This document shows, one piece after another, positions 1 through 64,000 of a DNA stretch of 64,000 bases. The first letter of the stretch is position 1. Every line of letters starts with the position of its first letter. The DNA comes from Pseudohongiella sp. O18. GTDB lineage: Bacteria > Pseudomonadota > Gammaproteobacteria > Pseudomonadales > Pseudohongiellaceae. The stretch is from assembly GCF_021729085.1 (NCBI RefSeq), contig NZ_JAJSAR010000002.1, forward strand, positions 1,245,445 through 1,309,444, read 5' to 3'. The notes below the pieces were generated by a model. The model ran no database searches, was not told where the DNA came from, and saw only the letters and a list, made by a program, of their open reading frames with translations. The position numbers and the translations under genes are program-made.

Positions 1-188
1 CGGCGCTGCTGTTCCTGACGCTCACGCTCCAGACGCTCCTGCTCCAGGCGGGCTGCACGTGCTGCAGCTGATTCACCTTGAGACTCCTGGGCGACCGGGG
101 TCATGTCTTCTGTTTCACTTGTAGAGCTACAGGCTGCCAGACCGAAAATGGTCAGGGCCAGAGCGGTTGTTCTTAAAATTGTGTTCAT
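1..188 (-). CDS. pal: Pal, peptidoglycan-associated lipoprotein (N-terminal fragment, cut by window edge)
   Basis: The first 62 codons of an outer-membrane lipoprotein that, in the Tol-Pal system, ties the outer membrane to peptidoglycan and collects at the division septum. The ATG is at 188. A lipoprotein signal ends in the lipobox LAAC followed by SSTSE, so the mature protein would start at the acylated Cys. After it comes a linker rich in Glu, Arg and Gln (RLEQERLERERQEQQR), unusual in being charged and probably helical, similar in style to the repeats in TolA next door. The OmpA-like peptidoglycan-binding domain lies outside the window, so identity rests on the lipobox plus the position directly after tolB, which is the standard tolQRAB-pal order. 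It is the last gene of the leftward tol operon seen here. Confidence 0.85.
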   Translation of the reverse strand, partial: MNTILRTTALALTIFGLAACSSTSETEDMTPVAQESQGESAAARAARLEQERLERERQEQQR

Positions 189-248
189 CTGCGTACCCAA
201 TGTAGTGTCCTCCAATAGACAAGCTAGCAAGATAGTGTGTGCAAAGCC

Positions 249-1556
249 TCAATTCAGGTACGGGGACCAGGACGGCTCCCGTACATCGCCCTGCGGGGAT
301 GGTAAACGGAACTTCACACGTCCGTCAATGGAGACGGCATCCAGCACGCCGCGCCCATTGTAGGTAGTACCGAACATGATCATGCTTCCGTTTGGAGCCA
401 CGCTGGGAGATTCATCTAGCGCCGTATCCGTCAGGGTTATAACCCGAGACGTTTCCACATTCATGATGGCCACACTGTAGGTATTATCCTGCCGTGTTTC
501 CCGACGAATATGGACCAGGTTCACACCGTCTGGGAGGAACTGGCCCTTGGCGCAATAAAAACAGTCGAATGTCAGGCGTTCGGGGAAACCACCGCCATTA
601 ACATCCACCTTATATATCTGTGGCTGACCAGTACGGTCAGACGAAAAAAGGACACTCTGGCTGTCACGTGACCAGGCCGGCTCGGTTTCCGCGCGCGGAT
701 GATCGGTCAGGCGGCGCAGCTGGTCAGTCGCCAGGTCCAGTACATAGACGTCCGGGCTGCCATCTTTGGACAACACCATGGCCAGCTTGCTGCCATCCGG
801 TGACCAGACTGGCGAACTATTGATGCCAGAGAAATTGGTAACCTGCCGCCGCTCCCCGGTCGCCAGCGTCTGTATATAGATGCGCGGCAGGTCGGTCTCG
901 AATGACACATAAGCGATCTGACTGGCATCAGGTGACCATGCCGGCGACATGATGGGTTCGGGAGATTCCAGCAGAATCTGTGAACGACGGCCGTCGTAGT
1001 CGGCCATGTGCAGACGATAGGTCATATCGCCAATATTGCCTTCTGCCGATACGTACATGATTTTTGTCGAGAAAGCGCCCCGGCGCGCAGTGATCTGCTC
1101 GTAAATCACATCACTGATCTCATGGGCTATATCACGCAGCTGGGTAATGCTGCCAGTCAGCACTTCACCCATGACTTTACGTTCACGGTTAATATCAAAG
1201 AATTCCCACTGCACTTCCACCATCTGGCCACCAGGCACCGGATTGATCTTGCCAATCACCAGGTACTGTTGCGCAAGAATACGCCAGTCCCGGTAAAACA
1301 CTTCAGCCTCTTCATCCGGAAGGCTGAGCATATTAGCTCTTGGCAAAGGCCTGAACTCACCCACCTGGGCGAGGTTATTGGCAATAGTCTGTGCAACATC
1401 TTCATCAGGTGGCAGGCCGCCACCCCATGTAAATGGCACAACAGCGATGGGGATTGGGTTATCCACACCACGGGTAATTTCGATATTCAGCTCGGCGGCC
1501 TGTGCAGCATTCCACACCAGCAGGCCAAGCACCAGAGTCATCACTTTGCGCATCAT
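249..1556 (-). CDS. tolB: TolB, periplasmic beta-propeller of the Tol-Pal system
   Basis: Periplasmic protein that binds Pal and shuttles under control of the TolQRA motor during outer-membrane constriction. A Sec signal peptide (hydrophobic stretch TLVLGLLVWNAAQA) precedes mature AELNIEITRG. The N-terminal domain spans about residues 25-155. The rest is a six-blade WD/PD40-like propeller with repeated SPAWSPD, SSPVWSPDGS and TEPAWSRDSQ motifs. At 435 residues it has the usual family length. Start choice: ATG at 1556 overlaps the tolA stop as TGATG; a TTG one codon earlier (1559) is nearer to the ideal distance from GGAGG, so the true start may be either. Confidence 0.95.
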   Translation of the reverse strand: MMRKVMTLVLGLLVWNAAQAAELNIEITRGVDNPIPIAVVPFTWGGGLPPDEDVAQTIANNLAQVGEFRPLPRANMLSLPDEEAEVFYRDWRILAQQYLVIGKINPVPGGQMVEVQWEFFDINRERKVMGEVLTGSITQLRDIAHEISDVIYEQITARRGAFSTKIMYVSAEGNIGDMTYRLHMADYDGRRSQILLESPEPIMSPAWSPDASQIAYVSFETDLPRIYIQTLATGERRQVTNFSGINSSPVWSPDGSKLAMVLSKDGSPDVYVLDLATDQLRRLTDHPRAETEPAWSRDSQSVLFSSDRTGQPQIYKVDVNGGGFPERLTFDCFYCAKGQFLPDGVNLVHIRRETRQDNTYSVAIMNVETSRVITLTDTALDESPSVAPNGSMIMFGTTYNGRGVLDAVSIDGRVKFRLPSPQGDVREPSWSPYLN

Positions 1557-2383
1557 CAATTTAATAAGTCCTCCGGTCTGAATGTTAGTAGCAGCGTACG
1601 GAAGCTGCGCTCAAACATGCGCGGCGGCATCCCCTGCAATTGCTCAAAACGTCGTACAGCCCTCACCGCGTTTTCTGCCGAGCGATCAAACGCTGCATCT
1701 CCACTGGATCGGACGATCTCCACATCCACTATCTCACCCGTCGGTACCAGCCGAATTCGTAGTACGGCCGTCATATTGTTTCGTGCACTTGGCGGTCGAG
1801 ACCAGTTGCGCTGGACCAGGTCGTGAATAATGGCGGTATATGCCATGACCTGCTCTGCTTCTGTTTCCGCGACTTCCTGCGCTGCGGCTGCCTGGGCCGC
1901 CTGTTCCTGCTGACGCTGCTGCTCCAGTCGCTGCTGTTCCTCGCGCCGCTGCTGTTCCAGACGCTCCTGTTCCAGCCTTTCGCGTTCCTGTCTTTCGCGC
2001 TCCAGACGCTCCCGTTCCTGCTGCTCGCGTTCCTGCTGTTCGCGCTCGCGCCGCAATTGCGCCTGTCGCTCCTGCTCCTGACGTGCCGCCTCCTGCCGGG
2101 CTTCTTCCTGCCTGGCTTGCTCCTGACGTCTGGCCTCTTCCTGACGCGCCTGCTCTTGCCGCTGCTGCTCCAGGCGGCGCTGTTCTGCCAGCTGTTGCTG
2201 TTGCACCTGCTGATTCCGCGTCTGTGGATTCTCCTCCACCAACAGCGCCTTGACGGCGGGCGGCCGCACAACATCCAGCACTTCCGAGTCGGCGCGCTGC
2301 ATAATAAACAGCGAGCCGAGGATCAGGCCATGCAACAGCACCGCCAGTAGAACCGAAATTGGATAACCGTTAAACGCAGTCAC
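1556..2383 (-). CDS. tolA: TolA, cell-envelope spanning protein
   Basis: Inner-membrane protein that spans the periplasm and passes proton-driven motion from TolQR to TolB and Pal. One N-terminal membrane helix (ISVLLAVLLHGLILGSLFIM) is followed by a long Gln/Glu/Arg/Ala-rich helical rod, about residues 55-170, with many RQEQARQEEAR-type units. A TonB/TolA-like C-terminal domain of about 95 residues follows (VLRIRLVPTGEIVDVEIV, RSFRTLLLTFRPEDLL). The start is GTG at 2383, five bases after the tolR stop; the ATG overlapping that stop is out of frame and closes after two codons. The rod is Arg/Gln-rich where the E. coli rod is Ala/Lys-rich. Low sequence complexity here makes this a likely spot for length variation between strains. 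Confidence 0.93.
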   Translation of the reverse strand: MTAFNGYPISVLLAVLLHGLILGSLFIMQRADSEVLDVVRPPAVKALLVEENPQTRNQQVQQQQLAEQRRLEQQRQEQARQEEARRQEQARQEEARQEAARQEQERQAQLRREREQQEREQQERERLERERQERERLEQERLEQQRREEQQRLEQQRQQEQAAQAAAAQEVAETEAEQVMAYTAIIHDLVQRNWSRPPSARNNMTAVLRIRLVPTGEIVDVEIVRSSGDAAFDRSAENAVRAVRRFEQLQGMPPRMFERSFRTLLLTFRPEDLLN

Positions 2384-2387
2384 AGCA

Positions 2388-2822
2388 TCATTCCACGGGT
2401 TTGGTTACCAGATTGGGGCTGTTAACCCCAGCGGCGCGCAACTCCTCCATCAAACTGATGAACGGGCCGTATCCAGCCTGCGCATCGCCTTCCACAAAAA
2501 TCTGAATGCCCGGATTAACCTCGACAATCTGTGCCACCTGTCGACCTATCATGGCCAGCTCAACTGCCTGCTGCTCGCCCTCCGCGGTCACGCCCAGACT
2601 GATGAAGTACTGGTTATCAGCGGTCAGTTCAATGACCAGCGTTTCCGCTTCTTCATCCAGTTCCAGCGGCTCTGAATTCGCCTCCGGCAAGTCGACCCGC
2701 AAGCCCTGGGTCAGCAGCGGCGCGGTCACCATGAACACAATGAGCAATACCAGCATCACATCAATGTATGGCACCACATTGATGTCTGACATGGGTTTGC
2801 GTTTTTTGCGTACGATTTCCAT
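2388..2822 (-). CDS. tolR: TolR, proton-channel subunit of the Tol motor
   Basis: ExbD/TolR family inner-membrane protein, part of the TolQ-TolR proton channel that energises TolA. It has a basic N-terminus (RKKRKPMSDINVVP) and a single membrane helix carrying the conserved Asp (PYIDVMLVLLIVFMV, Asp about residue 21), which matches the essential channel Asp in E. coli TolR. A periplasmic domain with the family pattern GLRVDLPEA then runs to the end. At 144 residues it is of normal length. It lies 21 bases after tolQ and 4 bases before the GTG of tolA, so the three are almost certainly one transcript. Confidence 0.95.
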   Translation of the reverse strand: MEIVRKKRKPMSDINVVPYIDVMLVLLIVFMVTAPLLTQGLRVDLPEANSEPLELDEEAETLVIELTADNQYFISLGVTAEGEQQAVELAMIGRQVAQIVEVNPGIQIFVEGDAQAGYGPFISLMEELRAAGVNSPNLVTKPVE

Positions 2823-2843
2823 TAGCCGCTCCGGCTGAACGAA

Positions 2844-3536
2844 TTATTTGCTGACGCTGACGACTTGCCGATGCAGAATACCGGCGAATTCTTCAGTGAA
2901 TGTGATGTAGTTGCCGGCGATGGCATCCACCCGCGCAGAGTAACGGTTGTAGGCCACCACTGCCGGGATCGCTGCGAACAGACCCATCGCGGTCGCGATC
3001 AGGGCTTCGGCAATACCGGGAGCTACCACCTGGAGTGTCGCCTGGCTCTGCTGTGCCAGACCGATAAACGAATTCATGATACCAATAACGGTACCGAACA
3101 GACCGATATAGGGCGTTACTGAACCTACTGTGGCCAGAAACGGCAGATGTTTTTCCAGCTTTTCCTCTTCACGCGAATAGGCTACGCGCATGGCACGCTG
3201 GGAACCGGCCATGATGCCTTCCGAGCTGACGCCACCCTGCTGTCGCAGGCGCATGAACTCCTTGAAGCCGGCACGGAAGATATTCTCCATGCCACCGGTG
3301 GGATTGTTCTCTTTTTGCTGACTGCTGCCGTCACGATAAAGCTGGCTCAGATCCATGCCGGACCAGAAGCGCTTTTCAAAACTCCACATACTTTGTTCGG
3401 CGTTATTGAGGACCAGATAACGCTGTATGATCATCACCCAGGAAATGATTGAGGCGAGCAGCAATGTGAGCATGACCAGCTTCACCGTCAAGGTGGCATC
3501 CAGGATCAGGCTCCAGACATTCATTGTTTCGTGCAC
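2844..3536 (-). CDS. tolQ: TolQ, motor subunit of the Tol system
   Basis: MotA/TolQ/ExbB family protein that forms the five-subunit channel around TolR. There are three membrane segments: LVMLTLLLASIISWVMIIQR near the N-terminus, then the pair around TVGSVTPYIGLFGTVIGIM and GIAEALIATAMGLFAAIPAV, which are the conserved channel helices. At 230 residues it is of family length. I place the start at GTG 3536 because GGAG lies eight bases upstream; the ATG four codons later (3524) gives the more usual MNVWSLILDA beginning but lacks such a site. It is the first tol gene here. The acyl-CoA thioesterase gene ybgC, commonly just before it, is absent. Confidence 0.95.
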   Translation of the reverse strand: MHETMNVWSLILDATLTVKLVMLTLLLASIISWVMIIQRYLVLNNAEQSMWSFEKRFWSGMDLSQLYRDGSSQQKENNPTGGMENIFRAGFKEFMRLRQQGGVSSEGIMAGSQRAMRVAYSREEEKLEKHLPFLATVGSVTPYIGLFGTVIGIMNSFIGLAQQSQATLQVVAPGIAEALIATAMGLFAAIPAVVAYNRYSARVDAIAGNYITFTEEFAGILHRQVVSVSK

Positions 3537-3555
3537 CAGTAGCTCTCCGAGCAGG

Positions 3556-3584
3556 TTTTACAGATGTAAAACGCGCGTATTATA
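3556..3584 (-). promoter_or_regulatory. Candidate tolQ promoter (-10 TATAAT) with palindrome
   Basis: In the 142-base gap between ruvB and tolQ the minus strand has a perfect TATAAT at 3584-3579. The -35 side is poor. A perfect inverted repeat TTTTAC-N4-GTAAAA at 3571-3556 would cover the start-site region. Such a position fits a repressor operator, but no known regulator is implied. Confidence 0.4.
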
Positions 3585-3678
3585 AAGTAAGTTCTCAAGT
3601 TCTTATACAGCCCCCGATGTCATAAGGCTGATAAAATATGGCTAAATTGTGGCTTGCGAGCCGTTCCTCGTTTCTTTG

Positions 3679-4689
3679 CTAACGTTCTTCCGGCACAGGT
3701 ATTCCAAACTGCAGGTAAGCATGAGGTGTAACCATGCGTCCGCGGGCCGTTCGCATCATGTATCCCTGCTGAATAAGATAGGGCTCAAGCACATCCTCAA
3801 TGGTGTCCCGCTCCTCGCTGATGGCTGCTGCCAGACTGTCAACGCCGACCGGTCCACCACCAAACTTTTCGATCATGGTGAGGAGCAGGCGGCGATCCAT
3901 GTGATCAAATCCATTGTCGTCAATACTGAGCATATCCAGCGCCTGACCGGCAATCTCGCGGCTTATCTCGCCAGCATGTTTGACATCACTGAAGTCGCGC
4001 ACGCGCCTTAACAGGCGATTGGCAATTCTCGGCGTGCCGCGGGAGCGCCGGGCGATTTCATAGGCGCCCTCCCGGTCGATGACACAACCCAGGATTCGTG
4101 CCGAGCGGCTGACAATTTCACTGAGCTGTTCGTGGTTATAGAATTCCAGGCGCTGGATAATGCCAAAGCGATCCCGCAGCGGCGAGGTCAGCAGGCCGGC
4201 GCGCGTTGTGGCACCGACCAGGGTGAACGGGGGCAGCTCCAGCTTGATGGAGCGGGCCGCCGGCCCCTCTCCAATCATGATATCAAGCTGATAGTCTTCC
4301 ATCGCCGGATACAGTATCTCCTCGATGGCCGGACTCAGCCGGTGAATCTCATCGATGAACAGCACATCGCCCTGCTCCAGGTTGGTCAGCAGCGCTGCCA
4401 GGTCACCTGCCTTTTCAAGCACAGGGCCAGATGTCGTTTTTATGGACACATTCAGTTCATTGGCAATGATATTGGCGAGGGTCGTCTTGCCCAGACCGGG
4501 CGGGCCAAAAATGAGCGTGTGGTCGAGCGGTTCGTTGCGGTTACGGGCAGCGCTGATGAATATCTCCATTTGCTGCTTGACGTCCGTCTGGCCGATATAG
4601 TCGGTCAAAGCCAGTGGCCTGATGGCACGATCAACCGATTGTTCCTGTGGCGCCAGGTCGGGTGAGATCAAACGGTCATTATCCATCAT
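3679..4689 (-). CDS. ruvB: RuvB, Holliday-junction branch-migration ATPase
   Basis: AAA+ motor that drives branch migration of Holliday junctions with RuvA. Walker A is GPPGLGKT at about residues 62-69, Walker B is FIDEIH with Asp/Glu near 113-114, sensor 1 is GATTRAG, and a C-terminal winged helix includes [17 protein letters not shown]. Its 336 residues match the family. Start is ATG 4689, with a second ATG at 4686. It follows ruvA after 54 bases in the usual ruvC-ruvA-ruvB order. Confidence 0.97.
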
Positions 4690-4743
4690 TGCGTGCGCTT
4701 GTCCTGTCAGTAATCAATCGTCTGTTAATTCAGTGGCCAGTTT

Positions 4744-5358
4744 CTAGAGCATCGCACGCAGCGCCAATCTGATGATCTCTTCACTCCGCTCAGCAGCCGG
4801 ATTGTCCTTGAGCGCCCGGACGACCATTCTCGCCGCCTCGGCCGGTTTGTAACCCAGTGCTATCAATGCGGTTTCCGCTTCTTCGCTGACCGAGGCGCTG
4901 TCATCCTGCAGCGAAGCCTGCAGAGACTCGGTCGCACCGGCCCCGTCATCCTGCCACCCGCCAAGACGGTCGCGCATATCGAGAACCAGTCGCTCAGCTG
5001 TTTTTTTACCGATACCGGGCACCCGGGTCAAGGCAGTGACGTCATTATTGTGAATCAGTCGTACAAAGTCACTGACAGACACCCCTGACAGAATGGCCAG
5101 TGCGACTTTGGGACCTACGCCATTAACCTTGATCAGCGCACGAAACAACTCACGCTCACGCCCTTCAGCGAATCCATACAGCTGATGGGCATCTTCGCGC
5201 ACGACCAGATGCGTGTGCAGAATGACGCCCTGCCCGGGGGCTGGCAACTGATAGAACGTACTCATCGGCGCCAGCACCTCGTAACCAACGCCACCAACAT
5301 CAATCAATAAATCGGGAGCTTTTTTCTCGATAAGTGTTCCAGCAATGCGACCAATCAC
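4744..5358 (-). CDS. ruvA: RuvA, Holliday-junction recognition subunit
   Basis: Tetrameric protein that holds the four-way junction and loads RuvB. It opens with the family signature MIGRIAGTL, translated from a GTG at 5358. An OB-fold domain I (residues about 1-63) is followed by domain II with two helix-hairpin-helix motifs (LIKVNGVGPKVALAIL and LTRVPGIGKKTAERLV). An acidic, Ser-rich linker and a C-terminal UBA-like domain that contacts RuvB (ALIALGYKPAEAARMV) complete it. It has 204 residues, as expected. It is separated from ruvC by 130 bases, more than the other gaps of this group. Confidence 0.97.
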   Translation of the reverse strand: MIGRIAGTLIEKKAPDLLIDVGGVGYEVLAPMSTFYQLPAPGQGVILHTHLVVREDAHQLYGFAEGRERELFRALIKVNGVGPKVALAILSGVSVSDFVRLIHNNDVTALTRVPGIGKKTAERLVLDMRDRLGGWQDDGAGATESLQASLQDDSASVSEEAETALIALGYKPAEAARMVVRALKDNPAAERSEEIIRLALRAML

Positions 5359-5488
5359 GTTTTACGTCCTGTTTGCGGTATTTGGGTAATGTCTGCGCCG
5401 ATAAAGAAGTCAGCGGTTTGGCGGGGTAATCTTCACGCTTAGTCAGACTGCGATCCTGTCACAGCAGCACTATGCCATGCTATTGCTG

Positions 5489-6007
5489 CTACTGGAACCT
5501 GCGCCTGCTGAAAGATTTTGCCGCTCCAACGCGAATCATACTACTGCGCGTGTTGGCGTGACAGATGGCAATTGCGAGCGCATCGGCCGCATCGGCCTGC
5601 AGACGTCCCTGCAGGCCCAGCAGCACTTTGATCATGTGTTGAACCTGGGTCTTGTCGGCGGCGCCGGAACCGGTTACCGACTGTTTGACGGTACGCGCAG
5701 GATATTCCGCCACGGGCAGATCAAACTGCAGGCAGGCCACCATGGCGGCACCGCGTGCCTGCCCCAGCTTCAGTGCAGAGCCTGCACTTTTACCCATGAA
5801 CACTTCTTCGATGGCGCACTCCTGTGGGGAGTACATCTCAACCACTTCGGTAATGCCACGAAAAATTTCTCGCAGACGATCAGGATGGTCACCGGGCGTC
5901 GGGCGCACACAGCCACATGCCACGTAACGCAGGCGATTGCCCACTGACTCAATAACACCGAAACCGGTGACTCTTGAGCCAGGGTCAATCCCCAGGATCA
6001 GCGTCAT
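5489..6007 (-). CDS. ruvC: RuvC, Holliday-junction resolvase
   Basis: Dimeric endonuclease that cuts Holliday junctions. The acidic catalytic residues are all visible: Asp8 in ILGIDPGS, Glu68 in CAIEEVF, and Asp139/Asp142 in QADAADALA. Its 172 residues match the family. The start ATG at 6007 overlaps the aspS stop as TGATG, so ruvC is translationally coupled to aspS. In many gammaproteobacteria yebC lies between these two genes; here it does not. An imperfect hairpin (AGCAGCA...TGCTGCT, 5463-5490) covers the stop codon and lacks a T-tract. Confidence 0.97.
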   Translation of the reverse strand: MTLILGIDPGSRVTGFGVIESVGNRLRYVACGCVRPTPGDHPDRLREIFRGITEVVEMYSPQECAIEEVFMGKSAGSALKLGQARGAAMVACLQFDLPVAEYPARTVKQSVTGSGAADKTQVQHMIKVLLGLQGRLQADAADALAIAICHANTRSSMIRVGAAKSFSRRRFQ

Positions 6008-7788
6008 CAGTCGGTGCTTGCAGTGCCCGGCTGCTCACGCAGTCGGATATTCAGCTCGCGCAATTGTTTTGCTGCGACCGGCCCAGGCGCATCGGTCAGC
6101 GGACAGGCGGCCGACTGTGTTTTCGGGAAGGCGATGACTTCACGAATCGAGCTGGCACCCGTCATCAACATGATCAGACGATCCAGGCCGAAGGCCAGAC
6201 CGCCGTGCGGAGGACAGCCCGAGGACAGCGCGTTGAGCAGGAAGCCAAATTTTTCCTGGGCCTCCTCTTCACCGATACCCAGCAGATCGAATACGGCCTG
6301 CTGCATCTGCGGCTGGTTGATACGAATGGAGCCACCACCCAGTTCGGTACCATTCAGCACCATGTCATAGGCGCGCGACAGCGCCTTGTCCGGGCTGTCA
6401 CGCAGCGCCTCCGGTGTACATGACGGGGCGGTAAACGGATGGTGCAGCGAGTTGAGATTGCCTTCCTTGTCGCGTTCGAACATTGGGAAGTCGACGACCC
6501 AAAGCGGTGCCCAGCCCGGTTTGACCTGACCCAGGTCGGCGGCCACTTTCAGGCGCAACGCGCCAATTGCCTCATTAACAATACCGGCTTTGTCTGCGCC
6601 GAAGAAAATGATGTCGCCACTGGCTACCTGCAGGCGGTCAAGCACCTGCTTCACCACATCTTCAGGCATGAATTTGATGATAGGTGACTGCAGGCCTTCA
6701 ATGCCAGCATCCAGGTCGTTGACCTTGATCCAGGCCAGACCCTTCGCGCCATAAATACCGACAAACCTGGTGTAGTCGTCGATTTCCTTGCGGCTGAGGG
6801 AGGCACCACCGGGGACGCGCAGAGCCACGACACGGCTGTCAGGATCATTGGCCGGGCCAGCGAACACTTTGAAGTCAACGCCCTGCATCAGATCAGCAAT
6901 GTCAGTGAATTCCAGATCGATACGCAGATCAGGCTTGTCGGATCCAAAGCGACGCATCGCTTCACCCCAGGTCATGCGGGGGAACTCACCCAGGTCCACA
7001 TCCAGATGGCGCTGGAATATCTGGCGAATCATATTTTCTGCCACGGCCATGATGCCGGCTTCATCCATAAAGGATGTCTCGATATCGATCTGGGTGAACT
7101 CCGGCTGCCGATCAGCACGCAGATCTTCGTCGCGGAAACATTTGGCGATCTGGTAGTAGCGATCCATGCCTGCCACCATCAGAATCTGTTTGAACAGCTG
7201 CGGTGATTGCGGCAATGCGAAAAATTCGCCCGGGTGTGTGCGGCTGGGGACCAGATAGTCGCGTGCGCCCTCAGGGGTGGCACGTGTCAGAATCGGGGTT
7301 TCGATATCCAGGAAACCATTGTCGTCCAGATAGTTGCGGATAGAATTACAGACCTTGGAGCGGAAACGCAGTCGGTCGATCATTTCCGGGCGACGCAGAT
7401 CGATGTAACGGTGCCGCAGGCGCACGTCTTCACTGACGGAGGCATGCTCATCCAACTGGAAGGCAGGTGTGCGAGCCACACTCAGAATTTCCAGCTCATG
7501 AGCCAGTACTTCGATCGCGCCGCTGGGCAGATCAGGATTGACAGTGCCTTCCGGGCGGGCCCGAACCAGACCTTTGACGCGAACAACAAACTCATTGCGA
7601 AGTGTTTCAGCCTGCGCAAAGGTGTCAGCGCGATCGGGATCGAACACGACCTGACACAGTCCATCGCGGTCGCGCAGGTCCACGAAAATAACGCCCCCGT
7701 GGTCACGGCGACGGTGGACCCATCCACAAAGACTGACGGTTTCGTCAATCCGGGCTTCATTCAATTGTCCGCAATAATGACTGCGCAT
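6007..7788 (-). CDS. aspS: Aspartyl-tRNA synthetase
   Basis: Class II aminoacyl-tRNA synthetase that charges tRNA-Asp. It has an N-terminal OB anticodon-binding domain ([18 protein letters not shown]), a catalytic core with motif 2 ([16 protein letters not shown]) and motif 3 ([12 protein letters not shown]), and the bacterial GAD insertion between about residues 290 and 420. The 593-residue length is normal. I chose ATG 7788 ([12 protein letters not shown]) because AGGA stands six bases upstream and homologues begin this way; a TTG two codons earlier (7794) is unlikely. Whether it also charges tRNA-Asn cannot be told from the sequence. Confidence 0.97.
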
Positions 7789-7840
7789 ATTCAATCCTGT
7801 TGTCTTACTCTAATGTGGCTGTGACTCATTAATCTGCTCG

Positions 7841-7859
7841 GCCCCGGCGCCACCGGGGC
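7841..7859. other. GC-rich hairpin between fmdB-like gene and aspS
   Basis: Perfect 7-bp inverted repeat GCCCCGG-N5-CCGGGGC just downstream of the fmdB-like stop codon. There is no T-tract on either side, so it is not a clear terminator; it may act as an mRNA-stabilising or attenuating structure. Confidence 0.4.
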
Positions 7860-7875
7860 TTCTGCTACAGGCCGA

Positions 7876-8127
7876 TCAGGCCGCGGGTGTTTTCGCGTCT
7901 CCCCCACCACTGCTGGAGGATTCCTGGGTACCATGCTTGCGCTTACCGGTTTTGAAGTCGGTCTCGTACCAGCCTTTGCCCTTCAAACGAAAGCTGGCAG
8001 CAGTCACCTGCTTGCTCAGCGCCGGCTGATGACAGGCGGGACAATCGGTCAGCGGCGCATCGCTCATTCGCTGAATTGCCTCCATTTGGTGGCCGCAGGC
8101 TTTACACTGATAATCATAAATCGGCAT
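7876..8127 (-). CDS. FmdB-family zinc-ribbon protein
   Basis: Small protein of the FmdB regulatory family, function poorly defined. It begins MPIYDYQC and holds two metal-binding pairs, Cys8/Cys11 and Cys29/Cys32, forming one zinc ribbon. A tail rich in Lys, Ser and Gly follows (GKRKHGTQESSSSGGGD). At 83 residues it has typical length. In many Pseudomonas-like genomes such a gene sits immediately before aspS, as here, and it probably heads the aspS-ruvCAB transcript. No DNA-binding domain beyond the ribbon can be seen. Confidence 0.85.
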   Translation of the reverse strand: MPIYDYQCKACGHQMEAIQRMSDAPLTDCPACHQPALSKQVTAASFRLKGKGWYETDFKTGKRKHGTQESSSSGGGDAKTPAA

Positions 8128-8196
8128 AAACGGTTAAACCTCACTACACCAGAAAAAAATAGACCGTGACAAAAGCAGATCAATAAAAGGGCGCTG

Positions 8197-8202
8197 ATTA
8201 TA
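8197..8202 (-). promoter_or_regulatory. Candidate promoter (-10) for fmdB-aspS-ruv
   Basis: Perfect TATAAT on the minus strand 70 bases before the fmdB-like start. The expected -35 position has only a weak match (GTGATG at 17-bp spacing). Confidence 0.4.
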
Positions 8203-8295
8203 ACCGCTTTATACTATTTCATCACCTGCAGCCAGGATTTTTTGTGGTAAATCAAACCAGCCACGTGAACCCTTGACGGCGCAGGATGTCAATAC

Positions 8296-8324
8296 TTGCG
8301 AGAGCGCGACCAATCCTTTATAAA
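8296..8324 (+). promoter_or_regulatory. Candidate sigma-70 promoter for the HU-like gene
   Basis: TTGCGA and TATAAA are separated by 17 bases, 87 bases before the start codon. A short hairpin (CGGCTT-GT-AAGCCG, 8328-8341) lies at the likely 5' end of the transcript. The rest of the 283-base gap 8128-8410 shows nothing further I can support. Confidence 0.45.
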
Positions 8325-8410
8325 TAGCGGCTTGTAAGCCGTTTCAGATTATCTGGGCAATCACCGCAAGACGGTTCAAATTCATTGACATAAACAAGAA
8401 GGGAAACAGC

Positions 8411-8803
8411 ATGGCAGCGACCCGATCCACGAGCAAGAAACCAGCGGCAGCCAAAGCAGCCAGCAAGCCCGCCAAAAAAACCACTGCAATCAGCGAAAAA
8501 TACACCAAAACAGCCATTCTGGCTGAAATTGCCCAGAATACAGATCTGAGCAAAAAGCAGGTGGATGCAGTGCTGAATGAGCTGGGCGATCTGATTGAGC
8601 GACATATCAAGAAGCGCGGCTGCGGTGAATTCACACTGCCCGGCCTGCTGAAGATCAAGGCCGTCAAGAAGCCAGCACAACCAGCTCGCAAGAACGTGCC
8701 CAACCCGTTCCGTCCGGGCGAGTTCATGGACATTCCGAAGAAGCCGGCCAGCACGCGCGTCAAAGTGCTGCCGCTGAAAAAACTCAAAGAGTTTGCTCAG
8801 TAA
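8411..8803 (+). CDS. HU/IHF-like DNA-binding protein with basic N-terminal tail
   Basis: Predicted nucleoid-associated protein. Residues 1-30 form a Lys/Ala/Ser-rich, histone-H1-like tail ([15 protein letters not shown]). The rest resembles the HU/IHF fold: helices around [25 protein letters not shown], then a beta region ([14 protein letters not shown]) and the arm-like [15 protein letters not shown], which resembles the RNPxTGE DNA-intercalating tip but reads NPFRPGE. Its 130 residues exceed the 90 of HU because of the tail. AGGG precedes ATG 8411. It is monocistronic, with its own promoter and a strong terminator. It could be a specialised, growth-phase-linked nucleoid protein. Confidence 0.8.
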
Positions 8804-8843
8804 GTACTGTACTGACCTGACAGTTGCCCCAAGACAGACTCAG

Positions 8844-8878
8844 TGCCCGCGGCGCCATCGGGTGTCGCGGGCATTTTC
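8844..8878 (+). terminator. Rho-independent terminator after HU-like gene
   Basis: Perfect 8-bp stem TGCCCGCG/CGCGGGCA (8844-8851 with 8866-8873) followed by TTTT, placed 40 bases after the stop codon and ending 38 bases before the proS start. Confidence 0.8.
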
Positions 8879-8915
8879 ATCGATACCCGACCACTGCCTG
8901 ATTACTGGAAGTTCC

Positions 8916-10655
8916 ATGCGCACCAGCCAATACCTGATTGCAACCCTCAGAGAAACCCCTGCCGACGCCGAAGTCATCAGCCACCAGTTGATGCTGCGCG
9001 CCGGCATGATACGCAAGCTGGCCAGCGGCATGTATACATGGCTGCCGATGGGATTGCGGGTATTGCAGAAAGTCACTCGCATTGTGCGCGAGGAAATGGA
9101 CCGGTCTGGTGCCATGGAAGTATCCATGCCGGTCGTGCAGTCGGCCGAACTGTGGCAGGAGTCTGGCCGCTGGGACCAGATGGGACCTGAGCTGCTGCGT
9201 TTTGTTGACCGTCACAACCGCGATTTTTGCCTGGGACCGACCCATGAAGAAGTCATCACGGACCTGATTCGCAATGAGTTCAACAGCTACAAACAACTGC
9301 CAGCCAATTTCTACCAGATCCAGATGAAGTTCCGCGACGAGCGACGCCCGCGTTTTGGTGTCATGCGAGCCCGCGAGTTTCTGATGAAGGATGCATATTC
9401 CTTCCATATCGATGAGGCATCTCTGGCAGAGACTTACGAAGTGATGTACCAGACTTACAGCAGTATTTTCACTCGGCTGGGCCTGGACTTTCGTGCCGTA
9501 CTGGCAGACACAGGCAACATCGGCGGCAGCACCTCACACGAGTTCCACGTACTGGCAGATTCCGGTGAAGATGACATTGTATTCAGCTCCAGCGGAGAAT
9601 ATGCGGCCAATATCGAGCTGGCAGACGGCACCATACCCGACCTGAGTTACGCCAGTGACTGGACACCAGCCGAGCAGTCCGAGCTTGTTGATACGGGCAC
9701 GGCGCACACGATTGAAGACGTCGCAGCAATGCTGCAGGTAGATGCTCGCCAGCTTATCAAGACCCTGATCGTCAAGGCCGAAGTATCAGACAGCAACCCA
9801 CAGGGGCTGATGGCCTTGGTACTGCGCGGCGACCAGTCACTCAATGACATCAAGGCTGAAAAAGTGGAAGGAATTCAGCTTCCGCTGACCTTTGCATCGG
9901 ATGAAGAGGTAAAGCAGGCAGTGGGGTGTCAGCCCGGCTGCCTAGGCCCGATCAAACTGCCCTTCCCGGTAATTGCTGACCGCAGTGCGGCGGCCCTGCG
10001 CAATTTCATCTGTGGCGCCAACCAGAATGGCAAACACCTGCGTGATGCCAACTGGCAGACAGACTGCACGTACACTGCGGTGGCCGACATCCGCAAGGTT
10101 AAGGAAGGCGATATCAGCCCTGATGGCAATGGCACACTCTCCATCAAACGCGGCATCGAAGTCGGTCACATCTTTCAACTGGGTACCAAATACAGCCGGG
10201 CCATGAATGCAGCCGTGCTGGACGAGAATGGCAAGTCGGTACTGATGACCATGGGCTGTTATGGTATTGGTGTCAGCCGAATCGTCGCTTCCGCGATAGA
10301 GCAGAATCATGATGACAATGGCATCATCTGGCCAGACGCCATTGCGCCGTTCCAGATCGCCATTATTCCGCTCAACGCTCATAAATCGCAGCAGGTGGTC
10401 GACGTCAGTGAACAATTAATGAGCGAACTCGAAGCCGCCGGCTACGAGGTACTGCTCGATGATCGCGACAAAAAGACCAGCCCGGGCGTCAAGTTCGCCG
10501 ACATGGAGCTGATGGGCATACCACATCGCCTGGTGGTTTCCGATCGTGGCCTGGAAGCCGGCCAGATAGAATACAAGTCTCGACGCGCCAGCGACCCGGA
10601 ACTTGTGCCACGTGACTCAATTATAGAGTTCCTGAGCACCCGTATCGCACGCTGA
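8916..10655 (+). CDS. proS: Prolyl-tRNA synthetase
   Basis: Class II synthetase that charges tRNA-Pro, bacterial type with an editing insertion. Motif 2 is in [21 protein letters not shown], split here only by reading, and motif 3 is [18 protein letters not shown] YbaK-like INS editing domain (about residues 230-390) removes Ala-tRNA-Pro. A C-terminal anticodon-binding domain ends the protein ([11 protein letters not shown]). ATG 8916 ([11 protein letters not shown]) is chosen because homologues begin MRTSQYL and GGAAG lies just upstream; this gives 579 residues, close to 572 in E. coli. An upstream extension of the frame would cross the terminator and is not real. Confidence 0.96.
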
Positions 10656-10690
10656 GCTCGATCAGTCAGGCAACACAGACAGGAGAAGTC

Positions 10691-12090
10691 ATGCAGGTTC
10701 GATCACTGGACGACCTGAAGCAGTATCTTGATGATGTGTTGTGGCAGGATGATCCGGCCGCCAACTCCTCGTGGCGTGGGCACGCCATGCGCGCCTTGCG
10801 TATCGGCTACGCTGTGGTTCGGGATATAGCCGAAGGTCACTTGTCCCTGCGCGCCATGAGTCTGGTTTACTACACGGTTATTGCCATGGTTCCGTTGCTG
10901 GCACTGACCTTCGCAGTGCTTAAGGGTCTGGGCGTGCACAACGCCATGGAGCCCATGCTGCTCGGCATTTTACAACCATTTCTCGGTGACTATGGCCAGC
11001 AGATAACCAGCAATGTTGTTAGCTTTGTCGACAACGTCCGTGTCGATGTGCTCAGCTTTGTCAGTCTTGGCGTTCTGTTGTACACAGTGCTCACCATGAT
11101 GCAGCGCATCGAACTGGCCTTTAATGACATCTGGGCAGTTTCACAGGCACGCAGCCTTGCCAGTCGCGTCAGCGAATACCTGTTTGCGGTCATTGTCGCA
11201 CCTTTGCTTATTCTGTTGTCGGTGGGCATTGCCTCCTACGTAAATACCAACCTGTTCATGCGCCTGCTCGACGGGCTGGCGTTTGGTGCCGTGATCCTGC
11301 AGGCGCTTGGCGCAGTCATGCCGCTGGTGTTCATGTCGCTGGCTTTCGCGCTGGCCTTCAGTTTTATTCCCAACACGCGAGTTCAGTTCAGCTCGGCTCT
11401 GACTGGCGGCATTGTGACCACGCTGGCCTGGAAAACCATGGGCTGGGTGTTCCAGAACTTCATCACCGAATACTCAGCCAATGCAATCATCTACGCGGCA
11501 TTTTTTGCTGTCATTCTGTTGATGCTGTTTATTTATCTGGGCTGGTTGATGCTGCTGATTGGCTCCTCGGTCGCCTTTTATCACCAGCATCCGTCCAAAG
11601 CACGTACTGGTCGCAAACCCCTGCACCTTAGCCTGCAGGCGCAGGAAGAGCTGAACCTGACCATTGCCTATCTGATCATAAAACGCTTTCAACAGAATGA
11701 ACCGCCGTGGACGCTTGATGAACTGCTGTCCTACACACAGCTGGGCGCGCCGGTACTGGAGTCGAGCCTGGCAACTCTGTCAGCTATAGACTTCATTCGC
11801 TGCACCGATCAGAATCCCCCCCGGTATCTGCCTTCTCACAGCGTCGATTCGACACGAATCGCTGACCTGCGACTGCAGTTGCGCAGCTGGTCACGCGACC
11901 GCCTGAATACGCGCAGTGTTGTTGCCGAACAGATACAGATACGACGCTTTCTTGAGTCCGTGGAGCATGACGGGAATCGCCACTGTGGAGGTCAGACTTT
12001 TACCGAGCTGATGCAGGAACAACATCAACGTCCGCGGCTGTCACAACATTCACAGACAAGCCCAACAGAAACCGAATCAGAAGAGAAACC

Positions 12091-12094
<4 letters not shown>
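10691..12094 (+). CDS. YihY/BrkB family inner-membrane protein
   Basis: Polytopic membrane protein of the YihY (formerly RNase BN) family; its molecular function is unsettled and the old RNase label is wrong. It has six predicted membrane segments, the first in LVYYTVIAMVPLLALTFAVL and the last in FFAVILLMLFIYLGWLMLLI. A long cytoplasmic C-terminal part (about residues 310-467) looks winged-helix-like (EELNLTIAYLIIKRFQ, TLDELLSYTQLG). GGAG lies five bases before ATG 10691. Its stop overlaps the arsC-like start as ATGA. The C-terminal extension is common in Pseudomonas-type members. Confidence 0.88.
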
Positions 12095-13079
<985 letters not shown>

Positions 13080-13096
13080 TTCTGGAGAGAACAACT

Positions 13097-13489
13097 ATGA
13101 CTGACACCTGGCAACCTGTGCCGGCAATCGTCAAGCGAACCCGCATGGCAGCCATGGCCAGTTATTTTGGCCTGATCGGGCTTTTTACCGGCGATGCGCT
13201 GGTCAGCCTGTTGCAGGGCGCGCCCTGGTATGTCGCCCTGATTCTGTGGCTGGTGCGTGTCGCGCCGCTGTTTATTTTTCTGCCGGGACTGCGCCGCAAC
13301 CATTTGCGCACTTACGCCTGGCTGAGCTTTGCGATCATGCTTTATTTCATGCATGCGGTGAATGTCGCGTTTATTCCCGGGGACCGACTGTATGGCCTGC
13401 TGTACTGTCTATTGTGTGTGTCGATTTTCTGCACGCTCGTGCTGTACATCCGCGCTGCCCGCAAACACCTGGGCATGACACTGCAGTAA
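13097..13489 (+). CDS. DUF2069 inner-membrane protein
   Basis: Small membrane protein of unknown function. Four hydrophobic segments are visible, including MASYFGLIGLFTGDALVSLL, YVALILWLVRVAPLFIFLPGL and LLYCLLCVSIFCTLVLYIRA. The sequence around FLPGLRRNHLRTYAWLSF and MHAVNVAFIPGDRLYGLL is typical of DUF2069. Start is ATG 13097, with GGAG nine bases upstream. It has 130 residues. It is last in the yihY-arsC-wrbA run and converges on hda; a CTGCAG-N7-CTGCAG hairpin (13481-13499) covers its end but has no T-tract. Confidence 0.85.
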   Translation: MTDTWQPVPAIVKRTRMAAMASYFGLIGLFTGDALVSLLQGAPWYVALILWLVRVAPLFIFLPGLRRNHLRTYAWLSFAIMLYFMHAVNVAFIPGDRLYGLLYCLLCVSIFCTLVLYIRAARKHLGMTLQ

Positions 13490-13504
13490 CCGGCTGCAGC
13501 GGCC

Positions 13505-14293
13505 TTACCAGCCCATCAGGGATTTCAATAGCGGTATGGTCACCCGGCGGCCGGTTTCCAGCGAATGCCTGTCCAGCGCCTGCAGCACACCAAACAGCGC
13601 AGCCATGCTGCGTTGATTGCGCCTCACCAGAAATTCGGCAACATCATCACCCAGATTGAATCCACGCAATTTTGCACGCATCTGCAAAGCTGCCACTTTG
13701 TCGACGTCTTCCAGTACCGGCAGCTGAAATACGGCTGCTGACTGCAGACGCGACCGCAGATCCGGCAAGGAAACCTGCACGTGCTGCGGACTGTTGTCTG
13801 CTGCGACCAGCAGAGCACCGCCGTGATGTGCAAGGCGATTGTAAAGGTGAAACAGCGCTTCATCCCACTCCGGCTTCCCAACAACCTTTTGCAGATGATC
13901 CAGACACAGAATGTCCTGAAACTCCAGGCCATCGAGAATATCGGGATGCAGATCGCCAAGGCTCAAATCCAGGTAAAACGCCGATAGCGCATGCTGGTCA
14001 GGAACGGCTTCTTCACTGCTGGCTGCGTGACAGACTGCCTGCAGGAGATGACTGCAGCCCGCACCCTCACTGCCCCACAACCAGCAAAAATCTATGACTC
14101 GTGTGCTGCCGCAAGGCGCACGCCCGGACTGACGCCAACGCAGGATGTTTGCTTGCAGGTAGTCGCGTACGCGCGCCGCGGTGGACTCGGCGTCCGGTAC
14201 AAAGAAGTTATCCAGTCTGGCATCGTCGTCCATACCGACGCGCAGTGAGAGTTGCCGTGGCGTTGCCGCCTGTGAACTTTGCGGGTCAGTCAT
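13505..14293 (-). CDS. hda: Hda, regulatory inactivator of DnaA
   Basis: AAA+ protein related to DnaA that, with the DNA-loaded sliding clamp, stimulates hydrolysis of DnaA-ATP and so limits replication initiation. The sequence shows a DnaA-like N-terminal half (LDNFFV, FCWLWGSEGAGCSHLLQAV), a Walker-B-like LCLDHLQ, and a C-terminal lid region (RSMAALFGVLQALDR). The P-loop reads GSEGAGCSH and so lacks the classical GKT, as in other Hda-type proteins. ATG 14293 gives 262 residues; a TTG at 14311 overlaps the upstream gene and has no ribosome site. The clamp-binding motif near the start (QLSLRVG) fits the Hda pattern. Confidence 0.9.
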   Translation of the reverse strand: MTDPQSSQAATPRQLSLRVGMDDDARLDNFFVPDAESTAARVRDYLQANILRWRQSGRAPCGSTRVIDFCWLWGSEGAGCSHLLQAVCHAASSEEAVPDQHALSAFYLDLSLGDLHPDILDGLEFQDILCLDHLQKVVGKPEWDEALFHLYNRLAHHGGALLVAADNSPQHVQVSLPDLRSRLQSAAVFQLPVLEDVDKVAALQMRAKLRGFNLGDDVAEFLVRRNQRSMAALFGVLQALDRHSLETGRRVTIPLLKSLMGW

Positions 14294-14298
14294 GCGGT

Positions 14299-15402
14299 TT
14301 ATCTGGTCCAACGAAAGCGCAAGGTTCCAGACACCTGATCGCCGGGATTGAAATTCACCGGCTGCAGGTCCCGACCCAGGCTGATGAACTCACTGAGCAG
14401 CTGTTGGCCGCCAACGACATGCAGCGAAAGATCGACACTATCCGGGCGCAGCACTCGTACCTGTACGTCCTGAACTACCGACAGCGAGCGCAGATACTGA
14501 ACAAGTTGCGTGTGGCTGATGAGGTCGGTAATTTCATCCACCCGGATATTCACGTCACTCTCTCTGGCAAACGCACTTGGCAGCAGTCCAAAATGGCTGG
14601 CCAGCTGGGCAGTAACACGGTCCAGCGGCAGATCCATGTAGTCGCCCTCCTCCGTGGCCAGGTGGTCAAAAATGTCTTCGGTATCACGAAACAGAAATTT
14701 CCACAGCCCTACCAGCTGACCATCACCGACTTCAAGCACTCGGGCGGCCAGAACACTGTCAGCCCCGTAACGATCCCCAAGTGCCTGCAGTGCCGAACTG
14801 TCCAGTGACCAGGCCTGGGCTGGAGAGATCAGCTGGCGGTCGGTCAGGTCCAGAATCGGATAAAGCACCGGGACCGCGCGTTGCTCGGCAAACATGCGCG
14901 ACTGGTCAAGCAACGGATGCTCGGTGCTCGACCCAAGCATCCGGCGCCTGCCGTCCGGGCCCTGCACAGTAATCAGAACCAGAATCGATGGCCGATTATT
15001 GTCCCAAACCGGAATATTCTCTCGATTGAGCAGACCATTGAGCATCGACTGGTCGATGTCCACCTGAATGAATGCAGCGCCGGCTGCTGCGCGATAACTG
15101 ACTTCGGAAATGTAATCGCCTGCGCGCGCAATGGCGGATTGAATGGCTGGCTGCTGCAGCCAGCGGCGCTCACCAGTGACTTTGACAATAACGTCGGTCA
15201 ATGCCTCACGATAGGCCCGCTGCCGCTCGGCCTCACTTTGGTTTTCAACCTCTATCTGGCGCTGGTAAAGACCACTGACTGGCAGGCTCCAGACCTGTGT
15301 GCTCAACAAGACCAGCAACAGCACGCCTGCCCATGTCACGACGTAGCGGGACGGGCGCTGAAGATTACGCTTTTTAGATAATGGACCGAGGGCATTTTTC
15401 AT
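14299..15402 (-). CDS. DUF2066 domain secreted or membrane-anchored protein
   Basis: Protein of unknown function with a DUF2066 domain, part of a conserved neighbourhood with hda and purM. A basic segment (KKRNLQRPSRYVV) and a hydrophobic stretch (TWAGVLLLVLLSTQVWS) act as signal peptide or anchor, followed by mature LPVSGLYQRQIEV. The domain covers roughly residues 45-350 (VIVKVTGERRWLQQP, YVSEV-like region, VLITVQGPDGRRR). I prefer ATG 15402 since it gives a shorter n-region; ATG 15438 is the outer alternative, and neither has a clear ribosome site. The gene lies 5 bases before hda and diverges from purM. Confidence 0.82.
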   Translation of the reverse strand: MKNALGPLSKKRNLQRPSRYVVTWAGVLLLVLLSTQVWSLPVSGLYQRQIEVENQSEAERQRAYREALTDVIVKVTGERRWLQQPAIQSAIARAGDYISEVSYRAAAGAAFIQVDIDQSMLNGLLNRENIPVWDNNRPSILVLITVQGPDGRRRMLGSSTEHPLLDQSRMFAEQRAVPVLYPILDLTDRQLISPAQAWSLDSSALQALGDRYGADSVLAARVLEVGDGQLVGLWKFLFRDTEDIFDHLATEEGDYMDLPLDRVTAQLASHFGLLPSAFARESDVNIRVDEITDLISHTQLVQYLRSLSVVQDVQVRVLRPDSVDLSLHVVGGQQLLSEFISLGRDLQPVNFNPGDQVSGTLRFRWTR

Positions 15403-15444
15403 GGCGCAATCATAACCGATCGCCCCGGCGTTTGACATAATCGA

Positions 15445-15515
15445 CTGACGAAGTGTTTACCAGCTGTTAAAATGCGCAGTTATCCGGCCGGCAACCGATG
15501 ATTGCCGGCATTTTC
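15445..15515 (+). promoter_or_regulatory. purM promoter and leader hairpin
   Basis: CTGACG and TAAAAT (15468-15473) are spaced by 17 bases. Directly after the predicted start comes a perfect 8-bp hairpin GCCGGCAA/TTGCCGGC (15487-15494 with 15502-15509), followed by ATTTTC. It lies in the purM leader, 50 bases before the ATG. It may stabilise the 5' end or terminate some transcripts early. Confidence 0.5.
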
Positions 15516-15559
15516 GGTCACTATCTCTACTCTAGAGCAAGGACATTGCGACGCTTATC

Positions 15560-16633
15560 ATGAACACAAAGACCCCCAGCTCCGACTCCCAACACACTGG
15601 CCTCAGCTACAAGGACGCCGGTGTCGACATTGATGCCGGCGATGCTCTGGTTGAGAAAATCAAATCCGTCACCCAGTCTACCCGACGTCCGGAGGTGCTT
15701 TCCGGTCTGGGCGGTTTTGGCGCGTTATGCGAGCTGCCCGAGGGTTATCGCAAGCCAGTGCTGGTATCTGCCACTGACGGTGTTGGCACCAAACTCAAGC
15801 TCGCGATCGACATGGGCAAACACGATACGATCGGCATTGACCTGGTGGCCATGTGCGTCAATGACCTGATTGTCTGTGGTGCCGAGCCTCTGTTTTTCCT
15901 TGATTACTATGCGACGGGCGGCCTGAATGTGGAAATCGCGGCGCAGGTCGTGGCAGGCATTGGCGAGGGCTGCCGCCAGTCCAATTGCTCACTGATCGGT
16001 GGGGAAACAGCAGAAATGCCCGGCATGTATCAGAAAGGCGATTATGACCTGGCCGGTTTTGCCGTCGGCGTTGTAGAAAAAGATGAAATCATCACCAATG
16101 AGCAGGTAGCCGTCGGTGACTGTCTGATCGGTATCGCTTCATCAGGCCCACATTCCAATGGCTATTCATTGATTCGCAAAGTTCTGGAAGTCAGCGGCGC
16201 TAAACTGGATGACCCGTTTGCCGAGAGCACCCTGGGCGAAGTTCTGCTGACACCCACGGAGATCTACGTTAAAGCCATGCAGGCACTGCAGCAGAAAGTG
16301 TCCGTGCACGGCATGGCACATATCACTGGCGGCGGCATTCTCGAAAATCTGCCACGCGTCATGCCTGACTACACCGAAGCGCATATCGACACTGATAGCT
16401 GGCAGCGCCCGGCCATCTTTGACTGGCTGCAGAAAGAAGGCAATATCGCATCACGCGAAATGTTGCGTACCTTCAACTGCGGTATTGGCATGATTGTCTG
16501 CGTGCCGGCGAAGCAGGCGGATACTGCTGTCGAACTGCTAAACTCAATGACGCGCGGTGCAACCGTCATCGGCAAAATCACAAAAGCCGAGGCTGAGAAA
16601 CCAGCAGTTATTGCCAGCGGCCAGTATGCATGA
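15560..16633 (+). CDS. purM: Phosphoribosylformylglycinamidine cyclo-ligase (AIR synthetase)
   Basis: Fifth step of purine synthesis: ATP-dependent closure of FGAM to aminoimidazole ribotide. The PurM N-terminal region reads [17 protein letters not shown], with the ATP-binding stretch [13 protein letters not shown] and the metal and substrate region [21 protein letters not shown]. The C-terminal AIRS domain includes [11 protein letters not shown] and [13 protein letters not shown]. The 357 residues are normal. It overlaps purN by ATGA, so the two enzymes are coupled. Confidence 0.97.
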
Positions 16634-17286
16634 GCCAGCAGCACAATTCAGAACAGGTCTGTCATGTTGTTGTCCTGATATCAGGCAATGGCAGCAATCT
16701 GCAAGCCTTGATTGATCAGCAACTAAAACACGGTTACCGGATTGCTGGCGTCATCAGCAACCGGGCTGATGCCTATGGCCTGCAGCGCGCCAAAGACGCC
16801 GGCCTGACGTCGCAGGTAATTGATCACAAACAGTTCGACAGCCGCGAAGCCTTTGATCAGGAGATGATCAGGGTCATCGACGCGATGGACATTGATCTTG
16901 TTGTTCTTGCCGGTTTCATGAGAATTCTCAGTTCAGCCTTTGTTCAGCATTATCAAGGCAGACTATTGAATATCCACCCGTCGCTGCTGCCAGCCTATAA
17001 AGGCACGCAGACGCATAAGCGTGTATTGGAGGCAGGCGACCGGGAGCATGGCGTCAGTGTCCATTTTGTAACCGAAGAGCTGGATGGCGGACCTGTCGTG
17101 CGACAGGCAGTCATCACGGTCGACTCTCAGGATACTGTCGAGACGCTGCAGCAGCGGATCGCCGAGCAGGAGCATCGCATTTATCCTGAGGTCGTCGGCT
17201 GGTATGCAAGTGGACGCCTGACAATGACAGATTCCTGCGCCACACTGGATGGCAACAGACTGCCGCCACAGGGAGTTCGTCAGTAA
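16630..17286 (+). CDS. purN: Phosphoribosylglycinamide formyltransferase
   Basis: Third step of purine synthesis: formyl transfer from 10-formyl-THF to GAR. The phosphate loop is [15 protein letters not shown]. Catalytic Asn and His are in [12 protein letters not shown], and the catalytic Asp is in [10 protein letters not shown]. It has 218 residues, a few more than E. coli (212). ATG 16630 overlaps the purM stop. The genes together supply GAR formylation and AIR closure. Confidence 0.97.
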
Positions 17287-17318
17287 TTCGACCCAACTAG
17301 TCTGAGGGAGCTAGATCT

Positions 17319-18137
17319 ATGCGATTCGACGGCCGGGAACATCAACTGTCTCAAGCCCCGGGGGCTGTGCAGCTCAGGGCTGGCGGTGCCACATGGTGCT
17401 TGCGTGTATCGACCATCCTTTCAGGTCTGTTGCTGACATCTTCGCTGGCCCTTGCACAGGCACCGCTGCCAGCTCCGACCCCCTACACCGCCGAATACCG
17501 AGCCCGCTCGATGGGTCTCAGCACCGATGCGTACCGGGAGCTTCGGCAGCTCGAGAATGGCAATTACAACCTGCGCCACGGACTGGATCTGTCTGTGCTG
17601 GGTGCAACACTGATCAGCGTTGAAGAAAGCACATTGTTCGAATGGTCAGATCGGGGCGCCGTGCCGTTGGCTTACGGCTATCAGCAGGGCGGTATCCGCG
17701 ACCGCGACGAAAGCATCAGCTTCGATTGGGCGGCAGGCTCTGCCGAACTGCGCCGCGATGAAAATCGCCAGCAACTGAGTCTGCCTGCAGGCATTCAGGA
17801 TAATCTGAGCGTGACCGCACAAATGAGCGCCGAACTGCAGCGTCTGGCTGAAAGCGATGGCATCGAATCCGCACTGGGCACATCACTGCATTTCACCATG
17901 ATCGACAGCCGTGAAATCGACCAGCATGAATATGCCCTGTTGTCTCTGGAGACTATGACAACACCAGTGGGAGAACTGCAGACACTGAAACTGGAGCGGG
18001 TGCGTGAACCAGACAGTGATCGAAGCACTGTCCTGTGGCTTGCTCTTGATTATGAGTTTGCCCTGGCCAGACTGGAACAGGTTGAAGATGGGACACGCAC
18101 GGAGCTGGCCCTGACATCGATTACGATGGACCCCTGA
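17319..18137 (+). CDS. DUF3108 secreted protein
   Basis: Predicted periplasmic protein of unknown function with a DUF3108 domain. A rather long N-terminus (about 30 residues) precedes the hydrophobic signal core STILSGLLLTSSLALAQA. The mature part (PYTAEYRARSMGLSTDAYRE) starts the lipoprotein-localisation-like beta fold that this family shows, ending in LWLALDYEFALARLEQVEDG. GAGGGAG stands eight bases before ATG 17319. It follows purN after 32 bases, an association I recall from Pseudomonas. It converges on fleQ; no clear terminator is seen in the 56 bases between. Confidence 0.82.
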   Translation: MRFDGREHQLSQAPGAVQLRAGGATWCLRVSTILSGLLLTSSLALAQAPLPAPTPYTAEYRARSMGLSTDAYRELRQLENGNYNLRHGLDLSVLGATLISVEESTLFEWSDRGAVPLAYGYQQGGIRDRDESISFDWAAGSAELRRDENRQQLSLPAGIQDNLSVTAQMSAELQRLAESDGIESALGTSLHFTMIDSREIDQHEYALLSLETMTTPVGELQTLKLERVREPDSDRSTVLWLALDYEFALARLEQVEDGTRTELALTSITMDP

Positions 18138-18193
18138 GCCCTTGTGGCTGTCCGAGAGGGCGGCCTCAGTCAGTCAGAAAAACTTATCGGCTG

Positions 18194-19660
18194 TCAGCGT
18201 TGCAGATCATACTTGCGCATTTTCTCGACCAGGGTCGTGCGCCGGATATTCAGTCGGTCTGCGGCACGCGCAACCACCCCGCCACTATCATCAAGTGCCT
18301 GCTCGATCAGACTGCGCTCGAGATTGTTCAGGTACTCTTTCAGGTCCATGCCGTTAAGCGGCAACAGATGCGTATCGGCGCCGTTGATGCCGGGGATCGC
18401 CGCAATTTCTTCTGACACCGCCTCTGCAACTGAGATTTTTTGCTCGTCGGACAGCGCGGTTTCCTCAGCCAGCACCTCGTCCATCAGTTGACTGTCACGG
18501 AACTGGTGAGGCAGATCATGAACGCCAACTACACCATGCGGGTGCAATATCGCCATGCGCTCTACCAGGTTGGCAAGTTCACGCACATTGCCTGGCCAGG
18601 CATAGGAAGACAGCACTTTAATGGCAGCCGAATTGAAACGGACCGAGCCTCGCTTGCTGTTCTCCAGGCGCGAGATAAGTTCATTTAACAGATATGGGAT
18701 GTCGGCGGAACGTTCACGCAGTGAGGGCATTTCGATCGGGAATACATTCAGACGATAGAACAGGTCCTGGCGGAATGTCCCCTCACTGATCATCGTCTCC
18801 AGATTACGATGGGTGGCCGCCAGAATGCGTACGTCAGTCTGCATGGTCTTGGTGCCACCGACACGCTCGAAACACTGTTCCTGAATAACGCGCAGCAGTT
18901 TGACCTGCATCGGCAGGGGCATATCACCAATTTCGTCCAGGAACAGCGTGCCGCCCTGAGCCAGTTCAAAACGGCCGACCCGTGTCGAGATTGCTCCGGT
19001 AAATGCCCCCTTTTCGTGACCAAACAGTTCACTTTCCAGAAGATCAGGCGGGATGGCACCACAATTGATCGGCACAAAAGGCTTGCTGGAGCGCCGGGAA
19101 TTGGCATGCAGGTTCCTGGCAACAACCTCTTTACCCGTACCTGATTCGCCGGTAATCAGGACAGTCACTTCGGTGTTCGCCACCTGCGACATGATCTGGC
19201 GGATTCGCTGCACAGCCGGACTACTTCCTACCAGGCTGCGAAACATGTTGTAGTCGCGAACGTTGCCTATCTCACGCAGGCGATTATAGTGGTCGCCATA
19301 AACCTGTGCTTTATGGAGGGCATCCAGCATGGGCTGGTAGCTAAGGGGCATGGGTATGGTGGCGACGACCCGGTTTGACACCGATTCGGTCAGGTCAGGC
19401 ATGGTCTGGTCACCGAGCAGCACAATTGGCAAGCCTTCATGCCAATCAATCAACTCCTGAAGCAGTACCTCCATCAAGCTCGGCTTGTAATGCCCGACCA
19501 GCACCAGCTTCAGCGCTTCGGGTCTGACCTGCAACTCTTCTACCTGTTGGGTCCAGCCAGCCCGCTGCACGTGAACGGGCTGCTCGCCCAGAAACTCCAG
19601 TACGATGCCCAGATCGTGGCCGAGTTTCTTGCTATCTTCTATTAACAATATTTGAGTCAT
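18194..19660 (-). CDS. fleQ: FleQ, sigma-54-dependent flagellar master activator and c-di-GMP sensor
   Basis: Enhancer-binding protein that opens sigma-54 promoters of flagellar genes. Residues 1-120 are a degenerate receiver: the usual phospho-Asp position reads LKLVLVGHYKP with no Asp. The AAA+ domain has Walker A GESGTGKE (171-178), the sigma-54 loop GAFTGA (218-223) and Walker B TLFLDE (about 238-243). A Fis-type helix-turn-helix ends the protein (AADRLNIRRTTLVEKMRKY). The c-di-GMP-binding features known in P. aeruginosa are present: MFRS (139-142) for LFRS, Arg182-Asn183, and Glu327-x3-Arg331. At 488 residues it matches FleQ. The partner genes fleS and fleR, usually next, are not downstream here. 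Confidence 0.93.
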   Translation of the reverse strand: MTQILLIEDSKKLGHDLGIVLEFLGEQPVHVQRAGWTQQVEELQVRPEALKLVLVGHYKPSLMEVLLQELIDWHEGLPIVLLGDQTMPDLTESVSNRVVATIPMPLSYQPMLDALHKAQVYGDHYNRLREIGNVRDYNMFRSLVGSSPAVQRIRQIMSQVANTEVTVLITGESGTGKEVVARNLHANSRRSSKPFVPINCGAIPPDLLESELFGHEKGAFTGAISTRVGRFELAQGGTLFLDEIGDMPLPMQVKLLRVIQEQCFERVGGTKTMQTDVRILAATHRNLETMISEGTFRQDLFYRLNVFPIEMPSLRERSADIPYLLNELISRLENSKRGSVRFNSAAIKVLSSYAWPGNVRELANLVERMAILHPHGVVGVHDLPHQFRDSQLMDEVLAEETALSDEQKISVAEAVSEEIAAIPGINGADTHLLPLNGMDLKEYLNNLERSLIEQALDDSGGVVARAADRLNIRRTTLVEKMRKYDLQR

Positions 19661-19750
19661 GCATGCACCGGCCCGGTTGCCACAACCAAGAGCAAAAAGA
19701 TCAGTACTCTTTGTACTTTGGCAAGGGCCTTGTAGATCATCTCATGTGTG

Positions 19751-19771
19751 AATTGCTCTCCCAGAGCAATT
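19751..19771. promoter_or_regulatory. Perfect palindrome between fliS and fleQ
   Basis: AATTGCTCT-CCC-AGAGCAATT, a perfect 9-bp inverted repeat, lies 53 bases after fliS and 90 before fleQ on the minus strand. With no T-tract it is a weak terminator; it may instead be an operator for fleQ. A smaller AGTAC-N5-GTACT follows nearer to fleQ. Confidence 0.45.
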
Positions 19772-19823
19772 AGACACTGAGCGATTACTCGACGTCAAAC
19801 ATCATAAGGGGTCGATTGGGGGA

Positions 19824-20225
19824 TCAATAAGCAGTTTTGCGAACTGGATCAATCTCTTCCCATGTTGTTTTGACATTTCGCATCAGGTCACTGACTTCGT
19901 CGATGATGGAAATATCGTTCTTGATGTTGGCTTCTAGCAGACGGCGCTGCATGTAGTCATAGAGACGGTCCATGTTTTCTGCGAACTCCGGTGCCTGGTT
20001 GCGATCCAGACTGCCCTGCAAGCCGCCGATGATATTGATTGCTTTGCCCAGCTGGCCTCCCTTCAGGGCGGCATCATGCCGTTCAATCGCGCCACGGGCC
20101 TTGCCAAGTCGTTCCAGTGCACCGTTCATCAACATCAGAATCAGCTGATGTGGGCTGGCCCCTTCTACGGAGCCAACATTGTTGACGCGCTGGTATTGGG
20201 CGATTGCGCTATTGGGTGAATACAT
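19824..20225 (-). CDS. fliS: FliS, flagellin export chaperone
   Basis: Cytoplasmic helical chaperone that keeps flagellin unpolymerised until export. The family sequence is clear from the N-terminus: NSAIAQYQRVNNVGSVEGAS, then HQLILMLMNGALERLGKARGAI. There are 133 residues, the usual size. It follows fliD after 28 bases and is probably co-transcribed with it. The gene order fliD-fliS-fleQ is that of polar-flagellated Pseudomonas; a fliT-like gene is not next to it but lies at 27.4 kb. Confidence 0.95.
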   Translation of the reverse strand: MYSPNSAIAQYQRVNNVGSVEGASPHQLILMLMNGALERLGKARGAIERHDAALKGGQLGKAINIIGGLQGSLDRNQAPEFAENMDRLYDYMQRRLLEANIKNDISIIDEVSDLMRNVKTTWEEIDPVRKTAY

Positions 20226-20253
20226 TATTCCATCCTCGTCGGGTCAGATCAGG

Positions 20254-23073
20254 TTATTTTTTGCGATTTGGGGTCACCAACGCTTCCAGCATTGGCAACT
20301 GCGACTCCAGAAAACTGGCGGTGCTGTTGAAATTCGAGATAATGATGTCGTTAGCCAGAAACGAGGATTGCAGGCGGCGCTCGGTAAGCGCCAGTCGCTC
20401 CGCAAGATCAACGCGTTTTTCGGCGATGCGCTCAAGCTCGGCATTCAACGAATCACTTCGACCTGTCAGCACCCCATCACTACCCAGCATGGAATCAATC
20501 AGTGCTGTCAGTCGACTAGCGACGCCTCTGAAGTAGTCAACCGTGCCGCGATCGCCGACATCACCATCGGTTATGCGGATACGCAGCCCGGAGGCAGGAT
20601 CGGCGTCTCCGCTGGCGGCAGCGCCGCTCTGGCCCGCTGCTCCGGCTCCGCTTGCAAATCCAAACACCGCCGCTGCGTTGCCCTCCAGCGTGGAAATGGT
20701 CACTGAAGAGTTCGTGCCCCGAGTTCCCGATGTCATTCTAAAGCCGCCCGTGTCGTTATCGTACGTCACTGACACTGACTTGCCCGCAGCTATCAGCGCG
20801 GGATCATTGTTGATCGCTGTCTGCAGCGTGTTGGCAACCGACGTGCTGCTGGTATTGGCGAGTACCCCCAGCGTGATCTCACCGGACAGCACACCATCCA
20901 CTCGCAACCGGAACTTGTCGGCAGACGTGCTGGTAGAGAGGTCTCCATGCGCGGTATTGAGATAATAGCCGGCTGTCTCAGGCGTTTTGCTGGTTGAGGC
21001 AACCAGCACCTGTCCAGAACCCCGCGCTTCGACACCGTTGATCAAACCCGCGACATCTGTGCCACGGATAGAGGTAACCGGTTCCCCGCGGCCTTCGAAT
21101 AAACCCAGACGTGTCGCGCTGGCAAGATTGATATCACTAAAGCTGATTTCATCACCAGCGCTTGCCGTCGAGAACACCAGTCGAGCAGTGTCGTCATCAC
21201 TGTTGTATACATAGTTGACATTGACCGTAATGCCATCTCCGGCCAGCGCGGCATCAATCTGGGATTTTAGCGCGGCAGTCAATTCATCCGGGGTGTTGTA
21301 GGTGACTGGCGTACCAGCGTCACCAGGCAAGGTCAGCACACCGGTAGTGGCTCCATTGATCGTGACACTGTATTGGGTCTCGCTGTCCACCAACAGTGGC
21401 GTATTGAACATAGAGCTGCTCTGTCCATCGCTGGTGGTCAGCGAGCTCAACTCCAGCCCCTGGTAGGGACCCTGCCCCTCTTTGACAAGGCCCAGCGTTG
21501 CAGCTGTAGCCGAGTCAACCTCAATAATGCGGATGACCGACTCACTGCCAAAACGGTTGGAGGTCATTTCAAAGCGAGATTCATCGCTATTGTAAGTGAC
21601 GGTGACCGAATTCGCAGAGTCAATCAGGTCGCTGCTGCTGTTTATCTGGCGTTGCAGTTCCTCAGCCAGAAGTTCTGCCGTGGCGTAAGTGCCCTCGGCC
21701 AGATCGATGCTGACTTCACGGTTGTTTACAAAAATATTGAAGCTGTTATTGGCATCAGTAATGTCGATATTGCCTGCCGCCAGAGCTGATACGCCTATGC
21801 CCTGATAGCGTCCGGCCTCTGCCATGCGCGTAATTTCCAGGCTGTAACTTCCCGGCTGGGTTGCACTGCTGGCCGAGACGTAGGAGACGTTTTCGTCGCT
21901 GGGGATGCCCGTTGTGGCAAACAGAGCGGTGATTGCCTTGGGGTCTGCCTGGAACGCGTCCTGGAAGGTGGAGCGGTCAAACTCCATCATGTACTCGTTG
22001 AACTGATTCGTGGTCACACCGACTTCGGCCAGAGAGCCATAGGTGGAACCCAGCGTAAACGAACGCAGTGTAGAGTTGACCTGGCTCATGATGGTGCGGA
22101 TTCCACGATCACCCGTCAATACGCTGCCCTGGCCATTTTCACCGGCATCCGGATTAAAAGCGGTCAGCACATCCGTCATGGTTTTTAGTGCATTGTAGCT
22201 GTCGACAACGCCCTGCACCTTGTCCATCAACTCTGTCGGGTCTTTGCTGATCGACAGGGTGGCCGGGCCAGTAGAGACGCCCTTCAGGTTTAACGTTACA
22301 CCAGGAATGACACCACCCACGAGGTTGCTGTTGCGGGTGATCGCCAGACCGTTTACCGTAAACTCGGCGTCCTGGGCCAGCTGTGTCTGCTGCATATCCT
22401 GGCTGCCCAGGTTGTAATTGAAGGCATCCAGAGAAGCGGAACCCGAGGCGGTGATTTCAAGGCTGTTGTTGGCGCCGCCGTCGCTCGATGTAAACAGCAA
22501 ACGAAAACCTGTGCCATCATCAACTATGGTCGCCTGAACACCGATTTTGGCTTTGTTTACCGCGTCACGGATGCCTGCCAGTGTATTGTTGCTGCTGTCG
22601 ATGGTGATCGAGCGGGACTGCTTGGCCGGATTGACTGTGAAGCTCTGGTAGGCGCTTGCCCCATCGAACTCTGTTGTGCCAAAACGGAATGTCAGGCTAC
22701 CTACCCCGATAGCCTCCGTGGTGGATGCGTAACTCTGGGTTGCCAGTGTGTGCTGCTGGGCGAGCTTCTGTACATTGATGTTGTAGTTACCATCCGCCGC
22801 GACACTGCTGGCGGTTGCAGTGAGCACCGATTCGTTGCTGCTGACGGCCTGGCTGGCGTTGAAGGCAGACACGCTGTTGAGCTGTTTGATAGAGGTATTG
22901 AAGGTGGCCAGCATGCTGCTGACCTCGCCAAATGCCGACAGCCTGGCTTCGGCAATGTCCTGGTCGCGATCCAGTCGTGCAGTGGCAGGCGCGCGCTCTG
23001 CCTCGACCAGCTGATCCAGCAGATCGCTGGTGAGTAGTCCAGAACCGATACCCAGAGACTGAATTGTTGCCAT
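20254..23073 (-). CDS. fliD: FliD, flagellar filament cap, enlarged by three internal repeats
   Basis: Capping protein that sits on the filament tip and helps flagellin fold into place. The N-terminal D0/D1 part (TIQSLGIGSGLLTSDLLDQLV) and the C-terminal coiled coil (ERIAEKRVDLAERLALTERR, FLESQLPMLEALV) are typical. At 939 residues it is about twice the E. coli protein (468). The excess comes from three related units of about 90 residues near 443-530, 567-660 and 720-808. Each has a beta start such as FRLRVDG, then LxxxLQxxIN, VxVTYxxDxxxFxMTS and a G-SxVxI segment before LGL or FGF. I recognise no enzyme motif in them. No strong ribosome site precedes ATG 23073. Confidence 0.93.
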   Translation of the reverse strand: MATIQSLGIGSGLLTSDLLDQLVEAERAPATARLDRDQDIAEARLSAFGEVSSMLATFNTSIKQLNSVSAFNASQAVSSNESVLTATASSVAADGNYNINVQKLAQQHTLATQSYASTTEAIGVGSLTFRFGTTEFDGASAYQSFTVNPAKQSRSITIDSSNNTLAGIRDAVNKAKIGVQATIVDDGTGFRLLFTSSDGGANNSLEITASGSASLDAFNYNLGSQDMQQTQLAQDAEFTVNGLAITRNSNLVGGVIPGVTLNLKGVSTGPATLSISKDPTELMDKVQGVVDSYNALKTMTDVLTAFNPDAGENGQGSVLTGDRGIRTIMSQVNSTLRSFTLGSTYGSLAEVGVTTNQFNEYMMEFDRSTFQDAFQADPKAITALFATTGIPSDENVSYVSASSATQPGSYSLEITRMAEAGRYQGIGVSALAAGNIDITDANNSFNIFVNNREVSIDLAEGTYATAELLAEELQRQINSSSDLIDSANSVTVTYNSDESRFEMTSNRFGSESVIRIIEVDSATAATLGLVKEGQGPYQGLELSSLTTSDGQSSSMFNTPLLVDSETQYSVTINGATTGVLTLPGDAGTPVTYNTPDELTAALKSQIDAALAGDGITVNVNYVYNSDDDTARLVFSTASAGDEISFSDINLASATRLGLFEGRGEPVTSIRGTDVAGLINGVEARGSGQVLVASTSKTPETAGYYLNTAHGDLSTSTSADKFRLRVDGVLSGEITLGVLANTSSTSVANTLQTAINNDPALIAAGKSVSVTYDNDTGGFRMTSGTRGTNSSVTISTLEGNAAAVFGFASGAGAAGQSGAAASGDADPASGLRIRITDGDVGDRGTVDYFRGVASRLTALIDSMLGSDGVLTGRSDSLNAELERIAEKRVDLAERLALTERRLQSSFLANDIIISNFNSTASFLESQLPMLEALVTPNRKK

Positions 23074-23125
23074 ATGTACAAAGCCGTTTTAATTGCGGTG
23101 CGTTTGTTGATCCTGAGTCGTGCAA

Positions 23126-23141
23126 AGCAAATTTCACGCCA
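23126..23141 (-). promoter_or_regulatory. Candidate sigma-54 promoter for fliD-fliS
   Basis: Minus strand TGGCGTG-N4-TTGCT keeps GG and GC at the required ten-base spacing, 54 bases before the fliD start. It departs from TGGCACG at two bases. The other 258 bases of this divergent gap show no further clear site. Confidence 0.6.
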
Positions 23142-23331
23142 GCTGCCTCAGGCCCGCCAACACAGGCGAATTACTTCTTATGTCGACCTGCTGCGGAGAA
23201 TCTTGACCTTGGTAGCGGCAAAACCTTGCCGCCAACTGACAGGTCAATGTGCTGGTCAGGCAGGACAGTCAGGGATTGTGACTGAATCCACATAGGGCTA
23301 GAATCTCAGCCTCGACCTAGGAGAAGAAGCT

Positions 23332-24354
23332 ATGTTCAATAGACCCTACACCCTCGCCTGCACTGCGGTATTGTGTGCTGCACTGCTGCCCTTCGGCGCC
23401 CTGGCGCAGGAAGATGATTATGTGGTACCGCGCACCTGGGATGGCGCACCTGATTTGCAGGGTGTCTGGCGAAACGCCACTGTCACACCGCTGACCCGTC
23501 CCCGCGAGCTGGGCGAACGACGTGCCTACACCCGCGAGGAAGCCTTCCAGCTGGAGCGCGCTGCGCAGCAGGAAGTTGAAGAAGATAACGAACCCCTGGA
23601 TCCCAATCGCCCGCCGCCTCCGGCTGAGGACCTGCCACCTGTCGGTAACTACGACCTGTTCTGGACGGATCGGGGCATGTTCATGCCGACCATCGACGGC
23701 GAATACCGCACCTCCATCATCATTGATCCACCCGATGGTCAATTGCCCGGATACACTGAAGAATTCATGGCGCAGCGCGCCCGCGAACGGGCTACCGGGC
23801 CGGATCCCTTTGATGGTCCCGAAGGACGCGGTGTCGGCGAGCGCTGCCTGCTGGCATTTGGCTCCAACTCCGGGCCACCCATGCTGCCGGTGATGTACAA
23901 CAGCCACTACCAGATCGTTCAGTCTCCAGGTTATGTAGTGATCGTTGTAGAAATGGTCCACGATGCGCGTATCATCCCCATCCAGGATGACCATGATCCG
24001 CATGCTGAAGTAATGGACAAGTGGATGGGCGACTCCATCGGTCGCTGGGAGGGTGACACGCTGGTAGTAGAGACCCAGCATTTTAACCCTTGGCAGAGCT
24101 TCCGTGGTGCCTCAGAGAATCTGAAGGTGACGGAACGCTTCCGACGGGTTGCCGATGGCAAGATCATCTACTCTTTCACTGTGGATGATCCGACCGTGTT
24201 CGAGTCCAGCTTCACCGGTGAACTGGCGCTGACTGCGTATGATGACCCGCTGTACGAGTACGCCTGCCACGAAGGCAATTATGCCCTGGCCGGTACACTG
24301 GCAGGCGCGCGCCTGGCAGAACAGGAAGAACGCGAGGCTGCGCAGGAGGACTGA
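23332..24354 (+). CDS. Secreted protein of unknown function inside the flagellin locus
   Basis: I do not recognise a named family, though a similar pattern (DLQGVW near the start, RWEGDTLVVET, a C-terminal YEYACHEGNYAL) occurs in secreted hypothetical proteins of marine gammaproteobacteria and acidobacteria. A Sec signal peptide (LACTAVLCAALLPFGALAQ) precedes the mature protein EDDYVVPRTWDG. Residues 55-105 are acidic and Pro-rich. The C-terminal half is beta-rich (YQIVQSPGYVVIVVEM, IYSFTVDDPTVFESSF). Two Cys remain in the mature part (GERCLLAF, YACHEG). GGAG lies eight bases before the ATG. It is on the opposite strand to flaG and fliD, so it interrupts the order without sharing their transcripts. 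Confidence 0.75.
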   Translation: MFNRPYTLACTAVLCAALLPFGALAQEDDYVVPRTWDGAPDLQGVWRNATVTPLTRPRELGERRAYTREEAFQLERAAQQEVEEDNEPLDPNRPPPPAEDLPPVGNYDLFWTDRGMFMPTIDGEYRTSIIIDPPDGQLPGYTEEFMAQRARERATGPDPFDGPEGRGVGERCLLAFGSNSGPPMLPVMYNSHYQIVQSPGYVVIVVEMVHDARIIPIQDDHDPHAEVMDKWMGDSIGRWEGDTLVVETQHFNPWQSFRGASENLKVTERFRRVADGKIIYSFTVDDPTVFESSFTGELALTAYDDPLYEYACHEGNYALAGTLAGARLAEQEEREAAQED

Positions 24355-24412
24355 GGTCCCCTGCCGCCGCCCCGGCGCACTAATCAGTATCCCGACCGGG
24401 ATCAAATGAAAA

Positions 24413-24910
24413 TCAAACCTGGGTTTTAAACAGCGAGATGGACTCTTCGGAGTCCAGCTTGCGCGCCAGCTCCAGGGCTTCCTGCGAATCAAACTGACGC
24501 AGCACCTGGCGTGACTCACGATCAACCACAGTCACCGAGGGCTCCAGACTTTCTGCATCGATATCAAATATCAAATCGCGCTTTACCGTCTGCACGTACT
24601 CATTAAGGCGCGTGACAGCGCGTTCCAATGCCTCATCGTCGGCAAGTGGTTCATCAGCTGTAGATGGGTCTGTCGACCTTGCTGGACGGCTCTGGGAGCG
24701 ATTTTCGCTGTCTCTTGAAGTATTGTGTTGCTGGCCGGACGGATTCTCCTGTTGACGTTTGTGCTGACCAGAAGATTCTTCGTCGTATTTGTCCTGCAAC
24801 GGGTTGTGGGAAGGGTTGGCATCAAGGTCGTTGTCCACCGTTTCCACGGACTTGACCTTATCCCTGGCCACCAAAGCGGGCTGGAATCGGGTAATACTGA
24901 TCTCACTCAC
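24413..24910 (-). CDS. flaG: FlaG family flagellar protein
   Basis: Small protein linked to filament-length control in polar flagella. The C-terminal FlaG domain (about 90-165) reads LNEYVQTVKRDLIFDIDAES and VTVVDRESRQVLRQF. The first 85 residues are hydrophilic and disordered, rich in Gln, Ser, Asn and Asp (GQHKRQQENPSGQQHN). The start is GTG 24910 with GGGAG seven bases upstream. At 165 residues it is longer than many FlaG proteins because of this tail. It lies after the strong flagellin terminator, so it depends on read-through or its own promoter. Confidence 0.88.
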   Translation of the reverse strand: MSEISITRFQPALVARDKVKSVETVDNDLDANPSHNPLQDKYDEESSGQHKRQQENPSGQQHNTSRDSENRSQSRPARSTDPSTADEPLADDEALERAVTRLNEYVQTVKRDLIFDIDAESLEPSVTVVDRESRQVLRQFDSQEALELARKLDSEESISLFKTQV

Positions 24911-24957
24911 AGCACATCTCCCAAACTCGCTCCACGTCCTTTACGTTACCCGGGCAC

Positions 24958-25010
24958 AAAAAAGTCCGCCCGGCTTCTACCGTATTATCGGTAGTCACCG
25001 GGCGGACTTT
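24958..25010 (-). terminator. Strong terminator after flagellin gene
   Basis: On the minus strand a 10-bp stem GTCCGCCCGG/CCGGGCGGAC (24964-24973 with 24998-25007), with an inner CTACCG/CGGTAG stem, is followed by TTTTTT. It begins 26 bases after the fliC stop and would end most fliC transcripts before flaG. Confidence 0.9.
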
Positions 25011-25035
25011 AGGGTCTCAGCTTACTTTTTGAGAA

Positions 25036-27138
25036 TTAACCCAGAAGCTGCAGAACCTGCTGGCTGGAAGCGTTAGCCTGGGCCAGCATGGATACACCAG
25101 CCTGCTGCAGAGCCTGGTTACGGGCCAGGTTAGCTGCTTCAGCCGCGAAGTCCGCGTCCTGGATACGAGAGTTGGCAGCTGAGAACTTCTCGGAAGTTGC
25201 TGACAGGTTCTCGATAGTGGCTGCGAAGCGGTTCTGTACCGCACCCAGCTCGGAACGTGCCTGGGTGATTGAACCCAGCGCGTTGTCAATGGCCGCCAGC
25301 GCGTCAGTTGAACCCTGCTGTGTAGACAGGTCAACTTCATTGAGGAACTGACCCGCTTCGGCACCACCGAAGGAACCAGCTTCAAAGCCGAGAGATTCCA
25401 GTGCCGCATTACCGTTGGTACCGCCAGCGACAGTGAACTCACCAGCTGATTTCAAAGTTACGGTACTGTAAGTTGTATAACCATCGGTTGTAGCCGCGGT
25501 CAGGTCGCTTACGCCCTCTGCGTTGGCAGTGTCGATACCGAATACGTCGATACCTACGCCAGTGTCGTTATCGTAAGCCATGACGATGTTGCGACCATCA
25601 GCAGCTGTCAGAGTCAGACCAGAACCGTTATCTTCTGCCACGACCCCGGTAGATCCAGCAACCGCATTGATTGCACTGATGGCATTGGCGCGGTTGGCTT
25701 CGGCAGTACCGCCGTCTGTCAGCGTAATCGCCACGCCATTCAGCTCCATGGAGGCATTGCCTGCGCTGTAAGATGCGCTGGTGCCTTTGATGACGTTTGC
25801 GTTGGCTTCAGCAGTGACACCAGTCTCGGCAGAAGACCTGTTGATCGCAGCAGCAATTGCAATAGCCGACCCTTCTTTCGCGCTGGAGCTAGCAGCAGCA
25901 ACCGAAGACGTGTCATCGGTGGCAACAGCAGCGCCGATACCGACACCGTTGATGACCAGGTCACCAGCTTCCAGTGTGGTGGCAGCACTGGTAGCACCTG
26001 TCTGAAGACGTGTCTCTGTGCTTGTTGCAGCCACAGATGCATCGTAAGTGCCTGTCTTCAGGCCTGCATTTGCTGCTGCGTTGTTTCCACCGATGGTGAT
26101 TTCATCCACGCCAGCATTTGCTACCAGAGTGTATCCACCTTCGTAGGTAGCAGCCGACGCCAGGCCGGTAGCTGCTGCAGTCACGGTAGTGAGCGTCAAT
26201 GCAATGTTACGACCATCGTCGGCGACCAGTTGAACACCTTCGGCATCTTCGCCAGTATCAACAGCGCGCACACCAGTCAGACCGGACTGAGCGTTGATGG
26301 CTTCAACGACGGAAGCACGCGTCGCAGTTGTGTCTGTTGTTGTGGTAATGCTGATGGAGGTGCCGTTAATTGAGATACTGCCGGACGCGTTAGCGCCAGT
26401 CATGGAAGTACCAGCGACCAGGTTTTCATCGACCACCGCAGTAACACCAGACTGTGCAGACACTGCGTTAATTGCAGCAGCTTTAGAGATGGCACTGGCA
26501 GAGTTGCCGGACGTTGACAGAGAGTCGTCAGACGCTTTGCTGGCCCCAACAGCCACACCATTGATAGTAAGGTCACCAACAGCTAATGCATTGTCAGTTG
26601 CTGTCGCGGTCACACCATTCTTGTCCGATACACCCAAGGTGTCTGTAGTCAGCTTGCCGATGGAAACATTGATTGTTTCACCAGCATTGGCACCAACCTG
26701 GAAGTTGGAGTTGTAAGAGCCGTCCAGCAGCTTTACACCGTTGAAGTTTGCAGTGTCAGCAACACGGCCTACTTCAGCGATCAGTGCCTGGGCTTCTTCG
26801 TTCAGCAGCTGACGGTCAGCGTCAGAGTAGGAACCGTTAGCGGACTGTACTGCCAGTTCACGCAGACGCTGCAGTGAGTCGGTCATGGAGCCCATGCTGG
26901 CTTCTGCAGTTTCCGCCAGAGAGATACCGTCGTTTGCGTTACGTACTGCAACGTTCAGACCGTTGATCTGTGAGGTGAAACGCGTAGAGATCGCCAGACC
27001 GGCGGCGTCGTCTTTTGCGCTGTTGATACGCAGACCTGAAGAAAGACGCTCGAGAGCCTGGTTGGTACCAGCCTGTGAGCTATTCAGGTTTCGCTGCGCG
27101 TTAAGTGAAGCAATGTTGGTATTGATGACTTGAGCCAT
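25036..27138 (-). CDS. fliC: Flagellin FliC with duplicated central domain
   Basis: Filament subunit. The N-terminal D0/D1 (AQVINTNIASLNAQRNLN through GRVADTANFNGVKLLDG, residues 1-140) and C-terminal D1/D0 (GSITQARSELGAVQNRF, ending QASSQ-type ASSQQVLQLLG, 610-700) are typical. The 700 residues exceed the roughly 490-500 of E. coli K-12 or P. aeruginosa. The surplus is a duplication: units at about 186-353 and 390-575 share GDLxINGVxxGA, a run of KAAAINAV or AIAAAIN, GVTA, S(I/M)xxNGxxI, INAxxGxTGV and ADGRNI. GGAG lies nine bases before ATG 27138. The composition is very Ala/Thr-rich and Cys-free. Confidence 0.96.
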   Translation of the reverse strand: MAQVINTNIASLNAQRNLNSSQAGTNQALERLSSGLRINSAKDDAAGLAISTRFTSQINGLNVAVRNANDGISLAETAEASMGSMTDSLQRLRELAVQSANGSYSDADRQLLNEEAQALIAEVGRVADTANFNGVKLLDGSYNSNFQVGANAGETINVSIGKLTTDTLGVSDKNGVTATATDNALAVGDLTINGVAVGASKASDDSLSTSGNSASAISKAAAINAVSAQSGVTAVVDENLVAGTSMTGANASGSISINGTSISITTTTDTTATRASVVEAINAQSGLTGVRAVDTGEDAEGVQLVADDGRNIALTLTTVTAAATGLASAATYEGGYTLVANAGVDEITIGGNNAAANAGLKTGTYDASVAATSTETRLQTGATSAATTLEAGDLVINGVGIGAAVATDDTSSVAAASSSAKEGSAIAIAAAINRSSAETGVTAEANANVIKGTSASYSAGNASMELNGVAITLTDGGTAEANRANAISAINAVAGSTGVVAEDNGSGLTLTAADGRNIVMAYDNDTGVGIDVFGIDTANAEGVSDLTAATTDGYTTYSTVTLKSAGEFTVAGGTNGNAALESLGFEAGSFGGAEAGQFLNEVDLSTQQGSTDALAAIDNALGSITQARSELGAVQNRFAATIENLSATSEKFSAANSRIQDADFAAEAANLARNQALQQAGVSMLAQANASSQQVLQLLG

Positions 27139-27221
27139 GCTTGTTTACTCCTGAGTTTACACATTAAAACCGGACCGCATATCACCGCGTTCAAACCGCT
27201 CACTGCTATGCGTTACCCGGT

Positions 27222-27248
27222 TTAACGACACGGAAAAACAAAGCTTTA
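27222..27248 (-). promoter_or_regulatory. Sigma-28 promoter of fliC
   Basis: Minus strand TAAAGCTT-N11-GTCGTTAA matches the FliA consensus TAAAGTTT-N11-GCCGATAA at 7/8 and 6/8 positions with exact spacing. It gives a leader of about 75 bases before fliC. Confidence 0.85.
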
Positions 27249-27392
27249 GGCACTATTCAACAAATTTTTCGGGTTCGACAGAAATTTTTTTTCTTTAGAA
27301 TTTTTTTCTGTTATTGTGAATGGTGTTAACAAAACCTTGTGCCCACCTCTACGCCAGAGCCCAATAATCGCAGTCAGCGCCCACTACTCAAC

Positions 27393-27740
27393 ATGACCAG
27401 CCAGCACGAAATAGACCTTAAGAAACAAAAGCTTGCATGGCACGACATACTCGACATATCGAGCCGACTGCTGTCTCTCGCGGAGCAGAATAACTGGCAA
27501 CAACTTGATACATTACACACGTTGCGCGACAAAAAACTGGAGCGATTTTTTAGCCAGACGATTGCCGTCGAACTGGTAGAAATTATCCAGCAAGACATCA
27601 AAAAAATTCAGGAACAGGATCGCCACATCGTGCAATTGCTGGAATCGAAGCGAGATGCACTGGGTGACGAAGCGCGTAATCTGAACCAGATGAAACGGCG
27701 CCTTAACGAGTATCTATCGGCGGATAACAGAAAACTTTAG
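27393..27740 (+). CDS. fliT: FliT-like flagellar chaperone
   Basis: Short, charged, fully helical protein that resembles FliT: KQKLAWHDILDISSRLLSLAEQNNWQQLDTLHTLRDKKLERFF fits the family pattern of L-x-LAxxxxWxxLxxLxxxR when read in parts. FliT binds the cap protein FliD and, in enterics, curbs FlhDC; a curb on FleQ is not established. ATG 27393 gives 115 residues; a GTG at 27339 would add 18 residues with Pro/Ser/Asn. Neither has a clear ribosome site. It points away from fliC and converges on flgL, unlike the usual fliD-fliS-fliT order. Identity rests on pattern and context only. Confidence 0.6.
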   Translation: MTSQHEIDLKKQKLAWHDILDISSRLLSLAEQNNWQQLDTLHTLRDKKLERFFSQTIAVELVEIIQQDIKKIQEQDRHIVQLLESKRDALGDEARNLNQMKRRLNEYLSADNRKL

Positions 27741-27742
27741 CA

Positions 27743-27772
27743 CCCGGCTGATTCAGGAGTTGAACAGCCGGG
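27743..27772. terminator. Hairpin between convergent fliT-like gene and flgL
   Basis: Perfect 8-bp stem CCCGGCTG/CAGCCGGG with a 14-base loop, two bases after the fliT-like stop. Neither strand has a T-tract, so termination is only suggested by the convergent position. Confidence 0.4.
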
Positions 27773-27816
27773 CGTCTGGGATAATATTAGGAGTCGTGAA
27801 GGCGAATCTCGCGGCC

Positions 27817-29061
27817 TTAGAGCATATTGAACAACGACAGCCGTGTAATTTTAGTAAATGTGGCCTGGGCCGCCTCCAGCACAAAGGTCTGCTGTGTCAA
27901 CTGACTGATAGCCTCCGCGTAATCAAGGTCTGACAGCTCGGACAAGGTAGTCCGTACCACTAATTCAAAGTCTGCATTGCTCGACTTTGCTGCCTCTACC
28001 TGATTGAGGCGAGAACCAACGGCAGCCCGCGTATTCAAGAGCTTTTCCTGCGCGTTACCCAGATTGGCGATTGTGTTCTCAATGGAGCTCGCCAGTATGA
28101 CGCGATCACTCGAACTATCGCTCAATCTACCCAAGTCCTCAACAAACTCTTCAAGCCCTTCTAACAAACCTTTGCGGGCGGTTGACTCAAGCAGAAATGT
28201 ATCACCAACCGAGGGGCGGCCTTCGACTATCACCTGAGCGCCCTTAATATTGATGGCCTGCCCAGGTTGAAACCGCACATTCTGACTCAAGACTCGGCCA
28301 TCAGAAATCTGTTTGACAGTGTAATTCATGCCAGGTGGCACCACTTCACTATTGGGTCGAAACTCAATGGTGACACTTTCCGGATAAAAGCTGTTGAACT
28401 GCTCCTGATCAACAATCAATGGCTTGCTGATGGAGGCAGGTGGTTGCGCCTGGTTGCCTTCTCCAGCGCGGGAAACTGCAGAAGGAGTTGCCCCCGGCAC
28501 ATCCATAAATACTTGATAGCCGGAGTCATTGGCGGCTATCGAAGTGACCGGACCCGCCTGAATAAATCTTTGCCCCTGATCACCCTTATAGTCAAAGCGA
28601 CCGTCAGGTCCTTTTACAAACGGCTGTGTCTTGCCCTGATAGCCGGCAAACAGAAACTCACCGTTGGAATCTCTCGCATTCATTTCCTGCGCCATGGCGT
28701 CGATCACTGACTGAAGCTCAGTGGCGATATATCCACGCTCATTCGCACTGATAGCGCCATTTCCAGCTGAAGCCACCAGTTCCTGCGCTCGCTGAATCAA
28801 GTTACTGACACCCCCCAGTGCGACTTCCTCTCGCTCCAGTCGGCTTTTTAACGTTGAAAGGCTGTTGTTGTACTTCTCCAGACCCGCCAGCTCCTGATTT
28901 AACTGCAGAATCCTGGTTGAAGCAATCGGGTCATCAGCTGGTGTCAGCACGCGTTTTTGCGTGGCTATTTGCTCCTGTGTTTTGCTCACCGCCTTCTGCA
29001 CGTCCAGCATCGGGTTTAGCGCCCGCGTAAACAACTGACCGGTTGATAATCGATAGCTCAT
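27817..29061 (-). CDS. flgL: FlgL, hook-filament junction protein (HAP3)
   Basis: Joins the hook-filament junction to flagellin. The flagellin-like N-terminus (MSYRLSTGQLFTRALNPMLD, LTPADDPIASTRILQLNQEL) and C-terminus (DLDYAEAISQLTQQTFVLEA) mark the family. The middle (ARDSNGEFLFAGYQG) is the usual FlgL turn, and the remaining surplus lies between about 190 and 300. At 414 residues it is longer than E. coli FlgL (317). ATG 29061 follows flgK after 2 bases. It is the last gene of the leftward flg run. Confidence 0.95.
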   Translation of the reverse strand: MSYRLSTGQLFTRALNPMLDVQKAVSKTQEQIATQKRVLTPADDPIASTRILQLNQELAGLEKYNNSLSTLKSRLEREEVALGGVSNLIQRAQELVASAGNGAISANERGYIATELQSVIDAMAQEMNARDSNGEFLFAGYQGKTQPFVKGPDGRFDYKGDQGQRFIQAGPVTSIAANDSGYQVFMDVPGATPSAVSRAGEGNQAQPPASISKPLIVDQEQFNSFYPESVTIEFRPNSEVVPPGMNYTVKQISDGRVLSQNVRFQPGQAINIKGAQVIVEGRPSVGDTFLLESTARKGLLEGLEEFVEDLGRLSDSSSDRVILASSIENTIANLGNAQEKLLNTRAAVGSRLNQVEAAKSSNADFELVVRTTLSELSDLDYAEAISQLTQQTFVLEAAQATFTKITRLSLFNML

Positions 29062-29063
29062 GA

Positions 29064-31730
29064 TTACATTCCCAACAATGTATCAAAAAGGTCACGGGCC
29101 AGAGTAATCAAACGTGCTGACGCGTTGTAATGTTGTTCCAGCTGAATCAATCGGGCGGCCTCCTCCTCAAGGTTAACGCCAGAAACTGATAGAGAAGCAT
29201 CCATGGACTGGCGCAGCATGGATTCACTGGCGTCCACATTAACGCGTGCCTGGCTGGTCAGAATACCGACACGCTCGGCGAGCTGACCGTATACATTCTG
29301 ATAGTTCTGTGTCCCATTGCCCAGTATGGTTTTATCCTGCAGTGACAGCATCTGAGAGCCGTTTCGATTATCGGCTGTACCGTCACTGTTGTAGGCGATC
29401 ATGAACCGGTCGCCGGCCCGAGGCTGCCCTCCGGGACCGTTACCGCTGGTCATAACCAGTTGAATGCCTGAGTAGTTGGATTTGGCTTCCGGTGCCAGTC
29501 CAAACAATCCATTGGCCTGGCTTGAGGTCAGCTCGGTATTGGCATCCAGCCGAACTTCTATCGTACCGCCAATGGTGACATCAACAGGTGTGCCGGCAGG
29601 CGCGACCAACGCGGCACTCTCTCCCATTCGCAGCGAGCCGGTGCCATCAACATTAAAATCAAAGTCCTCGCCGCTGGTGCCATAGACGCGTAATGAAGTG
29701 CCATCGCTTTTTGCATAAATGCCCTGCGCCTGCAAAGCTGGATCATTGTTGATTCGGTCTCGCAGAAAATCTGGCGTCAACGGATCAGGAACAGCTACCG
29801 GCTGTGCTGCACCTGGCGCGGTCCAGTTGACATCTGTCAGCTCGGCACCATTCAAGTTGATCCGCAGGGGGTTGCCCGGCGTGCCTGACTGAAAATCTGT
29901 CAATTCAATATAGGTGTGTGCCGAAGCCTCGACACCATTCAGACTTGACAGTCGTGCTGCGATGCTTGCGGCTGACTCGTTGACTGCCAGCGACAATTGT
30001 TGCTCTTTAATGAATCCAGTATCCGGATCTATTGTCTGAATCCGAAGTGTTTCACCTGGGTAGCCATTATTGGTGCTGCCAAGCTGTAGTTGTGCCGTCG
30101 CAGCGCCCTGTGAAACGACGGTAGTGCCATCGGGTGTCGACGGCAGCATCACATTGTTGGCGCCTGGCGTAAACGTCAGGTTGGTTAATGGCGGGTCAAG
30201 CGGCACCGGGTTCGCCGGGTCAGAGTAATCCAGCACATCATAGGTTGTTGCTGAAGTGAATCTGACCATCATCGGCGGGCTTAATGAGCCGCCTTTTGTG
30301 AATGACGGTGTGTCTATCGAATTTACCAGAGTAGCAACTACTTCTGCGCCGCCCCGGTTTGCAACTGAGGTACTGGTTTTCACGGGCGAGGCAAAGGCGA
30401 ACTCCTCTGCTCGCGCAATCTGTACGTTAAAAGATTTAACAGCGTTGCTGACAGGTCGGATCAGGAAGCTGTCGCGCTGCTGGAAGGTTCCACCATCAAC
30501 ATTGATGCTGAACCCGTCATCCACTTTAAGAACCTGCGGAAACGTCGAACTGAGCATGCCTGACATCATCACCTTGTCATCAGACAGACGTTTCAGCACA
30601 TACTGCCGACCGGAACCGGGAAAGCTCAGTTCATAATCGCTGCTGTTGAGTTTGCTGACGTCATCAATAGTGACACTGAGCTCACGATCCGCGGGTGGGC
30701 GATTTTCAGGTGAAGCCACGACGCGTCCGGCTGCAACAGTCGGATGATTGATATCGGTAAAAATGTTGCCACCGAGACTTCCCTCCAGATCCATACCAAG
30801 CTGGTTCTGCTCATTCAATTTTGCCGCCAGACCGGTAGCCAAAAGACCAACCGAGCCCAGCGCTGGTTGCAGTGCGTCCTCACGAAAACGCAGCAATCCA
30901 CCGACACTGCCTCCGCTCAACAGATAGGTAATGTTCTGGGAGTCAACCTTATTTGATATAGCCAGGTCGAACTGCGTGGGGTCAGGTTCGCCGGGTACTG
31001 CCCGTAGCTGAAAACTGTTGGTACCAGCAACCAGTGGCTGCCCTTGACCTATGTAAATATCGAGACCGCCTCCCTGTCTGGCTGAGGTTGTCACGTTGAC
31101 ATAGGAGCCCAGCTCGCGCACCAGCAGATCCAGCTTATCCAACAAATCATTGGGCGCACCAGATTCAAAAGTGGCATCACCAATTGACTGGTTCAGGGCC
31201 GCGATCTGACGTCCAAGGGCGGTAATGTTTTCTGCCGCGCCCTGCAGCTGTTTGTTCACGGCAATCTTCTGCTCTTGAAGTCGCGCGTCAACTGACTTGA
31301 AGCCCGCTGACAGCTGTTGCGCCTGCGTCAGCAACAGCTCACGTCCCAGCATGGAACCGGGCTCATTGACTGACTCATTCAAGGCATCAAAGAACTGATT
31401 CACATAGCTGGACAGGTTGGTCTGTTCGGAGGCCAGCAGATTGTTTATCTGGGTTACATTGGTCAGATAGGTTTCCGAGTCGCTCAGGCTGCCAACATCA
31501 CGCAGCACCTGATCCACCAGATACTTTTGCGAATTACGCACGATCTCATCGACAGCGACACCTGTACCAATAAAACCGGCGGCTGTTCGAATGGGCTGAT
31601 TCGTCGACTGATTGACCGACTGGCGGCTGTAGCCTTCCGTGTTGGCATTAACAATATTGTGACCGGTGACCGACATGGCGGTCTGGTTCAGGCGAATACC
31701 GGTAATGGCTGTATTCAGCAGCGTACTCAT
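29064..31730 (-). CDS. flgK: FlgK, hook-filament junction protein (HAP1), enlarged
   Basis: First junction protein on the hook. The N-terminus (NTAITGIRLNQTAMSVTGHN, IVNANTEGYSRQSV) and C-terminus (SGVNLEEEAARLIQLEQHYN) are typical. At 888 residues it is far longer than E. coli FlgK (547). The extra sequence (about 330-800) is beta-rich, with repeated short elements such as RLSSLNGVEASAHTYIEL, DPALQAQGIYAKSDGTSLRV and LFGLAPEAKSNYSG that recall flagellin-type hypervariable domains. The start ATG overlaps the flgJ stop by ATGA. It may interact with the similarly enlarged FlgL and FliD. Confidence 0.95.
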   Translation of the reverse strand: MSTLLNTAITGIRLNQTAMSVTGHNIVNANTEGYSRQSVNQSTNQPIRTAAGFIGTGVAVDEIVRNSQKYLVDQVLRDVGSLSDSETYLTNVTQINNLLASEQTNLSSYVNQFFDALNESVNEPGSMLGRELLLTQAQQLSAGFKSVDARLQEQKIAVNKQLQGAAENITALGRQIAALNQSIGDATFESGAPNDLLDKLDLLVRELGSYVNVTTSARQGGGLDIYIGQGQPLVAGTNSFQLRAVPGEPDPTQFDLAISNKVDSQNITYLLSGGSVGGLLRFREDALQPALGSVGLLATGLAAKLNEQNQLGMDLEGSLGGNIFTDINHPTVAAGRVVASPENRPPADRELSVTIDDVSKLNSSDYELSFPGSGRQYVLKRLSDDKVMMSGMLSSTFPQVLKVDDGFSINVDGGTFQQRDSFLIRPVSNAVKSFNVQIARAEEFAFASPVKTSTSVANRGGAEVVATLVNSIDTPSFTKGGSLSPPMMVRFTSATTYDVLDYSDPANPVPLDPPLTNLTFTPGANNVMLPSTPDGTTVVSQGAATAQLQLGSTNNGYPGETLRIQTIDPDTGFIKEQQLSLAVNESAASIAARLSSLNGVEASAHTYIELTDFQSGTPGNPLRINLNGAELTDVNWTAPGAAQPVAVPDPLTPDFLRDRINNDPALQAQGIYAKSDGTSLRVYGTSGEDFDFNVDGTGSLRMGESAALVAPAGTPVDVTIGGTIEVRLDANTELTSSQANGLFGLAPEAKSNYSGIQLVMTSGNGPGGQPRAGDRFMIAYNSDGTADNRNGSQMLSLQDKTILGNGTQNYQNVYGQLAERVGILTSQARVNVDASESMLRQSMDASLSVSGVNLEEEAARLIQLEQHYNASARLITLARDLFDTLLGM

Positions 31731-32734
31731 TCTGCGTTCACCTCAAAGGATGACGAAGCACGATAGGAAGCCACATTCAGCACCGGGCTTTGCATGACGC
31801 GATTAATTTTGTCAGCGTACAGAGGATCTGTAGCGTACCCGGCTTCCTGCAGGTGATGTACAAAGCGTTCTGGCTGGGCAGCATGTTCAACCGCCTGACG
31901 ATAGCGTGGCTGGGCCTGAAGCAACTGTACGTAGTCGTCAAAACTATCCTGATACGAGTTGTAGGCGCGGAATCCAGCATTCTCCCGCTGCATGACACCG
32001 TCACGGAACTCCAGAGTGCTGACCGACACTGAGTCACCAGACCAGCTGCCACCTGATTTGATGCCAAACAGGTTATAGCTTGGCTTGCCATCAGCGCCGG
32101 TTATCATCTTCTGACCCCAGCCTGTTTCCAGAGCAGCCTGGGCAATCAGCGCACGCGGATCGGCACCCAGCTGGGCAGCCGCTTTGCGGGCCATCGGCAT
32201 CAGGGTCTCAACGAAGTGTGCCGGGCTGTCAAACCGGGCCGGTGCACTCGGAACCTTGACGGTAGCTGCGCTCACCGCTGGTTTGAGTTCACGCACAGAC
32301 ATGGCGATCGGCGTCTGGAGCTCACGATTAGCGGCAGCAGTCACTCCAGGCTCAACAGTAGCACGGCGGCGCCAGTCGTCATTCATAGGTTGCTCAGCGG
32401 TCCTGGCTGCGTCAGGGATATATCGTTCCATCATTTGACGGTGCAGTGCGTCGGCCAGACCAACACCACCGCTGGTTGCCATATGCAGTGCCACCTGCTG
32501 GTCCATGTTTTCGCGGTGAAACTTCATTTCGTTACTGTTCATGAAGTTGTCAGAGAACAAAGCATCCTCTCCTGCCCGCATGCCCTTGAGCATCATGCCA
32601 AGGAACATCGCTTCAAACTGCTGCGCGACCGCACGCAGGGCCTCGGGAGAATCCTCCTTGCCCACGCGATTGATGGCATTCAGCCCGTTAAGGTTGGTGA
32701 AAACCGATGCATCTGACAGGTTCATGGCGGTCAT
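31727..32734 (-). CDS. flgJ: FlgJ, rod-cap protein with peptidoglycan hydrolase domain
   Basis: Two-domain protein that caps the growing rod and opens peptidoglycan. The rod-binding N-terminal domain has VAQQFEAMFLGMMLKGMR and GGVGLADALHRQMMERY. A linker is followed by a glucosaminidase-type domain, about residues 175-320, with IAQAALETGWGQKMI (catalytic Glu region), NLFGIKS and YADKINRVM. At 335 residues it has the bifunctional form found in gammaproteobacteria. It lies 9 bases after flgI. Confidence 0.95.
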   Translation of the reverse strand: MTAMNLSDASVFTNLNGLNAINRVGKEDSPEALRAVAQQFEAMFLGMMLKGMRAGEDALFSDNFMNSNEMKFHRENMDQQVALHMATSGGVGLADALHRQMMERYIPDAARTAEQPMNDDWRRRATVEPGVTAAANRELQTPIAMSVRELKPAVSAATVKVPSAPARFDSPAHFVETLMPMARKAAAQLGADPRALIAQAALETGWGQKMITGADGKPSYNLFGIKSGGSWSGDSVSVSTLEFRDGVMQRENAGFRAYNSYQDSFDDYVQLLQAQPRYRQAVEHAAQPERFVHHLQEAGYATDPLYADKINRVMQSPVLNVASYRASSSFEVNAE

Positions 32735-32743
32735 GTCAGGCCC

Positions 32744-33886
32744 TCAGATCACGACCAGTTCGGCGCGCAGTGAGCCGGATTGTTTCAGGGCTTCCAGGAT
32801 GGCCGCCAGATCTCCTGGCGCCGCACCCACGGCGTTGATGGCCTGCACGATGTCTGACAGCGTAGTGCCGGCATCAAACAGGAACATGCGGTTGTTTTCC
32901 TGCTCAACGGTAATGTCCGACTGGGGCAAAACAACTGTTTCTCCATCACCAAAGGGAGCGGGCTGACTGACGGCGAAACCTTCAGAAATAGTGACGCTCA
33001 GGCTACCGTGTGTGATAGCAGCAGGTGACACACGTACATGTTCACCAATCACGATAGTACCTGTACGCGAATTAACAATCACACGCGCCGGCGCGTCGCC
33101 CTGATCCACCTGAATATTCTCCAGCTCTGACATGTAGGCCACACGAGATTGGCTGTCAGCGGGTGCACGCACCTGAATCGATACGGCGTCGATGGCAGAA
33201 GCAGTGCCCTCCCCCATGAAGTCGTTGATCGCCTTGGATACACGTCGCGCCGTGGTGAAATCAGCGCGCTTGAGGTTAAAGGTGATGTGATCGCCACTGT
33301 TGAACGCGGTCTGCACTTCTTTGACCGTCATGGCGCCACCAGGAATACGTCCCACACTGGGGATATTGATGGAGATGCGTGAACCATCAGCACCCTCGAC
33401 ACCAAGACCACCAACAATCAGATTTCCCTGAGCAGTGGCGTACACTTCGCCATCCATGCCCATCAGGAAGGTGCGCTCCAGCGTGCCGCCACGGAGACTA
33501 TCGGCATTGGCCAGGGACGAAACAGTGACATCAATCTGTTGACCGGGCTTGGCGAACGGGGGCAGCTCTGCCTGAACGGACACCACCGCCACATTGCCCA
33601 GCTGAAAGTTTTGACCCTGCGGAATTGGAATACCGAACTGATCAAGGTACGCGCGAAACGATTCAGCAGTGAACGGTGCCTGTGTCGTCTGGTCACCCGT
33701 ACCATCAAGGCCAGTCACCAGACCCACGCCTACCAGCTGGTTGGCCTGCACGCCCTGCAGGTCGGCAATATCCTTGAGCCTGTCGGCCTGCGCCGGTGCT
33801 ACCATAACTGTCTGCAGCACAATCACCAGGCTCAGCGCAACATGGCTGATACGAGCCAGAGTATTTTTAGTACGTTTTGTCTGCAC
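32744..33886 (-). CDS. flgI: FlgI, flagellar P-ring protein
   Basis: Periplasmic ring around the rod in the peptidoglycan layer. The mature sequence begins [20 protein letters not shown] and contains the family stretches [41 protein letters not shown] and [19 protein letters not shown] choose GTG 33886, because AGGAAGG stands five bases upstream and the result is a normal signal peptide ([20 protein letters not shown]); the ATG at 33925 gives a 13-residue longer, less typical n-region. This yields 380 residues, against about 365 in enterics. Confidence 0.93.
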
Positions 33887-33963
33887 AGCTGCCTTCCTGT
33901 CTGTAAAAATCTGTGTGAGCAACATGGTCTGCTTAGTCCTGTAGAGTCTGTTTCAGGCACCGC

Positions 33964-34632
33964 TTAGAGCGGCCACCACTTGCTGACAAAAAACTTGCTC
34001 AGAAGGCCCGGTTCATTCGCATCGGCCAGTGTGCCTGTGCCACTGTAGGCAATGCGTACATCGGCGATACGGGTTGAGGGCACACTGTTGTCTGAAGCGA
34101 TATCTTCTTTGCGAACCAGCCCACTGATGCGGATGTATTCAGCGCCGCGGTTCAGTTGCAGCCACTTTTCACCACGCACTTCCAGCAAACCATTTGGCAG
34201 CACATCAGTCACTGTGACTGTGATATTGCCAAACAGCTGGTTGCTCTGATCGCTGTTTGAAGATCCATCAAACTCAGCACTGCCTCCAAGCGATGAGTTA
34301 GTGTCTATATTGGTGCCAAACAGGGTCATGTCTGCCACTGTATTGCTGCTGTCACGGCTGAAGGAGGTGCCGGCAGATTTACTGGCTGTGGTTGATTCGT
34401 TCAGGTTGATAGTCAATACATCACCCAGTCGGTAGGCGCGGCGCTGATACAGGTTTGTCGCGGTGGCTGCCTGATAAATTGATCCGTTGACAGGTGCCTG
34501 CTCACGATGCTCGCCTACCCAGACAGGCGCGTAGCGTGGATCGTCCGGTGCCGGTGGTTGTGGCATTTGAACCACGCAGGCGTTCAGTGCCATCAAAGCA
34601 AACAGTGCAACTATCAGACGATGTGTTTTCAT
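33964..34632 (-). CDS. flgH: FlgH, flagellar L-ring lipoprotein
   Basis: Outer-membrane ring lipoprotein. The signal ends in the lipobox LNAC (ALFALMALNACVVQMP), so Cys19 would be acylated. Family segments include YRLGDVLTINLNESTTASKSAGT, the DxxLxGxxxxVxVTDVLPNGLLEV region, and NRGAEYIRISGLVRKEDI. It has 222 residues, typical. It lies 32 bases after flgG and upstream of flgI, as in the standard order. Confidence 0.96.
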   Translation of the reverse strand: MKTHRLIVALFALMALNACVVQMPQPPAPDDPRYAPVWVGEHREQAPVNGSIYQAATATNLYQRRAYRLGDVLTINLNESTTASKSAGTSFSRDSSNTVADMTLFGTNIDTNSSLGGSAEFDGSSNSDQSNQLFGNITVTVTDVLPNGLLEVRGEKWLQLNRGAEYIRISGLVRKEDIASDNSVPSTRIADVRIAYSGTGTLADANEPGLLSKFFVSKWWPL

Positions 34633-34664
34633 AGCGTTTCTCTCAAGCCCTGAACATTAACGGT

Positions 34665-35450
34665 TTACAGATTCTGCGTGACGAACTGCAGCATCTGATC
34701 AGCAGTAGAAATAACCTTTGAGTTCATTTCGTAAGCTCTCTGCGTCGTGATCATGTCGACCAGCTCTTCAACCACTTCCACATTGGAGCTTTCCAGTGAG
34801 CCCTGCTCAAGCGTACCCATGCCGTTCTGGCCTGGTGCTGCCTGCTGCGGGTTACCACTGGAAACAGTCTCTGCATACAGATTGCCGCCCAGCGCCTGCA
34901 GGCCGGCCGGATTAACAAAGTCCACCAGATTCATGTTGCCGATGTTAGAGGTGGTTGCCTGCCCCGGGAGTCGCACACTGATAACACCATCGTCACCAAT
35001 GGTCAGGCTTTGCGCATCCTGTGGAATGGTGATCCCTGGCGCGACCAGGAAGCCCTGTGAGGTCACCAGTTCACCGTTGCCATTCATATGGAACTGGCCA
35101 TCACGGGTGTAGGACGAGCTGCCATCAGGCATGATGACTTCAAAAAAACCACGCCCATTGATGCCCACGTCCAGCGACTCACCGGTAGTCTGCAGGGAAC
35201 CCTGGCTGAACAGCTTCTGGGTGCCGGCAACCTTGACACCGGTACCAATCTGCAGACCAGATGGCAGTTCGGTATTCTGTGTAGAGTTGGCACCTGGCTG
35301 ACGCTGGATCTGATACAGCAGGTCTTCAAAAACCACACGATCCTTTTTGAAACCATTGGTCGCAACGTTGGCCAGGTTATTCGATACAGTGGCCAGGCGG
35401 GTGTCCTGGGCACTGAGGCCGGTCTTGGAAACATAAAGTGCTGCGTGCAT
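34665..35450 (-). CDS. flgG: FlgG, distal rod protein
   Basis: Forms the distal rod. It has the family N-terminus (LYVSKTGLSAQDTRLATVSN, NLANVATNGFKKDR), the basal-body middle (GTGVKVAGTQKLFSQGSLQTT) and C-terminus (VVEELVDMITTQRAYEMNSK). The 261 residues equal the usual 260. GGAG stands upstream of ATG 35450. A 106-base gap separates it from flgF, wider than others in the operon; no convincing promoter is seen there. Confidence 0.97.
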   Translation of the reverse strand: MHAALYVSKTGLSAQDTRLATVSNNLANVATNGFKKDRVVFEDLLYQIQRQPGANSTQNTELPSGLQIGTGVKVAGTQKLFSQGSLQTTGESLDVGINGRGFFEVIMPDGSSSYTRDGQFHMNGNGELVTSQGFLVAPGITIPQDAQSLTIGDDGVISVRLPGQATTSNIGNMNLVDFVNPAGLQALGGNLYAETVSSGNPQQAAPGQNGMGTLEQGSLESSNVEVVEELVDMITTQRAYEMNSKVISTADQMLQFVTQNL

Positions 35451-35556
35451 GTTGTTTACTCCTGAGCTGTCGCCCCTGTGGGCCCGTTGTGCTCGTATTC
35501 TGTCGCTGGCGTTACTGCCGTTTTTTTGCCGTCTTTAGCGCGTCGTTACTTTTCTA

Positions 35557-36297
35557 TTACTGTATCTGCAAAAGCCGTGCCGAACTTTCAGAATTCTGCT
35601 GAACTGTCTGCATGAACTTCACATTCATCTCGTAGTTGCGCGCCAGGCTGATCATCTCAACCATGGAATCAACCACATTGACGTTGCTGCCCTCCAGATA
35701 GCCTGAGACCAGCTCAACCTGCGCATCTGCAGGCGTATCGCCGCCATCGATGCGGCGCATCAGACCATCGGTCCCCTTGACCAGCTCCTGCGGCTGAGGG
35801 TTAACCAGCTTGATGCGATCGATCGCAGCAAGAACCTGTGCACCCTGTCCCAGTTCACGAACCGAGACCGTACCATCGGCACCAAACTCAACATTCTCAT
35901 GCGGCGGCAATACCACGGGACCATTGTTGCCCAGCACCGGCAAACCACTGCCGGTCAGCAGCTCACCGAACACACCCAGTTGCAGGTCGCCAGCGCGTGT
36001 GTAGGCTTCACTACCATCTGGTGCCAGCACGGCAATGTAGCCTTCTCCTTTCACTGCCATGTCCAGCGAATTGCCTGTCTGCTGCAGTGGCCCGCGGGTA
36101 AAGTCAGTGCCAGGATTTTCAGTCATGCTGTAAACCCGTGACGGCATGCCAGGCCCGTAGACTGCCATGGAGCGCGCCTGCGCCAGATCTGCCTGAAAAC
36201 CGGTGGTGCTGGCATTAGCCAGGTTGTTGGCATGAATGGTCTGCGCCTGCATTGCCTGCGAGGCGCCAGTCATACTCAGATAAAGTGCTCTGTCCAT
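35557..36297 (-). CDS. flgF: FlgF, proximal rod protein
   Basis: Part of the proximal rod. The N-terminus (LYLSMTGASQAMQAQTIHAN, NLANASTTGFQADL) and C-terminus (GSNVNVVDSMVEMISLARNYE) are typical of FlgF, and the middle has GEGYIAVLAPDGSEAYTRAG. At 246 residues it is of normal length. It lies 35 bases after flgE. Confidence 0.96.
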   Translation of the reverse strand: MDRALYLSMTGASQAMQAQTIHANNLANASTTGFQADLAQARSMAVYGPGMPSRVYSMTENPGTDFTRGPLQQTGNSLDMAVKGEGYIAVLAPDGSEAYTRAGDLQLGVFGELLTGSGLPVLGNNGPVVLPPHENVEFGADGTVSVRELGQGAQVLAAIDRIKLVNPQPQELVKGTDGLMRRIDGGDTPADAQVELVSGYLEGSNVNVVDSMVEMISLARNYEMNVKFMQTVQQNSESSARLLQIQ

Positions 36298-36332
36298 GTC
36301 AATCTCCGGTTTTCAGGCTTTACTGCCAGTAA

Positions 36333-38387
36333 TTACAGGTTGATGATGGTCTGGGTTGCGTCATCGGTGGCAGAGATGATCTGCGCTGCCGCCTGGTAGT
36401 TGCGCTGAGAGATAATCAGCTGTACCAGCTCGGTCGGCAGGTCAACGTTGGAGTCTTCCAACGCGCCTGACTGAATCGCACCCAGACCTGCTGTGCCGGC
36501 ACCCGACACTGAAGCGGCACCAGACTCACTGGTCTCAGCAAACTTCGTGCCACCCAGGTTTGCCAGGCCGCTGGCGTTGGCAAAATTGGCCAGTGCCACC
36601 TCACCCAGTACCTGTGACTGACCATTGGAGAATCGTGCAGACACCAGACCTCGTGTGTTGACTTCCAGACCTGTCAACTGACCCTTGGAGAAACCGTCCT
36701 GGTTGTTTGACTGAACCGAGAAGTCACCACCGAAAGCTGTCATGGAGGACAGGTCAATTCGGAAGTTGGAGTTAGTGGTCTGATCAGACACGTTGGCGTT
36801 GCCTGGGACCGGACCGGCACCAATCCGACGACCGGACTGATCTACCGGGTACCAGTTGGTAATTTCGATAAATTGCTGGTTGGGGTCGAAACGACCAGTG
36901 TCATCGAAGCGCAGATCAAAACGCGCCAGTACCGGGTCACCCGTGGAGGAGTTTGGATCGTAGCCGATATTGCGGCCATCAATCTGGAAGTAGACACTCC
37001 ACAGGTTGGTGTCGCCCGTATCATCCGGTCGCTCTTTGACAAAGTACATGGCCAGCGAGTGCTGGGTACCTACCGAGTCGTAAATCGAAATCGCGGTGGA
37101 GCGATAGTAGGTTTCCGGGTTTCGTGGATCGAACTGGTTGGATTCGAATGCGGTTCCTGTCAGCGCATCTTCGGCAGAAATATCACCAAAAATCGTGAAG
37201 GCATCTGATGGATCAACCGGGTTGCCTTCGAGGTCTTCGTCGGTGGTCCGCAGTGATACGTTTTCGTCCAGTGTGAACTCAACAAAACCACCCATGGTCA
37301 TGATGTCGTTCGCTGACAGGTTGACCACTGTAGGTACGCCGACTGGGGAGAACGCGCCGGTTGTTGCATCGCGTGTGGAACCTTCAAAACTCAGCGCACC
37401 GCTGGGGTTGCCACCCGCGTTGATGCGAATATCAGCACCGGTAGAATGCGTTACCCGCACGCGTGTACCATCAACTGTGGCCTGCAGGTTATTCAACAGG
37501 GCGTTGATTTTGTTGGCCAGATCCTGAAGCGGGTTGGTCGCTGTCAGATCGACCACAATATCCCGGCCATTGATGGCAAAACGCATCTGACCATCCGCAT
37601 CCGCGCCGTCCTGCAGGTTACTGATATAACCCACTGTGGTACCCACAGCCGCCACACCTTCTACGCCAGCGAACTGCTGTGCCACAGCGTTGGCCGATGC
37701 ACCAGCTGCAATATCAAGCTGCTGGGTTTCACCACTGGGCGTGCGGACAATAAGGCTGGTCGCCGTGTAAGGGTTAAGCTGATCACTGGGATCGCTGTCT
37801 GGGGAAATCATGGCACCGTTCAATCGCGGCTGGCTGCTGTTTCCGCCATTGGAGATGTAGGTAGATCCGATAACGGCAGACGGCATGGCCGCCGCATCAA
37901 GGTTGATTTCACTTTCAACCAGCGTTGTTGCGCGTGGCTGCAGTTCGCCAGTTGTTACGCGCAGGTCGGTCAGCGGACCACCGCCCGTTGCCTGACCGGA
38001 TTCAGAGGGTGCGAAGCCCTGCAGACGTTCACCGGTATTGGTCACGACGTAACCAAAACGGTCAGTACCGAATGCGCCGGCTCGCGTGTAGGCAGTACCT
38101 GACTCACCTGACAGAATAAAAAAGCCTTCGCCGTTGATGGCCAGGTCAAGTGTATTTTCGGTAAAGCTGATGTTGCCCTGGTTAAAACTCTGCTGGATAC
38201 CCTGCAAGGTAACACCACTACCCTGCTGAGTGCCGCCGCCACCCAGAACCGATGCTGCGTATACGTCACCAAATACCGCCTTGGAACTCTTGAAGCCGTT
38301 GGTTCCGGCGTTGGCGATGTTGTTACCGGTGACGTTAATTTCCTGCTGTGCGGCGTTAAGCGCACTCAAACCGATATTAAAGCTCAT
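36333..38387 (-). CDS. flgE: FlgE, flagellar hook protein, enlarged
   Basis: Builds the hook. The N-terminus (FNIGLSALNAAQQEINVTGN, NIANAGTNGFKSSKAVF) and C-terminus (LPTELVQLIISQRNYQAAAQ) are typical. At 684 residues it is much longer than E. coli FlgE (402). The middle, about 150-560, holds extra domains with a flagellin-like element (LDIAAGASANAVAQQFAGVE, LQDLANKINALLNNLQATVD) and the usual hook segment (YDSVGTQHSLAMYFVK). The ATG at 38387 follows flgD after 30 bases. The added domains would face outwards on the hook. Confidence 0.95.
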   Translation of the reverse strand: MSFNIGLSALNAAQQEINVTGNNIANAGTNGFKSSKAVFGDVYAASVLGGGGTQQGSGVTLQGIQQSFNQGNISFTENTLDLAINGEGFFILSGESGTAYTRAGAFGTDRFGYVVTNTGERLQGFAPSESGQATGGGPLTDLRVTTGELQPRATTLVESEINLDAAAMPSAVIGSTYISNGGNSSQPRLNGAMISPDSDPSDQLNPYTATSLIVRTPSGETQQLDIAAGASANAVAQQFAGVEGVAAVGTTVGYISNLQDGADADGQMRFAINGRDIVVDLTATNPLQDLANKINALLNNLQATVDGTRVRVTHSTGADIRINAGGNPSGALSFEGSTRDATTGAFSPVGVPTVVNLSANDIMTMGGFVEFTLDENVSLRTTDEDLEGNPVDPSDAFTIFGDISAEDALTGTAFESNQFDPRNPETYYRSTAISIYDSVGTQHSLAMYFVKERPDDTGDTNLWSVYFQIDGRNIGYDPNSSTGDPVLARFDLRFDDTGRFDPNQQFIEITNWYPVDQSGRRIGAGPVPGNANVSDQTTNSNFRIDLSSMTAFGGDFSVQSNNQDGFSKGQLTGLEVNTRGLVSARFSNGQSQVLGEVALANFANASGLANLGGTKFAETSESGAASVSGAGTAGLGAIQSGALEDSNVDLPTELVQLIISQRNYQAAAQIISATDDATQTIINL

Positions 38388-38417
38388 CTGACACCTCGCT
38401 GATTAATTACTGTTCGT

Positions 38418-39095
38418 TTAGTTGATTTGCAAAATTTCGGACATCGACCGCGGGCCGACGCCGGCCAGGTTCAATGTCAGTGAACCGGATTTTTCTATCG
38501 TGACGCTGTTGACGTTGGCACTCAGGTAGGTGGGTACCTGCTCTGTTATGCCGTTACGGCTTACGCTTAATTCAAAACTGTACTTGCCGGGCGGGAAACG
38601 TTCATCGTTGGCATCTGTACCCGTCCAGAAAAACTCCTGCCGACCATCAGACTGTTCCCCGAGAGCGAATTGATCAACGATGTTGCCACGCGTATCGTAA
38701 ACACGCAGCGTGGCTGACTGGGCACCGCCATCAAAATCAGCCAGGACACTGATTGCCCCGCTTTCACCCAACTGCGTGGTGTTTGTTTTCACGTGCACAG
38801 GACGACCTACCAGCGACGTTGCCTGCAGGTGCTGGGTGGACTGGAAAGCAGACGAGAACTGCTCGAAACTCTGTGTCATCTTCTGGGCTTCTTCCAGAGA
38901 GGAAAATTGCGCCAGCTGGGAAATAAATTCGCCGTTATCCTGGGGGTTGGTAGGATCCTGATTCTCCAGCTGAGCAATCAGCAATCGGAGAAACTCATCG
39001 CGGCCCATCTCATTTTTCTTTTTAGGTTCTTCCTGGTGACCATAGTCAGAAAGGATTTTGTTTAGCGCATTGCCACCGGCACCATTGATTTCCAT
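38418..39095 (-). CDS. flgD: FlgD, hook-cap (scaffold) protein
   Basis: Temporary cap for hook assembly. The N-terminal FlgD region is clear (EMGRDEFLRLLIAQLENQDP, FISQLAQFSSLEEAQKMTQS), and a C-terminal FlgD Ig/FLG-like domain follows (FDGGAQSATLRVYDTRGN, NDERFPPGKYSFELSV). Two ATGs stand together; the second (39095) is six bases from GGAG and is preferred over 39098. It has 225 residues, normal. It sits 11 bases after flgC. Confidence 0.95.
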   Translation of the reverse strand: MEINGAGGNALNKILSDYGHQEEPKKKNEMGRDEFLRLLIAQLENQDPTNPQDNGEFISQLAQFSSLEEAQKMTQSFEQFSSAFQSTQHLQATSLVGRPVHVKTNTTQLGESGAISVLADFDGGAQSATLRVYDTRGNIVDQFALGEQSDGRQEFFWTGTDANDERFPPGKYSFELSVSRNGITEQVPTYLSANVNSVTIEKSGSLTLNLAGVGPRSMSEILQIN

Positions 39096-39105
39096 CATCG
39101 TCTCC

Positions 39106-39546
39106 TTATGCCTGACCCAGCGTCATCACGCGCTGCATCATCGTGCGCGCGGCTGACATCACTTCAACGTTAAGCTGGAAGGAACGTGAGGAGGAGATCA
39201 TATTGGTCATCTCCTCAACGATGTCTACATTGGGGTAGTAGACATAACCGTCTTCGTTGGCCATTGGGTGACCTGGCTCATGGCGGGCCTGCAGCGGACG
39301 GGCGTCTTCAACCACACCCGCAACACGAACACCGACCGCTGCCTGCTGACTGTTCATCGGACCAAACGGGTCCTGCATGGCGGCAGTCATCATCGGTGCA
39401 AACACGGCATGGCGCGCCCGATAGGTCTGGTCGGCACTGCTGGCGGCGCTGTTGGCATTGGCCATGTTGCTGGCTGTTGTGTTCAGCCGCAGTGACTGCG
39501 CGCTCATGCCTGAGCCGGCGATATCAAACACCTGCGTCAGATTCAT
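39106..39546 (-). CDS. flgC: FlgC, proximal rod protein
   Basis: Proximal rod subunit. The family signature at the start is FDIAGSGMSAQSLRLNTTAS NMANANS when read in two parts, and the C-terminal rod helix is YPNVDIVEEMTNMISSSRSF. There are 146 residues, a little longer than in E. coli (134). It lies 2 bases after flgB, so both are translated from one message. Confidence 0.96.
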   Translation of the reverse strand: MNLTQVFDIAGSGMSAQSLRLNTTASNMANANSAASSADQTYRARHAVFAPMMTAAMQDPFGPMNSQQAAVGVRVAGVVEDARPLQARHEPGHPMANEDGYVYYPNVDIVEEMTNMISSSRSFQLNVEVMSAARTMMQRVMTLGQA

Positions 39547-39548
39547 GC

Positions 39549-39947
39549 TTATTCTCCTTTCAGGGCTTTCTGCAGCCCGGTGAATTTACTGTTCAAAAAC
39601 TGGAATGAAGCCTGGTGCTCCAGAGCGTTGCGGGCGAAAGCAGCATTTTCGACCTGTTCATCAACAGTGTTGCCGTCCAGAGAAGGCTGTGATGGAACGC
39701 GGTACATCTGCTCAGCAGAAGCCATGGCGGGCAGCCCGCTGATGTGGCGGCTGTGGGTGCGGGTAATGTCTACACTGCGTCCGGCGCCACTGGCTTCGGC
39801 CAGAAGTGCGGAAAAATCCATGTCACGCGCTTTGTATCCGGGCGTGTTGGCATTGGCTATGTTATTGGCAAGCAGCGCCGTACGCTGGCTGCGCAAGGTA
39901 AGCGCCTGTTCGTGCATGCCGAGGGCATTTGAAAAATTGATGGCCAT
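39549..39947 (-). CDS. flgB: FlgB, proximal rod protein
   Basis: First gene of the flgBCDEFGHIJKL run. The sequence AINFSNALGMHEQALTLRSQ and LANNIANANTPGYKARDMDF is typical of FlgB. I choose ATG 39947 because GGAG lies six bases upstream and homologues begin M-x-INF; an upstream ATG at 39968 would add seven residues. This gives 132 residues, close to the E. coli length (138). Confidence 0.96.
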   Translation of the reverse strand: MAINFSNALGMHEQALTLRSQRTALLANNIANANTPGYKARDMDFSALLAEASGAGRSVDITRTHSRHISGLPAMASAEQMYRVPSQPSLDGNTVDEQVENAAFARNALEHQASFQFLNSKFTGLQKALKGE

Positions 39948-39991
39948 GGGTCGCTCCACTGATTGCATTTGGCTTTTCTGGAGCTAGTGTG

Positions 39992-40007
39992 AGCAAATCC
40001 CGTGCCA
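39992..40007 (-). promoter_or_regulatory. Sigma-54 promoter of the flgBCDEFGHIJKL operon
   Basis: Minus strand TGGCACG-N4-TTGCT is a full match to the sigma-54 consensus (GG and GC ten bases apart), 45 bases before the flgB start. FleQ or a FleR-type activator would be needed to open it. The other bases of the gap to cheR (40008-40155) show two AT-rich tracts and a GCCG-rich stretch but no gene. Confidence 0.92.
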
Positions 40008-40155
40008 GAGATTATTTTTTAATTATTACAGACACTTAAATCATTATTGCCGAAGTAACGGCAAAACATTGCCCAACAGCTTTGCCGGTTGGCGGCAAGA
40101 TGTCGGCCAGGAAGAGGAAATCGAGGAGTTGGTGAATTAAATCACTGAGTGACGA

Positions 40156-41001
40156 TCAACTACGGTAAACGCTGGTATTGGTGCTGACACGTTCCATCGT
40201 GTAGAGACCGTTCAGAGCACCTGGCAGCGATTCGGAAGCACCGAGCATAAGATAGGAGTTGGGATTCAGCGACCCATGCATACGCCGCAGGATGTCGGCC
40301 TTGAAGTCAGCCGCGAAATAGATAAGCACGTTGCGACAGAAAATGATGTCAAAGCGCCCCAGGCCCGCATAGTTATCCTGCAGATTGAGTTGTTTGAAGG
40401 AGACGCGCTGTCGAATCGAATCCTTCAATTTGTACCGCCCGCCCGCCAGCTCATCAAAGAACTGCCGCCGACGCGCCTCGCTCAATCCACGACTGACACT
40501 CAAACCGTCGTATTCGGCCAGGCGGGCACTGTTCAGCACGGTCATGGAGATATCAGTAGCGATAATTTCGGGCTCGCGCATCAGTGCACCCGGATTCCTT
40601 GCCTTGAATTCATCAATGATCATGCTGATTGAATACGGCTCCTGCCCGGACGAGCACGCGGCCGACCAGATGCGCAGACTGGGACGCTTCTCTTCAAGCA
40701 CCAGCCGCGGCAGAATGACATCCCGAAGTGTGTCAAATGGGGCGATGTCGCGAAACCAGAAGGTTTCGTTGGTGGTCATCGCATCGATAACCGCCTCCTT
40801 GAGATGCGGCACAGTACCCTGATGGATGCGTGACACCAGCGAAGTCAGATTGGCGAAACCATGCTGCTCCATGATGCGGCGCATGCGGTTGGCGACCAGG
40901 TACTGTTTGTTTTCGCCCAGCACGATGCCGCAGGCCTGACTGAGAAAGGTCCTGAAAGCCTGGTAGTCGGCATCACTGAACTGTGGTGACTCGTGCGTCA
41001 T
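40156..41001 (-). CDS. cheR: CheR, chemoreceptor glutamate methyltransferase
   Basis: Uses SAM to methylate glutamates of chemoreceptors and so sets adaptation. The N-terminal helical domain (FRTFLSQACGIVLGENKQYL) precedes a Rossmann SAM-binding domain with RIWSAACSSGQEPYSISMII, EIIATDIS and FDIIFCRNVLIYF. There are 281 residues, typical. No C-terminal tetrapeptide-receptor extension is seen. It lies 6 bases after cheV; the next gene on the strand is flgB with its own sigma-54 promoter. Confidence 0.95.
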   Translation of the reverse strand: MTHESPQFSDADYQAFRTFLSQACGIVLGENKQYLVANRMRRIMEQHGFANLTSLVSRIHQGTVPHLKEAVIDAMTTNETFWFRDIAPFDTLRDVILPRLVLEEKRPSLRIWSAACSSGQEPYSISMIIDEFKARNPGALMREPEIIATDISMTVLNSARLAEYDGLSVSRGLSEARRRQFFDELAGGRYKLKDSIRQRVSFKQLNLQDNYAGLGRFDIIFCRNVLIYFAADFKADILRRMHGSLNPNSYLMLGASESLPGALNGLYTMERVSTNTSVYRS

Positions 41002-41007
41002 CGTGTG

Positions 41008-41940
41008 TCAGGCGGCTGGCTGGCGCAGCTCCAGTTGCTTCAGAACTCGCTTGGCAAGCTCATCCGGGTGGAATTTAGCCAGAAAATCGTCGGCGCCTAC
41101 CTTTTCCACCATGGCCTGGTTAAACACACCACTGAGTGATGTATGCAACATGACATGCAGTTTGCCCATGTCCGGATGGTTCTTGATTGAGGCCGTCAGC
41201 GTGTAGCCATCCATCTCCGGCATCTCGATATCGGAAATAACCAGGATGTACTTATCAATGGGATTGATCCCCTCGTTGATCAGACCACGCAGATGATTAA
41301 GCGCCTGCTTGCCATCATTGAGTACCACCGTCTGCAGACCCAGCGCTTCGCAGCATTTGCGGATCTGCGCGCGGGCAACGCTGGAGTCATCAACAATAAG
41401 CACCGTATTCAGTTCGGTTCCGCGTTTGCCACTGTCAATCAGGGCATCGCTAAGACCCACGGTGGCAGGCGATACTTCGGCCAGGATGCGCTCTACATCA
41501 AGAATCTCGACCAGCTTGCCTTCCACCTCGGTAACCGCTGTCAGGTAGTGCGCTCGACCGGAACCCTTGGGGGGTGAACAGATGGCCTCCCAGTTAAGGT
41601 TGACGATACGGTCGACTCCCTGCACCAGAAACCCCTGCACCGAATTGTTGTATTCAGTGATGATAATGAAGCACTTGTCCACATCCTGCAGCGGACGTCC
41701 ACCGGTAGCCGCATTAAGATCCATGATGGAAATGGTGCGGCCACGTACGTAAGCAACGCCGCGCACCACATGACTGCTGTGCGGCAGCACGCTCAGCGGT
41801 GGGCAAGGCAGCACCTCTTTGACTTTGAATACGTTGATGCCGTAGACCTGTCTGCCGTTGAGTCGGAACATCAACAGCTCCAGACGGTTCTGGCCAACCA
41901 GCTGGGTTCGTTGGTTAACACTGTCCAATACGCCTGCCAT
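41008..41940 (-). CDS. cheV: CheV, CheW-receiver chemotaxis coupling protein
   Basis: Adaptor with an N-terminal CheW-like domain (about 15-165; LEMLFRLNGRQVYGINVFKV-type start, VRGVAYVRGRTISIMDLNAA) and a C-terminal receiver (about 175-305). The receiver has the acidic pair in IVDDSS, a phospho-Asp in YILVISDIEMPEMDG, and a Lys in DDFLAKFHPDELA. It links receptors to CheA and probably tunes adaptation through phosphorylation. It has 310 residues. The order cheV-cheR next to flgA and flgB matches Pseudomonas. Confidence 0.93.
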   Translation of the reverse strand: MAGVLDSVNQRTQLVGQNRLELLMFRLNGRQVYGINVFKVKEVLPCPPLSVLPHSSHVVRGVAYVRGRTISIMDLNAATGGRPLQDVDKCFIIITEYNNSVQGFLVQGVDRIVNLNWEAICSPPKGSGRAHYLTAVTEVEGKLVEILDVERILAEVSPATVGLSDALIDSGKRGTELNTVLIVDDSSVARAQIRKCCEALGLQTVVLNDGKQALNHLRGLINEGINPIDKYILVISDIEMPEMDGYTLTASIKNHPDMGKLHVMLHTSLSGVFNQAMVEKVGADDFLAKFHPDELAKRVLKQLELRQPAA

Positions 41941-42125
41941 CTCAGTCTCCTGCGGTGTAGATTCGCTAATGTAGCGGGCCTGAGCCCTGTCTTTTCTTTA
42001 TATCGACAGGATGTCGAGTTTCATAAGTGCAAAAATTGATACACGCCATGAAGCTGCTGACAATGCCTGTGGCCTGGTTAAACCACACACAGGCTGGTTG
42101 CCCTGCTCTTCCCGGCAATGCTTAG

Positions 42126-42141
42126 CGGCATGTTTTTTGCT
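42126..42141 (+). promoter_or_regulatory. Sigma-54 promoter of flgA, with overlapping palindrome
   Basis: Plus strand CGGCATG-N4-TTGCT keeps GG and GC ten bases apart and matches most of the consensus, about 83 bases before the flgA start. A perfect 9-bp palindrome TTGCTTTCT-N7-AGAAAGCAA (42137-42161) starts on the -12 element. A further inverted repeat GCCTGTG/CACAGGC (42065-42071 with 42088-42094) lies upstream. The remaining divergent gap to cheV holds nothing else I can support. Confidence 0.7.
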
Positions 42142-42224
42142 TTCTTTACTCCAGAAAGCAATATCAGACCAATTACGGCCCTTTTCAGGCCGTCGATGAC
42201 AAAAAGCGTCAGGGTTTTGACAGT

Positions 42225-42977
42225 ATGAAGCTTGTTAGCACTAATTTTTTCTCGCATACTGCCGTTATTAACGCAGTGGCGCGGCACTTATTTGCCGCCT
42301 TGATGCTGCTTTGGGTGCCAGTTTCAGCTTTGGCGCAGACATCATCGGGGGCACAGCAGCTGCTGGACGCTGCCTATCAGGCATTACAGTCAAACTGGTC
42401 GGATCAGGGCGATCGTGTAGAAATCGAAATGGCGTCCATTGATCCCAGGCTGCAGATTCCAGTGTGTCAGGTACCTCTGGAGAGCAGTCTCAACTCGCTG
42501 GGTTCCGGAAACACCGGAGGCCGGGTGACCGTCAGGGTTAGTTGTAGTGACAACGCCCCATGGACGCGCCATGTGGCGGCGCAGGTAAAGGTTTATAGAG
42601 AAATCGCTGTAAGCTCGAGAGCTCTGGAACGCGGTGTGCGCATCAACCCGCCGGACGTCGTGCTGGAAGAGCGGGATGTCAGCCAGATTCGCGGCCAGAT
42701 ACTCGAATCGACCGAGCCTGTAGTTGGACAGGTATTGCGGCGTTCATTGCGCCCGGGCGATGCGTTGACGCTGGACATATTAGAGGCCCCGACGCTGGTC
42801 AGGCGCGGCGAGACCGTAGTCCTCACGGCAAGCCGGGGTAGCGTCAGCATTCGTCATACTGGCACGGCGATGCAGGATGGACAGCAGGGGCGGCAGATAC
42901 CCGTCCGCAATGACCGCTCGGGACGTGTCGTACAGGCCATCGTGATCGCTGAGGGCGAGGCAGAGGTGGTTTTTTGA
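42225..42977 (+). CDS. flgA: FlgA, P-ring assembly chaperone
   Basis: Periplasmic chaperone for FlgI. A signal peptide with core HLFAALMLLWVPVSALAQ precedes mature TSSGAQQLLDAAYQAL. The SAF domain at the C-terminal end is clear (SRALERGVRINPPDVVLEER, GQVLRRSLRPGDALTLDILE, PTLVRRGETVVLTA). There are 250 residues, as expected. Cys74 and Cys100-type pair (IPVCQVPLE, RVSCSDNAP) could form a disulfide. It is transcribed away from cheV and is followed by flgM with its own sigma-28 promoter. Confidence 0.93.
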   Translation: MKLVSTNFFSHTAVINAVARHLFAALMLLWVPVSALAQTSSGAQQLLDAAYQALQSNWSDQGDRVEIEMASIDPRLQIPVCQVPLESSLNSLGSGNTGGRVTVRVSCSDNAPWTRHVAAQVKVYREIAVSSRALERGVRINPPDVVLEERDVSQIRGQILESTEPVVGQVLRRSLRPGDALTLDILEAPTLVRRGETVVLTASRGSVSIRHTGTAMQDGQQGRQIPVRNDRSGRVVQAIVIAEGEAEVVF

Positions 42978-43007
42978 CGCGACACGACAAAAACACATCA
43001 AAAAGAC

Positions 43008-43034
43008 TAAAGTTAGACATTTATCGGCCGTTAC
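43008..43034 (+). promoter_or_regulatory. Sigma-28 promoter of flgM-flgN
   Basis: TAAAGTTA-N11-GCCGTTAC matches the FliA consensus at 7/8 and 6/8 positions with exact 11-base spacing, 89 bases before flgM. FlgM, the inhibitor of FliA, would thus be under FliA control, the usual feedback. Confidence 0.88.
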
Positions 43035-43122
43035 ATTGGTCAGGAAGGTAATACTCTTTTTGAGAAGCTCGTTAAACGCTGTCTCCTGACAGCATCTGAC
43101 AGCTAATTACAGGTATTTGATT

Positions 43123-43449
43123 ATGGCTATTTCATCGATCGGCAATTCTTCATCTGCTCCGGACAGTCGCTCAACTGTCAAGCAGACTGACGGTCAGGCA
43201 GCCACTGGCGCCAACACCAGCCACAGCCGTACCGACTCTCAGGGCGAAGCTCAAAGCCAGGCAGTGGATGCTGTTTCGATCAGCAGCCGTGCCGCTGACC
43301 TGCAGGCGCTGGAAAGCAGCGTTCGTGCACTGCCAGATACTGACGCGGCGCGTGTCAGTGAACTGCGTGACAAGATTCAGTCCGGTAACTATTCAGTTGA
43401 CAGCCTCCGGCTTGCTGACAAGATTCTGGCATTCGAGAAAAACCTGTAA
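43123..43449 (+). CDS. flgM: FlgM, anti-sigma-28 factor
   Basis: Binds and inhibits FliA until the hook is complete, when it is exported. The N-terminal half is disordered and polar, as expected for export. The C-terminal FliA-binding helices are recognised by VDAVSISSRAADLQALE, LPDTDAARVSELRDKI and GNYSVDSLRLADKILAFE. ATG 43123 is chosen over the TTG at 43117; it gives 108 residues, typical. It lies 9 bases before flgN. Confidence 0.93.
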   Translation: MAISSIGNSSSAPDSRSTVKQTDGQAATGANTSHSRTDSQGEAQSQAVDAVSISSRAADLQALESSVRALPDTDAARVSELRDKIQSGNYSVDSLRLADKILAFEKNL

Positions 43450-43458
43450 ACGGGCTGC

Positions 43459-43932
43459 ATGAGCGACAACGAACTGCAGCACCTGCTGCAAGATGACCGC
43501 GAAAAACTGGATGCCTTGTACGAAGTACTTCAGGCGGAGCGCAGTTGTCTGGAAAAGCGGGACCTTGATCAACTCAACAGCCTGCTGCAGAAAAAACAAA
43601 CGCTGCTGGGTGCCATCGAAAACAATGATTTCCGACGCCGGCAACTGCTACAGAAGGCTGGCCTGCCTGCCAGCCAGACCAGCCTGTCCCAGCTTAAAGC
43701 ACTGCTCAAACAGAACAGTTCTCACGCGGTTGACCTGCTTGATGCAATTGAGCACCGGCTGCAACAATGCCGCGAATTGAGTGAAACGAACAAAATAATC
43801 GTGCACCGCAGCAAGCTTAATACCCAGCGTGCACTGGCGATCCTTCATGGCTCCCAACCGCTGGAGAATGTTTACAATAGCCATGGCACCACCGGTTCAA
43901 GCACCATCAAACGCGATCTTGGCAATGCCTGA
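43459..43932 (+). CDS. flgN: FlgN, chaperone for hook-associated proteins
   Basis: Cytoplasmic helical chaperone for FlgK and FlgL. The family pattern is a long amphipathic coil with LQAERSCLEKRDLDQLNSLL and a C-terminal part (LDAIEHRLQQCRELSETNKI, IVHRSKLNTQRALAILHG). Its 157 residues are usual. It is transcribed from the flgM promoter and followed after 17 bases by the PilZ gene. Its substrates here are the enlarged FlgK and FlgL. Confidence 0.9.
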   Translation: MSDNELQHLLQDDREKLDALYEVLQAERSCLEKRDLDQLNSLLQKKQTLLGAIENNDFRRRQLLQKAGLPASQTSLSQLKALLKQNSSHAVDLLDAIEHRLQQCRELSETNKIIVHRSKLNTQRALAILHGSQPLENVYNSHGTTGSSTIKRDLGNA

Positions 43933-43949
43933 ATAACAACGGACATACC

Positions 43950-44657
43950 ATGACAGGCAGTGAACGATACTACACTTCGGCGGGCGATATTTTTAGTGTG
44001 CTCAGGACATTGCAGGCTGACCGCTCTCCCATCAATATCCAGTTCCAGTCACTGACGACTCCGTTCAGCACTATCGTACTGCACGTCAATCTGCGCGAAA
44101 AAGTATTTCACCTCGATGAATTTTCACTGCCGGTTGCACACAAGCGGGCAATTGAGGGTGACCCATTTGCAATCTACGCTTCCATCAATGGCATCCGTGT
44201 TCACGCCAAGGACCTGGTGGTCAAACGGGTTGGCGTCGATCGCGACGGTGAATTCTACGAAGTCGCATTTCCGGAACGATTGCTTTATCTGCAGCGACGT
44301 GATGCATTCCGTGCCTGGGTCCCGACAACGATGTCAACAGACGTCGTTTTGACTCGTAAAAATGAACTTCCCAAGGTCAAAGGGCGGTTACAGAACATGT
44401 CGGCCACCGGATTCCGGGTTGTCGTGGAAGGAAGGCTCAAGCCAGACTTTGAAATGCTGGAGTCGATGCAGGCGAAAATGGAATTGGCTCTGGTTGAACA
44501 TACCCTTGATTGCCCCGTCGAGGCGGTTTACTCACAATTCGCGCAGGAAACCAATCAGACTATCTGTGGATTCCAGTTCGGGAATCTGGGCCGCCAGGAT
44601 CAGGTCAGCATTAACCGCTTTGTCACCCAGCTGCAACGCAACAGTATCGTCGATTAG
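43950..44657 (+). CDS. flgZ: YcgR/FlgZ-type PilZ flagellar brake protein
   Basis: c-di-GMP receptor that slows or biases the flagellar motor. The N-terminal YcgR-like domain covers about 1-115. The PilZ domain (about 115-230) has the binding motifs RDAFR (RxxxR) and NMSATG (N/DxSxxG), both complete, so c-di-GMP binding is expected. At 235 residues it matches the family. It is the third gene after the sigma-28 promoter of flgM, as in Pseudomonas, so its level should follow FliA activity. It converges on the next gene with a 4-base overlap of the ends. Confidence 0.9.
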   Translation: MTGSERYYTSAGDIFSVLRTLQADRSPINIQFQSLTTPFSTIVLHVNLREKVFHLDEFSLPVAHKRAIEGDPFAIYASINGIRVHAKDLVVKRVGVDRDGEFYEVAFPERLLYLQRRDAFRAWVPTTMSTDVVLTRKNELPKVKGRLQNMSATGFRVVVEGRLKPDFEMLESMQAKMELALVEHTLDCPVEAVYSQFAQETNQTICGFQFGNLGRQDQVSINRFVTQLQRNSIVD

Positions 44658-45979
44658 CTTTCAGCCAGCAGCGCCTCCAACCTCGGCAGATCCTCAGGAC
44701 GATCGACATCCCAGCGCGGTTCCAGCTCGGCCCATGATATCCCTGCCGACTTCAATCGCTGCCGGGTCTGCTCCATAACCTGACCGCTTCCCCACGTGAT
44801 TTCTGAAAATAGTGCAGTCAGCGTCTCACTCGCAAGCGGTGCCGCCAAGCCGATAAGGACATAGCCTCCGTCCTCGGCGGGTCCCAGCACAACCGGCACA
44901 CCCTGTCTCAGGCAGTCCAGTGCCCGCCTGATATATGGCAGGTCAACCGACGGACAATCCGAACCCACGATCACCACTGCTTCCATGTGCGCCAGCGTGT
45001 GCTGCGCAGCGTGTGCCATTCTCTCGCCCAGACTCGCGCCGGATTGATAAAAAACAAATCCCGCAGCTCCCAGCCCCTCAAAGAACGCCTCTTGCCCCGG
45101 TTCAGACGCCCACAATTGTGCCGGCAGCAGGGTTTGATGGCCCAGCTCCCGCCAGGCCCGTGCTATCAGCTGCTGATGCAGACGCAGCGCCCCTTCTTCC
45201 CCCAGTAATGGCTGCAGGCGTGTTTTAACCTGGCCCTGGCGTGGCGTCTTGGCAAATACCAATAACCTGGCGCGATCACATTCGTGACGGCGCATCTGGC
45301 CGTAATATCGCTGATGCAGTCTTGCGGGTGAGACACCCAATACGTACATCAGGCGCAGCCACCACATCAATCCGATGGTTTTCCAGAACCCATGCCGGTC
45401 CCATCGGCGCCCTGAGCTGATGGCTCTGGCCTTGATATTCAAGGGCCTGCCAAATCGGCGCAGCCGCTTGCTCAGGGCAATGTCTTCCATCAAGGGCAGA
45501 TCAGGCATGCCTCCGACACGATCTAACAGCTCGAGCCTGACAAAGATGGCCTGGTCGCCCGTTGCCACTGATGTCAGCCGCGACCGCCAGTTCATCAGCC
45601 ATGCAACCATCGGCAAGCCCCTGCTCTGACCATCGAGATGCACGTCAAACCGGCCCCAAAGCCGGCCACTGCTCTGCAGCCCTGAGGTAATCAGCTGCGC
45701 TGCCGCTTCCGGCAAAATTGTATCGATATGGAGGAATAACAGGATGTCGTGGCTGGCTAATTCGATGCCTGCTGCCATTTGTCGGGCACGACCTGGCGGT
45801 GTAGTGACAATTATATGATCAGCAACATCGCCCGCGACTTGCAAGGAGTCGTCATGACTGCCACCATCGGCAATTATCAACTCATGACCCGCCTGTTTCA
45901 GCCGATACAAAGCAGGAAGCTGGCGACGTATAGCCAGTGACTCGTTGAATACCGGAATGATGATACTGATCGCAGACAC
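44654..45979 (-). CDS. Fused family-2 glycosyltransferase and DUF2064-type transferase
   Basis: Two enzymes in one chain. Residues 1-225 are a TIGR04283-type family-2 glycosyltransferase (ISIIIPVFNESLAIRRQLPA, LIIADGGSHDDS, DILLFLHIDTILP, LPLMEDIALSKRLRRFGR). Residues about 235-440 are a TIGR04282/DUF2064 GT-A-like protein (LLVFAKTPRQGQVKTRLQPL, VVIVGSDCPSVDLPYI, VVLGPAEDGGYVLIGL, WDVDRPEDLPRLEAL). These two families are commonly encoded side by side; here they are joined with no stop. The substrate is unknown. No signal peptide; the first half has one amphipathic or membrane-near stretch (FWKTIGLMWWLRLMYVLG). Confidence 0.85.
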   Translation of the reverse strand: MSAISIIIPVFNESLAIRRQLPALYRLKQAGHELIIADGGSHDDSLQVAGDVADHIIVTTPPGRARQMAAGIELASHDILLFLHIDTILPEAAAQLITSGLQSSGRLWGRFDVHLDGQSRGLPMVAWLMNWRSRLTSVATGDQAIFVRLELLDRVGGMPDLPLMEDIALSKRLRRFGRPLNIKARAISSGRRWDRHGFWKTIGLMWWLRLMYVLGVSPARLHQRYYGQMRRHECDRARLLVFAKTPRQGQVKTRLQPLLGEEGALRLHQQLIARAWRELGHQTLLPAQLWASEPGQEAFFEGLGAAGFVFYQSGASLGERMAHAAQHTLAHMEAVVIVGSDCPSVDLPYIRRALDCLRQGVPVVLGPAEDGGYVLIGLAAPLASETLTALFSEITWGSGQVMEQTRQRLKSAGISWAELEPRWDVDRPEDLPRLEALLAES

Positions 45980-46234
45980 GCCGCGCAGATTACTCTGCCA
46001 CGCAGCGGCTGTAAATGCTGATTTCCGTTGGGTGATTCAGCCTGTGTTCAGGACCGGATGCTGATAATCGGTGTTGTAAAGAAAATCAGCAAAAAAGTGT
46101 GTAACAGGGCTATGCGAAGGCAATATAAAGGCGGATAATACCGCGCCATTATCGGTCGCCGGCCACAAGCCAGCCACACCGAAATAAATTGGCTTTGCAG
46201 CCGTTCTCTTCATGAAAGACAACGTGTAGTAGCG

Positions 46235-46471
46235 ATGAATCTGGAAAATTTTTATATCGTAGCGACTGACCCCGAAGAACCCGCACTTCAGGTCAACATC
46301 TCCGGCCCCTATCTGACCCGCAGAGCGGCCCAAGCCGACCTGGAAGCGGCTATTGATGAAGCCAGCGAGCTCGATCCCAGTGCCCGACAGTACCAGTACC
46401 GCATTTGCAAACTGGCCTGTCAGAAGCCTGGCGTCATACAGCACATGGCCTGCCACGCAGCCGCCCGCTAG
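46235..46471 (+). CDS. Small protein of unknown function
   Basis: I do not recognise this 78-residue protein. It begins MNLENFYIVATDPEEPALQV and has an acidic middle (ADLEAAIDEASELDPSARQY) and three Cys at the end (ICKLACQKPGVIQHMACHAA). No signal peptide or membrane segment. No ribosome site is clear, and a competing reading on the other strand looks less protein-like. The gap before it (45980-46234) shows nothing else. Confidence 0.5.
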   Translation: MNLENFYIVATDPEEPALQVNISGPYLTRRAAQADLEAAIDEASELDPSARQYQYRICKLACQKPGVIQHMACHAAAR

Positions 46472-46495
46472 CTCCGGATTTACACCCTGCGGAAT

Positions 46496-46509
46496 TCAGA
46501 CTAGTCTGA
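46496..46509. promoter_or_regulatory. 14-base perfect palindrome before the MHYT kinase
   Basis: TCAGACTAGTCTGA lies 18 bases upstream of the possible sigma-28 promoter and may be an operator for a dimeric regulator. Confidence 0.35.
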
Positions 46510-46526
46510 GCGTTTTTCCTCCAGAT

Positions 46527-46553
46527 TAAACTTTGCGATACGTCTGCCGACGT
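46527..46553 (+). promoter_or_regulatory. Possible sigma-28 promoter of the MHYT kinase operon
   Basis: TAAACTTT-N11-GCCGACGT matches the FliA consensus at 7/8 and 5/8 positions with exact spacing, 52 bases before the proposed TTG start. This would put the kinase and its HD-GYP partner in the late flagellar regulon. Confidence 0.5.
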
Positions 46554-46604
46554 AATTTTTATAGTATCGTGTGAGTTTTGTTTCTGGATTATCCGGAGCC
46601 TGTT

Positions 46605-49277
46605 TTGCTCAGTCTGTTTTCCATCCCAGCCGATCAGCGGTCACAACTACTGATGGGTCACCATCAATTTGGCCTGATGCTGCTGTCCCTGGTAGTTGCG
46701 ATACTGGCTTCGGGCTTCGCATTGCAACTCGCCAGCATGAGTCGCAACGCACCCAGTCCAGCCAGTGCGCGCATCGCCCTGCTGTCAGGTGCAGTCACAC
46801 TCGCCTTCGGCATCTGGGCAATGCATTTCATCGGTATGCTGTCATTCCAGCTGCCAATATCCGTCAGCTACGATCCTTTCCTGACGCTCGCCTCCGTCTT
46901 ACCCGCTTTGCTTGCCTCAGCCATCGCGCTGTCCATCCTTTCCGCTTCACGACAGACGCTGCCCACCATCCTGCTCGGCGGCCTGCTGGTCGGAGCGGGG
47001 ATTGGCGCAATGCACTACGTCGGCATGTTCGCGATGCGGATGGAGGCAGACCTTCGCTACGATCCACTTCTGTTCGGTGTATCAATCATTGTAGCGGTGG
47101 TGATGGCCATGCTGGCACTGTGGCTGCATTACGGCCTGCGCCGACTCTTGAATCTCGCGACCAGCACATCACTGATCCTGGGCGGCATTGGCATGGGCTT
47201 TGCCATTACCAGTATGCACTACACCGGAATGCTGGCCGCCCGTTTTGTTGGCCATGAGCAACTGACACTGGGCGTGACTGCAGACAATACACCGCTGGCA
47301 CTCGGCATTGGCTTTGCCGTGCTGGCACTGACCGTAGTTGTAGCCGCCACGAATGGTGCCCTTCGTTATCGCGACCTATTAAATCAGGTACAGGACAGCG
47401 AGGCCCGACTGCTGGCTGATATTGATGAGCGCAAGATACTCGAACAGCATCTGCGCAGCGCACGCGATCAGGCCGAGCGAGCTGCAGAGGCGAAAAGCAC
47501 CTTTCTTGCCAACATGAGTCACGAGATCCGCACCCCAATGAATGCCATCATCGGCTTCAGCGAATTGCTGCTGGATACGCCCCTGGACGAGCAGCAGTAT
47601 CGCCATGCCAGAACCGTGCATCGCTCAGCACGCTCGCTATTGCGTCTGCTCAACGACATCCTGGACACCGCTAAACTTGAACGCGGCGCCATTGAGCTGG
47701 AAGCTCAGGCATTTTCTTTAAGACAGCTGTGTGAGGACACGGCCGAAGTCCTTGCTCTACAGGCAGAACATAAGGGCATCACACTGGAGCTGCAGTACCA
47801 GGCGTCCAGCGACGTTTACCTGGGCGACCCGCTGCGTGTCCGACAGGTGCTGCTGAACCTGCTGAGCAATGCAGTCAAATTCACCGAGCAAGGCGGCGTA
47901 GTCCTGCTTGTGAGTAGCACGGAAAAAGAAGTGTCGCTTTGTGTCATGGATACGGGCATAGGCATTGCTTCAGATCGACTGGAGGCAATATTCGATCCGT
48001 TTGCGCAAGCCGATGCGACCATGAGCCGCCGCTTTGGTGGTACCGGCCTCGGCACTACAATCGCTCTGCAACTGGCGCGATTGATGGGCGGCGACATTAT
48101 GGCCGATAGCACCGCAGGCACCGGCTCAACGTTCACAGTCAAACTACCCCTGCCGAAGGCCAGCCTGCCCGAGGCTGAAGCGCGTAGCTTAGATCGCCAA
48201 AGTCAATCATTGCGAGTGCTGGCCGTTGACGACGTTCCTGAGAATCTGGAACTGCTGAAAATTACATTGCGCAATGCCGGGCACGAAGTGGTAACTGCCA
48301 GTAATGGCGCAGAGGCTGTTGAAGCGTATAAACAGATTAAATTCGACCTGGTATTGATGGACGTGCAGATGCCAGTGATGGACGGTCTGCAGGCCACAAA
48401 AGCCATTCGGGAACATGAAAGTGAAACGGGTCAACAGCCCACTGCTGTTATCGCCCTCACCGCCAGCGTCATGGACCGCGATCGCCAGGCAGCCCGCAAC
48501 GCAGGCATGAACGGGTTCGCTTCCAAACCGCTGGATCGTGCGCAACTGAACGATGAAATCGAAAAAGTAATGGGACTCGGAACTGACGCTGGCCTTAACA
48601 ACAATCTGCAAGGTCGATCAGCTGAAAAGTTAAACAACGATGTCATTCAGGCCAGCAACAAACCTGAGACGCGTCACTTCAACAGAGAAGCTGCGTGGCA
48701 GCGCTGGGGCTCCAATGAAGCACTGGGCAAAGCATTGCAATCGTTTGTCAGTAACCACCAGTCAGTGAGTAAAATGCTACGGCACCTGCTCCAGCACCGC
48801 GATCAAAAAAAGCTCTCGATGCTGCTGCACAAGCTCAAAGGAAGCGCGGGCAATCTTGGACTGGAGACCTTGTCCGCTCTGTGCCACAAGCTGGAATTCT
48901 CAGCAGCGCAGTCGGCTCCTGAAGGCGATCAGCAAAAGATCATGGACCAGATTGCAGACGAGCTGGAAAAAGTTGCAACAACGGCGCAGAGCGAAGCCAC
49001 TACATCACCTGAGACCGCTGAGAAACCCAAACCAGCCGCTCTGGTTGAAGACTCCCAGAAATCGGGGCTGGACACTGCTACACATCTTGAGGCAATCAGC
49101 ACGCTTCTCGACGATCTACGTCGTGGCGAGTTGAATGAAAGCAGCGTGCAGCAAGTCACGAAGGGATTAAATGCGTCGCTGCAACGTCAGTTAACTACTG
49201 CATTGGACAACTTTGATTTCGACACAGCCGTTGAAATCCTGAATACCGAAATGAATCAGCACGGTACTGCATCATGA
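46605..49277 (+). CDS. MHYT-domain hybrid histidine kinase with receiver and HPt domains
   Basis: Membrane sensor with a full internal phosphorelay. Seven hydrophobic segments in the first 240 residues carry three MHYT motifs (MHFIGM, MHYVGM, MHYTGM), proposed in the family to bind metal and sense O2, CO or NO. Next are the H-box ([20 protein letters not shown]), the ATPase domain ([32 protein letters not shown]), a receiver ([14 protein letters not shown]) and an HPt domain ([12 protein letters not shown]). I place the start at TTG 46605, since GGAG lies six bases upstream and homologues begin near LFSIP; a TTG at 46578 is also possible. It overlaps the HD-GYP gene by ATGA. Confidence 0.9.
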
Positions 49278-50299
49278 CTATCTCTGCCGATCGACCGACC
49301 CTGCTTCTGGTTGACGATGAACCCGTCAATTTACAGGTCCTTAGACAGGTTCTGCAGCAGGATTATCGATTACTGTTTGCCCGCGACGGTAGAAAGGCGC
49401 TGGAGCTGGCTGAAAGCGAACAGCCTGAGCTTATTCTGCTGGATGTGATGATGCCCGGACTGACCGGTTTCGATACCTGTCGGCAATTGAAGGCCAATTC
49501 GCAGACCAAACGAATTCCCGTCATTTTTGTCACCGCGTTGAACGACGAAGCCGACGAAACACAAGGCTTTGATTGTGGCGCTGTGGACTACATCACAAAA
49601 CCCATCAGCGCGGCTATTGTCCGGGCGCGTGTAAAGACTCATTTATCACTGGTACACACCAACGAACTGCGCGAGACACGCCTGCAGATCGTGCAGCGTC
49701 TGGGCCTGGCAGCCGAGTACAAAGACAACGAAACTGGCCTGCACGTCATCCGCATGAGCCACTTCTCCCGAGTGCTGGCCAGAGCGGCTGGCTTCTCTGA
49801 GGCGGCACAGGAAGAGCTGCTGCACGCTGCCCCCATGCATGACATCGGCAAAATCGGCATACCTGACGCTATTCTGGCCAAACCAGGCAAACTGGACGCA
49901 ACCGAGTGGGACGTCATGAAACAGCACCCCGTTATTGGCGCCCACATTATTGGCGAACAATCCACCGGCCTGCTGCACACAGCGCGTCAGATCGCCCTTT
50001 ATCATCATGAAAAATGGGACGGATCAGGATATCCACACGGCCTGAAAGGCGAAGAAATACCCGTCGAAGCTCGTATCGTTGCGATTGCGGATGTGTTCGA
50101 CGCACTCGTCAGCGCCCGCCCCTACAAACCAGCCTGGCCAGTGGAAAAAGCCGTCGCGCTGATTCGCGAAGAAGCTGGACGGCACTTCGACCCCGAGCTG
50201 GTCGAGCTGTTCCTGCAGCAGCTACCGGAACTCCTGGAGATAAAAGAGCGCTGGGCCGAACCGGAAACACCTGAGCCAGCCGCCGCCTCCTCCATGTAG
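49274..50299 (+). CDS. REC-HD-GYP response regulator, probable c-di-GMP phosphodiesterase
   Basis: Receiver domain (1-125) with the acidic patch in [10 protein letters not shown] and the phospho-Asp in [15 protein letters not shown], followed by an HD-GYP domain (about 135-325). The metal-binding HD is in [16 protein letters not shown], and the GYP motif is in [20 protein letters not shown], both intact, so hydrolysis of c-di-GMP to GMP is likely. The architecture is that of RpfG. Overlap with the kinase by ATGA and the kinase HPt domain make it the direct relay target. A short Glu/Pro-rich tail ends the protein. Confidence 0.9.
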
Positions 50300-50322
50300 G
50301 CCAACGCGCCCGAACTCCATGT

Positions 50323-50328
50323 TATACT
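50323..50328 (+). promoter_or_regulatory. Candidate -10 element for tRNA-Arg
   Basis: TATACT followed by a GC-rich discriminator (TCGCCCGC), 38 bases before the tRNA. The discriminator is typical of stringently controlled stable RNA promoters. The -35 region is poor. Confidence 0.35.
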
Positions 50329-50366
50329 TCGCCCGCTATCGAATATCCGCCGACCAAACCGAACTC

Positions 50367-50443
50367 GCCCCGGTGGCACAGCTGGATAGCGCGGCCCCCT
50401 CCTAAGGGGCAGGTCGCAGGTTCGAATCCTGCCCGGGGCACCA
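50367..50443 (+). tRNA. tRNA-Arg (anticodon CCU)
   Basis: Complete cloverleaf with encoded CCA: acceptor GCCCCGG/CCGGGGC, anticodon stem GCCCC/GGGGC around the loop CTCCTAA (anticodon CCT), T-arm GCAGG-TTCGAAT-CCTGC, discriminator A. It reads AGG codons. Confidence 0.97.
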
Positions 50444-50446
50444 AAT

Positions 50447-50480
50447 AAAAACGGGTCATCCATTTGGATGGCCCGTTTTT
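50447..50480 (+). terminator. Terminator after tRNA-Arg
   Basis: Stem ACGGG-T-CATCC/GGATG-G-CCCGT (50451-50461 with 50466-50476) with A-run before and TTTTT after, four bases after CCA. Confidence 0.92.
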
Positions 50481-50519
50481 GTTTGTGCTCTGGGTAGCAG
50501 ACGAGAACCTGCCGGTTCG

Positions 50520-50737
50520 ACAAAATTGTCTGGAACAATTTTGGACGCAATCGTATGCGCCCGGAGGGTGAGGCCCAGGGATGGGCCGAATCACAAAATT
50601 GTCTGGAACAATTTTGGACGCAATCGTATGCGCCCGGAAGGTGAGGCCCAGGGATGGGCCGAATCACAAAATTGTCAGGGACAATTTTGGACGGCTGCAA
50701 GCCGCCCGAAGGGCGAGCACCAAGGATGGTGCGAGTC
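50520..50737. repeat. Three tandem 73-bp hairpin-rich repeats
   Basis: Units at 50520-50592, 50593-50665 and 50666-50737. Units 1 and 2 differ at a single base; unit 3 (72 bp) is diverged. Each unit begins ACAAAATTGT-N5-ACAATTTTGGACG, giving a hairpin (AAAATTGT with ACAATTTT). A second hairpin changes in sequence but keeps its pairing: GGCCC-AGGGAT-GGGCC in units 1 and 2, GCACC-AAGGAT-GGTGC in unit 3. Unit 3 also has GGCT-GCA-AGCC where units 1 and 2 have GCA-ATCGTA-TGC. Open frames through the repeats on both strands look like by-products. No target-site duplication or transposase is seen. Confidence 0.95.
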
Positions 50738-50773
50738 AATCCTGCCTTGGAAATAAACTCATTTACAGCCTGC

Positions 50774-51148
50774 TTAAGTCCCCTCTCCGCCCGAATAAAC
50801 CAAATCAGTCTTGGCAGCCATAATATAATCATTCCGGCGCAAGCCACCAGCAGTGTGCGTCCACCAGGACACTGTCACCCTGCCCCACTCTATCAGCAGC
50901 GAAGGATGATGGTTTTCTTTCTCTGAGATATCTTTTACGTAGTTAGCGAACTGAATCGCCTCAACAAAATTCCCGAATCGGTAGGTTTTGACGAGCTTTC
51001 GCACGCCTGACTCAGGCTCCCTGCTCCAGCCGGACAGGTCACCGAATAGTTTATCCTCTTCAGTCAGGTCCATCTCTTCCGTCTGGCGTTCACAGGGCTC
51101 GCACTTCTGGCGGCCAAGATCACTATCCTTATCATTACCAGTCATCAT
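50774..51148 (-). CDS. phhB: Pterin-4a-carbinolamine dehydratase
   Basis: Recycles the carbinolamine form of tetrahydrobiopterin made by phenylalanine hydroxylase, and has a reported role in pterin and molybdopterin supply. The active-site block is E78-N-H-H-P, with Trp95/96, Thr-His98 and Asp107 in the usual order. The N-terminal CEPC resembles the CEACR start seen in related gammaproteobacterial proteins. Its 124 residues are family length. GGGG stands eight bases before ATG 51148. No phhA is nearby in the window, so the partner hydroxylase, if any, lies elsewhere. The C-terminal YSGGEGT is an untypical tail. Confidence 0.88.
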   Translation of the reverse strand: MMTGNDKDSDLGRQKCEPCERQTEEMDLTEEDKLFGDLSGWSREPESGVRKLVKTYRFGNFVEAIQFANYVKDISEKENHHPSLLIEWGRVTVSWWTHTAGGLRRNDYIMAAKTDLVYSGGEGT

Positions 51149-51203
51149 GTCTACTACCCCTATTGGGCTTGCGATTCATTTACTGACAATACCTAAGGGC
51201 TAT

Positions 51204-51233
51204 GCTGCCCAACGCCAAGGGGCGCCGGGCAGC
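51204..51233. other. Stable hairpin downstream of the OB-fold gene
   Basis: GCTGCCC/GGGCAGC with an inner GCGCC-rich loop, 12 bases after the stop of the minus-strand gene. No T-tract; termination is possible but not clear. Confidence 0.35.
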
Positions 51234-51244
51234 AGTGTTGAAGC

Positions 51245-51895
51245 TTATGAATTATTGATCGTAGCGATGTTCTCGGCCACGAACAAATGATCTTCGAACA
51301 TTTCCTCAGTCATCGTGCCGCTGATGACAACTTCATCGCCAACATCGAGCTGAAGATAACCCACATTATCCAGAGCGTCATAACCCAGCTCGTCAACTTC
51401 GACGATCATCAAACGACCGTCAGAGTTCAGGACAATTTCCTCCTCCAGAGGCTCAACCGCAGTGATGGTGCCCTGAATGGTCGCGTCACCATCCATGATC
51501 GGGTCTACGACAGTAACAATGGGGTCAAAGAAGGCAAATGACTCCTCATCAACTGGGCTGGCGTAAAAATAGGAGTTTATAGACTCAACGTAAACGCTAC
51601 TTGCCTCGATTGTGGTCATCTCAAAGAAATCGTCATCAATCAGGCCATTGACCACTACTTTGTCGCCTTCCATCAACTTGTACCCATCTGCATCACGATC
51701 ACCATCATCCATTTCTACTGTGACAGAAGCGCGCCCATAGTCCAGCAGAAATGAGTCTGCAGTGACTGACTCGACCGTGCCACTCAGGCTGATCCAGGTG
51801 TCGTCTGGCTGCAGATAAGGGGATTGTGATTGGGCTGCAGCTGCAGCAGAAAACATAAGGGCACTAACAGCACTCATTAGCTTAAAATTTTTCAT
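51245..51895 (-). CDS. Secreted protein with two tandem OB-fold-like domains
   Basis: Probable periplasmic protein. The signal peptide (MKNFKLMSAVSALMFSAAAAA) is followed by two similar domains: about 34-100 (WISLSGTVESVTADSFLLDY, GDKVVVNGLIDDDFFEMTTI) and about 138-210 (DATIQGTITAVEPLEEEIVL, GDEVVISGTMTEEMFEDHLF). Both fit the DUF5666/YgiW-type small OB fold, whose ligands are unknown. It is very acidic, with almost no Lys or Arg after the signal. AGGAGG stands five bases before ATG 51895. I see no partner gene. The upstream gap (51896-52068) holds AT-rich sequence and no clear promoter. Confidence 0.75.
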   Translation of the reverse strand: MKNFKLMSAVSALMFSAAAAAQSQSPYLQPDDTWISLSGTVESVTADSFLLDYGRASVTVEMDDGDRDADGYKLMEGDKVVVNGLIDDDFFEMTTIEASSVYVESINSYFYASPVDEESFAFFDPIVTVVDPIMDGDATIQGTITAVEPLEEEIVLNSDGRLMIVEVDELGYDALDNVGYLQLDVGDEVVISGTMTEEMFEDHLFVAENIATINNS

Positions 51896-52068
51896 GACAA
51901 CCTCCTATCGTCTTTAAACGATTATTGGAACTAATGGTTTGTCAATAAAAATCCTTACAAGAAATATTCTCATTGTCAAATCTTCGAAAAATTCTGTTAC
52001 AACTCGAATGTGCCCAGCTGCCCTCCCGCTTCTTCCTGGAACAAAACGATGAATTACTGGTCAAAAGT

Positions 52069-52668
52069 CTAGCGAAACGTAGGTAAATGCAGATCCCAGC
52101 GCAAAGCTGCTATACGAAGCACAACTACCAGCGCACCCCCGACCAGAAACGCAATCTGCTGTGACACACCAATTGCCTGCAAAACAAGATACAGACTCAC
52201 GCCTGCAATGGCGGCTGATGCATAAATCTCACGTTGCAGGATCAATGGAATACGCGCGGTTACCACGTCTCTCAGAACACCGCCGGCGACTCCCGTCATT
52301 GTGCCCATCAGCACGACAATCAGTGGAGGCACCTCTGCCAGCTCGGCAAGCCTGGCGCCTGAAAGTGCAAACAGCGCGAGACCAAAGGCGTCGGCAACAC
52401 GCAGGCTCATTACCGGTGGTGGGCGGAATCTTACATAGGCAACGGTAAGCAATGCGGAAATAATGATCACCAGCAAATAACTGACATCTGCAATCCAGAA
52501 GATGGGGTGCCGATCAAGCAGGACGTCGCGCAAGGTACCGCCGCCAACTGCGGTCATAGTCGCAACAACGATCACACCCAGGATATCAAGGGCGCGGTCC
52601 CGAGCAGCCAGGACACCGCTGACGGCGAAGACTGCAATGCCGACAAGATCCAGAATGTAAAACAGCAT
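52069..52668 (-). CDS. TRIC/UPF0126-family membrane protein
   Basis: Seven-helix membrane protein of the family related to trimeric intracellular cation channels. The two internal repeats are plain: AARDRALDILGVIVVATMTA with VGGGTLRDVLLDR, and VPPLIVVLMGTMTGVAGGVL with RDVVTARIP. The paired Gly-Gly-x-x-RD kinks are the family hallmark. At 199 residues it is typical. ATG 52668 is preferred over GTG 52671. It starts 4 bases from the end of the REC-EAL gene, so it may be co-transcribed, though a functional link is not evident. Confidence 0.88.
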   Translation of the reverse strand: MLFYILDLVGIAVFAVSGVLAARDRALDILGVIVVATMTAVGGGTLRDVLLDRHPIFWIADVSYLLVIIISALLTVAYVRFRPPPVMSLRVADAFGLALFALSGARLAELAEVPPLIVVLMGTMTGVAGGVLRDVVTARIPLILQREIYASAAIAGVSLYLVLQAIGVSQQIAFLVGGALVVVLRIAALRWDLHLPTFR

Positions 52669-52672
52669 CACG

Positions 52673-54823
52673 CTACTCGCTACGGATCACTCGAGCGGCC
52701 TCTGAAGCGCGCAGGACCAACTCCTGAACGGTATCAGCACCATCCAGAACAGACCACCCCACTGTGTAGTCGATGGTGTGCTCCTGCACGCTGACTCTAT
52801 GATGCATGGCGACACGGGCCAACAGTCGATGATGATCGGGCGGTGAAACATCAACCATCAATACTACAAAATCATCATCTCCGTAGCGGGCCATCAGGTC
52901 TGACTTGCGGAATGTGTCCTTGAGCACGCGACAGAACTCCAACAAAGCTCTGTCACCTGCCACTGGACCATGATCCTCATTGAATTTCTTGAAGTTCACA
53001 AGATCAAATAAAAACAAAGTAGCGTGAGTACCGGCATCCTGAGCCAGCGCCAGCACATCGCGCGCACGCGCATTAAAGCCGCGTCTATTTAACAGGCCTG
53101 TCAAAGTGTCACGGTGCGCCACATAGTCTGAGGTCAGCTCATTCTCAAGCATCTGTGCCAGTCGTTCCAGCTTCCACTTGCCACCCTCATTGAGTGTTCT
53201 CGGTTTACGATCGATCAGACACAGTGTACCCAGCCTGGCGCCACTGCCCGCATGAATTGGGCTGCCCGCGTAGAAGCGTATGTAAGGCTCGCCGGTAACC
53301 AGTGCGGTCCCCTGGAATCGCTCGTCGGTCGTGGCATCGGCAACCACCATCACATCGTCCCCACAGATAGCATGAGAGCAGAAGGAAACGCTGCGAGGAG
53401 TTTCGCGCGCTTCCAGACCGTGTGACGATTTGAACCACTGGCGTTCACTGTCTACCAGGCTGAACAGGGCAATCGGCACATCAAACAGCCGTGCAGCCAA
53501 TGCCGTCACCCTGTCGATTCGTTCATCTTCTTCGCTGTCCAGTATTTTGAGTGACCTCAAAACCTGCAAACGATAGGCTTCATCCTCATTACGCCCCGCA
53601 CGCAGCCAATCCAATACCGCATCACCGGGCATCGGGCGCGCGACATGAAAGCCCTGCGCCAGGTCGCACCCCATATTGCGCAGATACTCAAGTGTTTCAG
53701 CTGTTTCAATACCTTCTGCGGACGCATAGAGCCCCAGGCCGTGACCCAGTTCTATGATTGCCTTGATGACGGTACGCGACTCTTTGGAGCTGGCAGCCGT
53801 CATCACAAAAGACTTGTCGATCTTGATCTCAGAAAACGGCAGGCGAGCCAGCTGGACCATGGAGGAGTAGCCCGTACCAAAGTCATCGATCGAAAGGTGG
53901 AAACCCTTCATCCGCAAACGGGTAAGGATATCCAGAGAACTGATTGGGTCGTCCATGGCGCAGGTTTCGGTCAGTTCCAGAATTATTCGCTCGGGTGCAA
54001 TACCCAGACTCTGGCAATAATCGTCCATTTGTTCAAACAACTTCAGATTACCCAGGGAACTGGCAGAAATATTGAGAGACAGCGTAACGTTCTTCAGGCG
54101 TCGGCGCAGGTAATCATTGTCAGCCGTTTTTTCAAGCGTGCCAGGCAGTGCAGCCAGCCAGCTGAGCGCCTGCTGCATGACGGTCTCAGTCAGCTCATCA
54201 ATAAGATCATATTGCTCAGCCAGCGGTATAAATTCATCTGGACCTACTGTTCCACGATCTGGATGCTGCCAGCGTGCCAGTGCTTCAAATCCCGCCAGTG
54301 TGCTGTTGCGGCAATTAACCTTGGGCTGATAAACCACGTAGATCTGGCCCTGGGAAATTGCATTGCGCAGGTCGTCGACGCTGATCTTATTTTCCTGAGC
54401 CCCCTGATTGCTCCCGGGTTCAGTATTCTCGTGCCAGTCTTGGCGTTTTGGAGCCTTCAGGAAGGATGTCAGACTGGCGGCCGAGAACGGTTTCGGAAGC
54501 ACACCCGCAATCCGCAGACCGTGCTCAGAGGCAGACCTTGCTGCGGCCTCGAGCACTCGCCCACCAACACCACTGGTGATCACAATATCCGCTTCACATC
54601 CCATGCGCGAGAGCTCAACCATGACCTGAACGCCGTCCATATCCGGCATCACAAGATCCAGAGCAATATAATCAGGCGCCCACCGCTGCACTATCTCGAA
54701 AAACTCACTGGGACTGTCCGTGCTTCGAGTTTCGACACCGACTGAGCTGGCGATGGATACAATAGTTTTCGCTGTCAGCGGATCGTCATCGAGAATCAAT
54801 AGTCGGATACTTCGTGTCACCAC
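52673..54823 (-). CDS. REC-EAL-GAF-GGDEF protein, probable c-di-GMP phosphodiesterase with inactive cyclase domain
   Basis: Receiver (1-125; LLILDDDPLT, IALDLVMPDMDG) followed by an EAL domain (about 150-400), a GAF domain (about 425-560) and a GGDEF domain (565-716). The EAL site is complete: FEALARW, LNIS, ILELTE, IDDFGTGYSS, EIKIDKSF, AEGIET and QGFHVARP. The GGDEF motif reads YGDDDF in place of GGDEF/GGEEF, so cyclase activity is unlikely; it may bind GTP and regulate. The domain order, with EAL ahead of GAF-GGDEF, is less common than GGDEF-EAL. Start is GTG 54823, overlapping the upstream kinase stop; GTG 54820 is possible. Confidence 0.88.
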   Translation of the reverse strand: MVTRSIRLLILDDDPLTAKTIVSIASSVGVETRSTDSPSEFFEIVQRWAPDYIALDLVMPDMDGVQVMVELSRMGCEADIVITSGVGGRVLEAAARSASEHGLRIAGVLPKPFSAASLTSFLKAPKRQDWHENTEPGSNQGAQENKISVDDLRNAISQGQIYVVYQPKVNCRNSTLAGFEALARWQHPDRGTVGPDEFIPLAEQYDLIDELTETVMQQALSWLAALPGTLEKTADNDYLRRRLKNVTLSLNISASSLGNLKLFEQMDDYCQSLGIAPERIILELTETCAMDDPISSLDILTRLRMKGFHLSIDDFGTGYSSMVQLARLPFSEIKIDKSFVMTAASSKESRTVIKAIIELGHGLGLYASAEGIETAETLEYLRNMGCDLAQGFHVARPMPGDAVLDWLRAGRNEDEAYRLQVLRSLKILDSEEDERIDRVTALAARLFDVPIALFSLVDSERQWFKSSHGLEARETPRSVSFCSHAICGDDVMVVADATTDERFQGTALVTGEPYIRFYAGSPIHAGSGARLGTLCLIDRKPRTLNEGGKWKLERLAQMLENELTSDYVAHRDTLTGLLNRRGFNARARDVLALAQDAGTHATLFLFDLVNFKKFNEDHGPVAGDRALLEFCRVLKDTFRKSDLMARYGDDDFVVLMVDVSPPDHHRLLARVAMHHRVSVQEHTIDYTVGWSVLDGADTVQELVLRASEAARVIRSE

Positions 54824-57150
54824 TTCGACCCCTCTGCGTTCACTAAGCCATCCAGTTTTTGCGCCAGATCAGCGCGTCGCCAGGGCTTGCTCAATAATAA
54901 TGTTCCGGCAGGCAATTGCCCTGGGGCACCGGACTCCTGATCGAACGCATCTTCTGTGTAGCCAGAGGTAAACAGCACAGGCAGGTCGGGTCGAATTCTG
55001 ATAGCCTCTCGTGCCAGCTCGGGGCCGTTCATCCCATCAGACATCCTGACATCAGTGAACAACAGATCCACCGGCGTACCTGCTGCCAAACGCTGCCTCA
55101 ACACGTCCAGCGCCTGTTCACCATGATTGGCCGACAAAACCTGATAACCAAGTTCGCGAAACTGACGCTCGGCGTACTGCAGGACCAGCTCGTCATCCTC
55201 AACAACCAGCACGACCGGTTTACGTTCCGCTACTTTAGGTGAGTTACCACTTTGTAGCCTTTTCTGCTGTTGGTCAAGACCAATTGCATCAATATCTGCT
55301 ACCGGTAACAGCAAGTGAATCACGGTACCCACCCCGGGGCTGGACTGAATGTCCAGATATCCCCCGGATTGCTTTACAAATCCGTAGACCATACTCAGCC
55401 CCAAACCTGAACCCTCGCCATTTCGCTTGGTTGTAAAAAATGGATCGAGCGCATGGCGCCTTACATCCTCTGTCATACCCTGACCATCATCCTCAACCGC
55501 TATTGCCACCCAATTCTCTGCATCAAGTTCTTTTTTTACCAAAGTCATTGATTCCGCACTGGCAGAGCTGGCAACGATCCTGATACACCCATTGTCAGCT
55601 ATCGCGTCGCGGGCATTCAGACATAAGTTGAGCAGAGCATGTTCAAGCTGGCCGGGATCTATCATTACCGCTGGTATTTTATCCTTAATGACCAGCTCTA
55701 ACTTGACGCGAGCGGGGATCACTCGCCGGACCAGTGGTTGAATACTGTTGATCAGATCCACCACATCCGTGGCCTGAGGCTCCAGGGATTGACGGCGCGC
55801 GAATGCCAGCAATCGCTGCACCAGAGCTTCAGCTTTCTCACTGGCCTGACGAATCATGTCACTCATATCGGCCAGTTCCGGATTATCTTTGAGCGCTTCA
55901 GTAAGCAGCTCGTTATTACCCTGAATCACAGTCAGCAGATTGTTGAAATCATGCGCCATACCGCCGGTCAGTTCACCCACTGTCTGCAGGCGCTGCGCGT
56001 GACCCAACTGTTCGGCCATTTCATTGCGCTCTGTCACATCGCTCATACCGCCAACAAGGCGCAATGCCTGACCACTCTGATCCCGCACAACGCGCATGTG
56101 CTCCTCAATCTCCGCAATGCTGCCGTCCTGACGTACGAACCGGTAGTTCATCATCAATTCTTCCGTATCACCGCGAACGGCACCCCACAGCGTGTCGAGT
56201 ACTCTGTCACGGTCTTCAGGATGCACGTGCGAGGTCCACACAGTGGGATCGCTCATCATGTCTTCACGTTCATAACCGAACAGCGTATTGACACCCTGAT
56301 TCCACCAGATGACGTTATTGACAATATCCCAGTCGGAGATGGCATCAACAGTTGTACTGGCAACATGTTCGAAACGTTCGGCAAGCCGGTAGAGATCATC
56401 TATATCAATGGCCGAACCACACCACTTGATGATCAGTCCGTCCGCATCTTTCACTGGCGTACCCTGCACCAATAACCAGCGCCACTTACCGTCGTGTCGC
56501 TGGACGCGAACCTCCAGTTCATATTCCTTGCCCTCTGCAATGACTTCCGGCCACTTGGCCATGACAAGGGGTTTATCGTCGGGATGAACGCTGCCAAGCC
56601 AGCCAGCGTGGTTGATCAGATCTTCTCGCTGGCGACCGGTGTAGCGTGCAAAGGCCCGATTCACAAAATCGATGCCACCTTCTGCGGTAGCAGTCCATAT
56701 GGTCTGCGGAATGGCATCGGCAAACAGTTGAAACTGTGAGCTGTACTGAAATGGTGAGAGTGGGTTGTCCGGAGATGGCGTCAACTTTTTCAGGTTGCGA
56801 TATTCCCTGCGCCACTGATGTTTTTCCATACGACTGCGCCGCAGACGAATTATGACGTATGATGTCAGCGCTGTCAGGGCTACTAGCTCGGTGATGGACA
56901 TCAGACGATTGGTCAGCCAGTAGCGCATCGGCAGGCCTTCTGGCGACAACCAGATACCCAGCGCAGTCAGTGCGATCGACAGACCGGCCAGCGTCCACAT
57001 GAATCTGAGGCTACCAGTAAAAGCAGCCAGTAGCACGCCAATCAGATACAGATCACCGTGCGCAAATCCCAACGGTGTCTGGGAGTCCAGCCCAAATACC
57101 GCAATCAGACTTAGCACGCTGGCAATCTGCAACGGCCGTATTTTGATCAA
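54817..57150 (-). CDS. PAS-PAS hybrid sensor histidine kinase with receiver
   Basis: Membrane-attached kinase with three hydrophobic segments in the first 110 residues (VLSLIAVFGLDSQTPLGFAH, LYLIGVLLAAFTGSLRFM, LVALTALTSYVIIRL). Two PAS domains follow (about 140-265, IDFVNRAFARYTGRQREDL; about 270-395, VNTLFGYEREDMMSDPTV). The kinase core has the H-box GELTGGMAHDFNNLLTVIQG, an N-box LLNLCLNARDAI, and G-boxes DDGQGM and GEGSGLGLSM. A receiver ends the protein (LLFTDVRMSDGMNG). The start is TTG 57150 with AGGTG nearby; no ATG lies within the first 50 codons. Overlap with the REC-EAL gene suggests it acts as its cognate kinase. Confidence 0.85.
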   Translation of the reverse strand: MIKIRPLQIASVLSLIAVFGLDSQTPLGFAHGDLYLIGVLLAAFTGSLRFMWTLAGLSIALTALGIWLSPEGLPMRYWLTNRLMSITELVALTALTSYVIIRLRRSRMEKHQWRREYRNLKKLTPSPDNPLSPFQYSSQFQLFADAIPQTIWTATAEGGIDFVNRAFARYTGRQREDLINHAGWLGSVHPDDKPLVMAKWPEVIAEGKEYELEVRVQRHDGKWRWLLVQGTPVKDADGLIIKWCGSAIDIDDLYRLAERFEHVASTTVDAISDWDIVNNVIWWNQGVNTLFGYEREDMMSDPTVWTSHVHPEDRDRVLDTLWGAVRGDTEELMMNYRFVRQDGSIAEIEEHMRVVRDQSGQALRLVGGMSDVTERNEMAEQLGHAQRLQTVGELTGGMAHDFNNLLTVIQGNNELLTEALKDNPELADMSDMIRQASEKAEALVQRLLAFARRQSLEPQATDVVDLINSIQPLVRRVIPARVKLELVIKDKIPAVMIDPGQLEHALLNLCLNARDAIADNGCIRIVASSASAESMTLVKKELDAENWVAIAVEDDGQGMTEDVRRHALDPFFTTKRNGEGSGLGLSMVYGFVKQSGGYLDIQSSPGVGTVIHLLLPVADIDAIGLDQQQKRLQSGNSPKVAERKPVVLVVEDDELVLQYAERQFRELGYQVLSANHGEQALDVLRQRLAAGTPVDLLFTDVRMSDGMNGPELAREAIRIRPDLPVLFTSGYTEDAFDQESGAPGQLPAGTLLLSKPWRRADLAQKLDGLVNAEGSKW

Positions 57151-57252
57151 TTTCTAACACCTGCCTTCCCGGCACGTGCTTCTGCTGCACGTAATCGGAT
57201 ACCAGACTATCTGTCCAGCATCCTAACACGTGTCGTGCAAGTGACTATAGCC

Positions 57253-59142
57253 CTAGAGTGGCAGCGCCAGATAGCGGTTGAAGCCTGATCCGCCCTGCGA
57301 TCCAGCGTCATAGACAAAGCCGTAGACAGCCTGCTGACTGCCTTGACGATGCACCGAACCACGCAGCCAGCCAGCGTCGACTCCCTCAACTATAGGCTCT
57401 GGCGCACTCCACTCCCCAGGCTGTGATGATCGCGTGTGGTAGATGTCCCGGCTTGTCTCATCGATAAAAATCAGATGCAGGGTGCCTTCATGTTGTATCA
57501 CATCAGCACCGACCTGGTCGGAATCAACTGCGCCGCTGACAACAGCCCGCTCAGTCACGCGAACGGCAGGGCCCAGATCTTGTAATGCTGACAGTCGTCG
57601 TTCGTACAACAGCCCAGAACTCTCGCGATAAACGATAACAACGTCACCATCAGGCATCGCGACCAGCGGCAGGATGGCACCAACGTCCCGCTCACGCGTG
57701 CCGATCTGATCTGAAAGCCGCTGCGGCACCGATAGTTGCCCCTGGTTATCCAGTACGCGGACAAAAGCCCGCCCATCGGCAGACGTGTATCCCAGGACCA
57801 CTGAATCGCTGGCAGTAGTCAGCAAGACCGCACCCGAGAACACAGGCATACCGACAGCGTCGGGATTGACGGGGTTTGCTGGCTGCCATTCTCCTGTCGA
57901 CGAGCGCACCTGCCAGTAGAGCCCAGTGGCGCTTCCGTACACCGCTACCAGGCTGCCGTCACTGCGGGCGACAACATCTGCGACCTGCGTCGGTGGCTCA
58001 GACGGCTGAGCAATGGTTTCGGTGGTCACTACCCAGGTGTCAGGCTTAGCCAGGCCATCGCTCATCTCAAAGGCATGATGAACAACTTCATCACTGGTCT
58101 GATGAATAATGTGGATGGTGTTGCCGACCTGCACGGAACCAACACCCTCCAGATCGCCCAACGACGGCCGTGAGTCGCCGTCCACTTCGAACCAGCTGCG
58201 ACCGTCATCGACCGACTTGACCATCATGAAGCGATTGTCTGTTTCGGATGGTTCCATAATGAAATATAGGTGTCCCGTTGCAGACTGGTATGGTCCAAGA
58301 CGTGCCGGTGTCTCTACAAAGGTACCGCCTAAATGACCGGCCCTGGAGCGAAGTATGACCGGCGCGGGCTGCCTGCCTCCCAGCACCTGCCCCATGCCGT
58401 CCACAAGTCTGAACTCAAAACGCTCTTCATCCTCTGCAAAGCTGGGTCCGTCGGAAAAGCGACGAATGACCAGTGGCCACTCCCATTCCAGCGCGTCACC
58501 TGTTGTACGCCAGACCGGCGTCACGGCAGTTGCACTCAATGCAATTGCTTCATCCCATTCAAGCTCAGGGTCGCCCAACAAGCGCTCAGTCTCCTCACCA
58601 GCCTGATAGGCAGTCGCTGACAGGGTAGAGACCATGGGTGTGGCAAACGCCGGGTAGGGAAACTCAGCCATGCCAACTGGCAACCACTGACCATTGCCTC
58701 TTCGATACTGGAGTCTCAACTCGTGACCATGATCCGGAGCCGTTTTTGCGACTGTTTGTACTCGCAGACGAAAAGGATAATCGTAAAAAAGCTCAGCCGG
58801 TTGATTCTCTGCCGCAGCCCAGCCTGTAGCGCTGTTGAGAGGTGTATCAAAATCAATTCGATAACGGGAGGCCAGAACACGCAGCTCAGCAGATGGCTCG
58901 CCTACTGTCGATTGGGAAGATGAGTACTGACAACTGTTTATGCCAATCGCGCACACCAGAGCAAGAACCATATGAGCCAGCTGTCGGGGCAGTTTTCTGA
59001 CTTCTCCGTGAGCTCGACGAACTGGCTTAAATGTCGCAGCTGTCCTTTTAATCATAATCACCACAAATGCTCCTGCCCCAAAAATATAGCTGGCAATGCT
59101 AGCAAAGACCACATGACGAATTCGTGACGGAGGCAGACTCAT
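57253..59142 (-). CDS. Large envelope protein with propeller-like repeats, function unknown
   Basis: I do not recognise the family. Two hydrophobic stretches are near the start: HVVFASIASYIFGAGAFVVI, and LAHMVLALVCAIGINSCQYS, which could be a lipoprotein signal with an imperfect lipobox (INSC). The body holds sialidase/BNR-like Asp-box elements such as SVDDGRSWFEV and repeats like GSLVAVYGSATGLYWQV and DGDVVIVYRESSGLLYERRL, spaced about 50-60 residues, which suggest a beta-propeller. ATG 59142 is used; a GTG at residue 27 with GGAG five bases upstream would remove the first hydrophobic stretch and is a real alternative. It diverges from the diguanylate cyclase gene. Confidence 0.7.
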   Translation of the reverse strand: MSLPPSRIRHVVFASIASYIFGAGAFVVIMIKRTAATFKPVRRAHGEVRKLPRQLAHMVLALVCAIGINSCQYSSSQSTVGEPSAELRVLASRYRIDFDTPLNSATGWAAAENQPAELFYDYPFRLRVQTVAKTAPDHGHELRLQYRRGNGQWLPVGMAEFPYPAFATPMVSTLSATAYQAGEETERLLGDPELEWDEAIALSATAVTPVWRTTGDALEWEWPLVIRRFSDGPSFAEDEERFEFRLVDGMGQVLGGRQPAPVILRSRAGHLGGTFVETPARLGPYQSATGHLYFIMEPSETDNRFMMVKSVDDGRSWFEVDGDSRPSLGDLEGVGSVQVGNTIHIIHQTSDEVVHHAFEMSDGLAKPDTWVVTTETIAQPSEPPTQVADVVARSDGSLVAVYGSATGLYWQVRSSTGEWQPANPVNPDAVGMPVFSGAVLLTTASDSVVLGYTSADGRAFVRVLDNQGQLSVPQRLSDQIGTRERDVGAILPLVAMPDGDVVIVYRESSGLLYERRLSALQDLGPAVRVTERAVVSGAVDSDQVGADVIQHEGTLHLIFIDETSRDIYHTRSSQPGEWSAPEPIVEGVDAGWLRGSVHRQGSQQAVYGFVYDAGSQGGSGFNRYLALPL

Positions 59143-59192
59143 CAACTCAATGTGTTACATTACAGACTTATTCGACATGCAGTAGATTTATT

Positions 59193-60218
59193 ATGTTGAA
59201 ACAGACAGGACGTTTCACTGGCGCCAGCCGTCATCAGGCTCGCCTGATCTATGTTGTGCTGATATTGATGACGCTCTACTTCAGCGTGATCGGGACGCTC
59301 AACGTAGTGGTCTTCCAGGACTATCTTGTCGCCGCTCTGGATTACACTGGCGCAGTCGCAGTGACAGCTGTGCTTGTGTATTTTCACCGCAGTACACAAC
59401 TCGCAGTCGCTTCCTGGCTGGTTGTCGGGGTATTGATTACCGTGATGCTCAGCTTCGTACATATGGCCGATGGGCGTGCCTATTCGCTGATGTGGGTAAC
59501 GCTGCTGCCGCCTGTCACCTTTTTTCTGCTTGGTCGTCATGCCGGTGCGTGGATATGCGGATTGATATTTACGTATGTCTGCACCTTTGTGTATCTGCGA
59601 TTGCCTTACTGGCCGCCTGCCGAAGTGACTATTGGCAGCCTCCTGAACATTATCGAAGTACTGACCGCGCACTGGTTTCTGTTTCGCCTCTATGAGAGGT
59701 CGCGCGCTGAAGCCTTCGCGGAGCTAGAACATCTATCTACAACCGACCCGCTGACCGGCCTTCTGAACCGCAGCCGGCTGGACACCGTGCTACAACAGGA
59801 AATCGATCGGCATCAGCGCAGTGGTCAGCCGCTGTCAGTGGTCCTTTGTGACCTTGATCATTTCAAGCGCATCAACGACAAGTACGGACACCTGACAGGT
59901 GATCAGGTGCTTGTCGAAACAGCCGCCTTGATCCGCGAGAGCATGCGAAAAACTGACCACAGTGGTCGTTGGGGTGGCGAAGAATTTCTCTTGATCTGCC
60001 CGGACACCAGCACTGACGCCACGCACACGATCATAGACAAGCTGCGCAGGGCTACGGCAGACGCTTCCCTGCCACACGCTTTGCAGATCAGTCTCAGCTT
60101 TGGGATCGCGACCTGGCGTGCATCCGAATCCAGCGACCAGTTGCTGAAGCGCGCAGACGACGCACTCTATGAAGCAAAGCGCAGCGGGCGCGACCGTATA
60201 GTTCTTGCCCCGCAATAA
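59193..60218 (+). CDS. Membrane diguanylate cyclase (GGEEF)
   Basis: Makes c-di-GMP from two GTP. Six hydrophobic segments in residues 15-165 form a membrane sensor domain of unidentified type (LIYVVLILMTLYFSVIGTL to SLLNIIEVLTAHWFLFRLY). The GGDEF domain (about 175-340) has DPLTGLLNRSRLD, the metal-binding LCDLDHFKRINDKYGH, the catalytic GGEEF and an I-site RKTD five residues before it, so product inhibition is expected. ATG 59193 (MLKQTGRFTG) is chosen over a GTG or ATG at 59124 that would add a Cys/Thr-rich, atypical stretch. It has 341 residues and a strong shared terminator. Confidence 0.92.
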   Translation: MLKQTGRFTGASRHQARLIYVVLILMTLYFSVIGTLNVVVFQDYLVAALDYTGAVAVTAVLVYFHRSTQLAVASWLVVGVLITVMLSFVHMADGRAYSLMWVTLLPPVTFFLLGRHAGAWICGLIFTYVCTFVYLRLPYWPPAEVTIGSLLNIIEVLTAHWFLFRLYERSRAEAFAELEHLSTTDPLTGLLNRSRLDTVLQQEIDRHQRSGQPLSVVLCDLDHFKRINDKYGHLTGDQVLVETAALIRESMRKTDHSGRWGGEEFLLICPDTSTDATHTIIDKLRRATADASLPHALQISLSFGIATWRASESSDQLLKRADDALYEAKRSGRDRIVLAPQ

Positions 60219-60249
60219 AAAAGGCCCGTCGCAACGGGCCTTTTTTTAA
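60215..60249. terminator. Bidirectional terminator between DGC and TonB receptor genes
   Basis: Stem GGCCCGT/ACGGGCC (60223-60229 with 60234-60240) flanked by A6 and T7, so both strands end in a U-run. It serves the plus-strand cyclase and the minus-strand receptor. Confidence 0.95.
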
Positions 60250-60281
60250 CTTCAGACACCTGGCTGTGTCACTTACACCGA

Positions 60282-63200
60282 TTAGAACTGCAGCAGTGCA
60301 CGTGCATACAGGCGACGACCGCGACCATCGAACACACCAGCATCATAATTGATGGCACCTGACTCTCGGTACGGCAGCGGTGCATTGAAGGCATCGAGCA
60401 TACCAACAGTGAAGATGGTGGTTCCCAGGTTCTGGTTGGCCCACTCGTGGGTGTAATTGTACTGAAGATCAACACTGCTGTAGCTGCCGATCGTACGGCT
60501 CATGACAGCACGAACCTGATCATTGGCAGTAGCAAAGGTGTTGTCGTAAGCCAGATCCTCATAAGATCCGATAAACCGGGTGATGATCGACACGCCATGA
60601 TTGGCGCTGTTGTTCATCCAGCTAAGAGCCACATTTCCTTTGTGGTCTGGCAGCGAACGAACCAGGTTGCCGTCGCCAGTTGTACCTGCAGCGTCAAATA
60701 CACCTGTCTCCAACAGACCCAGTTCCAGACCGGGCACATCTTTCAGTGTGTACTGATTGACAAAGGTGTAGTCCATACCCACGCGGAAACGACCCCAGTC
60801 ATTGGTCCAGGAGTAGCTGGCCTTGAAGTCAACACCGTCAGAGATGATGGTGCCGGCATTGATGGTCGACAGTTGCGTTGTTGTCAGCGCGCCTGTGGAC
60901 ACACCGAATGTACGCACGACGCCCTCAATCTGGTACGCGGCCGGGTTAACTACGCAGTCCAGACGCGAGCCGGCCTTGACGTCGGTAAAGCCCGTCTGAC
61001 CACCCGGATTGCCCTGGGTGTTCGGGTCTGTACCCCACTGGGCAGCCAGCGCCACAGGATCACAAGGTGTCAGCTGTTCCAGGTTAGCCCAGGGACCAGT
61101 GCGGCCGGAGGGGATGGTTCCGTTAAGTACATAGTTCTTCGGATCGGCTGCGGCCTGCTTGAACAACTCCAGCTCGTCAGCAATCGCCGAGATACCCGGT
61201 TGTGGCAGTACCTTGTCGGTCAACTCGAAACGCCAGAAGTCGGTGGTTACACTGAGTCCTTCCAGGGCACCGCCTGGCGTCCAGATAAAGCCGGCACTGA
61301 AGGTGTCCGCGTACTCATTACCAACATCCGGAGCAGGGCCACCCAGGGTGTAGGTAAAGTTGGGCAGCGCATGTTCATTGCTGACCGGCAACAGGCCCGC
61401 CCGCACCGCCTGGTTACGCAGCGGGTCACGGAAGGTATTGCTTGAAGACTCCAGACCCTCTTCCACGATTCCCACGTTAGGGGCACGGAAAGACTGGGAG
61501 AACGAGCCTCTCAGCAACAGGGAGTCCAGTGGTCGCCAGCTGGCTGCAATTTTTGGCGTGATTTCGCTGCCGATATTGCCGCCGTAGTCTTCATATCGAA
61601 GCGCGATCTGAGTTTCGACATTTTCGATCACAGGCAGCGACAGTTCGGCAAACACAGCAGAAACGTTTCTGTCGTTACTGTAGTTGAAGATACATTCCGA
61701 ACACTCAAAGTTGTTACTTACATAATGCGTGGTATTGGGCTGGCCGTTTCGGCCCCACTCAAGAATCGCGTTTGCCAAGCCTGGCTGGTTCATCAGCGGC
61801 GCATTCGACTTGTTGTTCTGCATACGGTACTGACCACCCACCGCGAACTGGGACATACCGCCGCTCATCTGCACCAGGTCACCGGTCAGCACGGCGTCAA
61901 TCACACCCAGTTTATTGCGTTTGTCGGCACGCTTGATGGTCGGGTTCATCCAATCCATCAACTCATCACTGTTGGCCAGTGCTGGGTTGGTCATGGACGT
62001 CAGGAAGGGGTTGTAGAACATACAACCATCTTTGCCCTGGTTATTACTGGTCAGAGCCAGCGAGAGACTTTCACGCGTGGTGAAGACGAAGCCCGGGAAA
62101 AATGTCTGCGTGTAGCCTTTATAATAGGCCTGGTTACTGACATTCCACATGGTCGGTATAGCGCCGCCGAAGGGGCCTGGCTCATCACGGAAGTTGAAAG
62201 TGGATATACCATTCGGCGTACAGTTGGGGCCGCCCAGGCCATTCACAGCCAACTCGGCACGATCACGCTGGAAAGTCTGATACTCCTGTTCGAAGCTGGT
62301 GCCGCTCCAGGAATAGCTGACGTCGTAGTTGAAGCGCCGGTCGTTCATGGCATAAAACTCGCCTTTCACACCAGCCTGCACACCCAGCGTATGGGTCTCA
62401 GTGATGTTGGAATTGCCGCCCATGCGTGGCGTGTTGCCGCGTTGCACGCTGGCGTAGAACGGCACATTCAGACCGCCATTGGCCAGGGCGTTGGGTGCAT
62501 TCGGGATGCTGGTCGGACGTGTCAGGCCAGCTTTCCCTGCATAGTAGCCAAGCTCTGCCGTCATACCGATGGCATATCCACCAAACGCCGGATTGCCGGC
62601 ATGAGAGCCCGGGGCCGCCAGAAAGACTGTCGGACCACGCGACCCATTAGCACCTGAGTCAGAACGCTCAATGGTGGTATCGGAATACTGGAAGAATGAA
62701 TAGAACTCTGCTTTGTCACTGAACACATGGTTAAAGGCACCGGCAATGCTGTCACGCTCGGAACCAACCTGCAGGAACTCCCAGTCGTCAGTAAACTCGC
62801 GGCAGGTGCCACTGTTTGAGCCGCGACGATCCGTTCGCGTACCGGTAAAGAAGGGAGTGCCATCAGCAGAAGTCAGGTCATCGCACAGGGGGTCGGTAAG
62901 CACAGTATTGGAGCTGCCGCCCTCGGCGATGTTGCGCTGGGTGATTGCCTGGTTCAGGTAAGCGGTATTGATGCGCGAACCAAATGCAGGGTTGGCCATG
63001 GTGGCACTGATGTTGCCAGCCATTGAACCGACCACACCTGTGTATTCGACGTGCTCATTGTAGAAACGTCCATATTTTACTGGCACTGGATCACGTCGGA
63101 AGACTTCGCCTGAAATCACAAAGTGGGTATCGCCGCTATCACTGGCCCAACCCCAGATCGCACTACCCGTGCGGTCCTGACGATTGGTGGCGCTGTCCAG

Positions 63201-63782
63201 AGCTTGCACATCACCGTAAATCTCCAGGCCTTCGAACTCGGTTCGCATGATGACGTTGACCACACCTGCTACGGCATCCGAACCGTAGAGTGCCGAGCCA
63301 CCATCAGTCAGAACCTCTACCCGCTCAACCATGACCAGCGGGATCGTATTGATATCGACGAACTCGCCACCGCTGCGGGTAACGGTAGCTGCGGATACCT
63401 GGCGCTTGCCGTTGACCAGTGTCAGTGTTGAGTTTTCACCCAGGTTGCGCAGGTTGACGTTGGCGGTACCGGACAGTGCCTGACCCTCGCCCGCGCCTTC
63501 GTTGGTAAATGAACCTGAGTTAATCTCCAGATTCTTGATGACATCCCAGACCTGGGCCGCGCCCTGGGCTTCGATGGAGGTACGATCTACAGTGGTGACG
63601 GGGGAAGGCGCATCGAGTGGGCTGCCACGCAGGTAGGAGCCGGTGACAATAACTTCTTCTACTTCGACTTCGCTATTCTGGCTGTTCTGGGTCTGAGCCA
63701 TGACAGGCAGGCAGGTAGCCCCCGACACGACACCGATCATTAAAGCCAGGGACTTCTTACGGAAACCAGGCGATTTTGCCAT
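60282..63782 (-). CDS. TonB-dependent outer-membrane receptor, large
   Basis: Outer-membrane channel that imports a ligand with energy from TonB. The signal peptide (SLALMIGVVSGATCLPVMAQ) is followed by a TonB-box-like VEEVIVTGS and a plug domain with APSPVTTVDRTSIEAQ, LRNLGENSTLTLVNGKRQV and YGSDAVAGVVNVIM. The beta-barrel runs to the end at LYARALLQF with terminal Phe, as required for BAM-dependent assembly. At 1166 residues it is longer than siderophore receptors (about 700-800). GGGAG lies seven bases before ATG 63782. Substrate unknown; no transporter or enzyme beside it helps. Confidence 0.93.
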   Translation of the reverse strand: MAKSPGFRKKSLALMIGVVSGATCLPVMAQTQNSQNSEVEVEEVIVTGSYLRGSPLDAPSPVTTVDRTSIEAQGAAQVWDVIKNLEINSGSFTNEGAGEGQALSGTANVNLRNLGENSTLTLVNGKRQVSAATVTRSGGEFVDINTIPLVMVERVEVLTDGGSALYGSDAVAGVVNVIMRTEFEGLEIYGDVQALDSATNRQDRTGSAIWGWASDSGDTHFVISGEVFRRDPVPVKYGRFYNEHVEYTGVVGSMAGNISATMANPAFGSRINTAYLNQAITQRNIAEGGSSNTVLTDPLCDDLTSADGTPFFTGTRTDRRGSNSGTCREFTDDWEFLQVGSERDSIAGAFNHVFSDKAEFYSFFQYSDTTIERSDSGANGSRGPTVFLAAPGSHAGNPAFGGYAIGMTAELGYYAGKAGLTRPTSIPNAPNALANGGLNVPFYASVQRGNTPRMGGNSNITETHTLGVQAGVKGEFYAMNDRRFNYDVSYSWSGTSFEQEYQTFQRDRAELAVNGLGGPNCTPNGISTFNFRDEPGPFGGAIPTMWNVSNQAYYKGYTQTFFPGFVFTTRESLSLALTSNNQGKDGCMFYNPFLTSMTNPALANSDELMDWMNPTIKRADKRNKLGVIDAVLTGDLVQMSGGMSQFAVGGQYRMQNNKSNAPLMNQPGLANAILEWGRNGQPNTTHYVSNNFECSECIFNYSNDRNVSAVFAELSLPVIENVETQIALRYEDYGGNIGSEITPKIAASWRPLDSLLLRGSFSQSFRAPNVGIVEEGLESSSNTFRDPLRNQAVRAGLLPVSNEHALPNFTYTLGGPAPDVGNEYADTFSAGFIWTPGGALEGLSVTTDFWRFELTDKVLPQPGISAIADELELFKQAAADPKNYVLNGTIPSGRTGPWANLEQLTPCDPVALAAQWGTDPNTQGNPGGQTGFTDVKAGSRLDCVVNPAAYQIEGVVRTFGVSTGALTTTQLSTINAGTIISDGVDFKASYSWTNDWGRFRVGMDYTFVNQYTLKDVPGLELGLLETGVFDAAGTTGDGNLVRSLPDHKGNVALSWMNNSANHGVSIITRFIGSYEDLAYDNTFATANDQVRAVMSRTIGSYSSVDLQYNYTHEWANQNLGTTIFTVGMLDAFNAPLPYRESGAINYDAGVFDGRGRRLYARALLQF

Positions 63783-63917
63783 GGAATATCTCCCTGTGAT
63801 TCTTATTTTGGGAGGCGTGACTGCTGCTTAACGCCGCTTTAGCTCTAGCAATTCGGCACTACTACTGCACCATAACGGCGCCGGAAAATAGAGAGAATTA
63901 CGTCAAACTGCGGTCGA

Positions 63918-63936
63918 TTGTAGCTAGCAGCTACAA
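63918..63936. promoter_or_regulatory. Perfect palindrome upstream of TonB receptor
   Basis: TTGTAGCT-AGC-AGCTACAA, 8-bp arms, 136 bases before the receptor start. It may be an operator. The rest of 63783-64000 is AT-rich with no clear promoter or gene. Confidence 0.35.
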
Positions 63937-64000
63937 GAAATAGAAGAGATTTATAGCATTGACGTTAAAAATTCATGAGTTCTATAAAAAGTCTTTGCAC

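Follow-up and report, generated by a model that had tools for sequence, protein, structure and literature searches.

The tandem repeat that follows the tRNA-Arg(CCT) gene of Pseudohongiella sp. O18 raises the question of what kind of element it is and why it lies directly behind a stable RNA gene. A sequence-only reading had offered three answers, namely a REP-like mobile repeat, a small RNA and a transcription-end module for the PCD gene on the other strand. The locus was analysed within a window of 64,000 nucleotides, the whole stretch of DNA considered here, and by comparison with copies in the same genome, in the genus and family and across the class.

Organization of the array

The tRNA-Arg(CCT) gene lies at 50367..50443 on the + strand (ARAGORN, Rfam RF00005) and the first repeat unit starts 76 bases 3' of it. 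As had been read from the sequence, three head-to-tail units follow at 50520-50737; their lengths are 73, 73 and 72 bp. Tandem Repeats Finder reported a period of 73 at 50520-50693 with a score of 327, the highest among the 7 rows obtained for the 64-kb window. Units 1 (u1, 50520..50592) and 2 (u2, 50593..50665) proved almost identical, differing at 1 of 73 sites, and unit 3 (u3, 50666..50737) has diverged to 73% identity with u2; all three are on the + strand. Each unit, termed core E, runs ACAAA...GA(A/G)TC and folds into four hairpins. H1 and H2 are followed by a small H3, and the linker GGYGAG separates H3 from H4, whose hexaloop is ANGGAT. In u1, H1 (CAAAATTGT-CTGGA-ACAATTTTG, 50521..50543, + strand), whose loop holds GGA, and H4 (GGCCC-AGGGAT-GGGCC, an ANGGAN hexaloop, 50572..50587, + strand) were identified from the fold and from covariation in relatives, and H4 of u2 (50645..50660) and of u3 (GCACC-AAGGAT-GGTGC, 50717..50732), on the same strand, from the fold. 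The compensatory change already noticed in the H4 stem, GGCCC/GGGCC in u1 and u2 versus GCACC/GGTGC in u3, is real, with the ANGGAT loop and its GGAT unchanged, and H2 also differs on both sides between units (CGCA/TGCG versus CGGCT/AGCCG).

The module exceeds the array on both sides. A small hairpin, H0 (GAACC-TGCC-GGTTC, 50505..50518, + strand; from sequence and fold), directly precedes u1, and GAGAAC(C/T) precedes the unit in 11 of 23 aligned modules. Behind u3 lies A2 (AATCCTGCC, 50738..50746, + strand; from sequence), where the tRNA-Arg 3' end recurs as an incomplete second copy; in the window, 13 of 19 bases agree with the tRNA 3' end and CCA is missing. Upstream of H0, the tRNA 3' end, a terminator-like hairpin and a stretch termed A' form one long hairpin at 50429..50500 on the + strand (RNAfold, complementarity); A' is complementary to the tRNA 3' end and was paired with it by RNAfold of both 50420-50752 and 50367-50752, the pairing in the window including G.U pairs.

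The hairpin with a T-run between tRNA and array can be taken by eye for the terminator described in the sequence-only reading, but a simple scan did not place it in its + strand terminator list and listed the same hairpin on the - strand. The same kind of scan found no promoter-like site at 50300-51200. The PCD gene on the other strand is a genuine pterin-4a-carbinolamine dehydratase. That the array ends its transcription was rejected: the only listed PCD-strand terminator-like site is at 50470-50457, beyond the array, and the other copies in the genome lie behind stable RNA genes and not near a PCD-like gene. Signal-transduction genes surround the array at 46578-57150, with a response regulator with an HD domain at 49274-50299 (Pfam) and, by eye only, kinase, EAL and GGDEF-like frames nearby.

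Covariation and the folded strand

Fold z-scores on the + strand were -2.4, -1.9 and -3.9 for u1, u2 and u3, and on the - strand -4.8 for u1 and -4.4 for u3, so that single-unit folding energies do not tell the strand. Covariation was scored on H1 and H4, with paired changes in H2 and H3 read by eye. Among 70 distinct sequences from the family and its neighbours, 97.1% of cells in H1/H4 were paired, 16 of 17 pairs were changed on both sides and the covariation score was 0.529, against 0.146 for shuffled alignments and 0.05-0.07 for slid partners. Forty distinct sequences from the class gave 97.2% of cells paired, again 16 of 17 pairs changed on both sides, and a score of 0.606 against 0.174 and 0.02-0.10, respectively. 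None of 500 shuffles reached the observed score. The alignments were fitted to the model structure and are biased towards it, and the slid controls were nonetheless far off. Selection on a folded form, previously proposed from the window, is thus strongly supported, covariation in both sets of relatives lying far beyond both controls.

In the H1 and H4 stems G.U cells outnumbered A.C cells 42 to 17, a table sum that omits two pairs at the foot of H4 and is drawn from related sequences, the counts of which are not independent. Of the pairs at the H4 foot, one is G.U in 49 of 70 sequences and A.C in none (alignment A3), whilst the other alternates between C-G (41) and U-A (22). The G.U excess and the kept G.U pair therefore favour the + strand as the folded one, and we infer that this strand acts as RNA.

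Relationship to RtT and AaHKsRNA22

RtT is an E. coli RNA, reportedly described by Bosl and Kersten in 1991 (cited in PMC4986893), whose function is said to have been unclear since. A covariance model, R2, was built from 23 stable-RNA-linked modules, including genus relatives and two sister copies from the same genome and excluding window and E. coli records. Its match to the module in the window extended from end to end, with 97.5 bits, and four places at E. coli K-12 tyrT/tyrV scored 31.5-35.8 bits, namely RttR as annotated, a pair of repeats behind it that are 178 bp apart, and the tyrT-tyrV spacer. Outside E copies, tRNA-Tyr genes reached at most 10.9 bits and unrelated control loci at most 11.2 bits; part of the R2 score derives from tRNA-like flanks, and the tRNA-Tyr control bounds that part. 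Another model, R1, built from 22 sequences of the GGA type, matched none of the four places at E up to 0.01. When 56 class genomes were searched, the RtT model RF00391 matched 14, 4 of them above cut-off, and R2 matched 26; of the 27 RtT places listed, 25 overlapped a listed R2 place and 8 a listed R1 place. RtT scored 43.9 bits in the sister copy at C2:755428-755569 and 33 bits in L099, the cut-off being 45, and RF00391 had no match at E up to 5 in the window at 50440-50770. Of seven loci searched, three (L196, L197 and L198) contained AaHKsRNA22 (Aggregatibacter sRNA 22, RF02902) above cut-off; two of these are in the same genome as the window, and the window units themselves had no match.

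With RtT the window shares a position directly behind a tRNA gene on the same strand, tandem repeats, a left stretch complementary to the tRNA 3' end, a GAGAACC...GGTTCG hairpin, H2, H3 (CCCGAAGGG), GAG and H4, and then a second tRNA 3' end copy, and R2 found the full RtT layout, H0-H1-H2-H3-GAG-H4 with the complementary left stretch and the second tRNA 3' end, in the window. RtT differs in its short H1 and H4 without GGA loops and in a second tRNA end with CCA, whereas the window has three E units in one module, GGA loops and a degenerate second tRNA end. AaHKsRNA22 shares the four-hairpin layout and the place behind tRNA 3' ends, although the copies in this genome that match it differ from the window in having H1 and H4 without GGA. 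Judged by these models, core E, RtT and AaHKsRNA22 belong to a single family that represents the hairpin core of RtT-type RNAs, and the assignment of the window array to that family is well supported. Among the papers listed by the literature searches, none joined RtT, AaHKsRNA22, the ERIC insert described below and tRNA-tail repeats in its title or abstract opening.

Among the homologues, RttR and Arrc20/21 have been annotated or detected as RNAs, the E. coli annotation of RttR stopping at the second CCA. PMC4986893 reports Northern signals in Actinobacillus pleuropneumoniae for RtT homologues that lie upstream of the tRNA-Asn and tRNA-Lys genes. The proposal of a small RNA gains from homology to known RNAs and loses from the lack of a promoter-like site in the scanned region. 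A sub-threshold Rfam sX4 match (55 bits, cut-off 70) was also seen at L048:2547-2705, covering a tRNA-Ser gene together with its flank, and part of sX4 may resemble tRNA-Ser.

Distribution and position behind stable RNA genes

An exact pattern of the H3-H4 region matched 115 DNA stretches in a named genome collection. The 80 loci listed included Pseudohongiella, Dyella, Rhodanobacter, Serratia, Yersinia, Escherichia and others, and nearly all of these copies were full units with different stem letters. R1 matched 43 of 79 genomes of the family and 44 of 114 of the class, the class sample having been drawn evenly with each listed genome from a different family. Because both the pattern and R1 were derived from sequences of the GGA type, the share of GGA loops among the copies found is biased. 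The range suggested by the sequence-only reading, some marine gammaproteobacteria, is too narrow, given Dyella, Serratia, Yersinia and Escherichia. A copy close to the one queried was held by 633 of 5426 E. coli genomes, with a median of one and a maximum of three. In G043, of the same family (genus g8), R1 had 22 matches, and ten of those listed cover the H4 part only, possibly a shortened, REP-like form of the element. A phage origin was rejected, the array having no match in the phage collection. A plasmid origin was rejected likewise: with a query of tRNA and array, the 20 listed of 63 plasmid records matched the tRNA part only, and the flank of one sister copy had no plasmid match.

R1 matched eight places in the genome of the window, so that the unit is not unique to this site, and all eight are behind stable-RNA 3' ends (tRNA, tmRNA, 5S or half-tRNA remnants). 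Three of them are the window array and one lies behind tmRNA (L195). Two at the end of contig C3 are behind a 5S rRNA end and antisense to it, this 5S being truncated by the contig end and read by eye; in the relatives G009, G012 and G013 a copy is close to an Rfam-called 5S. The remaining two each follow the 3' half of a tRNA, and the 1.6 kb searched around them contained no whole tRNA. At L196 (C2:448 kb) and L197 (C2:74 kb) of this genome a tRNA 3' half lacking its 5' half precedes a terminator-like hairpin, H0 and then an AaHKsRNA22 copy, and these tRNA halves are probably far ends of integrated islands or attachment scars. An RtT match just under cut-off was present behind tRNA-Ser(GGA), where a second such module was seen by eye.

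In the class survey, best hits were evaluated for 29 of the 43 other matching genomes, those with loci given. Seventeen followed a tRNA or tmRNA gene (Ser, Arg, Gln, Glu, Phe, tmRNA), in one case at a distance of 425 bases, two were just before a tRNA and ten were near no tRNA or tmRNA found by ARAGORN. Among 40 further listed hits, taken by hand across genomes and not at random, 15 had a whole tRNA or tmRNA within 500 bp and 25 had none; at least two more (L306 and L328) are flanked by tRNA 3'-end pieces, and several of those without a tRNA lie, by eye, in other palindromic repeats. One of the 40, L342, is truncated by a contig end with its element position off, and was excluded from flank and junction analyses. 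The excess near tRNA genes looks large, tRNA genes being a small fraction of a genome. Six surveyed elements are antisense to tRNA genes, as the two beside 5S are to theirs, and this orientation is ill suited to a role needing the tRNA transcript.

Among genus relatives, the unit also occurs behind tRNA-Arg(CCT) in G002, G006 (twice), G009, G012 and G014; four of these five carry a variant without GGA loops, and RF02902 scored 38.2 bits on the G006 variant, the cut-off being 39.8. No unit was seen in the approximately 360 bases behind this gene in G003, G005, G007, G008, G010, G011 or G013, and G004 gave no match. In G010 (L247) an apparent integrase gene start, phage-type by eye, lies behind tRNA-Arg(CCT), so that islands may integrate at this tRNA gene in the genus.

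Junctions, insertion and mobility

When the unit was cut out as ACAAA...GAGTC its flanks joined into known sequences: the T-arm of tRNA-Arg (GGTTCG/AATCC, rebuilt in the window from 50514-50519 and A2), tRNA-Pro (GATTC/AAATCC), tmRNA (GGGTTC/AAATCCCC) and a dispersed palindrome of genus g4 (GATTCTGCG/ACTCCGC). This palindrome, AGATTCTGCGACTCCGCTTCGC...GCGCAGAATGAC, a landing site for the repeat at L217 and L289, occurs as short matches in many places in G065, G080, G084, G087 and G091. At 68 class loci, G precedes the unit in 60 and the unit begins AC in 62, and the left flank ends T-loop-like in 29. Exact insertion was proved in one filled/empty pair, an orthologous locus beside adhC (named by eye) where exactly the 77 bp present in G091 are missing from G080; AC is possibly duplicated there, and the junction repeats at most these two letters. 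In G001 (L207:602-886) the unit lies within the T-loop of a tRNA-Arg(CCT) copy with its 5' part kept and its 3' end diverged, and an intact tRNA-Arg(CCT) stands behind the interrupted copy; apparently the gene was duplicated and the copy then broken by insertion. Since the junctions are exact, the hosts varied and one empty site is available, the view that core E is, or was, mobile is supported by these comparisons.

Longer ERICs carrying an insert have already been described. In E. coli, Serratia, Yersinia and others, core E sits inside an ERIC sequence recognized from its letters, and its flanks agree by eye with the ERIC/RU-1 letters given in PMC2759123; core E also occurs inside other palindromic repeats. 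At E. coli bsmA-yjfN most strains are without approximately 270 bases where one strain holds ERIC and E, but ERIC and E are absent together, judged by length, and the locus, which shows at most movement of ERIC, was rejected as proof that E moves. At yehK-yehL, E. coli strains differ in length. The enterobacterial mobile repeats ERIC/RU-1 and YPAL/RU-2 are, like core E, small dispersed hairpin repeats, and YPAL hairpins carry ANGGAT loops in the sequence printed in PMC2759123; core E has a much wider host range. Terminal inverted repeats and a TA duplication appear among the features of ERIC-type MITEs in a table of PMC2229807. By eye, the ends of core E, ACAAA.../...GAGTC, have neither, whilst exact insertion with an empty counterpart, a further feature of such elements, is seen in G091 and G080.

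REP sequences with their RAYT also are short non-coding intergenic palindromes, defined in the abstract of PMC3733652 by a GTAG tag at the hairpin foot. Core E differs in having four hairpins, no GTAG tag in the unit sequence (by eye) and no place beside a Y1 transposase gene. The genome has one clear gene of this kind (PF01797, C1:798186-798512, L301), and the 3.3 kb around it contained no R1 match at E up to 10, on which grounds a RAYT was rejected as the mover. Of the earlier suggestion of a REP-like repeat, dispersal and precise insertion hold, and no association with a RAYT was found. CRISPR and integron attC were set aside as unlike in anatomy.

The same evidence could describe a purely selfish, MITE-like DNA, in which the paired changes would be kept for a transposase recognizing a folded single strand, the tails of stable RNA genes would be no more than a target and no RNA function would exist. 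Insertion without a long target duplication, the fixed junction, copies inside ERIC and other palindromes and an orientation that seems to be set by the target (the tRNA-Phe copies are antisense, with AATC on that strand, by eye) are all what such an element would leave. It sits poorly with the G.U excess and the kept G.U pair, which indicate RNA on one strand, with homologues that are RNAs, with complementarity of A' to the tRNA 3' end far beyond that of swapped pairs (see below) and with a single orthologous tRNA-Arg site that holds different subfamilies in an unchanged layout. We consider this explanation possible but on the unlikely side, and rank an RNA function tied to stable-RNA tails above it.

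GGA loops and CsrA

The H4 loops of u1, u2 and u3 read AGGGAU, AGGGAU and AAGGAU, all three ANGGAN hexaloops, and the window subfamily carries GGA in the loops of both H1 and H4. PMC7652899 gives ANGGAN as the RsmE loop and RUACARGGAUGU as the CsrA consensus; an H4 loop ANGGAU closed by C-G fits a CsrA/RsmE site, and the genome has csrA. Of 228 unique elements, the 225 with at least 60 bases entered a census. Both loops carried GGA in 183 of them; 20 had it in the H4 loop alone, many of these having lost H1, 8 had it in the H1 loop alone and 14 had it in neither loop. GGA in one loop is associated with GGA in the other (Fisher p 3e-8), partly by ancestry, related copies not being independent, and the models behind the census were trained on GGA types. 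The GGA loops of the window subfamily may bind a CsrA dimer, and an element of this type might act as a CsrA (RsmA) decoy, with H1 and H4 of one E binding one dimer and read-through making a growth-rate-coupled sponge.

GGA loops are absent from E. coli RtT and from copies of the AaHKsRNA22 type, for which reason CsrA would explain at most one subfamily and not a role common to the family. The H1 and H4 stems are longer than those of a usual CsrA ligand, and very stable stems may be a disadvantage for such ligands according to the review PMC7652899; antisense copies, moreover, would not be transcribed together with the tRNA. The sponges CsrB, RsmY and RsmZ share repeated ANGGAN hairpin loops with the array, which differs from them in its stable four-hairpin units, in GGA that is not found in all subfamilies and in the lack of a family match. 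Rfam CsrC reached only 11.7 bits on the window, against 61, which is near chance, and CsrB/RsmZ or a riboswitch was rejected, no Rfam match in the array being above cut-off. A decoy role is accordingly held as tentative and rather unlikely, although CsrA binding would be the most testable special role of the window's subfamily.

Copies of the tRNA 3' end and their pairing

The relationship of the flanks to the RNA was measured on 70 elements lying 25-260 bases downstream of a whole stable RNA gene of the same strand; several of these came from one locus and three from the window. The last 19 RNA bases paired with the 75 bases before the unit at -22.2 kcal/mol, against -15.7 with RNA kinds swapped (0/200). 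Directly behind the unit, the sequence agrees with the RNA 3' end at 14.3 of 19 positions, against 10.2 when swapped (0/200), and in 16 of the 70 elements this second tRNA 3' end is identical, 19/19, through CCA. A' also pairs with the second copy behind E, at -17.0 versus -14.5 when swapped (0/200). At the 68 class loci the unit flanks pair at -13.86 versus -11.80 shuffled (0/200); at the 39 loci without a T-loop-like left flank pairing was at chance (-11.36 versus -10.98, sd 0.42), and A':A2 pairing was rejected as a general rule. A 163-base unit comprising tRNA 3' end, terminator-like hairpin, H0 and core is repeated twice in G009, a layout which is that of the E. coli tyrT repeats. In Serratia bockelmannii (L121:1-652), three tandem 161-base repeats lie behind tRNA-Phe, antisense, with the module layout and no GGA loops.

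Control of tRNA maturation would draw on this pairing, A' binding either the tRNA end, in an extended terminator hairpin, or the second copy, so that the module would act as a switch or as a minihelix mimic for enzymes of tRNA processing, and the end of the annotated RttR at the second CCA would suit it as well as the two pairing energies do. Such pairing could, however, be a scar of repeat formation and not selected; the second copy is degenerate in the window and flank pairing is at chance in the 39 loci above, and we regard this role as very unlikely. An ordinary local tandem duplication of a terminator-like hairpin without any family would suit the near identity of u1 and u2 and has practically no chance, being refuted by matches in 44 of 114 class genomes and by massive covariation.

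A proposed mobile RtT-type core in stable-RNA tails

Starting from the observed fold and covariation, the ties to the family, the location behind stable RNAs and one exact insertion, we propose that the array is probably three copies of a mobile RtT-type core, inserted in stable-RNA tails and carried on read-through transcripts. Core E would be a mobile, non-coding element that inserts at a fixed point before A, often G^AATCC, its targets being sequences able to form hairpins and above all T-arm copies behind tRNA and tmRNA genes. Once inserted, E would become the core of a module made of a tRNA-complementary stretch, H0, E and a second tRNA 3' end, which read-through of the stable RNA gene would carry as a many-branched RNA; the annotated RttR is an E. 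coli instance of such an RNA. In the window, E would have multiplied by tandem duplication, recently in the case of u1 and u2, the second tRNA end would have decayed, and the copy is presumed to be transcribed. Several observations count against the proposal: the hairpin with a T-run between tRNA and array, the lack of a listed promoter-like site, the second end without CCA, window units that match neither RtT nor AaHKsRNA22 directly with the RtT match of the genome under cut-off, and the lack of a whole tRNA or tmRNA near 10 of the 29 best hits and 25 of the 40 further ones.

These data tie RtT to an Aggregatibacter sRNA family, to ERIC inserts and to unnamed repeats in 44 of 114 class genomes, and indicate that an RtT-type hairpin core is able to move as a unit. 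They also provide a large comparative data set for the question of what the tails of tRNA genes do. Natural subfamilies differ in GGA loops on one scaffold at the same orthologous tRNA site, which makes a clear test possible. The fullest version of the proposal, a mobile RNA element present in a large part of the gammaproteobacterial families, which enters the 3' tails of tRNA, tmRNA and rRNA genes at T-arm-like hairpins and turns read-through transcripts into structured tRNA-end mimics, with a window subfamily of CsrA decoys reporting stable-RNA synthesis, is decidedly unlikely as a whole; if true, the elements of the window subfamily would be CsrA decoys that signal how strongly the cell makes stable RNA.
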